A stretch of DNA of 64,000 bases, taken from positions 51,421,214-51,485,213 of the forward strand of contig NC_030381.2 in the NCBI RefSeq assembly GCF_001625215.2, read 5' to 3'. Position 1 is the first letter of the stretch. Every line of letters begins with the position of its first letter. The position numbers and the translations under genes were made by a program. Under the pieces are notes generated by a model. The model saw only the letters and a list, made by a program, of their open reading frames with translations, was not told the origin of the DNA and did no database searches. This document shows positions 1 through 64,000 of the stretch, one piece after another. Source of the stretch: Daucus carota subsp. sativus. Lineage: Eukaryota > Streptophyta > Magnoliopsida > Apiales > Apiaceae.

Positions 1-773
1 AATCACTAATCCAAATAGCAGAGCACCAACAAAGTAGTAGTACATAAAACGAACTTCAAAACTTGCGCTCTAAGGTGCACACTAAATCTTTACACAACGT
101 AACCTACCTAACTGTTGACTACAATTTTTATTCAGGGTAGAAATAAGCCAGGGAGACAATAAATTGAAAATATTCATATTTTTTCTCTTAATTTAGATCA
201 TCTACTGATTGCCTCTTGTTTCCTTTTTCCATGATTTGATAGTTCTCTATGTTCTGTTCTCCAGCTAGAATTGGTAAAGCTTTTATTGAAAATCTGATGG
301 TATGAATAAATAATTAGTTACATGAACGCCCTGCTACCGAGTTATAATTAGGGAGGAAAGCAAGTAAAAATGAAGTAAAGATCAAATCATATAAAGTCAA
401 ATTTCTGATAGAAAATATAAATGACTTTATTAATTAAAAATGACATCCAAGTGGTCCAAAATAATTCGGTTAACTCGATTGGTTGCTGGACTTAAAGAGA
501 GCAAGTCAGAGTCATAATGAGTTTTCAAATACATCAAGGAACCAAAGCTTTGTTACTGGTGAAAACTTTACTCAGCAATATAATAAGCCACAAACTAAGA
601 AATTTTTACCTTGAGGAATTGCAGCCTGAGATGTCCTGGTTGCTGACCCTGCATATAAATGCCAGAAGCTTTTAAAAACCGTAGGCGATAGATACCTCAG
701 CACAAACACACATTCATTATGTTAACTGAAGTCAGTCCTCAGGAATTTTAATGTCCGTAGCATCTACAAAACC

Positions 774-940
774 AAATTTCTAAGCAAGTAGTCATATAAA
801 TCTTGTACTAATTTAACGATGCTTTATTTAAATTCTATTTTATATATTCTCGGTGCTAAAATGTTTTCTTATACATAGGACGGAGCTAGAATTCAAATCT
901 GCACCTACAGTGAGAAATATAATACCTTAATCATAGAGGC
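774..940. repeat. Direct repeat copy A (167 bp)
   Basis: This 167-bp block recurs in the same orientation at 1099-1265, 325 bp downstream, with only a handful of substitutions and no visible indels. It contains the shared run ataggacggagctagaatt. It looks like a local segmental duplication and not a terminal repeat, because I see no TG...CA ends or primer-binding site. Confidence 0.85.
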
Positions 941-1098
941 TGTGGACAGAATGATAGGTAAGCATTTACATAGATAATTATAATCAGCGATGCTCGTACA
1001 ATGAATATACTGGTACAATAATGATGGGTCGAAAGCCATACCTGTTGTGGTTTTCTCTATATTCGCAGACTCGGTGACAGAGGTTTCATTTATGTTTG

Positions 1099-1265
1099 AA
1101 ATTTCTAAGCAAGTAGTCATATAAATTTAGTACTAATTTAACAATGCTTTATTTAAATTCTACTTTATATATTCTCAGTGCTAAAATGTTTTCTTATACA
1201 TAGGACGGAGCTAGAATTCGAATCTGCACCTACAGTGAGAAATATAATACCTTAATCATAGAGGC
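1099..1265. repeat. Direct repeat copy B (167 bp)
   Basis: This is the second copy of the 774-940 block, same length and orientation. The two flanks differ directly after the shared gaggc end, which defines the right edge. Confidence 0.85.
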
Positions 1266-2340
1266 AGATAAAGTAATAAACCATTTGATTAAATTGGTTG
1301 CAGATATATAAATATACTCTGAAGGTCATTGGGGGCAAACACCCCTGCCCCGACGCTCAATCTGTCCCTGCCTATACAGTATATGAGAAAAGAAATGGAA
1401 GAATCACAGGTATTATGAGTGTATATTAACTTAATCACCCTGCAACAGTGACATAAAATTTGTAGATGCAGATGTTTTGACCACAATCTTTCCACACTTT
1501 TCTATAGCTGAAAGATAAGAAATTTAGACGACTGTCCAAAGCATATGTTAGAATTCTGATCGTGACAATCCCTCCTCCTAACTTTTAGGAGAACTGGCTG
1601 CTTACCATGCTATCACCCAACATTAGGAGAACTCAGGTTCACGAGAGACTCGAGTTCAATTTCCTGCGGGCCCAATATTCTGATATTTTCACTATTTTTT
1701 GGTATAGTAGTATTGTCCTAGCGAGGGTAGCCAGGGTTCACCGAAGTATTGAGTAACAGAGACAAAAAAATAGTCTTGTGCATGCGGTAACTGCTGGCTG
1801 TCATCTGATTCATGCATGTCACTTGAAATAAAAATGTTCTAGCAGAAAATAAATAACCTACACGCAACGAACTAAAAGGAGGACACATCTTTTCCATTTC
1901 TTCAGTTATCAATCTACACACTCTTTTCTTCTTACAATATTGCATCTCTACATTAAAGAAACATATGTAAATATATATACCTTTTTTGTCTGGAATCAAA
2001 TTGTACAACTTGGTGACTCATTTTCTCAAATATAAAGTAGCTAGTGGGTTCTCTCTTTCTAAAATTTTCTTTCTGTCCCACCCTTCTCTTACTTATAGAA
2101 TATCAGCACTTTCTTCTTGACAATTTTTATATTTTAATATACAAGCCCACGCCTGAAGAATTTCATCACTGTCTAAAAAATTGAAATCAGAATATCATTC
2201 TTCACCACTTGCTTCAAGTGAACAGGTATTGACTATATTGTTTTAAACCTATTGAGCAAATCTTGTTATGGTCAGCTTCTAAAATTGCTGATTAGTTCTT
2301 TGTGAGCAACTGAGCTCACCTAATTCAATTTCTGAGGCAA

Positions 2341-2357
2341 AACACACACACACACAT
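2341..2357. repeat. CA microsatellite
   Basis: Short run of about seven AC repeats. Confidence 0.8.
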
Positions 2358-2590
2358 ATTCATTATTAACCACACACTTTCTCCTACAGCATTATTAATA
2401 GGCCTCTGCCGTTGATTGAAAGAGTAACAGAAGATATAAATAGATGGCAGAAAGGATATAGATGTAAGCACCTCGGTTATTCCACACAAACCGGCCATTA
2501 CAACAAATTCAATTGTTTACCACAAATTCAACTGCGGAACCGATGCAAACACACACACAACACGAGAATTGACGATTTCCGGAAACATAC

Positions 2591-2702
2591 CTGGGCCACG
2601 ACGCGCGGCATTCCGCAAGCGTTTTTGCACCCTGCGCTCCTCCAGAACCTCCTTGGTCACGCAAAGCTTTGGCCTACCGCGTTTTCTCGGGGAACTATCC
2701 AT
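2591..2702 (-). CDS. Putative first coding exon with AT-hook-like motif
   Basis: An ATG at 2702 opens 37 codons plus one base on the minus strand and ends at a good donor (CCAG|GTATGT) at 2591. The peptide begins MDSSPRKRGRPK. The RKRGRPK core is a typical AT-hook that binds the minor groove of AT-rich DNA. It is followed by a basic stretch with alternating Glu and Arg (EERRVQKRLRNAARR). The upstream 250 bp, read on the minus strand, look like a 5' leader. I do not recognise the family. AT-hook starts occur both in host chromatin proteins and in proteins carried by transposons. The rest of the gene, if any, lies left of this exon and could not be assembled with confidence. Confidence 0.4.
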
Positions 2703-3569
2703 GGGGCAAATGGTCTGCCTCCAAATTCAATTTATATACACACTAACGGCGAAAGCTTCACCCAGAACACAATCTAATAGAGGCGATCCAAACCTGCAGA
2801 GAAGCGAGAGGAAGGAGAGATTATCTGAGCTTAGGCAAAGAGCACACGGACAACTGGAACCGGAAGAGAGGAAGAAAACAAAGGGGCTGTGGCATTATAG
2901 AAATTATGTGTAATTTAGGGGCAAATATGTAATTTCACGGGTATTTTATTGGCTCTTTTTGCCCTTAGTCCCCTTTTAATATATAGAAGTAGATTTACAG
3001 CACATAAGAAGTCATTTTTATCATGTACTCTTCGGTGCCATCGTCAAAATACATAGCTTTATTGTCTTTCATTTCATTCTTCTTTGAGCTCTCTAGAGAT
3101 CACTTTTTGTGAGATAGTAATAATATTTGTTCAGTTCGCGGAAAGCGGAGTTTTAAATGCTTCATATCACTCTCTATTTCACGGAAAGCTAGCATACCTA
3201 CAAGCATTACAAAGAAGAGTTTATATATTTTTATGAGAACGTGATTTTCATATGCTTCAAATATTTATTTAGTATTTTATTGTTGATTATTGATTTGAGG
3301 TTCTTTCTTGTGTTATACTTCCTACAAGATTCATGAACTACAATACGGCAAAAGTTAACGCAAAGCTAAAACCAAAAAAAAACTACCAAATCGCTGGCGA
3401 GTTTTCTCACCAATTTCGGATATGCGGATACAAAATTTATCTTCATATCTTTTTCCCGACTTCTCGGTTAGAAAGTTAAAATTTACAAAATCCCTTCTTC
3501 TAACGTTAAATGTTGAAGATTGGAGCTCGATTACTCTCACTCATTGTTGATTTTATTTTATTCCCACGT
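2703..3569. other. Leader/promoter of the AT-hook gene and spacer
   Basis: The first 250 bp, read on the minus strand, are a purine/pyrimidine-mixed leader with an internal acceptor-like TTCTCTGCAG. Beyond about 2960 the sequence is AT-rich spacer, and I see no gene in it. Confidence 0.4.
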
Positions 3570-3577
3570 ATTCCTAC

Positions 3578-4330
3578 TAGGCCCGGCAATTTTAGACACA
3601 ACCCGATAACCCGACACGAATTCGACCCGCAGAATACGAATTCGAGTCAGGATATCTCAGGTTCGGGTCATTTTCAGGTCGATTTCGGGTAACCCGAAAT
3701 CAACCCGCATATACATAAATATACTATACATTAAAATGCTTATACTTATTATACAAAACCCTTAACTAAAGAAGCAGCTATTCATTTTCTTTCCTTTCAC
3801 ATCTCCAAGTCTCAACTGCTATGCGGGGGCTGCATCTCTCTTGCTCGCTCTCATCACTTCTTTTGGCTTCCGAATCAAAATCCCTCTTTATCTTATCAAT
3901 CTTCAACATCTTTTTCTGAATCTTTAACTTCTCAATCCGATTTTAATCTGTCGTTCGTATTCTATTTATGTTTTCGAAATTGATATGTTATAAATCTCAA
4001 CTGGATTCGAGTTTTAATGCTATCTACGTGATACTGTGCCTTGTATACTATGTTTTGGATAATCTGGGCACTTGTATATGATCGCTTTTGCAGGTAATAA
4101 TAAAGAGAGGCATCTCATTTGATCTCTTGGCAAGCACACCGAATATGTAAGAGCACAAAAATTTCGGGTCATTTCTGGTCGTGTTGGGTAACCCGAAATA
4201 AATCCGAGTCGTGTTCGGGTTAGATACCTGTACGCGTAAAATTTTCGGGTCAAATTCGGATTGGATAAAACATACTACGCGAATGTTGACCCGACACGAA
4301 CCCGACCCACAACCCATTATTGCCTGCCTA
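3578..4330. mobile_element. Non-autonomous hAT-type element (753 bp)
   Basis: The element is bounded by an 8-bp direct duplication, attcctac, at 3570-3577 and 4331-4338. Its ends are imperfect inverted repeats (TAGGCCCGGCAAT at the left, ATTGCCTGCCTA at the right). An 8-bp target duplication is the hallmark of hAT transposons. Both subterminal regions are crowded with CCCGACACGA/CGGGT-type motifs in both orientations, as expected for transposase-binding sites. No transposase is encoded. The centre (about 3780-4130) has more ordinary base composition and may be captured host DNA. Confidence 0.85.
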
Positions 4331-4338
4331 ATTCCTAC

Positions 4339-6074
4339 CCCGTTTGCATCTTTCATCCCCTCGTCGGCTCTTCTTCGCCTGGGTTTTCTTCCAACCGGGC
4401 TGTGGGCCATATCTTCTCCTGGGCTTAAGGCCCAACAAAGTTTAAAATTCAGTCAAGCCCCCTCTGCTCTCACCTGGATCACTTCGAAAGGCCTTGTCCA
4501 AGTAAGCCATTATTTATTCCACATGGCGTGTCTCTCGTGAGGATTAATACTCTAACCTGGTTAAAGATATCAGCAATCAGACAAGTCTTGTCTCTTTTCC
4601 TCTGGGTTCGATTCCACAAATGGAAGTTTTGCTTTGTGTGAGTGTTACCATTATGCTGCGTGGCATTTCCGGGAGGGCATGGAGGCGTCGGACCAGAACA
4701 GGGTATTGCATCAGATCAGGCCTGCATGTTGATTGACATCTTTTGGTTCTTTGGGTTTACGTGACTCATATTGGTTTTAGTAATATGGTCTTAATTGTGA
4801 ACTTCCAAATGGTATCCATCCATTCATTGCTATTTAAAATTTACAATTTGGGTTCGGGTGAATGAATTTGGAGGAACTCCCTTCCTCCTAACAAGTCCTT
4901 CAAGCATCTCCGCGGCAGATTAGCTATGTGATATCCTGAGCTATAATTTTAGGGAATATGCACAAACATTTACTTTAGCAGAGTCCCTGTTCATTTCAAG
5001 GATCCATTTTCATTCCTCGTAAACACAGGTAATACCATCCCTTCCTCGTTTGATTTTTAAGTCCATTTTGGGAATTAACTGTTAGTGGATTAGTTAGATT
5101 TTTTGACTAACTGATTGAAATAGATTTTTTGACTGACGGATTGAATTAATGGTTTTTTGTAAAACTGTTTAGCAAATAGCTTTTTATGACACATTCCGAA
5201 CCTCTAATACAAAAAGCTCCTCAAATTAGCTTTTTGAAAATTAGCTTTTTGAGCCAAACCTCTATTTCAATCCGCTAACTATCAAACATTAACATTAGCG
5301 GATTGAAATGCTTAAACCTCTGTAACACTCCAAACCTCTAATTTTACCTCAAGCCTCCGACTTTCAAACATGGTCTAAATATTCAACTTTCACCTTTTGC
5401 ACATTATTTCTCACATTTTTTCTATTATCTTTTTGTTAAAAGAATTTGAATTTAATACTATAATAATAACAGGGAACACAAGCAAGGATTATTGTTGGAG
5501 TTGTCAATCAATATAGACTATAGAGCCCCTATTTTTAAAAATTGAATTGTTTATTGTTTATTATAAAAACAATTCAGAAAGAACTTAACATTGGGTCTCT
5601 GTTGTTTTGTTTGTAACGGTGCTAGAGATGCTCTTATACCCTGAACCAGAGATGACACCCCAAATTTGAAAATGAATGTTACAATTTGTCCTGCACCCAA
5701 TTTATTCTCAAAATCTCTTCTTAACAATTTTACATATGTATCTTTGATTACTATGGTTTAACTCATAATCCTGAGTCCCTGACTTGTTCAAGGATTATAC
5801 CCCTTAATAGGCTGTCACCTGTCAGAGCTCAGCTTAAGGTAAGCCATTATTTTAAATATGAACTAACCTATAGTAGAAAATAAAACCATGTGATTGGCTG
5901 ATTGCTTTACCGCCATTCACATTAGAAAATAAACCACCAAGCTTTATCAAGGTTAGTTCATAAGCCATCACAGTTTCACCCGCCCTGTACATGAGGATTT
6001 AATGATTGATTATAACAGTAGTGGCAAAACTGTTAATATCTCATATCACATGCATAATAAATAGAGAAGAAACA
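4339..6074. other. Intergenic region with MITE-like debris
   Basis: No coding gene is seen. About 5044-5345 contains several copies, in both orientations, of GACTAACTGATTGAA/TTTCAATCCGCTAA-type sequence and AGCTTTTTGA motifs, which looks like a small inverted-repeat element without clear ends. The run aattcagaaagaa near 5572 also occurs near 6168 at the start of the tandem duplication, with the following bases in inverted order. Confidence 0.4.
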
Positions 6075-6342
6075 ATAAAATCAGGTGAACGTAATGAGGT
6101 TTTGGCACAACTATTACCAACACTTATATGAGTTCAATCATAAACTTATAAATTTCTCATAAAAACAATTCAGAAAGAAAAACAAACAAAAGAGACCCAA
6201 TGTTGTGCCTAAGAGGACCTCCCAGTATTGACTAATTAATTAGCTATTTTTCCCGGCCTGCAGGGTGGTGCTACGGGTCCCAATTAACTCTGGCCTCGAT
6301 GGTGGTTCTGCAGATGATCTAGCACATAGAAGGCCGGTGTTG

Positions 6343-7491
6343 TCAGACATCTAGGTTCTCTCTCATGCTTGAGGCAATAGCAGAAACTCTCTCATGCTGA
6401 AAATACATTCATTTGAGGTATTCAAAGTAATTAATTGCACTTTCAAATTAAGATGTTTAGTATAATTAGTGTTAACGATATATATTTATATGCTAGTAGT
6501 TGTTACTCTCGTAAAAATAGAACATAAACTTATATTTACCTCCGCTCTTAGCCGAGCATTCTCGAGCTGAAGCTGATTTGTTTCAGAATCCACCTTTTTC
6601 AGATCTCCTGAACAACGAATGCATTCAATGTTTCTCAATGCGGCTAGCATTTTATTTTTCAATTCTGTCATCCTTTGATTTTCGCTCTCCAGTGCACCAT
6701 TGTCATTTTTATCCTGTTGGACCTGTAATATCAAATTATATATTAAAATATTTATAATTACAAAATTTCCCTTAATTAATATCAAATCAGTTATTATTCT
6801 TGTTGTGGTGGTCTAAACTCTACCTTCATCTGTGTTCGCTTGTTCTGGAACCAGAATTTGACTTGACTCGGTTGGAGACCCAAATCATGGCTAAGCCGAC
6901 GTCTTTCTTCATTACGAGGATGTTGACGTACTTTGAAAAACCTATGAACAAATATAAAAAATTATAATGAAAGTATAAAATGCACCTAATATATCTATAT
7001 TTAAAGTTTTACTTTAATTTAGCACTATAACATACAAATTTATCTTTCGTCTTTAATTGAACAAGTTTCATAGGAAAGAATTAGTCGAAATAAATTTGCA
7101 CATGGTAATAATATAGATTAAATTTAAACAAATTATGTACGATTCCATAGCCCGTTTCTGATGGAATGAGTGCCTGTGACTGTGAGAGCTTTTCTTGGAG
7201 TCTTTCTTGTTGGGTCCTGAGCTACTACCGGTTTCACGCATTCTCTTCAGTGGCGGTTGTGCACTTTCTTCTCTCTGTGATTAAATAATATCAACTTAAA
7301 AACTAATATGCAAAATGCATACAATATTATATACCATTTATATACACACTAAGTACGCATTTAGTTGTAAATTTCTGGCATACAAGAAATGATAGATAAC
7401 CATGACTTACTGGACTGTGGGAGTTCTGGTTCATGATTGCACCATTTGCCGCAGACCCCATGTCTGTCGTCGCCTGATATATCCCAGACAT
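6343..7491 (-). CDS. START-less HD-ZIP class IV protein, copy 1 (five exons, 189 aa)
   Basis: Exons on the minus strand are 7411-7491, 7141-7274, 6824-6941, 6540-6722 and 6343-6396, all with GT-AG borders and consistent phases. The protein begins [17 protein letters not shown] and then has a basic linker. A homeodomain follows, ending in the recognition helix [14 protein letters not shown], which is diagnostic of HD-ZIP class IV. A zip-loop-zip comes next, with the family's CxxC in the loop (ECIRCSGD). It closes with [13 protein letters not shown], matching the D/ERVSAIA step of the family, and then stops. Class IV members (GL2, ANL2, PDF2 type) normally continue into a START domain and are about 700-800 aa, so this gene lacks all lipid-binding sequence. 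The helix 1-2 region is divergent ([13 protein letters not shown]). Inference: it could dimerise with, and compete with, full-length HD-ZIP IV factors. Confidence 0.82.
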
Positions 7492-8332
7492 TTTTTCTGG
7501 CCGAGATCCTTAATCTGCTTTAAAAATGAAAAGAGAAAATAGAGATGATTGTCTTCAACCCAGATTTCAACAGATTTTATAGATTAACATTAGTCTAGAG
7601 ATTTTAGTTGATTTTGATTCGGATCAGAATGATTTAAATCTTATAGAATCTGCCAGATTTTAGCACAAAATTTTAGAATCTTACAGATTTCGTAGAGATT
7701 TTTAAAAGCATAAAATATACTCGCAAATCCTTAATAATCCACATGTTATTGAATACAGAAAAAATCAAACAATATATGAATACCATCTTATTTTATATTC
7801 ATTATGTCCTATTCAATTGTTTATGTGTGGGATGGAGGTCTAAACACGCATTCATGACTCATAAAGTATAACTCTATAATTTATTTTTAATTTTTCTAGA
7901 AATATTTAAACATTAAAAGTTTGGTCGTCGAACCCGGGTGTCCCGAGACAATGGAGGATAAAACCCACCACTTGGGCTATTCAATCGTGCTCATACTTGG
8001 ATGTTTTATTGCACGTGTTTAATTATTTTAAAGACCCATATAAATATTCTCATTAAATCATATCTCTTTATTCGAATTCTTAATTAGTTTTGATGGGCTT
8101 AACTATTAAAAACTTATTTTAAATGTTACATAAAATATAAATTTAATCTACCTAATTAAAATATTAACCCAAACACATCTATTGATTATTAAAAAATTAT
8201 TTTAACTAAAAACTTTTTTTTTTGTATGGACTTTGTAATGAGTAACATCTAATAATAAGTCGATGAGCTATGATGGAGCTACTATATAAAGAATGGTCCT
8301 CCCTATACTGCCCTTCGAGTGAGATACACTTA

Positions 8333-8656
8333 GGTTGTGTTCACTTGGAGTGAATGGAATGGAGGGTGAATGGAATGAATTTTGTACTCTAAAATGGTGT
8401 TAATCAAAGAAAATGTATCTAAATTTCATTCCTTTAATCATTCCAATCCTTCTATTTTAACTATAATTCTGACCCACATGTTTTGGAAGGAATGCTCATT
8501 CCATTTCCACATCATGTTCCTTTACGATTTTTCTTACAAGAAATTTAACTACATTCATATTTTGTCGCTATTATCTCATACTTTCTTCTTTATCCTTCAA
8601 ACTTCTATATAATTTTACATTCCATTCTCCACTCATTCCATTCCATTCAAGTGAAC
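8333..8656. mobile_element. MITE private to duplication unit 1
   Basis: About 324 bp with inverted ends (GTGTTCACTTGGAGTGAATG at the left, CATTCAAGTGAAC at the right). The sequence is missing at the corresponding place in unit 2 (near 12735), so it arrived after the duplication. The flanks show only TTA/TAA-like bases, so the superfamily is uncertain. Elements with similar GGAATGGAATG-rich ends lie at 33497-33783 and near 41990-42100. Confidence 0.7.
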
Positions 8657-9002
8657 TAAGTGAATCAAATTTATGAAAGACCAAGTCCCACAATCTGCTT
8701 TAATATTGAAATCAGTTACATTTTTTATATACTTTGAACGTAATCTTGATAAAATCGATGGTCAACTCAATATTAGTATTTGTTTTCATAAAAGAAAATA
8801 TAAAAAAAATGTTATAAAATTTATATTTTAAATATCTTTCAAGAAGATGATAAATTATTTATTTATTTTTATAATTAAATAATACCTCAATTTTCTTACA
8901 CGAATTAAAAATATTAAAAAGTAGAAATTATGTAAAAAAAATTAAATTTTATGTAAATTCATACTATAAATTCTGAGCACATTTTCTCATAAATTTATAT
9001 TA

Positions 9003-9306
9003 CCTCCGTCCCAACCAATTGTATACTTGGGTTGGGACACGGACGCCAAGAAAAAGTGTAAAAAATGATAAAAGTTAGATAAAAATTAGATAAAGTGGTG
9101 GGACCAATTTGTATTTAATTATATATTTGAGATGGTAGAGAAAAATAGTGGGTGTAACATTATATATTGTTATAGATTAGAGATAATGGAAAAAGTAGTG
9201 GATGGATAGTGTTTTATATTAACAAAAATTACTATTTTTGGAATGTATAGAAATGATTGGACATCCCAAAATGAAAATTGTATAGAAATGAATAGGACAG
9301 AGGGAG
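9003..9306. mobile_element. Stowaway-like MITE (shared by both units)
   Basis: Flanked by TA on both sides, with ends CCTCCGTCCCAA and GGACAGAGGGAG. This end motif and the TA target are typical of Tc1/mariner Stowaway MITEs. The homologous copy in unit 2 (13435-13943) shows that it predates the duplication. Confidence 0.8.
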
Positions 9307-9435
9307 TAATCACCAACCGGCCAAATGCAACAAATATTCATATATCTTTGAAAATAGAGATTTCGCACCAATCATTCAGAGTATTAATGTTCTACTTTTT
9401 AAATTTCTTAAAAGTACACCTAGCTTATATTTTTT

Positions 9436-9873
9436 AGAGTAAAGTACACTTTGTGTACTCCTACTCTACTCAAGACACCATTTGTAATACTGTAATTCCA
9501 AATCGAGCACTTGCAATATCAATTTTTATATTTCTTCACACTTTGTTGTATTCTTTTAATTTGGGTTAACTCCGTTAGTAATTTAAGGAGTAAAGTGCAC
9601 TTTGTGTACTCGCGCTTTACTTAAAGTGCATTTTGTGTACTCGCACTTCGATGTAAATTTTCAGCTAGAGTACTGTAAGTGATGTTTTTGAGCAAAGTGC
9701 GAGTGCACAAAGTGCACTTTACTTCTTAAATTACTAACGAAATTAACCCAAATTAACGGAATACAACAAAATTTAATGAAATACAAAGATTAATATTGCA
9801 AGTGCTCGATTTGGTACTACAGTATTACAAATGGTGTCTTGAGTAAAGTAGTACACAAAGTGCACTTTACTCT
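9436..9873. mobile_element. Foldback (long inverted repeat) element, 438 bp
   Basis: Starts AGAGTAAAGTACACTTTGTG and ends with the near inverse, CACAAAGTGCACTTTACTCT. The arms extend about 190-200 bp with few mismatches and meet at a spacer near 9660. Inner copies of the AAAGTGCACTTTGTGTACTC motif flank the centre. The flanks share an attttt run, and the uninterrupted site (tatatttttaatacta) is preserved in unit 2 at 14065-14080, so insertion followed the duplication. No coding capacity. Confidence 0.85.
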
Positions 9874-10169
9874 ATTTTTAATACTAATTTGATGTTCATT
9901 TTTTGTTGAATAAAATCAGGTGAATGAAACGAGGTTTTGGCACAACTATTACCAACACTTATATGAGTTCAATCACAAACTTATAAATTTTTCATAAAAC
10001 CAATTCAGAAAGAAAAACAAACAAAAGAGACCCAATGTTGTGCCCAAGAGGACCTCCCAGTATTGACTAATTAATTAGCTATTTTTCCCGGCCTGCAGGG
10101 TGGTGCTAGGGGAACTCTGGCCCTGATGGTGGTTCTGCAGATGATCTGGCACATAGAAGGCCAGTGTTG

Positions 10170-11307
10170 TCAGAAATCTGGGTTCTCTCTCATGCTTGAG
10201 GCAATAGCAGAAACTTTCTCGTGCTGAAAATACATTCATTTGAGGTATTCCAAGTTATTAATTGCACTTTCAAATTAAGATGATTAGCATAATTAGTGTT
10301 TATGATATATATTTATATGCTAGTAATTGTTACTCTCGTAAAAATAGAACATAAACTTATATATACCTCCGCTCTTAGCCGAGCATTCTCGAGCTGAAGC
10401 TGATGTGTTTCAGAATCCACCTTTTTCAGATCTCCTGAACAGCGAATGCATTCAATGTTTCTCAGTGCGGCTAGCATTTTGTTTTTCAATTCTGTCAACC
10501 TCTGATTTTCACTCTCCAGTGAACCACTGTCATTTTTATCCTGCAGAACCTGTAATATCAAATTATATATATTAAAATTATTAATAACTACAAAATTTCC
10601 TTTCATCAACATCAAATTAGTTATTATTCTTGTGGTGGTCCGAACTCTACCTTCATCTGTGTTCGCTTGTTCTGAAACCAGAATTTGACTTGACTCGGTT
10701 CGAGACCCAAATCATGACTAAGCCGACGTCTTTCTTCGTGACCAGGGTGTTGACGTATTTGGAAAAACCTGTGAATAGATATTAAAAATTATTATTGAAA
10801 GTATTAGATGTACTTAATATATCAATAAATTGTAGTTTTACTTTAATCTAGATATACAAATTTAACTTTTGTCTTTAATTGAACAAATTTCATAGGAAAA
10901 CATAAGTCGAAGTCAATTTTCACATGGTAATAATATAGATTAATTTAAATAAATTATGTACGATTCCATAGCCCGTTTCTGATGGAATGAGTGCCTGCGA
11001 GAGCTTTTCTTGGAGTCTTTCTTGTTGGGTCCTGAGCTACTACCGGTCTCACGCATTCTCTTCAATGGCGGTTGGGCACTTTCTTCTCCCTGTGATTAAA
11101 TAATATCAACTTAAAAACTAATATGCAAAATGCATACAATATTATATACCATTTATATACACACTAAGTACGCATTTAGTTGTTTAATTTCTGGCATACA
11201 AGAAATGATAGATAAGCATGACTTACTGGACTCTGGGAGTTCTGGTTCATGATTGCACCATTTGCCGCAGACCCCATGTCCGACGTCGCCTGATATATCC
11301 CAGACAT
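10170..11307 (-). CDS. START-less HD-ZIP class IV protein, copy 2 (five exons, 187 aa)
   Basis: Exons are 11227-11307, 10962-11089, 10651-10768, 10367-10549 and 10170-10223, with the same intron positions and phases as copy 1. The homeodomain helix [14 protein letters not shown], the zip-loop-zip and its CxxC are kept, and the protein again ends shortly after [13 protein letters not shown]. Exon 2 has an in-frame 6-bp loss relative to copy 1 in the His/Ser-rich N-terminal arm (SSRRHSFHQ against [11 protein letters not shown]). By hand count there are about 16 amino-acid differences and roughly a dozen silent changes, but no stop, frameshift or broken splice site. Keeping both reading frames while neutral insertions pile up around them suggests function, although the modest silent-to-replacement ratio would also fit relaxed constraint. 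Confidence 0.82.
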
Positions 11308-11612
11308 TTTTTCTGGCCTAGATCCTTAATCTGCTTTTAAAATGAAAAGAGAAAATAGAGATGATTGTCTTCAACCCAGATTTCAACAGATTTTATAGAT
11401 AAAGATTAGTCTAGAGATATTAGTTGATTTTGATTCGGAGCAGATTGATTTAAATCTTACAGAATCTGCCAGATTTTAGCACAAATATTAGAATCTTATA
11501 GATTTCGTAGAGATTTTTAAAATCATAAAATATACTCGCAAATCCTTCATAATCCACATGTTATTGAATACATAAAAAATCAAACAATATTTGAATACCA
11601 TTGTATTTTATA

Positions 11613-11849
11613 CTCTTATTTGAAATGTCGGTACTGTTCACAACATGAGACAAATAATTAATTTACGTCAAATCTATAAAACCAAATATAGTCACGAGTG
11701 ATCTTGTTGAATTCGTATTTATGAGTATTTTAATACGATAAAATTTTTATATTTAATACTAATATGAAACTAAAGATATTAACGATAGAAAATTTGCGTT
11801 GGCAAACGTGTTCAATGCAAACAGGAAAAGTAATAAGAGACGGAGGGAA
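11613..11849. mobile_element. Stowaway-like MITE private to unit 2
   Basis: Flanked by TA (11611-11612 and 11850-11851). Its right end, AGAGACGGAGGGAA, is the inverse of the usual CTCCCTCCGTC end. The uninterrupted site (ttttatattcatt) is present in unit 1. It is the same family as 27106-27364, in the opposite orientation, sharing for example AATGTCGGTACTGTTCA. Confidence 0.85.
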
Positions 11850-12333
11850 TATTCATTATGTCCTATTCAATTTTTTATGTTTGTGATGGTGGTCTAAACA
11901 CACATTCAAGACTCATATAAAGTATAACTCTATAACTTATTTTTAAATTTTTTTCAAGAAATATATAAACATTAAAAATTTGGTCATCGAACCCACCCAG
12001 GACAATAGAGGATAAACCCACCATTTGGGCTATTCAATCGTGCTCATACTTGGATGTTTTATTGCATGTGTTTAATTAATTTTGAGACCCATATAAATCC
12101 GACAGAGGATAAACTCTTAACCACTGAGTTATCCAACCGTGCTCCATTATTATATTTCTTTAGTCGAATTCTTAATTAGTTTTTGACGGATTTAACTATT
12201 AAAATCTTATTTTAAATGTTACATAAAATATATATTTAATCTACATAATTAAAATATTAACCCAAACACATCTATTCATTATTGAAAAATTATTTTAAAT
12301 AAAAACATTTTTTTATGGATTTTGTAATGAGTA

Positions 12334-12636
12334 CTCCCTCTGTCCCTCTCATTTCTTTACAGTTATTATTTTGGGATGTCCCTCTCATTTCTTTACGTTA
12401 CTATAAATAGTAAGTTTTTCCCATCATTACAACTACTATCTTCCCCTACTATCTCATATTTAACAATAAAAACTACTATTACACCCATTACTTTCCTCCA
12501 CTATCTCAAATCTATTATTAAATATTGATAGGTCCCACCACTTTACCCACTTTTCATCTAACTTTACTCATTTTTCATATATTGTCTTGGTCTCCGTGTT
12601 CCCCTCCAATGTAAACAATTGAGGGGATGGAGGGAG
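12334..12636. mobile_element. Stowaway-like MITE private to unit 2
   Basis: Ends CTCCCTCTGTCCCTCTCATT and GAGGGGATGGAGGGAG, flanked by TA on both sides. Unit 1 has the empty site gagtaaca near 8240, which proves the TA duplication. Confidence 0.9.
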
Positions 12637-13049
12637 TAACACCTAATAATAAGTCTTAAAATCGATGAGCTATGATGGAGCTACTGTATAAAGAATAATC
12701 CTCCAACCTATACCGCCCTTCGAGTGAGATAGACTTGGAGGTGAATCAAGTTTATGGAAGATTAAATCCCACAATTTGGGTTAATATTGAAATCAATTAC
12801 GTTTTTATATACTTTTAACGTGATCTTAATAAAATCGATGGTCAAGACAATATTAATATTTGTTTCCATAAAAGAAAAAATATAAAAAAATGTTAGAAAA
12901 TTTATATTCTAAATATCTTTCAAGAAGATGATAATTTATTTATTTATTTTTATAATTAAATAATACCTCAATTTTCTTACACGAATTAAATATATTAAAA
13001 GGTAGGAATTATGTAAAAATAATTAAATTTTATGTAAATTCATACTTAT

Positions 13050-13353
13050 TGTCAAGGAACCAGTTACTCTAAAACCTCAAGGTGTTAGAGAAAGGCCCTT
13101 TCCAGGATCTTATATTCTAACATTCCCCCTCACTCGAGAACCCATTTATGGGTCGAAGAGTGGATCACGGGCGCTCATCTTTGGAGCATTAATTTGCCAT
13201 TCGTGCCACTATAAATCGTGAGAATATTGGGGGTGGCAGGGATCGAACCTGAGTCCTCTGCCAACCTCGCTCTGATACCATGTCAAGGAACCAGTTACTC
13301 TAAAACCTCAAGGTGTTAGAGAAAGGCCCTTTCCAGGATCTTATATTCTAACA
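13050..13353 (-). mobile_element. Complete TRIM retrotransposon, 304 bp, identical 73-bp LTRs
   Basis: LTRs are 13050-13122 and 13281-13353; they are identical and, read on the minus strand, start TGTTAG and end TTGACA. Next to the inner edge is a primer-binding site TGGTATCAGAGC (minus strand, 13269-13280) matching the 3' end of initiator methionine tRNA. A polypurine tract (GTGAGGGGGAA) sits just inside the other LTR. The target duplication is cttat at 13045-13049 and 13354-13358, and unit 1 holds the empty site (catactataaattc). No proteins are encoded, so it must have used enzymes from another element. Identical LTRs point to recent insertion, though 73 bp gives little resolution. Confidence 0.93.
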
Positions 13354-13434
13354 CTTATAAATTCTTAAATCTCTGGAAACAGAACGTTTGATATATCGAT
13401 TATCTTCATGAGCACATTTTATGATAAATTTATA

Positions 13435-13943
13435 TTCCCTCCGTCCCAACTAATTGTATACATTGGGTTGGGACACGGAAACCAAGAAAATGTGTAAAAA
13501 ATGATAAAAGTTAGATTAAAATTAGGCAAAGTGGTGGTACCAATTTGCATTTAATTATATATTTGAGATGGTAGAGAAAAGTTGTGGGTGTAACGGTATT
13601 TTCCTATTTGGGAAATATTATATCTAGAGCAAATTTTTATATCCAGAGTTAAAAAAACATGAAAAGATGAAATTACGCTTCACGGTTTTTTTCTTCATTT
13701 GTTGTTATTGTGTATGCACGGGGTCAGTTTTGTATTTTCATGTTTGTTTGCTCTGAAAATAAAAACTTTGCTCTGAATATAACATTTTCCTATTTTATAT
13801 TATTATAGAATAGAGATAACGGAAGAAAGAAGTGGATATGATGGTGTTTTATATTATTAAAAACTAATATTTTTGAAATGTATAAAAATGACGGGACATC
13901 TCAAAATGGAAATTGTATAGAAATGAAAAGAACATAGGAAGGA
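13435..13943. mobile_element. Stowaway-like MITE, unit-2 copy, interrupted
   Basis: Homologous to 9003-9306, starting TTCCCTCCGTCCCAAC. It is split by the insertion at 13610-13790, and its right end is degraded. Confidence 0.7.
13610..13790. mobile_element. Small TIR element nested in a MITE
   Basis: 181 bp with inverted ends (GGGAAATATTATATCTAGAGC against the inverse of GCTCTGAATATAACATTTTCC) and a probable 5-bp duplication tattt on each side. It is absent from unit 1. The family is not recognised. Confidence 0.6.
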
Positions 13944-14080
13944 ATCGCCAACCATCCAAATGCAACAAAATATTCATTTATCTTTGAAAATAGAGATTTC
14001 GCACCTATCATTCAGAGTATTAATGCTGTTCTACTTTTTAAATTTCTTAAAAGTACATCTAGCTTATATTTTTAATACTA

Positions 14081-14440
14081 ATAGCTTATAGCCCGCGCCT
14101 TGCACGGGAGTTTATAATTATTTATAAGCTTTTTAATTATATTGTAAATGGTGTGAAAGAATTTAATTTATAAATAATCAATTAAAATTTTCAATTAAAT
14201 ATTTATTTTGGATTAAAAAAAATCATAAACATGTGAAAGACAGAATTTGTTTTGGATTCAGAATAGGAGTTATAAACATGCAAGTAGATATCAGTTGCCT
14301 TATAGAATTAGAAGTTAATATTCTTCTAATCTAACGGTGCTTATTTGTTTAATATACGATCCAACGGATGATAAACTTTTGGACCATGTGACCATGTGAC
14401 CAAATTATCTCCCTTACGCTTGTTATATATAAAATATATA
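14081..14440 (-). mobile_element. Helitron-like element, minus orientation, with exact empty site
   Basis: On the minus strand the 3' side carries a GC-rich hairpin (CCCGTGCAAGGCGCGGG) about 11 bp before the end, as in plant Helitrons. Joining the two flanks rebuilds the unit-1 sequence aatactaatttgatg exactly, with no target duplication, which is how Helitrons insert (between A and T). The terminal bases are not the canonical TC...CTAG, so the element is degraded or from a divergent family. 360 bp, no coding content. Confidence 0.65.
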
Positions 14441-14463
14441 ATTTGATGTTAGTTTTTTGTAGA

Positions 14464-15110
14464 ATTTTGTTTTCAACATTTTTTATATAATCTTTTTTCA
14501 TAAAAACAAATACTAATATTTATGTGTATATATATAAAGGGGTATAAAAATTTTGGCTCTTATATATGTGGGGTACTAAGCGGTTACTAATTTTATTTTA
14601 TTGTTGAGCCGACCCTCGATTTTTAATGTTAATGACACACATTTATATATATATAATGAAAGAGGTGTAAAGTGATTAAGCGATCTAAAGTAATGGGATT
14701 AATGGGATGTGATCTGAATTATTCATGTAAGGTATAAAATCGTTTTTGAACGAAAGTAGTGAAGTGCAATATGCAATTACCTCTGAATAAAAACACGGGC
14801 TTTCTATGTTCCTCATCCCATTGCTTTGTCAACTTTAAACAAAATTAGGATCATTCATTGAATCAAGTCCACAACACAAAAAGAAATTATATGCATTGTA
14901 GAGCCATAATCTTTGTTTTTGTTGGTGGTTTAAAGTGAAGGGTGACGTTTTTATTGTAAATTATGGGTAGCAACAATGAACATTTGAGATAAGATGGTGA
15001 GCATATTACTGAACTCCGATTGTTACGATCATTCGGATTGAGCTCGGCTCATTGTTACCATCACTCTGAATTGGAACCTGAGTAGTGATCAGCTGGAAAC
15101 GTTGATACTA
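14464..15110. other. Intergenic, nothing recognised
   Basis: AT-rich spacer following the duplication, with no convincing gene or element ends. Confidence 0.4.
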
Positions 15111-15395
15111 AGAGCATCTCCAATTGGGGTGCTAACTAAAGTTGCTTAAAATGACAAATCATCAAAAGTATCACTATTTTATTTTCTCTGTCATTTGTAC
15201 TTTTGACAACTTTTATATAAAAATTTGCCTTAATGGTTGACACCCAAAATTGCCAAATATTTAAACAAGTACAAGTATAATAAGATAAGAAACTATATAT
15301 CTTTATGGTGATATATACATTTTTTTCCCTATTTTAGGAGGGTGCCAAAAGTTGGCAATTTTGCTTGGCACTCCTTCCACTCCAATGGAGAGCCA
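15111..15395. mobile_element. MITE-like sequence (AGAGCATCTCCAA end)
   Basis: Begins AGAGCATCTCCAATTGGGGT and closes with a rough inverse (CCACTCCAATGGAGAGCC). The same end motif bounds 54236-55172 and, more weakly, 37319-37682. No clear target duplication. Confidence 0.45.
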
Positions 15396-15448
15396 ACAAG
15401 AGTGTCATGTCACATTATGACACATGGCACTTTAGCACTCTTTTTCGC

Positions 15449-15724
15449 AGCTTTTTGGAGTTTGTGGGATTTGTGGCACCGCAGCTTTTGCCTGAGAAGT
15501 CTCCTTGTGCAAAGGATCAACTGAGGCAGCTTTTCAGGATGTTTGATCCAGATGGAAATGGATTTATTACCGTGGGAGAGTTGGCTCTACTTGGTCATGC
15601 GTCGACTGCTGAGGAGTTGAGAGGGGTGATTAGAGAAGCTGATACTGATGGAGATGGCAGGATTAGTTTTCAGGAGTTTTCACTAGCTACAACTTCAGCT
15701 GCTTTTGATAATTATTGGATTTGA
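15449..15724 (+). pseudogene. C-terminal fragment of a calmodulin-like protein
   Basis: The encoded tail resembles the second half of plant calmodulin-like proteins: FLEFVGFVAPQLLPEKSP, then EF-hand 3 with a complete 12-residue loop DPDGNGFITVGE, EF-hand 4 with loop DTDGDGRISFQE, and the family ending SAAFDNYWI. The first two EF-hands are missing; upstream there is only MITE-like DNA. About four residues are lost after the EF-3 loop (ELALLGHA, where relatives have a longer helix). The reading frame could start at an ATG at 15365 inside the repeat, but that extension has no family resemblance. Most likely a truncated gene copy; a short expressed two-EF-hand protein remains possible. Confidence 0.7.
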
Positions 15725-15969
15725 TTCTTACATGCTGCAACTTTTTAACATTTCAGGTATGTTTATTGTAATCTTTTGAAACAAATCCACTCTATCTTGT
15801 GATCGTTTGTATGTGCTGCATTCTGATTTTAGAGTTGGTGGTTCAAAAAATTGTTCAGAATCAGATTTTAAGTTTTGTAACTTTTGTTGCATCGGTGGCT
15901 CCCGTAAAATATTGTTAACATATTAGATTTGATAATTTATTTGCTCAAATATTGTACTGGAACTCATCC

Positions 15970-16265
15970 ATCACCTCTCACAAATTGATTCTAAAAGTCT
16001 TCTATTCGGCTGATTAATCCTCTGCAAAGTTTTTGCCCAATTCAATTTTTAACATCCAATTAATTACTATAAATTCTTCTTAAATGAAATATATCATATA
16101 ATAAATTAAACTAATATATTAACTTTTATTATAATACTATAATTTATCCGATTTTCAATCTCATAAATCCCGCCGATTAATCCTGATCCTCCAATTAATC
16201 TTGAATCAGCGCTGAATTAGCACTTCCATCGATTAACCCCGATTTCCGATTTTTATAATCATAAT
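15970..16265. repeat. CGATTAAT-rich repeat, copy 1
   Basis: Contains repeated GATTAATCC/CCGATT motifs, as at 27718-28062 and 52029-52205. It shares ATTAATCCTCTGCAA with the second copy. Probably a degraded non-autonomous transposon. Confidence 0.5.
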
Positions 16266-16754
16266 AACAACCCTGTAGCACTGTGGGAATATCCAGATTT
16301 GAAAAAGGAAAAAGACCTGCACCCGCTACAATGTGATAATGAACTTCTGGAATCTGGATTTCAGCAAATACAACGGTGGAAGGAGACCTCCAATTTAGTC
16401 ATTGTGATTTGATGATTGTCGAAAAATGTCATCCTAAGCAACTTCCATATTACTTAATAGAGTTGCCCTGTACTGCCTTCATTTTCATCTGAGTATAATC
16501 ACGGAACCATTCTCTGAGAGAACTCAAAAAACCTCAACTATAAATTTAGTGGTTTACAGTGCAGCCAAAATGTCTTCAATGAAGCAAAACTGTATCGAGG
16601 CTGAGTAACCAAGCATAAATAAGTATTTAAACCACAAATTGCTAAGAAAATAGAAAAGATGACATTTGACACTGCGAATACGATCACAACATACATGACA
16701 GATATGTCTTGAAGCAGTATATGTAGGAGAACCCGAAAACTTGAAAGATGAATT

Positions 16755-17072
16755 CTAAGCCTTTTTCTTTTTCGATTTTAGCATCACATATCCAATGAAT
16801 ATACACAAGAAGCTTAGGAGCGTCACACCGGCAAACACAGGAATGAGGATCGCATATTCTTGAGGTAGAAAGTATTTATGCACGAAATGATCACCGTGAA
16901 CAAATGGCTAAAAGATCAAGAAATCAAAGTCAGATAAACAATCTTCACAAGCACACAAATATAGATGAGTAAAATAACTTACCAGGATGATTACCCAAAA
17001 GGTGTAATACGTGAAAATTGACAAGCTAATAAATGATAAGAGAAATCCCACTGCTCTGTCTGCTAATTCCAT
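16755..17072 (-). CDS. DPMS2: Dolichol-phosphate mannose synthase subunit 2 (DPM2/DPMS2), 80 aa
   Basis: Coding exons are 16983-17072 (30 codons from MELADRAVGFLLSFISLSIF) and 16755-16907 (PFVHGDHFVHKYF to the end). DPM2 is a small ER membrane protein with two transmembrane helices. It stabilises the catalytic subunit DPM1, and the complex makes dolichol-phosphate-mannose for N-glycosylation and GPI anchors. Both hydrophobic segments, the FLPQEYAILIPVF turn and the lysine-rich cytosolic end (MLKSKKKKA) are visible, and 80 aa is the usual plant length. A 5' untranslated exon is likely: an acceptor lies at 17093/17094 just upstream of the ATG, and a strong donor (ATT|GTAAGT) at 19310, leaving a 2.2-kb leader intron. 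Confidence 0.93.
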
Positions 17073-17093
17073 AGTGTTTGTTGCTTTTACTCA

Positions 17094-19309
17094 CTGCATT
17101 CCAAAATTAACATTTAGAACTTCCCTACCAGTCTGGATGTCGCAAAACGAATAAATTAGCATCTCCAGAAAAAAAATTAATTTTACCAAATAAACTCATG
17201 TAAAAGTAAGGAAGGAATGTACACAAAATGCCCAGATGTAGCTACTATAAGAAAACTACTTAGCTTTGCATGGCCAAGAAACAAAAGCATCATGTCACAA
17301 AACCAGAAACAGCACACTGACAATCAATCTAAACGTAGAGTTTTTTAAGCATTACTATATTACATTTCCAGATCTCCCATTCACTAGTCATTGTAGATGC
17401 TTCATGTTTCGGCAAACGTGATTTTCCCTTTGTCACCAGAATACTTGACAACATCTTTTAGTTGTATAATATTAGTGTGATATTTAATTAATTAGTATTT
17501 TACTCTTTTTTCTTCTTCTTATGCTTGTTGTGTATTTTGTTTAATTTTGTAGTTATTAGAAGAAGATCAAAGATGTGCACGATAAATGGAGGATGATTAC
17601 ACCAAAAGTCAAAATATTGTGAAACACCATGAGTGAAGAAGATTAAATATACAAAGCAACAAATCATCTGATAATCTAAAGGAAAGTTGAGCAAGCAATT
17701 GGTCTCAAGGATTATTTTATATCACTATACCATTATAATTGTTGCTCCTTTGTAATTGTTTTAGTACAAATAGACATGTAGGCTCCTTGTCACCTCTACT
17801 AAGATGTGTTTGTTTGGAATTAAGATCAGTAGTTGCACAATTTAGATGTTGATCTTCGGAAAATTACCTTCATTATCATATGATCGCCGCTCTATATATC
17901 CGAGGCAGTATTAAATCATCACAATGGCCTTAGATTTATCAACTAATATTGCAAATCTGTAATACTTGCACTTTCTATATGTCCTAGTTTCACTGTCCAC
18001 CATAACATGATACTTGTATACATTACAATGCTTTAAAAAATGGCGAGATACTCCTTCAAGTACCAAACAACAAATGAAAAATGCATTATAATATGGGTTA
18101 ACAAATGAGGTCTTAACTTGGTTCTTGATAAACTATAAAATAAACTCAAACTAGCTTCCCAACACTTGTGATGTGTGTAAACTAATATTCTGATTAAAAT
18201 ATGCCTATAGGACAAATAAAACAGATTATATATCGAAGGAGCACATATTTAAGCTTAAGATAGAGAGATACTAGCATTCTTTGGTAAACATATACAGATA
18301 GATACAGAGTTATCTTCCACTACAAACGGAAAGGGCACTTACAATAACAAAAGTATTGACATGTTCAACAAATTCAATCATCTATAACAGCTCCTGTAAG
18401 TGCTGACAAAAGCAATACGCTCTTATGAATGCAGTTATTTGTTTCGAATTCTTCAACATCATATTACAAGTCACATTTAAAACCACAACCAGCCTATAGA
18501 CGTGCAATAAAAGATATAAATAGAAAAAAAAATGATGAATAGCAAGTATAGGGTCACTTAGATCTGCAGCTATAATCACCCGAGAAGCAAAAAGACCTGA
18601 CTACTCATGATCTGCTTCCAAGTTAATCAACAGGAAAAGCTGGTGGGAAAATTCAAATGAAAGTTCACTATATTACAAATTCTAGTTTCTATATACCATA
18701 CACATAGACAGTATATACAGCATAAAAAAAATTCCAGAGTTGCTAGGCCTATTGGTCAACAAAAATGCCCGACCTACTTCCAAATTATTGAACAAAAATC
18801 AAGATGAATTCACATAAAATCATCGAATTACACAAAAATGAAAAAAAAATATACTAACATTATCGACAAAAAGAAAAGAAAGAAGCAAAAACTTCTCCTA
18901 ATAAAGCTGTAATTCCAATATATCTTACAAGCCCCCTATCATCACGAGATAATTCAACAATATCTAAAGTTCATAAGCTTAGATTTACAAGACTCTATGA
19001 TACAATCCCCATATCCACTAAATTACACCGAATCAGAGAGATACAAATCCACATTTTTAAATATAATCTGCCATCAAAATATCAAACTAAAAAAACAACA
19101 TCCAAAAATTATATCAATTAGCTGATAAATTTAACAACTTTAACCTCAAATGAACACATTGAATACAGTGAAGCTTGTGAAATTGAATCAGGTATACAGT
19201 TAAGAAGATTTCTTGATCAACACTTAATTTGTGTGTAATTGTGTGTCTATATGTGTGTATAGTGAATGGGTATTACTAAGAGAGCAAGTAAAGAGACGGA
19301 AAGACTTAC
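17094..19309 (-). other. Probable 5'-UTR intron of DPM2
   Basis: Bounded by GTAAGT at 19309 and an AG acceptor at 17094, both read on the minus strand. The content is AT-rich with no other gene seen. Confidence 0.6.
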
Positions 19310-19390
19310 AATTTAGGTTGAATCGCCGAAATTAAAAAATTAGGGTTTCGTTTCAGATCATCGTCATCCCCAATTGCGTAGCTTTTTACC
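19310..19390 (-). promoter_or_regulatory. Probable DPM2 first (non-coding) exon and promoter-proximal DNA
   Basis: On the minus strand this has a leader-like AAACCCTAATTTTTTAATTT stretch followed by the donor. The AAACCCTAA (telobox-like) motif is common just downstream of plant housekeeping promoters. The start site is not defined. Confidence 0.45.
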
Positions 19391-20355
19391 GTGTCTATAG
19401 AAAGGTGAATACGTGGAAAGTGATGATTTATCTAACCGCTATAATTCCAAATTGTTTTCAATTTTTTTCTCCCCAAGGCACTAGCTGAGAAAAAAATTTA
19501 GAACACGTAATATTACTTTAATTTTTTTAGTGTCATAGTGATAATATATATGTTAAAATTAAAATTATGTTAAGCTACCATGATTTAATATTTTTTTTTA
19601 TGTAGAAGTAAATAGGGATTTTATAATGATAATACTTTTTGTATAAAATTGATGGTAGAGTTAATAATAACTTTCTATTGCATAATTATTATTATGAAAT
19701 ATAAAATAAATATATAATTTATTTATTTTTATGTAATATTTACATGGCTTTTTGATCTAAACCAAAACAAGATAAATTAGAGATGTACTATCGTCTATCA
19801 AAATAATTTCCTAAAGAAACAACTGCATATGAAATTCAACCAGATACAAGAAGAGATTTCATATGAACACAACACAAAGAAACCAAACTTCACACAGGTG
19901 TTAGACAGGTCTTCTCAAAGAAACCTTAGCCTCTTATGTCGTTGATCAATCCAGGTATCAGTACCAATCTTAGTCCAACAGTAACATACGGATTATGAAT
20001 AATCACAATAGCACAACCGAAATATCAAATTGAAACATTCTGGTTCCAAAGCTAACCAAATATTTCATGAGCCAAACATAGTATAAAAGAAAAGGTCTAA
20101 TTTTTTTTATAAATCTATCAGATAATATCAAAACAGGCTGAAATGTCTCTATATGATAGCTTGACCATAAATATGGTCTATACTACTGTAGAAAAACAGA
20201 TTTCAGAGAAATGTTTACAGGACAACATTTTCTTGCAAACACAGCACTTGTCTTGGTCGAGCACTCCAGATGACTAGTAACTGACATTCCCTTGTCAAAA
20301 CGAGTATTTTGCAACAGAGCATAACTCAAGAAAGGAAATAGAGATTTTGTATATC
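19391..20355. other. Intergenic and 3' region of the next minus-strand gene
   Basis: AT-rich, no coding sequence recognised. The part from about 20000 is likely the 3' untranslated region of the gene ending at 20356. Confidence 0.45.
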
Positions 20356-23300
20356 TTAATTGCGCACCATCCACTCCATTATGTCCTTCCTGATAAACCC
20401 CTCAGATCCAAAGCCTCCATAATTCGGTTTGAACACTTGAGGAGCACATGTGGACATATGCCTGTACTGGCTGGGAACTCCAGGCATCGTCATTGTAATA
20501 GAAGGAAATTGTTTACGCCATGTAGATTTTGTGGAGCTAAATAGTTGCCTTCCAGATTCTCGATCCCCATTCTTCACACTACATGTTGAGTGGCCTCCAG
20601 GCATTTTCTGGTGCGGTAAGTTGGTTAACTGCTTTTTCACACTTGTATCGGACTTGGCAGTTGAGGGAGGTTGTCCTCCGCGTATCTCTGCTGATGGTTT
20701 CATTTTGTCCAGCCACCGGAGGATCCAATTTCCTACATTCCGACCAACTTCTATGTCTCTTTCTTGGATATTCCTGTGAACTTTGACCACCATATCAAAT
20801 ACAGCACGTGTTCTCCTGTGATGCAAAACAAACGTCTATTAAAAAGATATACTTTATTTGCCTCGTCTTTTGAAGGACCAGGAACATGATAGCAAGACAT
20901 CAGCTGCAAGTTACCATAATTTGCCTAATAGTATTTCTTGAAGACAAACATTATTATTACAAACTTGTAAGAGAATCTACTTAATTAGAAAACATATAAA
21001 AAAAACAAGAGAAAAAATCTTTATGCCAATCTTGATAAATTATATCAGATACACTAGCCTATTCATATTGCACGAAATGAATGATACAAGTGTGTTGTCA
21101 GAAGTAAAGCGAGCAATTAATGTTTCCTTCAATTACCCATACCAATACATAAACTTACAATTTTCAAAAGAAAGAGAAATAAAGGGACAAAACTTCAATC
21201 AAATAGACAGTCTTATCGTGTTACATTCATCCAATATTTATAAATAATTATTGAACTGACAAGAAACCCTTGCAATTAATCTGATATGGTTCTTAATATA
21301 CTGCTGATTCTTGTACTCCAGCTAAAGCCTTATTTCGTGTGAAATTTTACAAGCCTCACTACTTGTGTTCTTTTAACTAATTTTCCTTTGATAATTCTAT
21401 CTGTTCATTATGAAAAACTTCAATTTATGCTAAGGCAGAATTAGGTTCATGCATCAATTCAATCATTTGCGCACCTAAAATTATAGAGAAAATAAGAAGC
21501 TAGATGTGTGCTTATTTAGCAGATTTTGGGGACACCCTGGACCATATTGAACGTGCAGTTGGTGCATTTTACAGCATGTGCAACACATATACAACTTGTG
21601 GAATACATTTTTCAAAACCATAAAATGCATTTACCACTGCCGATTAGTTTATTCTCATGTGACACATGTAAATAATGCATTTCTAATCCAAAAGGCAAAA
21701 GAAAAAGGAATAAACTGTACGCGGATGGGAAAGTGTTCTTTTCTTTATATATTCTGCATAATGCATTCTTTGAATCCGTGATAAATGGACCTTTACCCCC
21801 AAAAATTGTACTACATCGATTAACAACCAAAAAAAAACACTTGAAGCCCTCTGGTTTAATACAAGGGATTTAATACGGCTTTCCTTCGAGGATTTAGAAA
21901 GTGGTCGGGTCACTCGGCAAATTCCATCCACAAGTGGCAGACTGGCAGCACTACCATAAATCAAAGCTGGAGAGAATGAAGAATGCTTTATTGCAGGAAG
22001 GACAGCGGTACTACACTAAGTTACCCGGACTCGGGTATGGGTGTCGGACACGGGTGCAGATCCAAGTGTCAGACCCTTAATTTCTTAAAAATTAGGATTC
22101 ATGGATATGGATCCGGAATTGGACATGGATACGGGGATTCGGCATATAACCTTTACATATGTGATATCATATTTATACCTACACTTTATATATTATAAAT
22201 TTTTAATAGGGTCTTCTACTAATATAAAGACATATACTAATTGTTTATTTTAAACTTATAGCATAAATCAAAAGAATAGCATGGAAATAGTAGTAATTTA
22301 TAGGCATCCCTTGCTGAAAACAAGTTATTGTGAGGCTTGTAAATCATTTTGAACTATACTGCTGGAAATCGAAATGTCCGGTTTTCAATTGAAGGATCCG
22401 ACCCAGATCCCATTCCCACACCCACACCCATGTCATGTCCGATCGACAGGGGTATAAGGGCAAAGTTGAAGAGTCCGGGTAACATAGGTACTACATAGGA
22501 GCAGAAGTTATATGACATGTCTTTAATGGGAAAATCCAACCAATCCAGCAGATCCAGGTGACTTATACTGTATAGCTGCAAGTTAACGATTACTCTATAT
22601 TCCAGTGAAGGGAGCTCTTGTATGGGATTACATGCTTAAACGGGATCCTGAGACCCAAATATGTAGTAATTCATTCAACCAGCATCATGGTAGGTTTATA
22701 TTGTAGCCAAACATTATTCGTACTGGTTCAGCGGAGGACCGTAAATGGATACACTTACATAAGCGGCGATCATTAAACGCTTCTGTGATGCCTTTCCCAG
22801 ATTTACATAGTTTAGACTCCATTTGTTTCACAGTAATAATCCATTCATAATTTGTCAATACCAAGCACCATTAATACATCTAAATAAAACCCTAACTATA
22901 CGGATATAGCTCTGGCGTAATAATAATTCAATTGAGTTCTTACATTTTTTCATGATCAATTATTTATGAAATGTATTTTCTATGGGTGAAATAAATCTTT
23001 TTAATACCATACAACAGTTAGCTTTCCGATCAAACCAAACTCCTAAAATATAGGTATGGAAATATTATCGATCAAAGGAAAACGGAAAACCAGTAACATT
23101 ACAGCACAAAGTTCTGAGCCCGTGAAAAAATTCAACAGAAGAAGACCAAGGTGGGTACAATGCGTCACTATAAAGGCAAATGAGTTCAAACTAGGACTTT
23201 TATGTATCAAGGTTTTTAAGATGCTACGAAATTCTTACCACAAAAAACGGAATTCACTAAGACATCCTAAATTCCACGTCCCGAACCATCATTTGATCAT

Positions 23301-23959
23301 GAAAGTTGCCACTACCAACATTAGAAGTCAAAACCTCATATTAAAGCGGACACTTCTCATTTAGGGCAACAAGTTCAAAACCACCGTTAATATAAGCAAA
23401 ACTTACATTACTCGCAGCAATCACCAAAAATCATACAAAGCGCTTCCGCATTAGCATAACTAACATGTTTATCTCACGTCTAACTAAGGCCATACTTGGC
23501 GAGTTGGCGTGATACTCAATCATCTATTAAGATTAGGGTAATGTTGCATACACAAGGACCTTTTCATGCCTTGTGCACCGGATACATCTTTGTAATATCT
23601 ACATCTTATCAGCTAAAAGGCGCCCACAAAATCAATTTTATATAGAAGCATCAACTATTTAGCACTTGCCTCTTAAACCCTACACCCCTGGTTACATACA
23701 TCGAAAAACTATCAACACCATTCTCTCCTCCCTCCCCCTCCCCCTCCCCCTCTCCCTCCCTCCCTCCCTCCCTCCCTCTCTCACACACACACAAAACAAT
23801 ATGTAAACATAGACAGATAGGGATGTACCTGTAAACAAACTGACGGGTCCTGGGATGTTTAGCAGAAACAAGCCTCCGCTGCATCTTGAGGGCAATCTTG
23901 TAAGTTCTTTTAAGACCTAAAAAATAAGCAGTTGCCAATGTGATCTCCCACAGCACCAT
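20356..23959 (-). CDS. Plant protein of unknown function, two exons, 196 aa
   Basis: Exon 1 (23829-23959) starts MVLWEITLATAYFLGLKRTY, a hydrophobic then basic N-terminus that could be a signal anchor or targeting peptide. It ends in phase 2 at a GT donor. Exon 2 (20356-20815) restores the split Arg codon and continues RTRAVFDMVVKVHRNIQERD, then EVGRNVGNWILRWLDKMKPS, a Ser/Lys-rich middle and a Gly-rich stretch PNYGGFGSEGF, ending EWMVRN. The amphipathic helical block around residues 45-85 looks like a folded, constrained core, and the rest looks disordered. I cannot assign a family or function. The 3.0-kb intron hosts a hAT-like element and microsatellites. Exon sequence is noticeably less AT-rich than its surroundings, supporting real coding. 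Confidence 0.75.
22015..22486. mobile_element. hAT-like non-autonomous element in an intron (472 bp)
   Basis: An 8-bp duplication, ggtactac, flanks it at 22007-22014 and 22487-22494. The ends contain an exact inverted TTACCCGGACTC. Subterminal GGACACGGGT/TGGGTGTGGG motifs recall the clustered binding sites of hAT elements. It lies within the intron of the 20356-23959 gene. Confidence 0.75.
23725..23790. repeat. CT-rich microsatellite (CTCC)n plus (CA)n
   Basis: A run of CTCCC/CTCC units followed by about six CA units, in the same intron. Confidence 0.85.
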
Positions 23960-25391
23960 CTTTCACCCCGGATCAAGATTCTTGATAATTTAATTCAAAT
24001 TACTGCGAGTTCCAATATTTTTTCAATATTTGATGTGGGTTTTGCATTGAATTTGGGTTTCCATGTTGGTTTTGTCAAATACAGTGATGTTTCTTTGAGC
24101 AGGTACAAATTTTGGGTTTGTTGTAGGCGAAGACTCGGAGAGTGGAAGATGATACATTTATATAGCGTTGAATAGTATGAGATGTATTGGGCTTTTGGTT
24201 ATGAGTTTGTTAGACTGAGTTTTGTTTACATGATGAGATAAGCCCAATAAGATTTTTTGTTTATTATATACCAGCCCATTCAGATTTTCCTTTTAGTTTT
24301 TGACTCAGCCCATTTGAAGGACTATGAAGTCTCGAACTGATTTATTTAGAAAAAGGACTGAAATTGCAAATTTGCAATTTCGTATTGTTTAGTTTGGTTT
24401 GATCTGGGTGTATTATTTGACTCGTTTGTTTAGTTCGCCAATAAAATGCCCGTAGGAACTAATCATGATTATAAAGTGAAGGAACAAAATTAATTTGCGC
24501 TGATTTGTACTGATTGTTTAGGACAAAAAATTATTTGGAGTATTTTAGAGCAGAGCACCCAACCCTTTTGCACTCGTCAGTTTTTAGTTACGTCTGATTG
24601 CTCTCCTTATAGTGGGTTTCAAAAATTATTTTCGGAGAAAAGAATAAGATGAAAGCTCATTAATATCTTTATGTTGTTCTTCAATGATATTTATATAAGG
24701 CAAGAAAAGTAAATCTTATAATTTGGGAATAATTCTTCTATACAAACTTTATATTTAAAATTTTATTCAGAAGAATAAAAAATTTAAAATATTTTATAAA
24801 ATAACGCTCCGATAGATATTTCAATTACGTGTTAAACCCATGTCTCAATAAATAATTACCTCAAAATAAGTTACTATATTATAGAATAAACTGCAACAAA
24901 CACCTATTAAATCTAATATCATAAACCACGATTGCATATAAGAAATCATAAACAATGTTAAACAAAGCATCTAATTAGCTGAGAAGAACAAGGAAACTCA
25001 CGTAATAATACTAGTAGAAGAAATCAAAAAGTATTTTGTGTCATATTAAAATAGTGTATGGTGAGTGATAACAAAACGCAACTCACGAGCAAATGACAAG
25101 TATGGAAGAAACTTTATCATGATGCAATGCGAACTTGTCGTTGAAGCATCAGTTTAGCTTCGCTTTCAATGATATTAGAGCATTATATTTTCATTACAAT
25201 TTTTAGTAAATTGACTCTGGTTTTACCCGAAGATATAATAAATATTTTCTGATGATAATAATCCTTGAAAATATTTTCAGAATGCAATAAGGTGTATTAA
25301 TATCTCTAGAGCACATGTGTAAACAACAAAGGGCCCCACCCGCAGTAAATAAAAAAAATAAGAGCCCTCCCCTAGGAAAACGATACTTACA
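23960..25391. other. Promoter side of the unknown gene and spacer
   Basis: About 23960-24180, read on the minus strand, is likely the leader and promoter of the preceding gene, with a TATATAAATG-type box near 24155-24164. The remainder is AT-rich with no gene recognised. Confidence 0.4.
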
Positions 25392-25848
25392 GGGGCTGTT
25401 TGGGAACCGGAAGCAAATTCTGCTTCTGACTTCTGCTTTTCTTGACCCGTTTGTGTAAAGAAGTAGAAGCACTTTTAAGAAGCTGAGAATGCTAGCTTCT
25501 CTCTCACAGCTTCTGCTTTTTTTCCAAACACTTTATTGGGGCCGTTTGGCCAAGCTTAAAAAAAGTGATTCCGTGCTTAAAGTGAAGAAGTGGATTAGAA
25601 GTGAGAAGTAAAAAAGTTAATAAAGTGTTTGGAAAAGAAGCAGAAGCTGTGAGAGAGAAGTTAGCATTCTCAGCTTCTTAAAAATGCTTCTGCTTATTTA
25701 CACAAACGGGTCAAAAGAAGCAGAAGCTAGAAGCAGCTTCTGCTCCTGAAAACCAAACACCCCCATTAACTTATTTACTTCTCACTTCTACTCCATTTCT
25801 TTACTTTAAGCATGGAATCACTTTTTTTAAGCTTGGCCAAACGGCCCC
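25392..25848. mobile_element. Nested inverted MITE pair forming a long hairpin
   Basis: A complete element at 25538-25848 has near-perfect inverted ends (GGGGCCGTTTGGCCAAGCTT and its inverse) of about 35 bp. Directly to its left, 25392-25537 is half of a related element in the opposite orientation, so about 150 bp can pair with 25615-25770. The motif AAGAAGCAGAAGC recurs throughout. The related copy 60291-60534 shares the family. No clear target duplication at the inner junctions. The pair ends about 150 bp before the start codon of the next gene. Confidence 0.75.
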
Positions 25849-25911
25849 ATAATCTTGCACAACACAGTTCACATAGAGTATTATTAAACTCATCTCCGCT
25901 CCTCTTCACCA

Positions 25912-25912
<1 letters not shown>

Positions 25913-25948
<36 letters not shown>

Positions 25949-25960
25949 CTCTCTCTCTCT
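25913..25960 (+). repeat. CT microsatellite in a 5' leader
   Basis: About 17 uninterrupted CT units and a second short block, ending 37 bp before the ATG at 25997. Pyrimidine-rich leaders are common near plant transcription starts, and this one probably belongs to the transcript. Confidence 0.85.
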
Positions 25961-25996
25961 GTTTTTTCTTTCATTTCATTCATACACTAACTGAAA

Positions 25997-26651
25997 ATGC
26001 ACCGACAGTCCCTAAGCTCACCAAACTCAAAGCTCCACACTCCTCATGGAGGCCTCCTCTCTCACCCCAGTACCAACAACATTGACCTCACTGCAAACGA
26101 CTCTCACCTCGCCGCCGCCGCCGACGTCGACGACCTCCGCAAGTCCCAAAAGCCGCAAAAATCGGCGGAGAAGCTCATCCACATCATTCCTATGCTCATT
26201 GTCTTTTGCTTCCTAGTCCTCTATCTCTCCTCTCACGATCCTTCTCAAAAAGGTACATATCATAAAATCTCGATAACTTAATCTCGATAAATATATCTCA
26301 TTAATTTACAAACTTTTTTGTTTATTTAATCATCATCACTAACAGATTTTCTCCTTTTTCAGAGGTGACTAGCTTCAACGGATTCAAGAGAAATTCAAAG
26401 CCCATAGGTAACAATTAAAATGCAGATTCTACATTTTTTTCGTTTAATATTAATAATTTTCTATCTAAATATTTATTTATTTTTCATGTATAGATGTCGA
26501 AATATCGTCGGAGATTGATGATTTCGGGGGCCTATTGGAGACGAAAAAGAGCGATATTTTAGCAATCGGAAGCATGAGGAATTTACAAGAGATTCACAAG
26601 AAGCGAAGTCAAAATAATCACCGTGTTCATCGAAAATTCGCCGATTTTTAG
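25997..26651 (+). CDS. Small single-pass membrane protein, three exons, 152 aa
   Basis: Exons are 25997-26252, 26363-26407 and 26494-26651, with GT-AG borders and matching phases. The N-terminus MHRQSLSSPNSKLHTPHGG is Ser/His-rich and probably cytosolic. Residues about 60-80 (LIHIIPMLIVFCFLVLYLSS) form one transmembrane helix. The C-terminal part is charged and ends RVHRKFADF. I recall similar MHRQSL...SSKL plant proteins with one membrane segment but no established role, so the function is not assigned. Context gives no clue. The CT-repeat leader directly upstream and the plant-like base composition of exon 1 support the start. Confidence 0.8.
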
Positions 26652-27105
26652 TCAATGTTTTAATTTCCGGTTCAATCCTCTTCTCTCTCTACATTTATTT
26701 TCTCTCACTATAACTATGTATGTATCGATAACATCTAAGAAATGAGCGATTAACGTTCCATTGTTTGAGCTGGCACGTGCGACAACTATATTCTGCCAAG
26801 TGCCAAGTTTTGTTGCTAAATGCATGTAAATTTGTTGCGTTGCGTACAGAATGTAGCACGTGTGTGCGCCCTACTGTACATAAATAATTTACGACTAAAA
26901 CGTTTTAACAACCTAAAGTAGAAATTAGTGATAAAAATGAATAATGTGGACAGAAAATTAGGTGCTAATTTTGGCTGGGACTTGAGATTGGTGGTAAAAT
27001 GTGCCGTTGGGAGTGGGAATCCAGCTGTTTATAGGACCGTTACTGCCATGTACGAGCTGTTAAAGTATTGATGCTAAATGCAAGTGGATTTTTGTTAATG
27101 TAGTA
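26652..27105. other. 3' region of the membrane-protein gene
   Basis: Likely 3' untranslated sequence then spacer. Nothing else is recognised. Confidence 0.4.
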
Positions 27106-27364
27106 CTCCCTCCGTCCCTAAATACTTTTCCTGTTTGTACTTTTCACGTTTGCCAACACACACTTTTGATCGTTAATATCTTTCATTTCGTAGTAACATT
27201 AAATATAAAAACTTCACCGTATTAAAATACTCGTGAATACGAATCTAACAAGATCACTCATGACTATATTTAGTTTTATAGATTAGATGTAAGTTAATAA
27301 TTTGTCTCATGTTATGAACAGTACCGACATTACAAATAGGAAAAGAAAAAAGATACGGAGGAAG
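27106..27364. mobile_element. Stowaway-like MITE (259 bp)
   Basis: Ends CTCCCTCCGTCCCTAAATAC and ATACGGAGGAAG, flanked by TA. Same family as 11613-11849 in the opposite orientation. Confidence 0.88.
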
Positions 27365-27717
27365 TACAGTACTATCAACTTTCCTTTTCACCAGACCACT
27401 GCTGCTTGTACAGTTGTACTCATCAGAATTCAGAAATATAAATTTGGAATTAGAATTGATCAGTAAAAATTTATTATATTTTTTTCCGATGTGAAGGAAT
27501 TTAGTAGAATCGAGATGTGATCGGTAAATTAGTAAAAAAAATTTTGAAGGATTATTCGGATATTTTTAATAAATATGAGTTTAATATTTTTGAACCAAAC
27601 TGGAGGATGTAATCGATAAAATTAGTTTATTTATGAAAACAAACTCTCTGCTCGGAGATAAAGGATACACAAGTAAGGTATTTGGTTCGATTTTACTTGT
27701 TACTGGGAGTGTTCTAC

Positions 27718-28062
27718 AAATTCCCGATTTAATCGATTAATTCCCAATTAATCCTCTGCAAGGTCGGCCACCGATCCGATTTTTGAAATCCGATTAATTC
27801 TTATATATATTTCTTAATCGAAGTATATATGATAAATTATTAAAATTAAAATACTATATTTACTTTAAATATGAATAATTATAGAGTTTATGAATATAGT
27901 AAATATATTAGTTACTAAATAGCTAATATACTAATAACTAAATATTAAATAATATGTTAATATAAAAAAAATCCGATTTTCACTCTGATTAATTCCCGAT
28001 TTCCGATTAATCCCTGAATCGTTAGCTCAACTGATTAGGTCCGATTCTCGATTTGTGTAACA
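27718..28062. repeat. CGATTAAT-rich repeat, copy 2
   Basis: Dense GATTAAT/CCGATT motifs at both ends around an AT-rich core, ending GTCCGATTCTCGATTTGTG. It shares ends with 52029-52205 and motifs with 15970-16265, and is probably a non-autonomous transposon. Confidence 0.6.
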
Positions 28063-31000
28063 TTTATTACATGGAGGGTTTTAGGGTAGGTTATAGCATA
28101 TGGAATCAAGCATTGTTGTCCGTCCAATGATGAACAAATAAATTTCACTTGCAAGGTAATTTTGGTACGATTAAACATCAACAACTCTGCTAGGTTTCTG
28201 TCGGAATAGAGTAAGTTGGTACGCTGTTGGTGCGCGTGATGATTGTGTATCATTTAGGTGGGGGTTTTCCCATTTTTCTTCTCCAGCATAAAAAGAAAAA
28301 GTTGTACCTCGAAGTTGAATGAAATCATCTGATATGTTGTTCAGAGTTCAGACCTTAACCGTAATGTGGGTGAATCCAATTTTTTATTTGACTTTTTTTG
28401 TGATTAAATTGATCAAATCCTGAAAATTTTTTGTATATAAAATACAAATACAGATATAATAAAGCTGGCCTAATTATCGTGGGGCTCAGATGATCTAAAC
28501 AAGAATCACAGATTACATAACACATATACCAAACTGTCAACTAATATCTACAATGCCCCTACCGGAAAGCCCATCTTTATGTCATTCTCTAAGCAATATC
28601 AACATAGAAAATCATGGGGTTCTTGGATGCCATTATTATCTTTATGGTCCCTTCTTCTTGAATTGAACATGGTGGTGGTGGGTTTGCATGGGTCCATTTT
28701 TCACATACGAGCCTTTACAACATGGTCCCGTGATTGAGCTTAAAAATGGTTTTATGCAGTACAGCCTGTTTCTTTTGTAATTATTAGCCAACTAGATTAG
28801 CTCCACGAATATGATCAAAATATTTTATTTTGTATCTTCAATTAAACAAAATCGAGAACTAAGTTTCTGTATACTGGGATTCAATGCGGATGGAATACGC
28901 ATTTGGATACGTATCTTCAGATGCAAGTGCAACATGCTTGGCTCGTATATAATTTTCATTTCTACTTCAAAAATAAATAAAATTCTTTGCGCATTTGTTT
29001 TGAAATTTATTGGCTAATCAGTTTTGTAAGGACAAACAATAAAGTGTCAAAAAACAGGATGCAAATGAGGGAAACTGCGTAACAGTCACTAGCATTTGAT
29101 ATGTGAAAATGTTATGTATACAAAAAGTGTTTTCAATTTTTACTTTCAAATCTAGCTGATAATATATGGTTGGACTTGGTTCTACTCACACTAATAATAA
29201 CAGGACTTTGTTATGTATATAAACCATCTAATTAAAATAAGTCAATTGTCTACCATGTCATTTGAGAAAAAAATCTGCAACCGAATTTGGGATACACAAG
29301 ATTACCTGGTATAGTATCATCACTTGTTCTGATATTGAATGAATTAAATTTATTTTCAACTAAAGGCATGAGTTACATGCATCTCAATTTTGAAATGCTA
29401 ATACACAGTGTCTTGTTTGCTTATTGAACTTTCAGTTGTTTAAAAATTCTGAAAAACCTCGAGTTAAACAATGCAGGTCGAGTGATCGGATATGAGTTCT
29501 TTCTACCACTTCCACTAACATGGCATTTGCAGGTCAGAGCTCAACATTTCACCAGCAAACCGCAAACCTGTCACCCTGTAAGCTTTCTATGCAATACAAA
29601 GAACTCATGTTCAACTCTGTGATAACCCCAAACAAATTCCATAGCGTTCAAACAGAGGGTTAAGTGCGAGAACATGTAGTTGATACTTGGTTAGTTTTAC
29701 TCCTTGAAGTCTATGTTCAAGTTGAACAGTTCAACACTTCAACCGATGCGTCTTTACATCAGGGGTCAAAATGCTATGCACTCATTCTTCTGCCTCTGTA
29801 TCTTGTTGAAAACAAACGTGAAACACAGCTGAAACAGTAATAGACATCTCTAATTCTAGCACAGGCTAGTTGTCGACCAGAGTTTTTGGCACAACTTGGC
29901 TAGGTTATCAATTATTAGACTCCGGGTATTTGGAAAAGAGGACCAAGCTTGAAGGATTTGCAAAGGCCTTCAGGCTGTTTGTTACAATGAACCAGCTGGC
30001 AGCTGTACTCTGCAAGAATGAAACTGGTAGCTGCATTAACCAATGTTGGTTTAGCTTGAAAAGATTTGCTGGGAGTGCAAATTTGGTACAATTGTACTCT
30101 AAAACATTGAAAGAGAAAATTTTCTTCAATATCTTTAACTTCATATTGGCAAAAATGAGAACATGCCAGCGGGAAGAATGGAAAGTGTGCTTTCAGTAAG
30201 GATCATCAAACATAGGCTACACTTCACAATTGCAGTTCACAATGCCTTGATTATTCATCAACATCGAATATTTGAGATTATTCACCAACATCTAAAATTT
30301 GAGTTGCGTGTACTTCATATGGTTTATATTAACTTTCATTTCTGGTAACGAAGGCTTTACTCTTAAAATCATTCCTTCTAAGTTCTAGTACACATGGAAA
30401 CTGAAAGATGGCTAAGAATTTTTTATGGAAAACACTCTATCTATACAGGGTTCCAACTTACAAAGAAATAGGCTTTCCATTTTATTTTAAACATACTGTA
30501 ATTTTTGAACATATTGGTATAAACCATTATGAGCAATTTCACGATCTGAGCAGCAATTTCCAATCTTTTTGCTTGACTGAATATACTAAAAGCAGATTGA
30601 AGCTCATGAAGGTTTTTCATAAGTTGACATAAATCATCCTCTGTTTTTACTAATTTGTGTTATTCAAAGATGACTCGCTAATTTAGAGCATACACTTGCT
30701 ATTTTCCATAAAGACGGGAAAGGAGCACGGTTCTTGTATATGCAGTCATCAGGCACGTTTTGGTTCTATTTCACTTGGTGTAGTTTTATATTGATTGATC
30801 AGCTGCATATACGTTGCTAGTATATATCACTCACTGTATTTGTGATGCACTAAGATGGAGGTTCTCATGAAAACAGTCTCCATACTCTTTCAGAGCAGAG
30901 GTGTGCTCTGCGTACATCTTACTCTGAGTTTATACACCATAAACTACCTCCTTCATAACAATTATGAGGTCTATATCATTAATAAAAATATCTGCAAGAA

Positions 31001-31099
31001 AAGGAACAATCAAATTTACAAAGAAAAGTGCCAATAAGCACTAAATAAAAACCATCAGATCCCAAAGTACTTACAAGCACTAAAACTTGACTCCTCCTT
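28063..31099. other. Long intergenic stretch, no gene recognised
   Basis: Several short open frames exist (for instance 29870-30199, plus strand, 109 codons), but none shows a family motif or splice context. I treat them as chance. No clear transposon ends seen. Confidence 0.4.
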
Positions 31100-31335
31100 G
31101 ACCTACTTCTCCATCTATATATTATAACAATTCCGAGCATTGTTGAAAGAATAGAAGCCTATCAATACAAGAACTCCAACAAGCACAACGACATAAAGAA
31201 GAAGTCTCTTTCTGGCCAGAACTCCCAGTTGCATCTAAAGAAGTCACGAAAACTATTCATCTCCAGAGCCATCGAAGAGTACTCCTGAGGGACGCGGTGG
31301 CCTGTTGCTGAAACGGCAAGTCATGGTGAAAGTGA
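31100..31335 (-). other. Possible orphan terminal exon(s)
   Basis: On the minus strand two coding-looking blocks follow acceptor-like sites: one after GCCGTTTCAG ending NRPPRPSGVLFDGSGDE then stop, and one after ACTTCTTTAG encoding a hydrophobic helix (RLLLYVVVLVGVLVLIGFYS) then stop. They could be alternative last exons or a decayed fragment of a tail-anchored protein gene. No upstream exons were found between here and 32339. Confidence 0.25.
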
Positions 31336-32339
31336 CATGAACATCGTATTCATGCATGGCGACTGGCGTACGTCGCATGTTGTTTGATTTATGATTACAT
31401 TTGCCACATGTAATCTATCCTCACTGCAATGTAATGTAATGTCACAAGGAATTATATAAATCTAGTTAACTTTAGATTTCAAAAATAAAAAGTTGTAACT
31501 TTTAGTATTTGCTAAACACTAATATATGTTTGAGTTAACTATAAATTAATTTTAAATGAACTTAAATTATAATTTTTCTTTAATATATTAAGAAATCAGA
31601 AGAAATCTTCTTGTACAAACAATTTAATAATTAAATATTTTAAAAATTCATGTACCATCAAATAATATTTAATTCTGATCATCATTTATTTAACACTTTT
31701 TATCGGATATGATTTCATTCATTGTTATACATGTCGTCAAAAAATTATTACATAGACTATATTTTTATTCCAATGCATCAACTAACTAGTTCGGGAATAC
31801 TCACTTCAACTAATTTTAGAAAATAATTTACTATCATAATATTCTATTATCATTAACACAACAAAGGTTATTTTCTGAGAACACACTTTACCTAATTTCG
31901 AAAAACAACTCTCTAAAATAGTGATTATCTATTAAAAATTCGTATCAATATGAAGTACTATTGAACAAATCGTGTGACCGCCCAGTAACCCACACGCTTC
32001 TCCTGCCATTTAATTTAAGTTATCCGGAGGGTGTATATATATATTTTTGTTATATATTAATGGTGTGAAAATTTTATAAATTAAATTATTTTTTAAGTAA
32101 ATCGACCGCCTTGTATAAACAAATGATTGGATTGGTCCACAATGTGTTGTAAATAATAAATCAACAAGGTGGGAAAAAACAATACAAAAAAGCCGCTTTA
32201 TACCGAATCATATGTCGCTTTGCTGTTACTAATAATTCCTCCTCTCTCAATTTCCCCCAATCCTCCCCGCGATTTTTTCTAGGGTTTCTTCACACACACA
32301 ATTGATCAATTTTTGAATCAAGGGGTGTGAGAATCAACA
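31336..32339. other. AT-rich spacer and SYP2 promoter/leader
   Basis: Mostly AT-rich. The last 120 bp, with a CCTCCTCTCTC-like pyrimidine tract and AGGGTTT, are the likely promoter-proximal region and leader of the syntaxin gene. Confidence 0.4.
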
Positions 32340-35300
32340 ATGAGTTTCCAAGATCTTGAAAAGGGTCGATCGGCGGGGATCCGAAGGGGCGGAATTGCAA
32401 ACGGCAAACAAGACCCGACCCAAGCAGTTGCTTCGGGTATTTTTCAGATTAATACAGCTGTTTCTACTTTTCATAGACTCGTTAATACTCTTGGCACTCC
32501 TAAAGATACCCCTGAGCTCCGCGAGAAGCTGTGAGTTTTAGATTTTTCCTCGATTATTGTTAATTTTATTTGTGATTTTTTCGATGAGAATTGGATGTGT
32601 TTGACTGGTTTGTCAGTTAATTTGGTTGTGGTTGATTATGAATTTGATTGCGGGCTGCGTTTGGTTTTGGTAAAATTTTGTAAATTACATATGCATTTGA
32701 TTGTAGTGGAAATTGGATTTGATATTATCGGTTTGTGATTCTGTTTGGTTCTTGTCGTGGATTGCGTTGATCCTCTTGATTCAAGATTAAGTTTTTTATG
32801 AAATGAATGTGTGTGTATATGTATCTCCTTCTATTTTTGTTTTTGGAAATTGTGGTTGATATAGGTGATTTTGTATTGCATATGCAGGTGAATAGTATAG
32901 TGAAAAGCTTCTGCTTTAGTGATTCAAGTTGTATATATGGGAGAGACGGGGAGGGGGGGGGGGGTTATGATCATGGTTTAGCCATTTTTTAATTGTTTGC
33001 ATTGTTTTGTAGAGTTTTTTTTTTCCCCTTTGTGTAATTAGGCCAGTGGTGAATTTAACAATTTCATGTAAATGGTAAACTGATTTGATTATGGTCATAA
33101 TTTTTGGCTACAAATCTACCATATATGTCCAAGAAACTGGATTCTATGGTCACAATTAGGTGTTTGCTTATATAGTTGGCAGCTTACTGTTGGTTCCTCA
33201 TAATGTATAATTAGGCTTTTTTCTATTGCAGCAAATGCAGTTATAAGATTCTTATTACACTTATTTTGCTTTGCTACTTTGTCAGGCACAAGACGCGACT
33301 ACATATTGGGCAGTTGGTAAAGGATACTTCAGCCAAACTTAAGCAAGCTAGTGAAACTGATCATCATGCAGAAGTCAGTGTAAGTCGTCTTTCTGGGTTA
33401 CACTTCTCACAATATAACCACTTTTAGAAATTTCTTCAGTTTTCTTAATCGTAAAGTACTTCTTCCCAAACATCAAACATATACTTTATCCTACCTTTGT
33501 TGGGGAATGGAATGGAATGAGTAAAATACTTGAGACTAATAGAGATAGAAGTTTTGAAATAAAAATTAAGTGAGTGCAAAACTGCTATGATGAGAGTTTG
33601 CGAAGAAATTGGAGGTAGTAGAGAATGGAGCATTCCATCTCAAATTGAAGGTGTGATCTCTAGCACATGATGGAAGGAATGGAATGGAGGAAGGAATGAA
33701 ATTTCTTAACAATTGCTAATAACATAGTTCATTTTTCATTTCATTCCTTCCGAAATCATTCACCCCAACCAAACACAACATTAAGGTCTGAGGATGTTGT
33801 ACCCACTTGTAGAACAGTGAGTAGTGTTCAAATTTACATTCCCTTTTCTTTTATTTCCTGTGGAAAAATACCATGGATTGTTTTATGACCTTCACTCCTT
33901 CACTGGCTCTATTCTATCTGCAGGCCAGTAAAAAGATTACTGATGCTAAGCTTGCCAAAGATTTTCAAGCAGTTTTGAAAGAGTTTCAGAAGGCACAGCG
34001 GCTTGCCGCAGAGAGGGAGACTGCATATAGTCCTTTTGTTCAACAAGCAGTTCCTCCATCAAGGTGACAATAAGCTAACAACCTATTATTGCGTGCGTGA
34101 CAAGATTGAAGTTCCTATTTTTTATATAGGCAGAAATCAGAATACTAGTATGTTTAGGAACTTCACTCTCAATTTATAAATAGAATCAATTGAGATATGA
34201 GTTTGACAATCTTCTTTGATCAGCTACCAAGAAAGTGAGATTGATGAACGTTCAGATAAGCATCCAGAACAACGTGCGCTGCTTGTTGAATCCAGAAGGT
34301 AACTTTTGTGCGCGCTTTTGTTTTTATTTGCTCTTTTGTTGAATGTGCTTTGGTTATGATGGTATTTTGTCCTTTACAGAATAAATGGGCTAGTAAGCTT
34401 GAAATTGTTTACTTGTTGGATTGACCATTTATAAATCAATAGTAATAGTCTTCTTTAAATTTAGGCTTATCCATGCTTGTGTTATTTTTTTTTTCCTTTT
34501 TGAATTTTGTACATTGCATTTTTGTTAATGTTAAGAAAGTGTTGTTTGTTATCTAATAAAATGTAAAAACAGTGTCATCATATATCTATGCACAAGGGAA
34601 TCAATCTTATTCTACTCCCAGTAGTTTAGGTTGAATGCACTGTTGAGTCGAGTAGAACAAATTGAGCTTCAACATACCTCATATGTTGACCAGGGCAAGT
34701 ATGTGTGTTGGCTATACGTCCTTTATTTATGATTTTTCTCTCTACAGACAGGAAGTTCTGCTGTTGGACAATGAGATCTCATTCAATGAGGCTATAATCG
34801 ACGAAAGAGATCAGGGAATCCAAGAAATCCAGAATCAGATTGGAGAAGTAAATGAGATCTTTAAAGATTTAGCTGTTCTGGTCCATGAGCAAGGAGTAAT
34901 GATTGGTGAGACTTTCATTCTTTAGGCGTGATATAGATAATTGGATGATTTGTTGTCTTCCTTTTTTCCTAAAATTACAATATTAAATGTTATTATTTTT
35001 TTTTAGATGATATTGGATCCCATGTTGAGAATGCACACGCAGCCACTGCTCAGGGAAAATCCCAGCTTGTCAAAGCAGCAAAGACCCAGAAATCAAACTC
35101 ATCTCTGGTAAACTTGTACTATGTTCAATTTGCACATATTTGCTAGATGCCTAACATACAGGACTGTCTAAAGTATTATCAATTTTAGCTTCTGAAGGTG
35201 TTAATATTGAGTTGGAAATTGGATGTTATTCCATTATGATCTAGTTCCCATGCTGCCTCTATCGAGGAATCTTGTTGCCAGTTTACATACACCTTACACT

Positions 35301-35521
35301 CTTCATACTCAGTTCTTCTGGTTTTATATATTGATTCCATGCGAAGTGGTTGAAGGCCAGTCTTTAGCCATTTGCAACTTAACCCTTAAATAATGTTTCT
35401 CTTTTAATAATCATTGAAGGTATTAACTCAATTGTATTTGTCATAATCAACGCAGACATGCTTGCTCTTGGTGATTTTTGCGATCGTGCTTCTCATTGTC
35501 ATCATACTACTTGCAGCCTGA
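32340..35521 (+). CDS. SYP22: Qa-SNARE, SYP2 (SYP22/VAM3-like) syntaxin, seven exons, 274 aa
   Basis: Exons are 32340-32530, 33286-33379, 33924-34063, 34224-34298, 34748-34905, 35007-35107 and 35456-35521; all phases agree. SYP2 proteins sit on the vacuolar and prevacuolar membrane and drive vacuolar fusion. The N-terminus [13 protein letters not shown] and an Habc three-helix region (residues about 30-130) are present. The Qa SNARE motif (about 175-235) carries the central-layer Gln in [12 protein letters not shown], followed by [13 protein letters not shown] and a C-terminal membrane anchor ([19 protein letters not shown]). The length is normal (Arabidopsis SYP22 is 268 aa). Intron 2 contains a MITE-like element. 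Nothing appears broken. Confidence 0.96.
33497..33783. mobile_element. MITE-like element in syntaxin intron 2
   Basis: Starts TTGTTGGGGAATGGAATGGA and closes with the rough inverse CATTCACCCCAACCAAACAC. Related in style to 8333-8656. Exact ends and target duplication are not clear. Confidence 0.5.
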
Positions 35522-36167
35522 TTAAGAGTTTTTATCTTATGCCTAAAGATGACTAGAAACTTCAGAAGTGATTAAGAAGGGCTGGGCTTAAAATGAAGAT
35601 AATTCTTTGCTGGTGCTGTGTTTCATTTTTCCAAGTGGTGGGTGATGGAAATTCTACATTCTGCATAAAGTTGAAGATTGATTGTAATTAGCAAGTGCTG
35701 ATGTTTTCAAGGACCGCCTTTTGTTATTTCGTTTATATATATAAATATGTCAATTCTTGGGGTGTGGTATTTACTGTGGGTGATTTCATTTTTCAATTTG
35801 CAATGTGGAGGGGCAGCCCTTTACTATACGAAGTTTGTTTTTTCTTTTTCTTTTCAGAAGTTAAGGATATTATTGATTGCATTTAAATTTAGCTTGCCAA
35901 ACTGTAGTGGTACTATTGTTTATTGAAAAAATTGTTAATATACTTTGATGAACAAGGAGCCTTTGAGTGGCAGTGTAGGACTCCAATCCTATGTTAATTT
36001 GTGAACATCCCCAATACCATTCCAGTCTTTAGTAATGACCATCAACAATATTTGAATATGGACATGCGTTCTTATCTTTGTTACAGCAGGCCAGTAATTA
36101 TAAAGGAAATCTCCAATGATGGAGATTCATATAAGGGAGTTATATTAACGGCGGTTGACGAGCGCCA
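35522..36167 (+). other. 3' UTR of the syntaxin gene and spacer
   Basis: About 35522-35900 is probably transcribed 3' UTR. No further gene. Confidence 0.45.
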
Positions 36168-36722
36168 TCTATACTATCTATACTATACTATAATAAGTCA
36201 ACATGGGTATAATTTGTAGTCGTACAAATTTTTGGTATGGTCATGTCTTAGTTATGTTTTTTTGTTTTGCTACTACCTCTGGAACTAGAATTCTATAACA
36301 TGTGCAGCTCTATTACTTTTACACTGTTAAACAGTTTCATATACTAAAAACACTCATCACAGTACATCATCATATAATATTTCATAAAAAAATTATAATG
36401 ACATTAAAAATAAAGTTATAAATATACAATTTTGAATATTTTTTTTTTAAAACAAGATCCTTCGTATAACTCTTTTTAACTCTAATCCATAACACAATAA
36501 ATATAGTATCTACATATTAATAACAACAAAATATATATAAATTGATAATAAATTATAAAAGCTGAATTTTTGTGAGAAAATATAATTAATTTGTTAATAT
36601 AATTTAATTAAAATTCAATTCATTAATACTAAAATACTAATAAAATGATATTAAAATATAAATTATAAATAATAAATCACAAACTATCTACCCGCCCGTG
36701 CTTCGCACGGGTTAAAGGCTAG
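36168..36722 (+). mobile_element. Non-autonomous Helitron (about 550 bp)
   Basis: The 3' end has the hairpin CCCGTGCTTCGCACGGG followed 7 bp later by the terminal CTAG, then host T (36723). The 5' end is A then TCTATACTATCTATACTATA, with two possible TC starts (36168 or 36177). These are canonical Helitron ends. No coding content. Confidence 0.75.
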
Positions 36723-38202
36723 TCTTATTAAAAGTCGGAAGTAAACTTTAGTCATTGTTTTACTATTTTTAAAGTTTAGCCAATTTTTTACAAATTTTTA
36801 AAATTTCCAGCTACCTCTTCGTCATTTACTCAAAATATATTAAGATAAGATATAATTAGTTTTGTGATAGGAGGATTAGATTATGAACATTATGCCATAA
36901 TGGTGTCTTAATCCTAATTAAGGATATGACTAAGATATGCCATTAACGAATATACTTCGTTTGATTCTAATTATGTACTTTGCTGCAATACCACGTAAGC
37001 TATCAGCCTATCACAGTCAAAGATTATGATCACTAGTCACTAATTAGTGAAAAGAAAGATTATGATTACTACATAATCATGTGCTAACAAAATTATAGGA
37101 GTAAACGACCCCTGAGCCACTTGGAAACCTAGAAACCGGATATGTAATCTGAATTTTTAAACTTTATTCGAGAGTATAAAGGTACAAGACAACTTGCATC
37201 GAGGATAAGATTATCCCTGCACTTGATAATAAATATTGTCAGACATTTCAAATTGATGCTAAACAAATTTTTAATCGGTCTACTTAGCTATTCAACTCTT
37301 CATGAAACCCCCAAGTAAGAGCATCGCTGCTAAAAAATGAGTTAACATTCTAAATATAAAAAATTTATCTAACTTGTTTAAAAAATCATACTCCAACCAC
37401 GTGAACGTGTTATCTATAATTTTAGCGAACCTCTTATGGATGACTAAATTTGTCGAACCGTCGGTAAGAAATCTATAGATAATGGCACATCATATATTAT
37501 CATATTAAACTGATATATTCTATTTTAACAAACTAAAATATTAACAATATTCTATTTTTTAATTATAGCCAACGAATACAGGTAATACCTTTGAAGTACA
37601 ATATCTTACAGGTTTAACAAATATTACGTAATGCAAGGTTCAATTTAGCCAACGATTATAATCAACGCTGTTGGAGATGCCGTAACACGGAGTGATTGCA
37701 AAGTTATTCACATCAATTTTTTTTCCTAAGAACATCTTTAATAATGGTTATTAAAATAAATTAAATAATGTAAAAATTATTAAACGAACATATAAATGTT
37801 ATTTTTGACGTGATTGATTATAATAACTGTTTATATAATAAAATAAATTTCTGGAAAAATGCTCTAACAAATAGTTATTGCAACGATTTGCTAATTATTT
37901 TATCTCTTACTCGCTTTGTTTATTCGGAAAATTCAATAAATACAAAAATATACCCCATCCATTTTAAACTAATAGTCTTATTTAACATTTAAATAATTAA
38001 ATTGACCAGATTCTGTAAATTAAAATTTATTTTTATATTTTTTAAAAAATAAAAAATATATATTAAATTATGTCAAATATTTTTTAATGATATAATTTTT
38101 TATAATTTTATTAATCATATAATGTGTATAACTATTGATTATATTTGATTAATTTGACCAAGTCAAATTTGAAGTAAAATTGTTTTTTTGCGATGAAAGG
38201 TA
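36723..38202. other. Intergenic, AT-rich
   Basis: No gene. A weak AGAGCATC-ended MITE-like segment is annotated separately at 37319-37682. Confidence 0.4.
37319..37682. mobile_element. Degraded MITE-like segment
   Basis: Left GAGCATCGCTGCTAA and right CGCTGTTGGAGATGC form rough inverted ends of the AGAGCATCTCCAAC type. No target duplication seen. Confidence 0.4.
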
Positions 38203-38430
38203 CTCCCTCTATCCCAAATTAGATAACCCCGTTGACTTTGTGCATACAATTTAAGGTTCATTGACCGCGACTTATTTTTAAAATTTTATTTTTACAAATA
38301 CAAATTAAAATATGAAATTTTCATTTATAAAAGAAAAAAATAAAAAAATAAATTTCGGAATTAGACGGTAAATACACCTAAAGTTACGTGCCCAAAGTCA
38401 ACGGGTCCATCTAATTTGGGATGGAAGTAG
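38203..38430. mobile_element. Stowaway-like MITE (228 bp)
   Basis: Ends CTCCCTCTATCCCAAATTAG and CTAATTTGGGATGGAAGTAG, flanked by TA. It lies about 600 bp upstream of the ITPK1 start codon. Confidence 0.8.
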
Positions 38431-38689
38431 TATTTCATTCGAATGTGATTGTCATGTGTATATTTTCCGACCAACTTGAAAACCTCACGTCATCATTAAT
38501 GAGTTAATCACAGTTGACATAACCATCCGTCAGTCACTGTTTGAAATCTCAATCGTTCATTACACAAACCACAATCGAAAGTACTCCTACTTCCACACTC
38601 CACTTCCGTTTAAGAATCGCACATTTGCCTCAGAATATGCCACGTGTATTCCCACCCCCTTGTCACTTTAGCATCTCTCCCTAACCCAA

Positions 38690-38935
38690 CTCTCTCCCAT
38701 CTCTCTCTCCCTCTCTCGTCTCTCTCCCACCTCTCTCTCTCTCTCTCGTCTCTCTCCCTATATATCTCTCTCTTTCCTGTCTCTGATTCACTGCTACATT
38801 TATCTCACCTATACACACATCTCTCTCTCCCTCATCTCTCTCTCTCTCTCGTCTCTTTCCCTATATATATTTCTCTCATATCTCTCTGATTCACTGCTAC
38901 ATTTATCTCACCTATACACACACTCTCCCTGTATC
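38690..38935 (+). promoter_or_regulatory. CT-rich leader/core promoter of ITPK1
   Basis: Long blocks of CTCTCTC with two CCTATATAT segments (near 38757 and 38861) lie 100-340 bp before the ATG. A duplicated block containing CTGATTCACTGCTACATTTA occurs at about 38782 and 38887. Pyrimidine-patch leaders of this kind are common in plant core promoters. Confidence 0.6.
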
Positions 38936-39033
38936 TATCTATCTACACCTCCTCGTTGTTCCCTATGTCATCCATTCTCACACACATTAAACCACACTCA
39001 AACCCTAACTAATCACACACACAAACACACGTA

Positions 39034-40140
39034 ATGGCGGAGCTAGAGAAGAGGTACGGAGTAGGATACGCGCTGGCCAAGAAGAAAGAGAACAGCTTCA
39101 TACAAGCTTCGCTACTGAGTCTGACGAGAGAGAGAGGAATCGATCTGATCAAAATCGACACCAACACGCCTCTAATTGATCAAGGCCCGTTTGATTGCGT
39201 TCTCCACAAGCTCTACGGTGAGGATTGGAAGAAACAATTGAATGATTATGCTGTGAAATACCCTAACGTCTTGATTCTTGACTCTCCTGATGCAATTCAA
39301 CGCTTGCATAACAGGATTTCGATGCTCGAGGTGGTTTCTGAGCTTTGTGGAGCCGAGAGTGTGCACAATGTGAATAAGGAGGATTCTTTTGGGATACCTA
39401 AGCAGGTTTTGATATATGAGTTGGAGAGGCTTTTGGATCCTTCTTTGTGGGGAGAGGAGATAATGTTTCCGGTAATTGCGAAGCCTTTGGTGGCGGATGG
39501 GAGTGCGAAATCGCATAAGATGTCGTTGGTTTATAATACGGAGGGGTTGAAGAAGTTGAGGCCACCGATTGTGTTGCAGCAGTTTGTGAATCATGGAGGG
39601 GTGATTTTTAAGGTTTATGTGGTGGGGAAGTATGTGAAGATTGTGAAGAGGAAGTCGTTGCCGGATGTTAGTGAGGACAAATTGAGGAGTTTGCAGGGGT
39701 CGTTGTCGTTTTCTCAGGTGTCGAATTTGACTCAGAGTGAGAGGAGTGATAATACGTATTATAAGACGATGAATTTGGAGGATGCGGAAATGCCTCCACA
39801 GAGTTTGATTTCGGAGATTGCTTGTGGGTTGAGGAGGGTGATGAAGTTGCAGTTGTTTAACTTTGATGTTATTAGGGATACTAGGATTGGGAATAGGTAC
39901 CTTGTTATTGATATTAATTATTTTCCTGGTTATGCTAAGATGCCGTGTTATGAGAAGGTTTTGACGGATTTCTTTTGTGATGCGTTGAACATAAAACAAA
40001 GTGGTAGCTTTGATGGTCAGCTGGGGATGAATTGCGAGAAGGAAGTTAGGATATTGGTGGATAATAATGGGCTGGTGGAGGATGAAGGTGTGCTTCCTGT
40101 CTCACCTTTGAAAGAAAATGGTAACCAAATTCAAGTATGA
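39034..40140 (+). CDS. ITPK1: Inositol-tetrakisphosphate 1-kinase (ITPK1-like), intronless, 368 aa
   Basis: ITPK enzymes phosphorylate inositol polyphosphates with an ATP-grasp fold, feeding phytate and pyrophosphate-inositol synthesis linked to phosphate sensing. The N-terminus [20 protein letters not shown], the substrate-side [12 protein letters not shown] and LHKLYGEDW, the ATP-grasp segment [47 protein letters not shown] and the metal-binding [12 protein letters not shown] are all present. The motif continues [11 protein letters not shown], with Cys where relatives I recall have Gly. The single exon matches Arabidopsis ITPK1. The protein is about 50 residues longer than that enzyme (319 aa); the extra C-terminal tail (after about residue 315) is low in conservation and ends ENGNQIQV. 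The ATG at 39034 gives the expected start. Confidence 0.96.
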
Positions 40141-43100
40141 ATAACATGTGTGTAGCTTTTATTAGTGATTTACTGTCCAAGAGTTCGGTCAGTTTGATCA
40201 AGTTCTGATTCCACTCAAGGGTGCGCTAAGTTGTAGCAATCTGTCCACATTTCTTCTAGATAGGAGTTAGTGACAGTGGTGAATAAGTAGGTACAATTTC
40301 TTGTTTTTGCCTGCTAACGGCTTTAAATGCGGTTCTCTTGTTGATTATGTACATTTACGCTGTTGTTTGGGGATAATTACTGCTTTGGGACCAAAAATTA
40401 ACTCAATGCATGCTGCGATTCTGTCATTGCAATTCTGTTCTCTCCTGTTTTTGTATTTTCCTTCCATTTGGGCTCACCTATGGCTATCTTTATTTCTAAT
40501 TAGCTTGAGAAAGTTTATTAATTACACGTAGCAGCTCATGTATCTACGCTCTTAGAGTATATGATTTGCATCGATACTTGTCAACTGTCGTGCCTTGTTT
40601 ATGATTTTTTTGGTATGTAGTTTTTGGCAAAATTACTTAATAGGAAATTGCGCTCTGAGTATGTAAAGATATGTTTTTGAGCATATAAGGTTTCTCTACA
40701 GTATATGGTGGACCATCTTACCTTGTCACATTTGCCCTGTTTCTTAAATATTTAAGTGTTCTCTTGGAGTTAAACTTTTGTTTGACCCTATGCATTAGTA
40801 GTAATATGAGGAATCAGAGGTGTCAGATGTAAAAGATTTGTTTGAGAAAATTTATAGCCGTGTTGACTAGACATTCTGAGCCAAAGGGCTCTGGGTGTCT
40901 AGTCTACTTATTCATTCTTACACAACGAAGATTCAAGGATCCTTTAAGGAACCCCAAGTTGATTGCTCAGTCATATAGGTTAAATTTAAAATTTAAGTAT
41001 CCTCTCACGCAAAGCAAATTAACGATATTATCAACAACAGAAAGCCTTAGTCTGTTCTTGAAGCATTATGCTTGTCAAAGCTTAGAGGAGAGCTAAGGCA
41101 CCAACAAATTGCTTGGATGCCTAGGGGGTCGGGCACACACCAAGGCAAAATTGGCGATGGCTTGGTGCAAATATTTTAGTCACGTTTAATTTTGGATTTG
41201 GAAATTTGGTGAACCTCGCGTTGTTTCTAATTCCACATTCAGCCATTACACATAATTATCACCAAAACACAAGAATAAGACTATATACTGCCATAGGGGA
41301 TTTAACAATAAAGGCATAAAGCAGAGCCACAGTTTGTTCAGATTTTGGAAGAAAAGAGAAAACTTTGGGAAGAGAAGTAGACTTTGGAAATTTAGTTATG
41401 AGAGAGAAATTGAGAAGAGAGTAAATTAGTTGACAAGAATTTCGAAGGCTTAAACTTTTTTCCTCATCAATTGAATCTGACAAGAGGCGATAGTATCAAA
41501 CTAAGAATCTGACAAGAGACTTTGTTTTGTGAGTGGTCTTGATGTATTATACTCCTACTTCAAAATAAACTTTTTTGTTGCATAAGACTTGTTATAGAGA
41601 ACATCTAGGCAATGCCCAGACACATAGGATCTACAAGGTGTCACCTATCCAACTAAAATCAAGGCGGGCTAGAATGCTGGGTGCCTCCTCATAATTAATT
41701 GCCTTTCCCCTAAGCGTCGCGTACAACTATCAACTATGTGAAGCACTTTGTGTACTATCTTCCTCAACTCCCTAATAGGCTAGTTTTAGAAATAGTTGTG
41801 TTTTTTAACTACTCCCTAACTGGCTATTTTCAAGTATACTAGTGTGTTTGTAATTTGATTTTTTTTCCCTTTCTGGATATGATTGTTTGTTATAAATGCA
41901 ATAATATGTTTACCCCGTGAGGTTGATATCTTGCGAGTCTTATTTCTTCAATATATTGATGTAATCTACAATACTAACACTTTGAATGATTGGGGTGAAT
42001 GAAATTAAGGTAATGTAACAAAATTTGTATGCTACTATTCTATGGGTAAATGTTAAATTCGTTCCTTTCTCCATTCCATTTCAAATCATTTAACCCCCCT
42101 AGAGCTGAAACCTACGTATTCGAAATGAAACACTCTGCTCTTCTTCCTACTTATAGTTCTTACAAATTTCATCACAGAATATTTGCACTTTCTGGATTTC
42201 TATTTTGTTTATAATTTTTTGTTATATTCTTTTCATATATCATTCTTTTTACTCAAAATTTAAATTTTCATTTCCTTATTCGTTTCTCTTCAACAAAATG
42301 CTACATATTGATCATTTCCAGTTTGTATTCTGTTGCTCACTATGTGTCCTAATTCTGGTGTTTGTGTTAAATATACTGCGACTAGCTTTGTCTAGTTGTT
42401 TATTTCAGCTTAGGCTGGTTTAAGTGTAAGGGTAATTAATCGACTGTAGGCTTTTAGAGTGTGGATGTGTAGAGAAAGAGTTTGAGGTGTAGGTGGTTGT
42501 GGAAAAAAAATAATCAAAGGTTAGTACATAAATACAAACGTGATGTATTGAAGGAAACTCTGAGGTCTACAGGAAAGCCAAATCTTTACACTTTGTAAGT
42601 CTTTAATATATACTTAAGGCGAGGTGATTCTGTCTGTCTTATGCCAATCTAATATTATTTAGCCAATAGTTTATGCCACAAATTTTATGTAATTGTCTTA
42701 TAAAAGTAATATTCATTTTATGGGATTTTTGTATACAGTTATCACCATGTAAAATCGGCTATTGCTTAGACACACTACAAGTTCTCTTGACAAGTTTCCT
42801 TGACACCCGTACTCTGAAGGATTAGTTTTGTGCTGTTTCTGAATGCTTTAAGAATTCTATCAAAATGTGGGATGTGATGATTATCAATCAGAGAATTGAA
42901 GGATCAGGTTTGTTTGTGTTATGAGAAAAATCTTATTTTCATCTTGGCTATTTTCTTGATCATCCTGGATTTGCTTTTAATTTTTATGACTGTAGTAGAT
43001 GCAAATATATGTAATGTCCTCCGTTGCTTTTTAATTTTTGAAACTAGATATTTTTTGGCAAGTAGGTTTCAGAGAATGTTACAAGTAAAATATTTTTAGG

Positions 43101-43899
43101 TATTATTATTAGTTTAACAACCTTTGGCTCAGACTTGCCTACACTTTGGTGCTTGGAACTAGGGCCAAATTACCAATGCATGCTTCAACTTGGTGCCTTT
43201 TGGCTTAAGAGTTAAGGCCAGCTTTTAGTTAAGATTTTGGTGCCCAAATCTGGTAATTACTCTTTTAAGCAGACAAAGGGATCACTGGATAAAGCTGTTG
43301 CTCTTATAATTTTTGCACATACGGTGTATATGCCTGGAGATGACTGGGCAATGGTTAATCAAGACTATACTGCTACTTTCTATAAAATTGTATGAATTGT
43401 ATACTCTAGTTATTGCATTCGGCAGACCTTTCTTATATGCTTGTTCTGAAAATGTATATGTTTTATTACTGAAGTGCTCAGGCATCAGTAACTTATGGTC
43501 TATCAGCTTGCTTTCATTTGACAAACTACATGAAGATTTCAGATACATGCAAGATATGAACCACAACTCTTGTCGTTGGATATTTGCATTAGACTAAGAG
43601 GGGTCCAGTTGTAGACCTTTGAGCTTTCTCATATGCTTGTTTTGAAAAGTGTATCTGTTTTATCACTGAAGTGTTTAGGCATCAGTAACTTAATGATTCT
43701 GATTTTAGAAACATGCAAAACTAGAATTTTAGTGTTCTTAGTTCTTACATACTGAAAATTACAGCTATAGTTCATTATCAGATACCCTATGGCTCCGTCT
43801 ACTGTCTATTCTCAGTCCTGTAGGCGTGTAGAGATATAATGAAGGAAAACAAGATTCTGTAATTGTATTCGACACTCACTTTGGCATCTCAAATGATGT

Positions 43900-43995
43900 C
43901 ATCTGTTCAATACTCTGAACATATTACTAATTCTACTATGTTTGGGTCATCTGTTCAATACTCTGAACATATTACTAATTCTACTATGTTTGGGT
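43900..43995. repeat. Perfect 48-bp tandem duplication
   Basis: Two identical adjacent copies (43900-43947 and 43948-43995), each beginning catctgttcaatactctgaa. The absence of differences suggests recent origin. Confidence 0.95.
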
Positions 43996-45170
43996 CAGTT
44001 TGACTGACTAAGGATTTCTGTCGTATCTTTGACATTTAATGTACATAACTGTATTATCTCGACAGCAGGAACTTTATGTGATCTTCTGATATACAAGAAG
44101 TCCTTTGTTGCTCAGGGTTTTGTCTCTAGTAATTGTATTTGTATGTTGATGTAGTGTTTCATGTAGTAATTGTATTTATGATTTGATGTTTCATGTACTG
44201 TTTTATTTGTTATAAACAAAATTTCAGGTTCAGAGTTTCTGGTGAATCCAGGTTATTCATATGTTGAAACCTAAAAGTTTGTAACCAGAACCCCTATATG
44301 TATACATTTTTGACCATGTTCTTTGTACTTGATTCACCCAAGCAGAGATTATTTATATTTGGCGAGAATATGAGTTAAGCATATTACTTTGGCATCCTCT
44401 TGCGAGAAAAATCAATAAGCTTCTCCTTGTGTAATCTTTTTGTGCAAGCTTGATAGCGTGAGCCTGTTTTACTGGTTAACCTGCAGTTTAGAACTCGCTT
44501 TCTTGTTTTACAGCAAGCGAAGCACGTTTTTTACTCACTCTCACTAGTTAACTGTATGCCAGGCCGGTGAGAGGATTCCTTCTTTGCTCGACAAGGAATG
44601 TGACTGCCTGGAGATGGTGGCACTTCTGTTTTCCAGATTTTAGTTTTGGTTTTGTTTAGAGATGAGCCAGTGTTCTCTTTTTGAGTACTTGTCTATCTTG
44701 AGACAAATGGAATTGCATTTGCTAAGTTGTTTGGTGACAATCAACTACCAAAGGAAGGAGGAACCGTCTTGTTGCAGGTGGAAGTGTATTTACTAGCTTC
44801 AATTCTTGAGAACAAGATTAATTGGAAGCTTGATAGGAAATGAGGTGAAAGGCTAAACAATCTTCATCACTTGGTGTTTTTATGTTTGAATTTTCGGTGA
44901 CGGGCACATAATAACGATCGGTTTTGTTTGTGGCGGATTTTTATTCTCACTAATAATGATAGCGGAATTCCGTTCAAAAAATCTCCTTCAATAAAGTATG
45001 TTACATTAATAAAAATTAGTTGTTATATGTTTGTGGATACAAGTTAAAAAGACACTTTTATGTTATAATATTCGGTCTATTTTAATATTTTGTTTTACAA
45101 ATATCTTGAGTTTTGACACGCATATTTAGATGTTTTGCATAATAAAATTTATTATTTTTAATTTTTTTTT

Positions 45171-45172
<2 letters not shown>

Positions 45173-45205
<33 letters not shown>
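45173..45205. repeat. AT microsatellite
   Basis: About sixteen uninterrupted AT units. Confidence 0.9.
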
Positions 45206-45206
<1 letters not shown>

Positions 45207-45426
45207 CGACTACAAATTTTAATAGAATTCTTTTTTTTTTAAAAATTAATACAGTAATTTTTATCATGCGGTCAAGTCAAAGCACCTAAAAAGAGAACTT
45301 ATAAAACAAAAACGGAGCGAGTACTCGCGTTGGTGACATGCTTGTGAATGAATCCGATCGAGATTGGATTAGTAAGTCTTCCTTCTTTTTTTTTTCTTTT
45401 TTTTTTTTACATAAGATTGGACTAGT

Positions 45427-46474
45427 TTTTTTTTTTGCCACGGATGTAAAGATTTTATTAATGAAGCAAATCTTTACAAAGAACAGAATTGAAATCAGGG
45501 TGTATATCCTCAACCACCCATCTACGATCAGCTATTAAACAGCTATATCTCGCTAAATAGTGAGCTACTCTGTTCGCGGATCGTCTTACAAACTTTAACA
45601 CTATGTTTTGACCTCTCAACTCAGATAGAATGGTTCTGCACTTCTCGATCACCTTGCCTAGGTATGAAAAACTAGAAAAGGAGCTCCGAATTAGTTGCAC
45701 AACCTGTAAACAATCTGTCTCCAGGACTACATTACTCCAGCTCTTATTCTTGATCCAACTGAGAGCCTCACTAATTCCCAAAGCTTCTGCAAACTCTGGT
45801 GTCACTCGACCATATGAACACTTGGAGACAGCTTCAATGAGATTACCATTGTTATTCCGGATGACAAAAGCAAAGCTGAAGCGATTTGGACCTTCAAAGA
45901 GAGCTGCGTCGGTGTTAATCTTAACACTATTTTGCGGAGGTGGGCGCCACTGTTCCTGACCATCTTCTGGAGTCATAAAACTCAGAAAACAATCATAGTT
46001 TTTATCTTGAACAGATTTCCATTGGTTAAGAGTAGAGGTTGCCGAGTTCACTAGTTCTGAAGGGCTGGTACTTCGCTGCTTCCATATCACTTGATTCCGA
46101 TTTTTCCACAGTAGCCAACATAATCTCCTTTTGCTGCCGCTGTTCAAACAGATGTTGTAGCCATTCTGCAAAAGTATTAAAATGACCTTGAATCATAGAT
46201 GTCATGAGGAGCTGGTGACAGTTGTTTGCAAAAGAGCAAGAAAGAAGAGCATGCAATATAGTTTCATTTTCCTCGTTGCAGATGGGGCACAATGCATGAA
46301 TACTCACTTTTTTCACTCGAAGAGTGTCCTTAGTAGGCAAACAACTGGTTGCTGCTCGCCAGAGAAAGTTCTTAATCTTGGATGGGATTTTTAAATGCCA
46401 CAGTTTACGCCAGAAACCAGAATTATCAGCTGTGTTGGGGCTTCCTTTAGCATCTTGCAGACGTACATAGGCAC
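45427..46474 (-). mobile_element. 5'-truncated LINE fragment with zf-RVT and RNase H domains
   Basis: On the minus strand the sequence encodes the end of a plant L1-type LINE ORF2. First comes a zf-RVT region (WHLKIPSKIKNFLWRAATSC, then CPICNEENETILHALLSC), then a frameshift near 46120-46140. An RNase H-like domain follows, with the acidic positions in VKINTDAALFEG, FAEALGISEAL and VLETDCLQVV and the tail RRSANRVAHYLARY. The reverse transcriptase proper is missing. A 13-14-bp duplication (agattggactagt) flanks it at 45414-45426 and 46475-46488, and a T-run at 45427-45436 is the poly-A tail of the minus-strand element. Dead on arrival through truncation. Confidence 0.92.
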
Positions 46475-46488
46475 AGATTGGACTAGTT

Positions 46489-47579
46489 ACTTCAAAGAAA
46501 AAAAAAGAAAAAGATTGGACTAGTCTGATTGTACTATTCTAAATTCATACGGAGTATACGTTTTTATTTTATTTTATCAGCATCTGATCACATCTCACTA
46601 TTCACTAATAAAAAATCAATCAATCTTTGGTCGCTGGTTAAGGGATCAGATAATTTTCAAAATAATTCATATCAGTTTAAATCCGTTTGAATTGGATCAA
46701 GTCTGATCGGACAAGTTCAAAGGTTGCTGGATCAAGTTTAAGAATATAAAACTCTTACGAAAATGGTGGTTGACCGAAAGCATGGTTTCATAAATCTGGG
46801 AAGTTTATTCATGGTAAAGCGTTGATTATGTTCTACTCAAAGTGTCTGTTTTTTCTTAATGGGCTGTAAACTTGGTTCCTGCAAGTGGTATATACGCTCG
46901 AGTCTTGTGACTTGTTGGGCTTTTGAAATATGAGGTTCTTTCTCCCACATTTCAACTAGCTGGGCTTCTTTTATTTGAAAACGCAATTCTATTTCTTACC
47001 ATATATTATATTTTGCAAGTCAATAAGAAAAATATAATGAGGACTCATTTAGCTGAGTTTGTCTGTTCCCAGACAAAATTTTTCAATGCTTTGCAAAAGC
47101 TAAGCAATCTTTTGAAATATTCATTACATATTCAATTTTAATAGGCATTGGATGGTTTTAAATTGCATCCGCAGAATTATATTGCTTTTGCAAAACATTT
47201 TTTTAGGAGAGAAAGTAAGTGAATATAAGTGAAGTAAATGTGTTTTCCCTTTCATCTCATCCCACTTTTGAAATTAAAGTTTTAGAGTGAATCTATGCTA
47301 TAATTGCATTCATTTTCACTTGCTTTCGTCCTTTTAAAAAACTCGGCAGCACAAATAGGAGTGAAAATTGCATAATTTTATTTTCTCTTCATTTGCCCTG
47401 TTTAAAACTCGGGAGCAAGGCGTAAGAGTGTCATGCTGTTAGATACTCTTTTCATATACTCGTTCATTTGACTTTTTTAACACACTCTTAACTCTTAAGT
47501 CTTGTGACTCAATCTTGAAGAATGATATGACAATGCTTAATGATGTTTCCCAGCTCCAAATGATTACTTTCTGTTTATC
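46489..47579. other. Spacer between LINE fragments
   Basis: No gene. A third copy of the LINE target sequence (agattggactagt) lies at 46512-46524 after a short A-rich run. Confidence 0.5.
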
Positions 47580-47948
47580 GCATTGACGCTTTGCAACGAA
47601 TCACTCTCAACAATAACCTCATGTGCTGGCAGCTCCTGAGTCCACTGCCTCCAAAACTCCTATTATTTCAGCTTCAAGGACAGAAACGTGACCTGGAAAT
47701 CTCATGATTTTACTCCTCAGGCAGTGTCCCCTGTGATCTCTAAGAACCATACCAACTGAGAAATATTTATTCCCCTCAAAAGCTGAGGCATCAATATTTA
47801 TCTTTAACGACCCCTCTGGCCTCCATCTCTTTTCATGCTGCACTGTTCCCTTCTTCTGAATTCTCATTTTCTGCACTTCTCTCCGCTCTTCAAGCTGCTT
47901 CCTACTCCACTTCATAACAGCACTTGATGGAACACACCACGCAAACAA
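47580..47948 (-). pseudogene. RNase H-like (RVT_3) relic
   Basis: Minus-strand translation shows RWRPEGSLKINIDASAFEG, SVGMVLRDHRGHCL and VSVLEAEIIGVLEA, the usual opening of the LINE-derived RNase H-like domain. A frameshift at about 47619-47640 interrupts it; the next frame continues with EVIVESDSLQSVNA, the following conserved block. No ends or tail were found, so it may be an older LINE fragment or a decayed domesticated copy. Confidence 0.75.
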
Positions 47949-47987
47949 GGTAGTTTATAGCTTTGCTAGATTACCTCGAGAGCTCAA

Positions 47988-48071
47988 TAATTTTGTACTT
48001 TGTTCGTCTCCTTCGTTAACTTTGTTGGATAATTTTGTGTTTTGTTCGTCTCCTTCTTTAACTTTGTTGAA
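47988..48071. repeat. 42-bp tandem duplication
   Basis: Two adjacent 42-bp copies sharing TTTGTTCGTCTCCTTC with about four differences. Confidence 0.8.
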
Positions 48072-48693
48072 GACAGTTTTGTCGGATATTTCATTGATTT
48101 AATGAAAATTTCTTTTATTCAAAAACATGTCTTCACGACTCAAATTAATTTTATTAAGCAAAATTATATGATCAATATTAAGTTTTACGGATAGGATTAT
48201 TATTTAAAATAATAGCAAATAATAACACAGTTTAAAGATTTAGAAGTGTATATAAAAAATGAAGGAAAGACAATTTCTTACTTGTAAGTAAGAATTTAAG
48301 AATTTGAAAATCTTAACTTTTTTGTTGACTTATTTTTATCTTTGAAATTTGATTTTACAAAAATATAAAACACCACTTTAAATGATAATTTAAAATATAT
48401 TATTATTATTATATTAATGATTTTTATATACAATAGGTTGTATATATAATAATCACCTGATAAGTTGTAAATATGAAAATTATTATCAATCTTATAAATT
48501 AAAAGTTACTTAATTTTTACTTGCAGGAGATGAAGTATATAAGGTCATTACAACATTGACAAACATATCAGTTTAATTATTACAAGTCCTTAAAAATGTA
48601 AAAAAGAGAAGCAATGTACATATAAACAATGGCACAATTTTCTGTCCTGGTAATAGTTAAGTAATGAACTTAGTTCACTTGATATACATAAAC
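48072..48693. other. Spacer and MYB 3' region
   Basis: AT-rich. The part nearest 48693 is presumably the MYB 3' UTR. Confidence 0.4.
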
Positions 48694-50450
48694 CTAAGGA
48701 TCATTAATCAGATCCCTATAGAAATAATCTTCCCCATCTCCCTCATTCAGCAGTTTTTCCCAAGTATCAAATGCACTACTGGATGATGCAGCCGGTAGTG
48801 TTTCAGCTTGAACACTAGTTTGATTCATCATCTGTTTGACACCACACGGTTCATCAGTACTAGAGGCTGAAACTAATGCAGGAAGCATATCTTCCTTCTG
48901 AGGGAAAATTGAACTCTTTCCAACCGCGTCGTCCAACAAGACATCCGGCCTTAGTCCACTTCCAACATTGCCGAAATCTTTACCTGAACATTGTGCACCA
49001 GCGTGCATGTTTTGAAAGATAGATGAGTCTTGATCATAGGCTGCATCTGTCCCATTAACAAGGACATTGCCTTGAGAAGAATACGCGGAATAATTCAAGA
49101 GATTGTTTTCTTGTATGGTATTAGGAAGTAGTATTGGATTAGCAGTATTTATGATCTGCCATAAGTTTTGCAGAAGTTGGGTTGTTGGTTCGGGCTGAGG
49201 AACAAGTGATCTTAGTGCTGCTAGTGCAGGACTATCCACCGAATTCATCATCATTAAGTTGGTCAAGTTTGAGGTCGAGAGCGAATGAGAGAAATTCACC
49301 AAGAAATTATTGAGATCATTTGGAGCTATAGGTTCATGTGTCTTTGGATCGATACCACTGCTGACAAGCTTCTTCTTAATATGGGTGTTCCAGTAGTTTT
49401 TGATTCCATTATCAGTCCTTCCTGGAAGTTGGGCAGCAATCTGAGACCACCTAAATATTAATTGAACACAATTAGTACAAGAGCCGGTTTTTAGTACGTA
49501 GCTATGATGAAATCTGCAGTATCATGTAATCATGTTGCGCAACATTGTACCCCACACATGTTAGTGTCCCAAATGACCCAAATATTTGCATCTTGCAATA
49601 TGTAAGAGTCATATGTCTGAGTACCTAGAAAGCAGAGATTCTTTGCTTATCTGTCACGGTGCACACCCGATACATGGAAATTTCTGGGGACACGGCGATT
49701 TTCCTCTCACCCACAAATGATGAAGATACTTGACATACTTAATCGATTAAGTATGTTAGAATGCATCTCACCCACAAATGATGAAGATACTTGACATACT
49801 TAATCGATTAAGTATGTTAGAATGCATTGGTTGTATTTCAAATAAAAATGACACCTAAGGATAATGAACTTATTCAGATGACCATTTACTCATTTAGTAT
49901 AATTTAAATGAAAATTTTGAAATACATATATACTACTTATATATTTAACATATTGATATAAGCCAAATCTCCTAGCACCTGAATCTCCATAATCTCAAAT
50001 TTGTCGAATTTTTATATCTCCGAACTATGCACACCCCACTCACACCCGCACTCATGCTTCCCAGCTAGTACTCATAATAATCTTATAAGGACTTTAAACA
50101 ATACGGAACAAATGATAATAATTTGTTTCTTGTTTCCTAGCTAGTGTTAACTATTTATTTGCAGATCATCAGATCTCATCATACCTGTTTCCTAGTGCAG
50201 AATGCAAGTTGATGATCATCTGCTCTTCTTCATCAGTGAAGCCGCCTCTCTTGATATCAGGACTAAGATAATTAATCCACCGTAATCTGCAGCTCTTGCC
50301 ACACCTGTTTAAGCCAGCTTGCTTAGGAAGTGCAGTCCAGCTTCCCCGGAGACCATGTTTGTGGATATAATTCATCAAGATCTGATCCTCTTCTGGTGTC
50401 CATGGCCCCTTCTTTAGTCCTTCACCAGTGCAACCTGGAGCTCTCCCCAT
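48694..50450 (-). CDS. R2R3-MYB transcription factor, two exons, 340 aa
   Basis: Exon 1 is 50185-50450 and exon 2 is 48694-49450, joined in phase at the classical R3 intron ([13 protein letters not shown]). The protein begins [19 protein letters not shown]2 contains [15 protein letters not shown] and R3 contains [19 protein letters not shown], followed by [18 protein letters not shown] as in the MYB9/41/93/102-type clade that regulates suberin, wax or stress responses (clade by resemblance only). The C-terminus is acidic with a Trp motif ([17 protein letters not shown]), a likely activation domain. Oddities: R2 has one extra residue (KHGLRGSW), the near-invariant Glu in TDNEIKN is Gly, Cys is replaced in APGC, and the usual first intron in R2 is absent. 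A Helitron lies 200 bp upstream. Confidence 0.95.
49706..49827. repeat. 61-bp tandem duplication with perfect palindromes, in the MYB intron
   Basis: Copies 49706-49766 and 49767-49827 are identical. Each contains a perfect 24-bp palindrome (49733-49756 and 49794-49817) centred on TTAATCGATTAA. Confidence 0.95.
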
Positions 50451-50652
50451 TCAACTTGAGAAATACAAGTATAGAACAACTTTCCTGTTATATAAACTCA
50501 TAGAAATAAGCTTGCCGTACGTGGATAAATTTAAGAAAAACTACACACAGTATAATTTCCTTTTTCTATATTCATGCATTGGGGGATCTCTATCTATATG
50601 TGGAAATATTGGAAGGCCAACGAAATCACCAACTTCAAATACTAATGTTAAA
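50451..50652 (-). promoter_or_regulatory. Remaining proximal promoter of the MYB gene
   Basis: Only about 200 bp separate the MYB start codon from the Helitron. A TATATAA-type box (minus strand, about 50489-50496) lies roughly 40 bp upstream of the ATG, which would give a very short leader. Confidence 0.4.
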
Positions 50653-51677
50653 TCAATATACTTATATAAAGGAGAAGCGAGGGGCGTGTAGGTGGCGCTT
50701 CTCACATCGCTCCAATCTATTTTTCTAAATTTTCTGGAATTTTTGGATGAAAAATATAAAAAATTAGAACTACCTTTTTTAGTTTCGAATATATTAGAAG
50801 CAAGTTTCAGAATCTGATTCTGTTTCATATTATTTATGGAATATAATAGCTTGAAAGTTTTAATCTGATTTTGTTTCAGATTATATAATTATGGAAAATA
50901 GTAGCACAAAAATCTCTCTACACCTATAAATATCCGTATAGGTTGTAGGGTTTTGGATCATCTAAACACAAGTTACACAACCTCCTCTCTCTTAATACCA
51001 CAACCCAACCTCTCTCTGGTGTATGGGAATCGACAAATCCAAACACGGGAGAAGAATATAGTCTTGACATGATATTGATGGATGACTCAAAAAATTAACT
51101 ATTAATGATGTATGTTTGTTGGTTATTCTTTTATAATATTTGGTTTGTTCATCAGAATGTTTATCGTTGTTAATTTTTATATGACTTACTTGTATACCGG
51201 AAAATATTATTTATGAATTATGTGTCTGCTCCGTTCAAGCAACTTTTAAGTGGAGGCTGTTTGTTTATACAGTATCAAAAAATAAAGATCGTCACATATT
51301 TAAGTCAGATGTTTTTGCGCACAATTAATCCAAAAAAATTGGAGAAAGCTGATAAGGTAAGAACATGATTACTTTTCAAAAACAAAAACACAAATAAAAT
51401 TAAGATTCGTCATGCTTTAAATTGTCAATTACGTGTAGAAATTTATTTTCATTTTTTCACCATGAATTATAGTGCAATTTTTACAATTTTATATATTAGT
51501 ATTAGTATTACATCAAGATTTATATATATATAATTTATTTTATCCTATAAATATTTGTTTTGAATCATTAATATACTTTTTATAGACAGCCACAAAATTA
51601 TTTTATTCTACAAATATTAATATTGAATCATTAATATAATTTTTATAGGTCGCCGCAACGCGCGGGTCCTCAACTAG
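50653..51677 (+). mobile_element. Helitron 1 (1025 bp) with an RPA-like relic
   Basis: Starts TCAATATACTTATATAAAGG after host A (50652) and ends in CTAG before host T (51678), with the hairpin CGCAACGCGCGG-type sequence just upstream. These are canonical Helitron ends. At about 51024-51085 the plus strand encodes WESTNPNTGEEYSLDMILM, matching Helitron 2 and resembling the start of a replication-protein-A-like OB fold (DUF223 type) as carried by plant Helitrons. No helicase is present, so it is non-autonomous. Confidence 0.88.
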
Positions 51678-52028
51678 TTGATTATAAAGGATTTAAAAAA
51701 ATAAATATAAAAAAATTGTATATCCTTGTCGGAATAAATTAACCGAGAATTGATATGAACGTACAAAGGATAAATTGTAGAAATTTAAAATTGAATTTGT
51801 AAAAATCTTTTTATTTTATCTGGTTCGTGACTTACTGAAGTACTGGCCATTTGATTAATCTTATAGCAACGAAGCATAAAACCGGCCTGCACTAGGGTGA
51901 TGGAGCGGATATTCCTGTGAAAATGTGCTCAGTATTTTGTATTGTAAATTATTTTGTATATTGTCTTCCATGTCGATATATGATATAAAATTATCTTATA
52001 TTGATACGTATTTACTTTGTTCTAAAAG

Positions 52029-52205
52029 TCGGTGATTAATCACGATTAATCACCGATTAATCCCTGTTCCGTAGCTCGCCGAACTGATTAAATATCCGAT
52101 TATTTCATTGATCATCCGATTAATCACCGATCAGTACAATTAATCACCGATTAATCCTTGTTCTATGACTTCACCGATTAAGTCCGATTCTCGCTTTTTA
52201 CAACG
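52029..52205. repeat. CGATTAAT-rich repeat, copy 3
   Basis: Repeated CACCGATTAATCCCTGTTC-type words and an end GTCCGATTCTCGCTTTTTAC like that of 27718-28062. Confidence 0.6.
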
Positions 52206-52534
52206 CTGCGTATTTATCACCAATATATCGCATCTTAAATATATTAAAGTAAACTATGAAGCAGGAAGAACCATAGACTTATAAAAACATTTCTATATAC
52301 GAGACCACTCAACACCTATACAATATCACTTATCTCTGGTATGATATGAGTATATCCACATGTTTGATCCATCTCCGATTATATCTCAATGGATTCCGTG
52401 TTTATCTCGACTTTAATAGTTACACCTCAATTTTACAAGACTCTATCTCGATCTCATCAAATCCTATTTCATGTTCCAATTTCGAATCTAACAAACCTTA
52501 CAATTAGATTAATATTTAATTGGTTTTTATTGTA

Positions 52535-52665
52535 ATAGAAATATATATATATGTGTATGTATATATGTATATGTGTATGTATATATATAACTATATGCTT
52601 ATAAGTATATGTGTGTGTGTGTATCCTTGTGTGTGTACATATGTATATGTATATAAATATATATA
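52535..52665. repeat. TA/TG-rich microsatellite
   Basis: Interspersed (TATATG)n and (TG)n. Open frames across it are low complexity and not genes. Confidence 0.85.
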
Positions 52666-54235
52666 AAATTTGTTTTTCATGATATGTTAGAAAATCTTGT
52701 GAGAACAAATAACATTATTCATATATGTGTGCCTATAATGTAACATTAATTAAAATCGAAAGAGATAAATAATAAAATTAATGAACGAATCTGAACCAAG
52801 TCGAGTCGAGTGCGAGATTATCTTCTTAAAGAAGATTCTCTCTTAAATATATGTGGAACATAAGCTTCTCAGAATAGAACAGATTACAATATCATTACTG
52901 ATGCCACCAACAAGTTAGAAAGAGAATTGTCACAAAAAAAAGATAGGAATGAGATGTGTGTTTGACGGTTGTGTTTTTCGATAATAAAACACAAATTAGT
53001 GATTGGAATATATACATATATAGAAATTCTTGTGCGCTATACCATTTCTATAATTAATTTCATAGCTAAAGATTAATGATTTATCATTTTAAAATATTAA
53101 ATTATTTTAAGTCAGTTTATTTGAGCCTAAATCCTGTAAATAAATGATAATCAATTTGAGATCCAACACAAGTTCTTCGCAATATAATATCTTATAAATA
53201 TTTTATCTTTTTAATATGCGACTTGAGATTTTATTTCACAATTTTCGTTTTTTAAAATAAAAGTTTGAATAATCATATCTCATTTATCTCTTAATAATTT
53301 TGAATATTTAATCAAAGGTGCTTCAGAAAGCAATCACACACATAAGAACACACTTCAAACACTACTCTACAAGTGCATACAATAATCGTATACTCAAAAA
53401 TGATTCAAAATAACAAGCCAACATGGCTAAAACCCACAATTTTTCGACACATGTTTTACAATCAATCTAATATATAATAATCATAAAACCAAACTAGACT
53501 CACGGTGTAACGTTTTGGAACGGATCGGAAATACACCCTCTGCAGCAAATCTCTAAGATACCCAAAAGAATAAACATGTAGTACATCCGATACACAAAAC
53601 TGAAGACATGCACTTTATCATCCACTCTAGATTAATAATACTTTACAATACAATTGACATATTATTCGATTTATAAATTCGCTGTTGCTCTGATACAATT
53701 CTACTGGCATATGCATGCCCTGCAGGAAATAAATTTGGCACGCTAGCTAACCTTGAGTGAGTATTTATAACTAAACAGTCACCCCAAATATCAACAGAAA
53801 ACAATTATATGTGCAATGTCGATGATACAGGAAACAAATAACATTGTAAATATCGTATAGCTTAACTTATACTCGAACCTATCTAGTTTTTACTTGTTTA
53901 TATGAATAACCTTTTGACTAATGACTGAGAGTAACCGTTAACATTAATTAAAACAACAACTACCCCTAATCTTGCTGCTGAAGACATCATTAATGTTTCG
54001 AGCGGCACTGTTATTCCAAATCAGAGATTGTGATTTATTTATACAGTACCAAACAAAAACATATAAATATAGAACAAAAATGCCATCTAGATGGTACAGA
54101 CAATTTCCGCTCAACCGCATTAATCCTTCTATCATTTATTTAGACTGTATTTTGCGGATAATCTTCAAATTTGAGTTGATTGTTGATAATATTTTAATAA
54201 CCATCTATTTTTCTGTCAGAATATAAATGATCATA

Positions 54236-55172
54236 CTTAGAGCATCTCCAACGCTAAGCACCTCTTAGGTAGTATAAAGTCTACGCTAAGCACCTCTTAG
54301 GTATAAAGTCTAAGTGGATATGTATTATACCTGACATCTAAATTTTAGACCACTCCAACGGAGTGTCCTGTTAGCTATAAATTTAGCTTCCGATAAACAA
54401 GTGCATTAGATTTGCAGATGATTTTGCTGTTATCTAAAAAGCCCACGTCATCTCCCGCTTGAAATATTCCAGGTGTAACCCTAATATTGGTCCAAAACTT
54501 AATATCTTTTATTTGTAATATACAACATATTAATTTGAATTATTTTTAAATATATAACTTAAAATATTTAATGTATATTTTAAATACATAATATTATAAT
54601 ATACAAAATATTTATATATGTTCATCATTATTATATGTATAGATGTATTATTTATAATTTATAATATTATTTAATTTTATTAAGTGTAAAATATTATTTT
54701 ATCGTTAACTAAACTTATAAAATTCTAACAACCAATATTATTATATATAAATATATTATTTATATTTTTAATTTATAAAGTCACATGTATTATTATTAAG
54801 TGTTAAAATATTAATTTATTTCTGACTATATTTATAAAAAGTTATGATTAAATAAGACCTGTTTTTGGTAAAATAGTTATTTTGTATTATTTTATAATGT
54901 TTACTTTAAAATATTGAAATAGATATAAAAATATAAAAATATTATTATTAAATAATTTTTTTTATTAAATATAACATTTAATTTTCATTAACCCATATCG
55001 AGCAATTTTATTTTCATGATATTTTCAAAATTAAAAAAATATATAATATTTGAATATAGCTAATGATTATAGCTAACACTGTCGGAGCAAAAATCGCTAC
55101 AGATTCAGTAAAATTATAACTAATCATGTTTTAGCTAACAGTTTTCACTGTTAGCCTTGGAGATGCTCTAAG
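54236..55172. mobile_element. Non-autonomous TIR element, 937 bp (AGAGCATCTCCAA ends)
   Basis: A perfect 16-bp inverted repeat, CTTAGAGCATCTCCAA, at 54236-54251 and inverted at 55157-55172. A small internal duplication (ACGCTAAGCACCTCTTAGGT, twice, near 54255 and 54281) lies beside the left end. The core is AT-rich with no protein. A target duplication is not evident. Confidence 0.8.
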
Positions 55173-57096
55173 ACATTCTCTTAACAATTTGAATTTTTGA
55201 GAGAATTGGTCATTGACACGACATCAGAGCTAAGTCTTGTTGGAGACTTCTCCTCCTAATACTTAAAAGTTTTGTAAGGATTGGTCTCGATGCGATTTTA
55301 AATATTCAAAAATTGTAAAATCCAAACCGTAAATATATATTGACAATAATTTGTATTTTTAAAATATATTATTATACTACATTAATTAATAAATGATTCA
55401 CAAATATGTTTATTTATAATATTATAAGATGAATACTATTGTATCAGTACTAAAATTCCAAATATAAACCTTAACTTTTGTATTAGCGGAAATTAGACAC
55501 TCACAGTTCCACTTGTACAGAGTTTATCATCTATCATCTACTTTGTTGCAAAAACTTTGAATTTTATATTATCTAGTTTGACTCACATATTTTTATTTTT
55601 GTCTTAAAAGTTAAAACTGATGAATGAGTCCTAAAGTATGTAATAATTTATAATAGTTCAAAATTATTTCTCTTAAATTATTATATATTTATAATTGGTG
55701 GTTGAACCGTAAACCGATGCACATAACTCGCGGTTTAACGGTTGGAATTAATATGCATACGCAATCGCAAATCAGATCATGATTGTAAAATTTATAAATC
55801 ATTATTTACGATTAAGTTTGATTTTTGTCTCATTTTTGTCTCTCATAACTGATCCGATCTGACCGCGTACCACGAAAGTTATCTGAACTTGTTAAAAATT
55901 AAAAATAATTATGAATTTATGACGTAATACAGTAGTAATAAATAAGTATACGTTCAATGTGGTTACGTGAAGTGTTCCGCGTATATATATTCTGGTGTTG
56001 AACAAATTTACTTGCGGCCGACCCACGGAAAAAGATGATGATTGCATATTGACTTTACCATATGTAAAACAAGGAGAGGGAAGTTATTAACGATCATATG
56101 TGCAAATGTCTAATCAAATTAACCCTTAGAGATGTTTGTGTATTTGACATAATTATATTGTTTCATCTAATCTGGTAATTAATCGATTGATTCCTATGGT
56201 TTTGACATTAGAAAATCCTGTCCTATGGGTCGATTGTTGGAGTACAAACAAAACATATATCCCACGATAAAACTGAGTAGGTAAGAATTTCCCTTTCCTT
56301 CACTCATTGTACCACGTTCATAGTGCCTGCAAAACCTAGTTAACTCTCCATATATGAAATTCGTGACCCCAGAATTTTATCTTTCATTAAGGCTAATGAT
56401 ATAAATTTTTTTATGACGTTAGAGTGGAAAAATGATATTAACGCGTCGAGAAATCGTGCTTGATTTGTTGTTAAGAACTTATTGAGAATAATTTATATAT
56501 TGTGTTTTAGAATTTGTAAAGTATTTAAAAGATGTTATTATTTCTGATTTGCAGAGATAAGTACATGTTTCCAGAAAAGGTGCATAAATATACATATATT
56601 TTCGAAAATAAATCAATTTTATCCAAAATTAATATAAGTCTAACATGACTACTTACGTCTATACAAATATAAATCGTGACTGACTAATTGATGGGTAATT
56701 TCCGGATAGTGTAACATGTACAAAGTATATATTTACATATTTTGTAGAAATAAATAACTTATTTTTGAAATTAATAATCATCCATGATTATATATGTATA
56801 AATCGTGGTTGGCAAATTGATCGCGTAATTTCCAAACAAACTAATTAGTACCATCTCAAATCATTTCAAACCCAACATGTGATATATAAATCGGATTTAT
56901 TAAACGATAATATCATTCTTGTGACCTTTTAATATGAAATATGGGAAAAGTATTCCACCTCTCTAAGAATTGAACTTTTTTCATACACGTGATATATATT
57001 GAGCATATTGAGCGATAAAATCATACTAATAACATTTAAAATGAAATGCAGCAAAAAGATTTCATGTCTACAGAAATCCATCCTAACTAATCAATA
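55173..57096. other. Intergenic, nothing recognised
   Basis: AT-rich DNA with no gene, clear element ends or RNA gene seen. Confidence 0.4.
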
Positions 57097-57277
57097 CTCC
57101 CTCCGTCCCCTCCATCTCTTCGATCCACACATCCAGGGAACTGGATGATGATATAAGTCTTATCCGACAAAAAATCAATTTTTGTGTAAAAATGATTATG
57201 GCTTTAATTAAATATAAAAATATATTAACATAATTGAATTGAATATTTTTATCGATAAATCTTTTCTCTATTGGGAG
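57097..57277. mobile_element. Possible Stowaway-like MITE
   Basis: Left end CTCCCTCCGTCCCCTCCATC after TA. The right end TTGGGAG before TA is only partly complementary, so this may be truncated. Confidence 0.5.
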
Positions 57278-57531
57278 TATACATGCTCGTATAAAAATGT
57301 GATTCTAGAAGAGAGAAATTTCTTTAAGTTAATTATCATCAAACTGAAGGACACGAAAGATATACCTAATTTTAATGCCGAGTAACAGAAATCTTGAAGT
57401 CAATAATAACTATTTTTAAATTTAACAACAAACTCTTTTATCTATTTTTTAACAATAAACAATTATTACGATATGCAATATCAATATCAAACCCGTCCTT
57501 AATTCCTTAATCTGGTTTGGAATAAACATTA

Positions 57532-57595
57532 TTGAACATGATATGACTTTTTTGAGCGCCTACTTGAACATGATATGACTTTTTTGAGCGCCTAC
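57532..57595. repeat. Perfect 32-bp tandem duplication
   Basis: Two identical adjacent copies, each beginning ttgaacatgatatgactttt. Confidence 0.95.
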
Positions 57596-57716
57596 ATTTT
57601 TGTTGCTGTGACGAATGGAACAGACTATGTACCAAACTTGCGAATTGAAGTTTATTATTGCAAATCAATACTTTCCGATATTATGATTTCCATGTTAAAG
57701 CGACAAGCCACAATCA

Positions 57717-59045
57717 TCAATATATATACTTATATAAAGGAGAAGCATGGGTCGTTTAGGTGGCCCCTCTCAGAGTGCTTCGTTCTATTTTTCTAATTTT
57801 CTCAAATTTTTGGATGAAAATATATCACAAATAAAAACTATCTATTTTAGTTTCGGATATATGAGAAGAAAGTTTCAGAACTACCTTTTCCAAAATATCA
57901 AAATCAAATCAGAATTTGAAACTATCATCAAATTTTTGGAAAAGGTGTATATCAAAAATAGAAAGTATTCCTTTTTCAAAATTCTCAAAATTAAATCAGA
58001 ATTAAAAATTATCATCACATTTTTGGAAAAGATGTATGTCAAAAACCGAAAGTATTTTTGTTAAGACGGTTTTTTCTCAAATCAAACCCTATAAACTAAA
58101 GCCAAACATCATAAATTTTAACACACACAATCTTTTTTTTAGCTTATTTGTTGGCTATAGAGATGATTTGCTGATAAAAGTAAGAGTTTGTCGAATGTGA
58201 GAGTTGACAAATCCAAACACCGGAGAACAATATAGTCTTGACACGATATTGATTGATGAAAAGGTCAATAAATTAATTGTTGGTGATATATATGTTTGTT
58301 GGTTATTCTCTTGTAATATTTATTTTGTTCATAGGACATGTTTGTCGTTAATTTTTATATGGTTTACTTTGTACATAGGAAAATATTATTCATGCAACAC
58401 TTCGACAATATCTATTTGCTCGATTCAAGCACCTTTGAAGTGAAGGTATTAAAAAACTAAAGATTGTCGCAAGTAAATTAAGGTAGTTATAGACCGTTGT
58501 CTCATGGATTGAAATTGATTATTCCGCGGACAACCAATCCAAAGAAATTGGAGGAAGGGGTCACTAATATACCAATTTGAGTTCATACGTCCCGATATGA
58601 TTTAGTCCATATTAAGGACAAAGGACAAGAATATACTCTCAGGTATTTTTTTCATACAAAATATTATTAATACACATACACACTTACAAGATCTTAAACT
58701 CCATGTTTAATATATAATATTTTTTTTTCTCTGTTTATATAGATGTTGTTGGTTGTTTGACATGCGTGGGTGGCATCAAAATTGTCAGTGACGAGTGGAA
58801 AAATAGAGATCATCGTGATAGATTAGTAAGTTATTGAAAAGTTGCTTTAAATTGTTAATTACATGTAGAAATTTATTTTTATTTTTTCACTCATGAATTA
58901 TAGTCCAATTTCACAATTTTATATATTAATATTAATATTGCGTCAAGATGTTTATAATATGAAATTTATTTTGTTTCAAAAGTATTAATTTCAAATCATT
59001 AATATAATTTTTATAGGCCGCCGCAACGCGCGGCTTCTCAACTAG
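57717..59045 (+). mobile_element. Helitron 2 (1329 bp) with RPA-like gene pieces
   Basis: Starts TCAATATATATACTTATATA after host A (57716) and ends CTAG (59042-59045) before host T, with a CCGCAACGCGCGG hairpin upstream. It belongs to the same family as 50653-51677. Two coding relics are visible: TNPNTGEQYSLDTILIDEK (about 58205-58262), then, after an acceptor-like TATATAG, DVVGCLTCVGGIKIVSDEW (about 58743-58799). Their order and motifs resemble the OB-fold RPA-like protein of plant Helitrons. Stops and a lost middle show it is not functional. Confidence 0.9.
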
Positions 59046-59084
59046 TGAAAATAAAAGCCGAAAATTTATCACAGCCTATTATTA

Positions 59085-59331
59085 CTCCCTCCGTCCCATT
59101 TTAACTGATTTTGACTTTTTTACACGTATTTTAAAGTGTTAAAAAAATCACATCTAAACATAATTATTGTTTATAAAATTTATATCAAATAAAAGTTTAT
59201 CTAAACTTTAATTTGATATAAGAATTAAATCTTTTTATTGAACGTAGATACTACTGTATTTGTTTACACCTGTTTACACCTCAATACACGTGTCAAAAAG
59301 TCAAACATCATTTAAAATGGGACAGAGGGAG
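59085..59331. mobile_element. Stowaway-like MITE (247 bp)
   Basis: Ends CTCCCTCCGTCCCATTTTAA and AAAATGGGACAGAGGGAG, flanked by TA. Inserted 39 bp from the end of Helitron 2. Confidence 0.9.
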
Positions 59332-60290
59332 TAATCAATTGACGGATAAGCTATTTAAGTGATCTGTATGAATCAGAAATAGAATTATGAAGTTTTCATG
59401 TTTGTCATTGTAAGTGGTAGTTGGCACGTTAGTTTGAGGTTTTAGACTATATTTTCTTTCATGGAACATCAGTACATGCTGACATCTAATTTTGATATCT
59501 CCTCGTATGTTTTTCGTGTGCTTTTAATTCAACTGAAAGCCTTATGAAATAGAACTGTGTGGGGCCCAAAATATTTGAATGTAGTGCAACCTGTTCAAAT
59601 AAGAGAAATGCGAGAGGCCCTAAATTTTCTTTAAAAAAAAAATAAGTTGTCTATATTTGAATGTTTTCATTCATATTAATGATAATAAAATCTTATACAC
59701 ATAATTATTAATTAAATTAATATTTACTTGTCATATAATTTATGATCAAATTTGGATACCTAACACTACTTTTAAAATAATCCTAATTCTCGATAGAAAT
59801 AACCTTCAATTTCTGGCTTCTTGTGACGAAAAAACCTTTCAAACTCGTGTTCTTTAACTTCAAGTCTTCTTTTACGCTACTTTTCGATTTATACAGTAAA
59901 ATTTTCGTTTATAAACAAAAATCCAAACTAGTATAAAAATTAAAATTTTGTGACAATATTATGATAAGTTTATAAGCAACACTTGTAAACTTGCTCGGAC
60001 CATATTGTCGTCTAAACGTGGAGTCGCTCCTCGTTTGTGGAATTTTCCACGTATTTTTAACAGTTTTGAAACATATTAAAATTATTATTTTTAAAAAGTT
60101 ATTTTTAGAAGTAAATATGAATAATATAATTAATATGTTTATTTACTAAAAAAAGTAAATATAATATTTTTAAATATGTAATCCAAATTCTTAAAAAATA
60201 TGTATGAAAATATCAAGACTGACGTATCTAGAACATATCTAAACATGGGAGTATATTCAAAATTTGCAAATCCCTTAAAAAAAATGATGG
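59332..60290. other. Intergenic, nothing recognised
   Basis: No gene or element ends seen. Confidence 0.4.
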
Positions 60291-60534
60291 GGTCGTTTGG
60301 GTGAGTTTAAAATAAGTGTTTCTTGCTTAAAATAAAAAAGTGGAGTAGAAGTTAGAAGCAAGTTACGACTTATAAGTGATTAAAGTGTTTGAGAAATAAG
60401 CAGAAACCCTGAAACAAAAGCTAGCATTCCTAGCTTTTTATAAATGCTTCTTGACTTTTTACACAAACGGTACGAAATAAGTGCTTCTAACTTATAAACC
60501 ACAAGCCCGGCTTAAAAGCGGGAAACAAACACCC
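60291..60534. mobile_element. MITE of the GTTTGG...CAAAC family
   Basis: Starts GGTCGTTTGGGTGAG and ends GGGAAACAAACACCC. The flanks atgatgg and acgatgg may be an imperfect 7-bp duplication. Related to 25538-25848 by internal AAGTAGAAGC-like motifs. Confidence 0.7.
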
Positions 60535-60659
60535 ACGATGGTACCAACAAAGTTGACAAAGTTGTTTACGTGATTATTTTTACAATAGTCATTCCTTATC
60601 GTACGTACATCGATTCGGACTATACTGTATTTTCGTTTATACCTGGTTCAAAAATGATA

Positions 60660-60910
60660 CTCCCTCCGTCCCGGTCAATAGTATACATTGGGGGACGGGG
60701 GCGCGACACGGACTTTAATGCTTCAATATAGTATAGTTCTGTAAATTATTTTTAAGATTTTCTTTTTTTGTATAAAAGTATAACATTTATATTTTTATAC
60801 AAAAAAAGAAAATCTTAAAAATAAGTTGTGGAACTATGTTTTATAAGAGCCTTAAAAGGCGTGTCGAGCAGTGAAAAAGAAACGTATACAATTGACTGGG
60901 ACAGAGGGAG
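60660..60910. mobile_element. Stowaway-like MITE with near-perfect internal hairpin
   Basis: Ends CTCCCTCCGTCCCGGTCAAT and GACTGGGACAGAGGGAG, flanked by TA. The central arms (from about 60735 to 60830) are almost perfect inverses around a short loop. Confidence 0.9.
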
Positions 60911-60912
60911 TA

Positions 60913-61907
60913 CATATTATAAATGATTTAAATTTAACGAAAAATTAATTTTGAAAAAAATATGTTACTGGATATGAGCATACTCACTTAGACTAAGTCA
61001 AATTATTTTTCGTAATATAATTCTACCCGAATATCCAAATATGATTTATGGTTCATATTCGATTCGAAATCATACACATATTATATTTCTAATGCATTAT
61101 ATTAGTATTTTAATTGATCATAATTTTTTAAAATTTAAGTATCTTATTTATTTAAGTATTTATAAAATATGATTCATTCACCGTGATAATGCATAATATC
61201 TTCATATATTAATAAACTTTATATACATATATATAATTATAAATTTTAATTTATAATTACTATATTTTTATATTATTATGTTTATTTAAACTAATGATAA
61301 TTATTTGAATAACTGAAAAAAATTAATATTTAATATTAGTGGATCATATTCAATGGTTCATAAATTACCCAGTTAGAAAATAGAAAATACGATAATGACT
61401 TATATTCTATTTGATACTATGCCCATATCTTCACGATCGGTTTATATTTGGGACCCAAATTTGGACAATCTAAAAATAATATGATTTAATACCCGAGTAA
61501 AATGATAGAGTATCCCATATCACCGGAATCATTTTATGGATATTAATCATGATTATTGGATGCGTGTTGTAAAATCATATATTCACATTGTATTATTAAA
61601 AACATTTATATCTGTATGGACATAAAAATTAATGAAAACAAATAAATAAAAAATGAAAAGTGAAAAATGTGAATATAATAATAAAAATAATGTATAAAAT
61701 AAGTACAACGGAAGATAATGAGTAGTTATATTTATCATATAATATTTTTGTTAAATTTTGAAATATAAAAAATTAGAAAGAAATATCTAACAATTGGTTA
61801 TCACTGAAGACATACAACTGCAGTTGTATATTTTACTCTATCACTGGTTTTAAAGAAACATACTCCACAGTCCACAACCACCTGATATACATGTCTCCTC
61901 CGATCAG
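60913..61907. other. Intergenic, AT-rich
   Basis: No gene or element ends recognised. Confidence 0.4.
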
Positions 61908-62456
61908 GCCAACTCCAATCATAGATCCAAATTTGGATCAATCCAAATTTAGGGCAAAATTCAAATCCTATTCCAACCTATCCAAATTTACTCATCCTTA
62001 TAATATTCATATATTTTGATTTTAAATATTTTAAAAATGATTAACTAATTTCATCGTTAATTATAATAATACAATTAACGATTAGACAAAGATAAAATAT
62101 TATAAAATAATTCGAAAAAGTTAAAATGGTACATAAAAATAAATTAAAAGCATTAAAATATTACATTAAAATACTAATTCTCAGAATTTTTCCCACAAAT
62201 GCTCAATAAGTGTATTTCGAAGTTCAAGATGGCAATATTTATCTTTTATTTTTCATAACGATTAATAAATTGTTGAAATTTTATGTATTTTGAAATTTTA
62301 ATTTATAATTAATCATTTTTTTGAATAACAATTTATAATTAATCGTTGTTTTAATTATATTCTAATATTAATTAATCTATCTTTAATAACATTAACAAAT
62401 AAAAGTAATAATATTTTAATGTTAAAAAAATTTGGATCAGTGATTCAAATTTGGAC
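61908..62456. mobile_element. MITE-like element interrupted by the CACTA element
   Basis: Begins GGCCAACTCCAATCATAGAT, with repeated ATCCAAATTTGGATC words. The inverse end begins (GATTCAAATTTGGA) but is cut off where CACTACAGG starts at 62457, so the remaining end should lie beyond the window. Confidence 0.6.
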
Positions 62457-64000
62457 CACTACAGGAAAAGCGGTCATTTTCGACCAGAATTGGCGCGGTC
62501 GAAGTTAGGCTAGTCGAAATTAATTGCCGGTCGAAAATATTTATTTTCGACCGCTATTTTCGACCGCCCTTTTCAGCCCAAAAAATTGTTTTCGGTGAAA
62601 ATTTGAACTTCCCGCCCAAGTTTTTTTAAAAAACTGAAAATTTCATTTTCCCGCCATATATAATATTTTCGACCGATAACGGTCGAATTTATTAAACCTT
62701 CAAATAAAATTTTTGGTCGAAATAAACATACCATTGCGGTCGAACTTATTAAACCAAAAAATTGGTGGTCGAAATTAATAGACCATTATTTTGGTGCGGT
62801 CGAAATTAATAGACCATAATATAAATTTAACAATTTCAGTGGATTCTGCATACCTGTTCAAACCCAAAATACCAAACTACATCCAAAATAACAATAAAAA
62901 AACTTAAATATTTAAAGCCAAATTGCCAACAAAAAAATACCAAACTATTCAACTTAACTAAGATAATATACTTAAATATTTAAACCATCCACCAAAAGTT
63001 AGAAATTCATCCATCCACCAAAAGTTTGAATATTCACTGGCTTACTAAACCATCAACCAAAAGTATGAAATTCCAAATTACCACCAGTACTGCTGCTATT
63101 CTAACAGAGGGTATAAAAACGCATTTGCATCATAGTCATCATCATACGGATTTTCCTCTGTGCTAGCAGCCTCCTTCCCCTTCCCCTCTGGCTTCCCCTC
63201 TGGCTGCTGCTGCTCCTTCCCATTCCCCTCTAACTGCTGCTGCTGACTGACCTGAGGATGACATAAAATCCGTATCAATACTAATCAACACAAAATTAAA
63301 AAAATCAACACAAGTTTACATAGATTACAGTAATAAATCAAAAACAAAGCTAAAGTTTCAATCTTTAAATCAATATCAACACAAACCGCACTAATTAACA
63401 CAGGATCAAAAATGACCAACACAACTCCACATGAACTACAGTACCTAACCGAAAAATAAGCTACAGTTCCAATTTCTACAAAAATCAAATTAATTAAAGA
63501 CAATTATGAATCATACCTCTACAATGACTTTGTCATTGTTCTTGAGGATTTGACTAAGTAATCCCTTCGCTGCACGCACATAATCAGTCCGGAATAACTC
63601 CTGGACTGGGTCTGGAAAAGTGGCAGCAGCCAACTTGCTCAGTTTCTGATCCACTACAGGCTGCGTGACCTCACGAGTAGGCAGAGAGCGCACCATTTCA
63701 TCCACCTCGCACAATATAGTGGACATCATCCCAAAGATATGACCTGAAATGTCCTGGCTTGCTTCGCGCGATCCTTCAGCAAATTGTGAAGCTTCTGATC
63801 TATCTAGAAGATCTGACAAGCTTTGTCGCGGGCGAAGAATTGCTTTCCCTTTTCTCGGAGGTTTGGCCTTTAGTGTCGCCAATATATCTTGCCTCTGCTT
63901 CAGTTTTTTTATCTTTTTATCGGCGTCAGCAGCAGACAAACCAGCAGTCAAAGTGGCATCTTCAGGCAAAGCAGGCTGAGAAGACTTCGCTTGCTTTATC
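62457..64000 (-). mobile_element. End of a CACTA (En/Spm) transposon, runs off the window
   Basis: The terminus CACTACAGGAAAAGCGGTCA is the CACTA signature. The next 370 bp carry at least ten copies of TTTCGACCG/CGGTCGAAA in both orientations, the expected subterminal binding sites for the element's TNPA-like protein. The encoded gene reads towards this end, so this is the element's 3' side. The other terminus is outside the window. Confidence 0.88.
63096..64000 (-). CDS. Last exons of a CACTA-encoded protein (partial)
   Basis: Exon 63517-64000 (open at the window edge) and terminal exon 63096-63251 are joined in phase (GAG|GTATGA donor, CCTCAG|GTC acceptor). The upstream exon is rich in charged and coiled-coil-like residues (AADADKKIKKLKQRQ, then RKGKAILRPRQSLSDLLDR) and ends LLSQILKNNDKVIVE. 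The last exon is a Gln/Gly/Lys/Glu-rich tail closing DDDYDANAFLYPLLE. I cannot see a catalytic motif. From position and composition it is probably the accessory DNA-binding (TNPA/transposase_24-like) or C-terminal part of the transposase gene. Confidence 0.6.

What the first reader, a model, noticed from the sequence alone, without database searches (positions are those of the whole stretch)
6343..11307. Tandem pair of intact HD-ZIP IV genes that stop before the START domain
Both copies keep a five-exon structure, the [10 protein letters not shown] recognition helix, the zip-loop-zip with CxxC, and a stop a few codons after it. Class IV HD-ZIPs normally need START and SAD domains. A homeodomain plus dimerisation module alone could bind L1-box-like sites or sequester full-length partners, like a small interfering protein. 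No START-like sequence was seen downstream of either copy.
Basis: partly seen in the sequence, partly recalled or inferred. Interest (0 to 1): 0.78.

Follow-up and report, generated by a model that had tools for sequence, protein, structure and literature searches.

The report
Carrot homeobox genes lacking lipid-sensing domain
Two neighbouring carrot genes encode only the DNA-binding and pairing half of a plant skin-cell regulator, without the lipid-sensing half, and they look like working genes that could block or tune the full-length regulators.

Summary
Confirmed: the window (carrot) holds two intact minus-strand, five-exon HD-ZIP IV genes (189 and 187 aa) whose last exon is 17 codons and a stop. 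Copy 2 equals the NCBI carrot protein 'ROC7-like' letter for letter. No START was found in the 64 kb; the nearest START match in the genome is about 250 kb away. The pair is a ~3.8 kb tandem duplication with dN/dS 0.28 (P 0.0007 against 1). Trees favour an HDG5/ROC3 origin (100/99.6 with carrot paralogues; weaker with outgroups; AU tests reject no alternative tried), and carrot keeps a full-length HDG5. They are not alone: of 34 class IV homeodomain exons hand-picked from 56 genome hits, 21 have a START within 3 kb and 13 have none (this pair, plus 11 in an array at 42.88-42.91 Mb with four intact 241-aa copies related to a Heracleum protein). Lamiales carry further START-less proteins. Published GL2/PDF2 work says START is dispensable for DNA binding but needed for homodimerisation and stability, so the likeliest role is a lipid-independent competitor at L1-box-like sites; that role is inferred, not shown. 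A new variant of a known family.

The parts
7411..7491 (-). copy 1 exon 1 (ATG at 7491)
   Evidence: splice reconstruction
7141..7274 (-). copy 1 exon 2 (basic N-terminal arm, first part of homeodomain)
6824..6941 (-). copy 1 exon 3 (rest of homeodomain, recognition helix [14 protein letters not shown])
6540..6722 (-). copy 1 exon 4 (zipper 1, CxxC loop, most of zipper 2)
6343..6396 (-). copy 1 exon 5 (end of zipper 2, stop; 189 aa in all)
11227..11307 (-). copy 2 exon 1 (ATG at 11307)
   Evidence: protein identical to P0001
10962..11089 (-). copy 2 exon 2
10651..10768 (-). copy 2 exon 3 (recognition helix)
10367..10549 (-). copy 2 exon 4 (zipper-loop-zipper)
10170..10223 (-). copy 2 exon 5 and stop (187 aa in all)
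7575..7581 (-). TATAAAA 90 bases before the copy 1 ATG, shared with copy 2 (candidate TATA box)
   Evidence: consensus match only
11391..11397 (-). TATAAAA 90 bases before the copy 2 ATG
   Evidence: consensus match only
6074..9442 (.). tandem duplication unit 1 (matches 9909-14081 in pieces, 81-92%)
   Evidence: self-blast
9909..14081 (.). tandem duplication unit 2, with later insertions
   Evidence: self-blast
9435..9874 (.). inverted-repeat element (terminal arms 28 nt, 93%) between the two units, probably a MITE insertion (my reading)
   Evidence: I1, I8, I12

Best explanation
The two genes are functional, START-less class IV HD-ZIP genes. A class IV gene, most likely of HDG5/ROC3 type, was duplicated and its coding sequence came to end just after the zipper, so START and SAD were lost; a later ~3.8 kb tandem duplication made the pair (structure shown by sequence; HDG5 parentage favoured, not certain). 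The proteins keep the recognition helix and a degenerate zipper-loop-zipper, so they most likely bind L1-box-like sites without lipid control, poorly stabilised and poorly dimerising, and compete passively with full-length HD-ZIP IV activators, perhaps also forming mixed dimers through the zipper (inferred).
For: Intact frames and splice sites in both copies. dS 0.154, dN 0.044, ratio 0.28, Fisher P 0.0007; neutral simulation P 0.0012 for so few amino-acid changes; the single coding indel is 6 bases, in frame. Helix 3 is 14 of 16 identical to Lonicera and Cornus HDG5, while helices 1-2 (16-17 of 35), zipper 1 (13-14 of 32), loop (3-4 of 18) and zipper 2 (11-13 of 22) have diverged. HDG5 clade 100/99.6 in a 52-row tree with carrot's own full-length HDG5 L016; 89/99 in 69 rows; 98/100 in 75 rows. 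Class IV rows, the pair included, are apart from six other carrot HD-ZIPs with 100/100. No START match within 250 kb. The PDF2 HD-ZIP fragment is crystallised on DNA (9lpe: best fold match; best PDB sequence match). PMC9706426: the START of PDF2 does not influence DNA binding in vitro; START is required for GL2 homodimerisation and stability. A truncated HD-ZIP II that still dimerises and binds DNA (ATHB17 delta113) acts dominant-negatively (PMC3988052, abstract and section headings).
Against: No transcript, protein or binding data were available. AU tests do not reject placing the pair with ROC8/HDG11 (P 0.28), with the 24 Lamiales short proteins of that tree (P 0.33) or with the carrot array plus Heracleum (P 0.33). 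With six outgroup rows (38-row tree) the pair stays on the HDG5 side of a branch with only 85/99, and the root falls among the HDG5 rows, so HDG5 is not recovered as a clade. The best single full-length hit was a Euphorbia ROC8-like protein, not an HDG5 (120 of 271 hits listed). A ratio of 0.28 does not exclude that one copy is free of constraint (P 0.10 against 0.5). The zipper and loop are much changed, so dimerisation may be lost. No L1 box TAAATGYA or other class IV motif tried lies in the genes or near upstream; the only place between 5500 and 14500 is at 13553-13555.
Confidence: 0.52

Rival explanations
1. Dimer sequestration: the short proteins act mainly like LITTLE ZIPPER microproteins, pairing with full-length HD-ZIP IV proteins through the zipper and taking them off DNA or into dead complexes.
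For: Zipper 1, the CxxC loop and zipper 2 are retained, with helices modelled at pLDDT 89-97 (zipper 1) and 74-93 (zipper 2) per block of ten residues. ZPR microproteins arose by stepwise shortening of an HD-ZIP ancestor (PMC5381583, passages).
Against: Unlike ZPRs, the DNA-binding homeodomain is kept and its helix 3 is the best-kept part (14-15 of 16 against five of six references, 13 against the sixth), and zipper 1 and the loop are worse kept; START, absent here, is reported necessary for GL2 homodimerisation.
Confidence: 0.2
2. Decaying gene fragments: 5' pieces of a class IV gene that happen still to be open.
For: Very long stem branch (1.67 changes per column); only two such copies among the genome hits; outside carrot no hit covering half of the protein exceeds 47% identity; 5 of 6 type B copies in the other carrot array show in-frame stops.
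Against: dN/dS 0.28 with P 0.0007; all 8 introns keep GT-AG. Rough extrapolation (mine): the neutral simulation gave P(no stop) 0.26 for 35 changes; about 310 changes on the stem branch would then leave no stop with P about 1e-5.
Confidence: 0.17
3. Gene-model artefact: transcripts splice on into a START domain further downstream.
For: Class IV genes normally carry START about 0.8-3.0 kb after the HD exon (21 carrot HD exons).
Against: No START found in the 64 kb (tails shown to work) nor within 250 kb; copy 2 is followed by copy 1 after 2.7 kb; NCBI's model of copy 2 ends at the same stop.
Confidence: 0.02
4. Lipid-independent activators: the short proteins bind sites and turn genes on by themselves, as minimal factors.
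For: DNA-binding part kept; an N-terminal segment of about 55 residues is shared by both copies.
Against: No Pfam family other than homeodomain types reaches its cut-off; full-length GL2 function needs START.
Confidence: 0.09

Closest known systems
HDG5/ROC3-type full-length HD-ZIP IV (carrot L016 on C2, Lonicera P0182, Cornus P0168)
   Same: Homeodomain, zipper-loop-zipper with CxxC, introns inside the HD, after TQMK and after LKEE/LRAE; tree placement 100/99.6
   Different: 187-189 aa instead of about 800; no START, no SAD; stem branch 1.67 changes per column; shorter loop
START-less HD-ZIP IV proteins of Lamiales (Perilla, Salvia, Sesamum, Rehmannia, Striga, Castilleja, Buddleja and others)
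   Same: HD plus ZLZ, about 160-225 aa, end soon after the zipper; some with neighbouring locus tags
   Different: Fall with the HDG2/PDF2 side of the trees, keep the YVGKP linker and have a different tail
Carrot array C1:42.879-42.915 Mb and Heracleum P0083
   Same: START-less class IV HD-ZIP in the same plant family, tandemly arrayed in carrot, stop in the exon after the zipper
   Different: Separate clade (99/97 for array plus Heracleum; union with the window pair not rejected); Ala-rich N-terminus; 241 aa
LITTLE ZIPPER (ZPR) microproteins of HD-ZIP III
   Same: Shortened descendants of a larger HD-ZIP gene (PMC5381583, passages)
   Different: ZPRs have only a zipper; these keep the homeodomain and probably DNA binding
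ATHB17 delta113 (truncated HD-ZIP II made in transgenic maize)
   Same: DNA binding and dimerisation kept, effector part lost (PMC3988052, abstract)
   Different: Class II, product of a transgene, truncated at the N-terminus

Membership tests
HD-ZIP class IV | Homeodomain of class IV type | tested here: met
   Pfam 6.2e-15 / 6.5e-16; best PDB sequence match PDF2 HD-ZIP 3e-21
HD-ZIP class IV | Zipper-loop-zipper with CxxC | tested here: met
   Alignment: C143 and C146 invariant in 18 rows; loop 2 residues shorter than in the full-length rows
HD-ZIP class IV | START domain | tested here: not met
   positive control
HD-ZIP class IV | SAD / C-terminal domain | tested here: not met
   8 of the 12 tails come from full-length proteins and include the C-terminal part; no hit with E under 0.29
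HD-ZIP class IV, by descent | Falls with class IV against other HD-ZIP classes | tested here: met
   100/100 split of 32 class IV rows from 6 other carrot HD-ZIPs (class I by my reading)
HDG5/ROC3 clade of class IV | Nests inside that clade | tested here: inconclusive
   100/99.6, 89/99 and 98/100 without outgroup; 85/99 and no HDG5 clade with outgroup; AU does not reject others
MicroProtein (ZPR-like) | Single protein-interaction domain, no DNA binding | tested here: not met
   Homeodomain kept with recognition helix nearly unchanged
MicroProtein (ZPR-like) | Inhibits its relatives by heterodimerisation | not testable with these tools
   needs interaction data
Pseudogene | Broken frame, dN/dS near 1 | tested here: not met

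The most novel reading that the evidence does not exclude
Asterids have repeatedly cut class IV HD-ZIP genes down to a DNA-binding half (this carrot pair probably from HDG5, Apiaceae a second time, Lamiales at least once from the HDG2/PDF2 side), giving a hidden class of lipid-uncoupled epidermal regulators that tandemly multiply and that family surveys miss because they filter on START.
Probability: 0.4. Interest if true: 0.75.

Novelty: new variant of a known kind. Interest (0 to 1): 0.55.

Why it matters
START is held to couple epidermal HD-ZIP IV factors to lipids (ceramides for ATML1/PDF2, PMC10126025, passages) and to be indispensable for GL2 function (commentary PMC9706426, whole text). 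Natural genes that dispense with it, apparently under constraint, give a direct test of what the DNA-binding half does alone. They also point to a survey blind spot: a patchouli survey kept only proteins with HD, LZ and START (PMC12104194, passages), and an Acorus survey removed truncated proteins by hand (PMC11082295, passages).

Tried and rejected
Rejected: HD-ZIP I/II identity (best PDB match PDF2; CxxC loop; the HD-ZIP names given to hits are, as far as I read them, class IV names; split from six other carrot HD-ZIPs). Rejected: START hidden downstream (control 95). Rejected: transposon capture as the source of the pair; the duplication is an ordinary tandem unit with shared introns and flanks, and the inverted-repeat element at 9435-9874 lies between the units. 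Rejected lead: tomato MTR1/MTR2, which I had recalled as possible short HD-ZIPs, are SlCYCB2/SlCYCB3 (PMC12223484, passages). Led nowhere: a plasmid search; promoter motif counts (11 L1-box matches in 64 kb, no shuffled control, no enrichment claimed). A ROC8 origin, first suggested by the best full-length hit, is not favoured by the trees but not excluded. A first self-blast for inverted pairs in L029 and L031-L033 listed none because the palindromes align to themselves as one piece; one search shows them in L031, L029 and, short, L032, none in L033.

Literature: nine paper searches. Opened as passages: PMC12652440, PMC12223484, PMC10126025, PMC6796446, PMC12104194, PMC9979464, PMC11082295, PMC4740955, PMC3281058, PMC5381583; outline and abstract: PMC3988052; whole: PMC9706426. 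In those listings and passages I saw no description of START-less HD-ZIP IV genes as a group; most subscription papers are not held, so this is not proof of absence in print.
Full report
What is there. The window is G000:C1:51,421,214-51,485,213 of a 441-Mb, 11-contig genome. C1 is 56,320,272 bases long, the same as the contig of the carrot record that holds the NCBI protein identical to copy 2, so the plant is Daucus carota. Both genes are on the minus strand with five exons each, and all introns are GT-AG. The proteins are 189 and 187 aa and 91% identical. The homeodomain is a clear Pfam hit. The zipper-loop-zipper keeps both cysteines but its loop is two residues shorter. AlphaFold with a 36-row alignment gives mean pLDDT 80, with block means of 96-98 from residue 61 through the homeodomain, 89-97 over zipper 1, 60-74 over the loop and 74-93 over the second zipper. 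The best solved match is the PDF2 HD-ZIP on DNA (9lpe, TM 0.86 and 0.92 by target length). The N-terminal 60 residues are modelled poorly (53-68).

No START. Sixteen class IV proteins hit the HD and zipper exons in the 64 kb and otherwise only chance places with E 0.45-0.73. The START-side tails of 12 proteins, 8 of them full-length, gave nothing better than E 0.29; as a control the same tails give E 1e-26 or better on four carrot START loci. A genome-wide search with Pfam START returned 130 matches (150 of 152 candidates scored), none within 250 kb of either gene. As a comparison within the genome, I took 34 class IV HD-exon hits out of the 56 rows by hand. I left out six other exons of this pair, one zipper exon, and 15 homeodomain matches at 29-40% identity that run on across the class IV exon borders; six of these 15 were fetched later and are HD-ZIPs of another class by my reading. 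I compared the 34 with 36 of the 130 START rows, leaving out second pieces and nearly all rows of the C8/C9 arrays. Twenty-one of 34 have a START 0.8-3.0 kb downstream; 13 have none within 4.5 kb: the two window copies and 11 in an array on the same contig. Fifteen of 15 other carrot loci that I fetched (L014-L028) show START-region hits. The genome search scores only the best candidates, so counts are lower bounds.

Are they working genes? Between the copies dS is 0.154 and dN 0.044, ratio 0.28 (16 synonymous, 19 amino-acid changes; Fisher P 0.0007). A neutral simulation of the same number of changes reached so few amino-acid changes with P 0.0012. The only coding indel is six bases. Against a strong claim: relative to a ratio of 0.5 (one copy free) P is 0.10, and no expression data were available here. 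Divergence is uneven: intron 1 differs at 2 of 136 sites, intron 2 at 25 of 191, intron 3 at 11 of 98 and intron 4 at 8 of 143, which suggests gene conversion or constraint at the 5' end.

Where they come from. In trees of the HD-ZIP region the pair falls with HDG5/ROC3: 98/100 in 75 rows, 89/99 in 69 rows after I dropped six rows, mostly long or partial, and 100/99.6 in 52 rows, a chosen 41 of the 69 plus 11 rows from carrot loci and Heracleum (two of 13 typed rows, L015 and the L020 fragment, were left out). One search had already lost two rows without a WFQN motif, and P0035 and P0099 were dropped. With six carrot HD-ZIPs of another class as outgroup (38 rows), class IV including the pair is one side of a 100/100 branch, but the pair stays on the HDG5 side with only 85/99 and the root falls among the HDG5 rows. 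AU tests do not reject three other placements: with ROC8/HDG11 (0.28), with the 24 Lamiales short proteins (0.33), and with the carrot array plus Heracleum (0.33). The closest single full-length protein was ROC8-like. I therefore call HDG5 origin favoured, not settled. Carrot also has a full-length HDG5 (L016, C2), so the pair is an addition, not a replacement. The stem branch is long (1.67 changes per column). Introns inside the HD, after TQMK and after the second zipper match L016, so this is a duplicated gene, not a retrocopy. The pair itself is a tandem unit of about 3.8 kb.

Not the only ones. On C1 at 42.879-42.915 Mb a unit of about 7.65 kb repeats, the long matches at 98.5-99.7% identity, and carries START-less HD-ZIP genes. 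Of five type A copies, four are intact in my four-exon model (241 aa, stop in the exon after the zipper); the fifth matches only about half of the first exon, poorly. Of six type B copies, five show in-frame stops in their zipper-exon hits and the sixth (42879308) shows none there but gave no match to the last exon. The array groups with a START-less Heracleum protein, P0083 (99/97). From the protein collection I collected 57 Lamiales rows by name out (one search lists 120 of 543 hits), leaving out four Lamiales rows (P0061, P0079, P0096, P0119) that look like START-bearing or ANL2/HDG-type genes. Of the 57, 38 start with Met, keep the HD, have at most 230 residues and reach a linker-like tail, by a crude pattern that lets in a few doubtful rows. 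They span Lamiaceae, Orobanchaceae, Pedaliaceae, Gesneriaceae and other families (families recalled), some with neighbouring locus tags (Rehmannia, Phlomoides, Dorcoceras). They sit on the HDG2/PDF2 side of the trees. This suggests repeated loss of START; the data do not exclude fewer events.

How it most likely works. Shown: an intact HD with a nearly unchanged recognition helix, a changed zipper, and coding constraint between the copies. Known from others: the START of PDF2 does not influence DNA binding in vitro, while START is needed for GL2 homodimerisation and slows its breakdown (PMC9706426, a commentary, whole text); START binding of ceramides keeps ATML1/PDF2 levels up in the epidermis (PMC10126025, passages). 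Inferred: the short proteins can occupy L1-box-like sites without lipid control and without an effector part, and so damp full-length factors; heterodimers are possible but less supported. A shortened HD-ZIP II is reported to act this way in maize (PMC3988052, abstract and headings).

Known or new. HD-ZIP IV is defined by HD, ZLZ, START and SAD; these fail the last two, so they are class IV by descent but not by domain content. I found no paper describing such genes as a group in nine searches (listed in Tried and rejected). Surveys can select against them (PMC12104194 requires START; PMC11082295 removes truncated proteins). A survey of Sesamum indicum reports no tandem HD-Zip duplicates (PMC6796446, passages), whereas one search lists six short proteins of S. 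radiatum, another species, on contigs of one and the same length. The S. radiatum records carry NCBI's UNVERIFIED_CONTAM label, so that contrast needs care.

Noticed in passing
G000:C1:42879308-42914503 (L009-L013): Tandem array of START-less HD-ZIP IV genes in carrot, 7.65-kb unit, long matches at 98.5-99.7% identity; 4 of 5 type A copies intact (241 aa); 5 of 6 type B copies show in-frame stops in their zipper exon.
   Followed up: partly
L031 (G000:C8:21299000-21308900): PDF2-type START exon sequence arranged as repeated inverted pairs: seven pairs of 60 nt or more, the four longest with arms of 217-237 nt, 89-93% complementary and 1-50 nt apart, nested in a self-palindrome of about 7.3 kb. 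If transcribed these would fold into hairpins and could be small-RNA sources against HD-ZIP IV START exons.
   Followed up: partly
L030:6094-8651 (G000:C8:21236093-21238650): START-to-C-terminus PDF2-like gene region with no homeodomain hit in 6 kb upstream: the mirror image of the window genes. L029 is similar, but its upstream was not covered.
   Followed up: partly
G000:C9:4.7-59 kb, 4.44-4.51 Mb, 19.78-19.83 Mb (L032, L033 sampled): Many START fragments, most listed with an in-frame TAG; the one piece tested is 81% identical to HD-ZIP IV loci L020/L021. Degenerate arrays at three places on C9.
   Followed up: no
window 7141-7491 against 10962-11307: Exon 1, intron 1 and exon 2 are much more alike between copies (intron 1: 2 of 136) than introns 2 and 3 (25 of 191, 11 of 98): gene conversion or 5' regulatory constraint.
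   Followed up: partly
P0083 (Heracleum sosnowskyi): One annotated protein holds two START-less HD-ZIP IV copies in a row, probably two tandem genes fused by the annotation.
   Followed up: no
window 39031-40137 (+): Uninterrupted inositol 1,3,4-trisphosphate 5/6-kinase gene, 369 aa.
   Followed up: no
window 48697-49521 (-): Last exon of a MYB gene (R2R3 type by my reading; Myb Pfam hit 1e-6).
   Followed up: no
window 15338-15724 (+): EF-hand pair, calmodulin-like open frame.
   Followed up: no
window 45461-47954 (-): RNase H-like and zf-RVT pieces, remains of a non-LTR retrotransposon by my reading.
   Followed up: no
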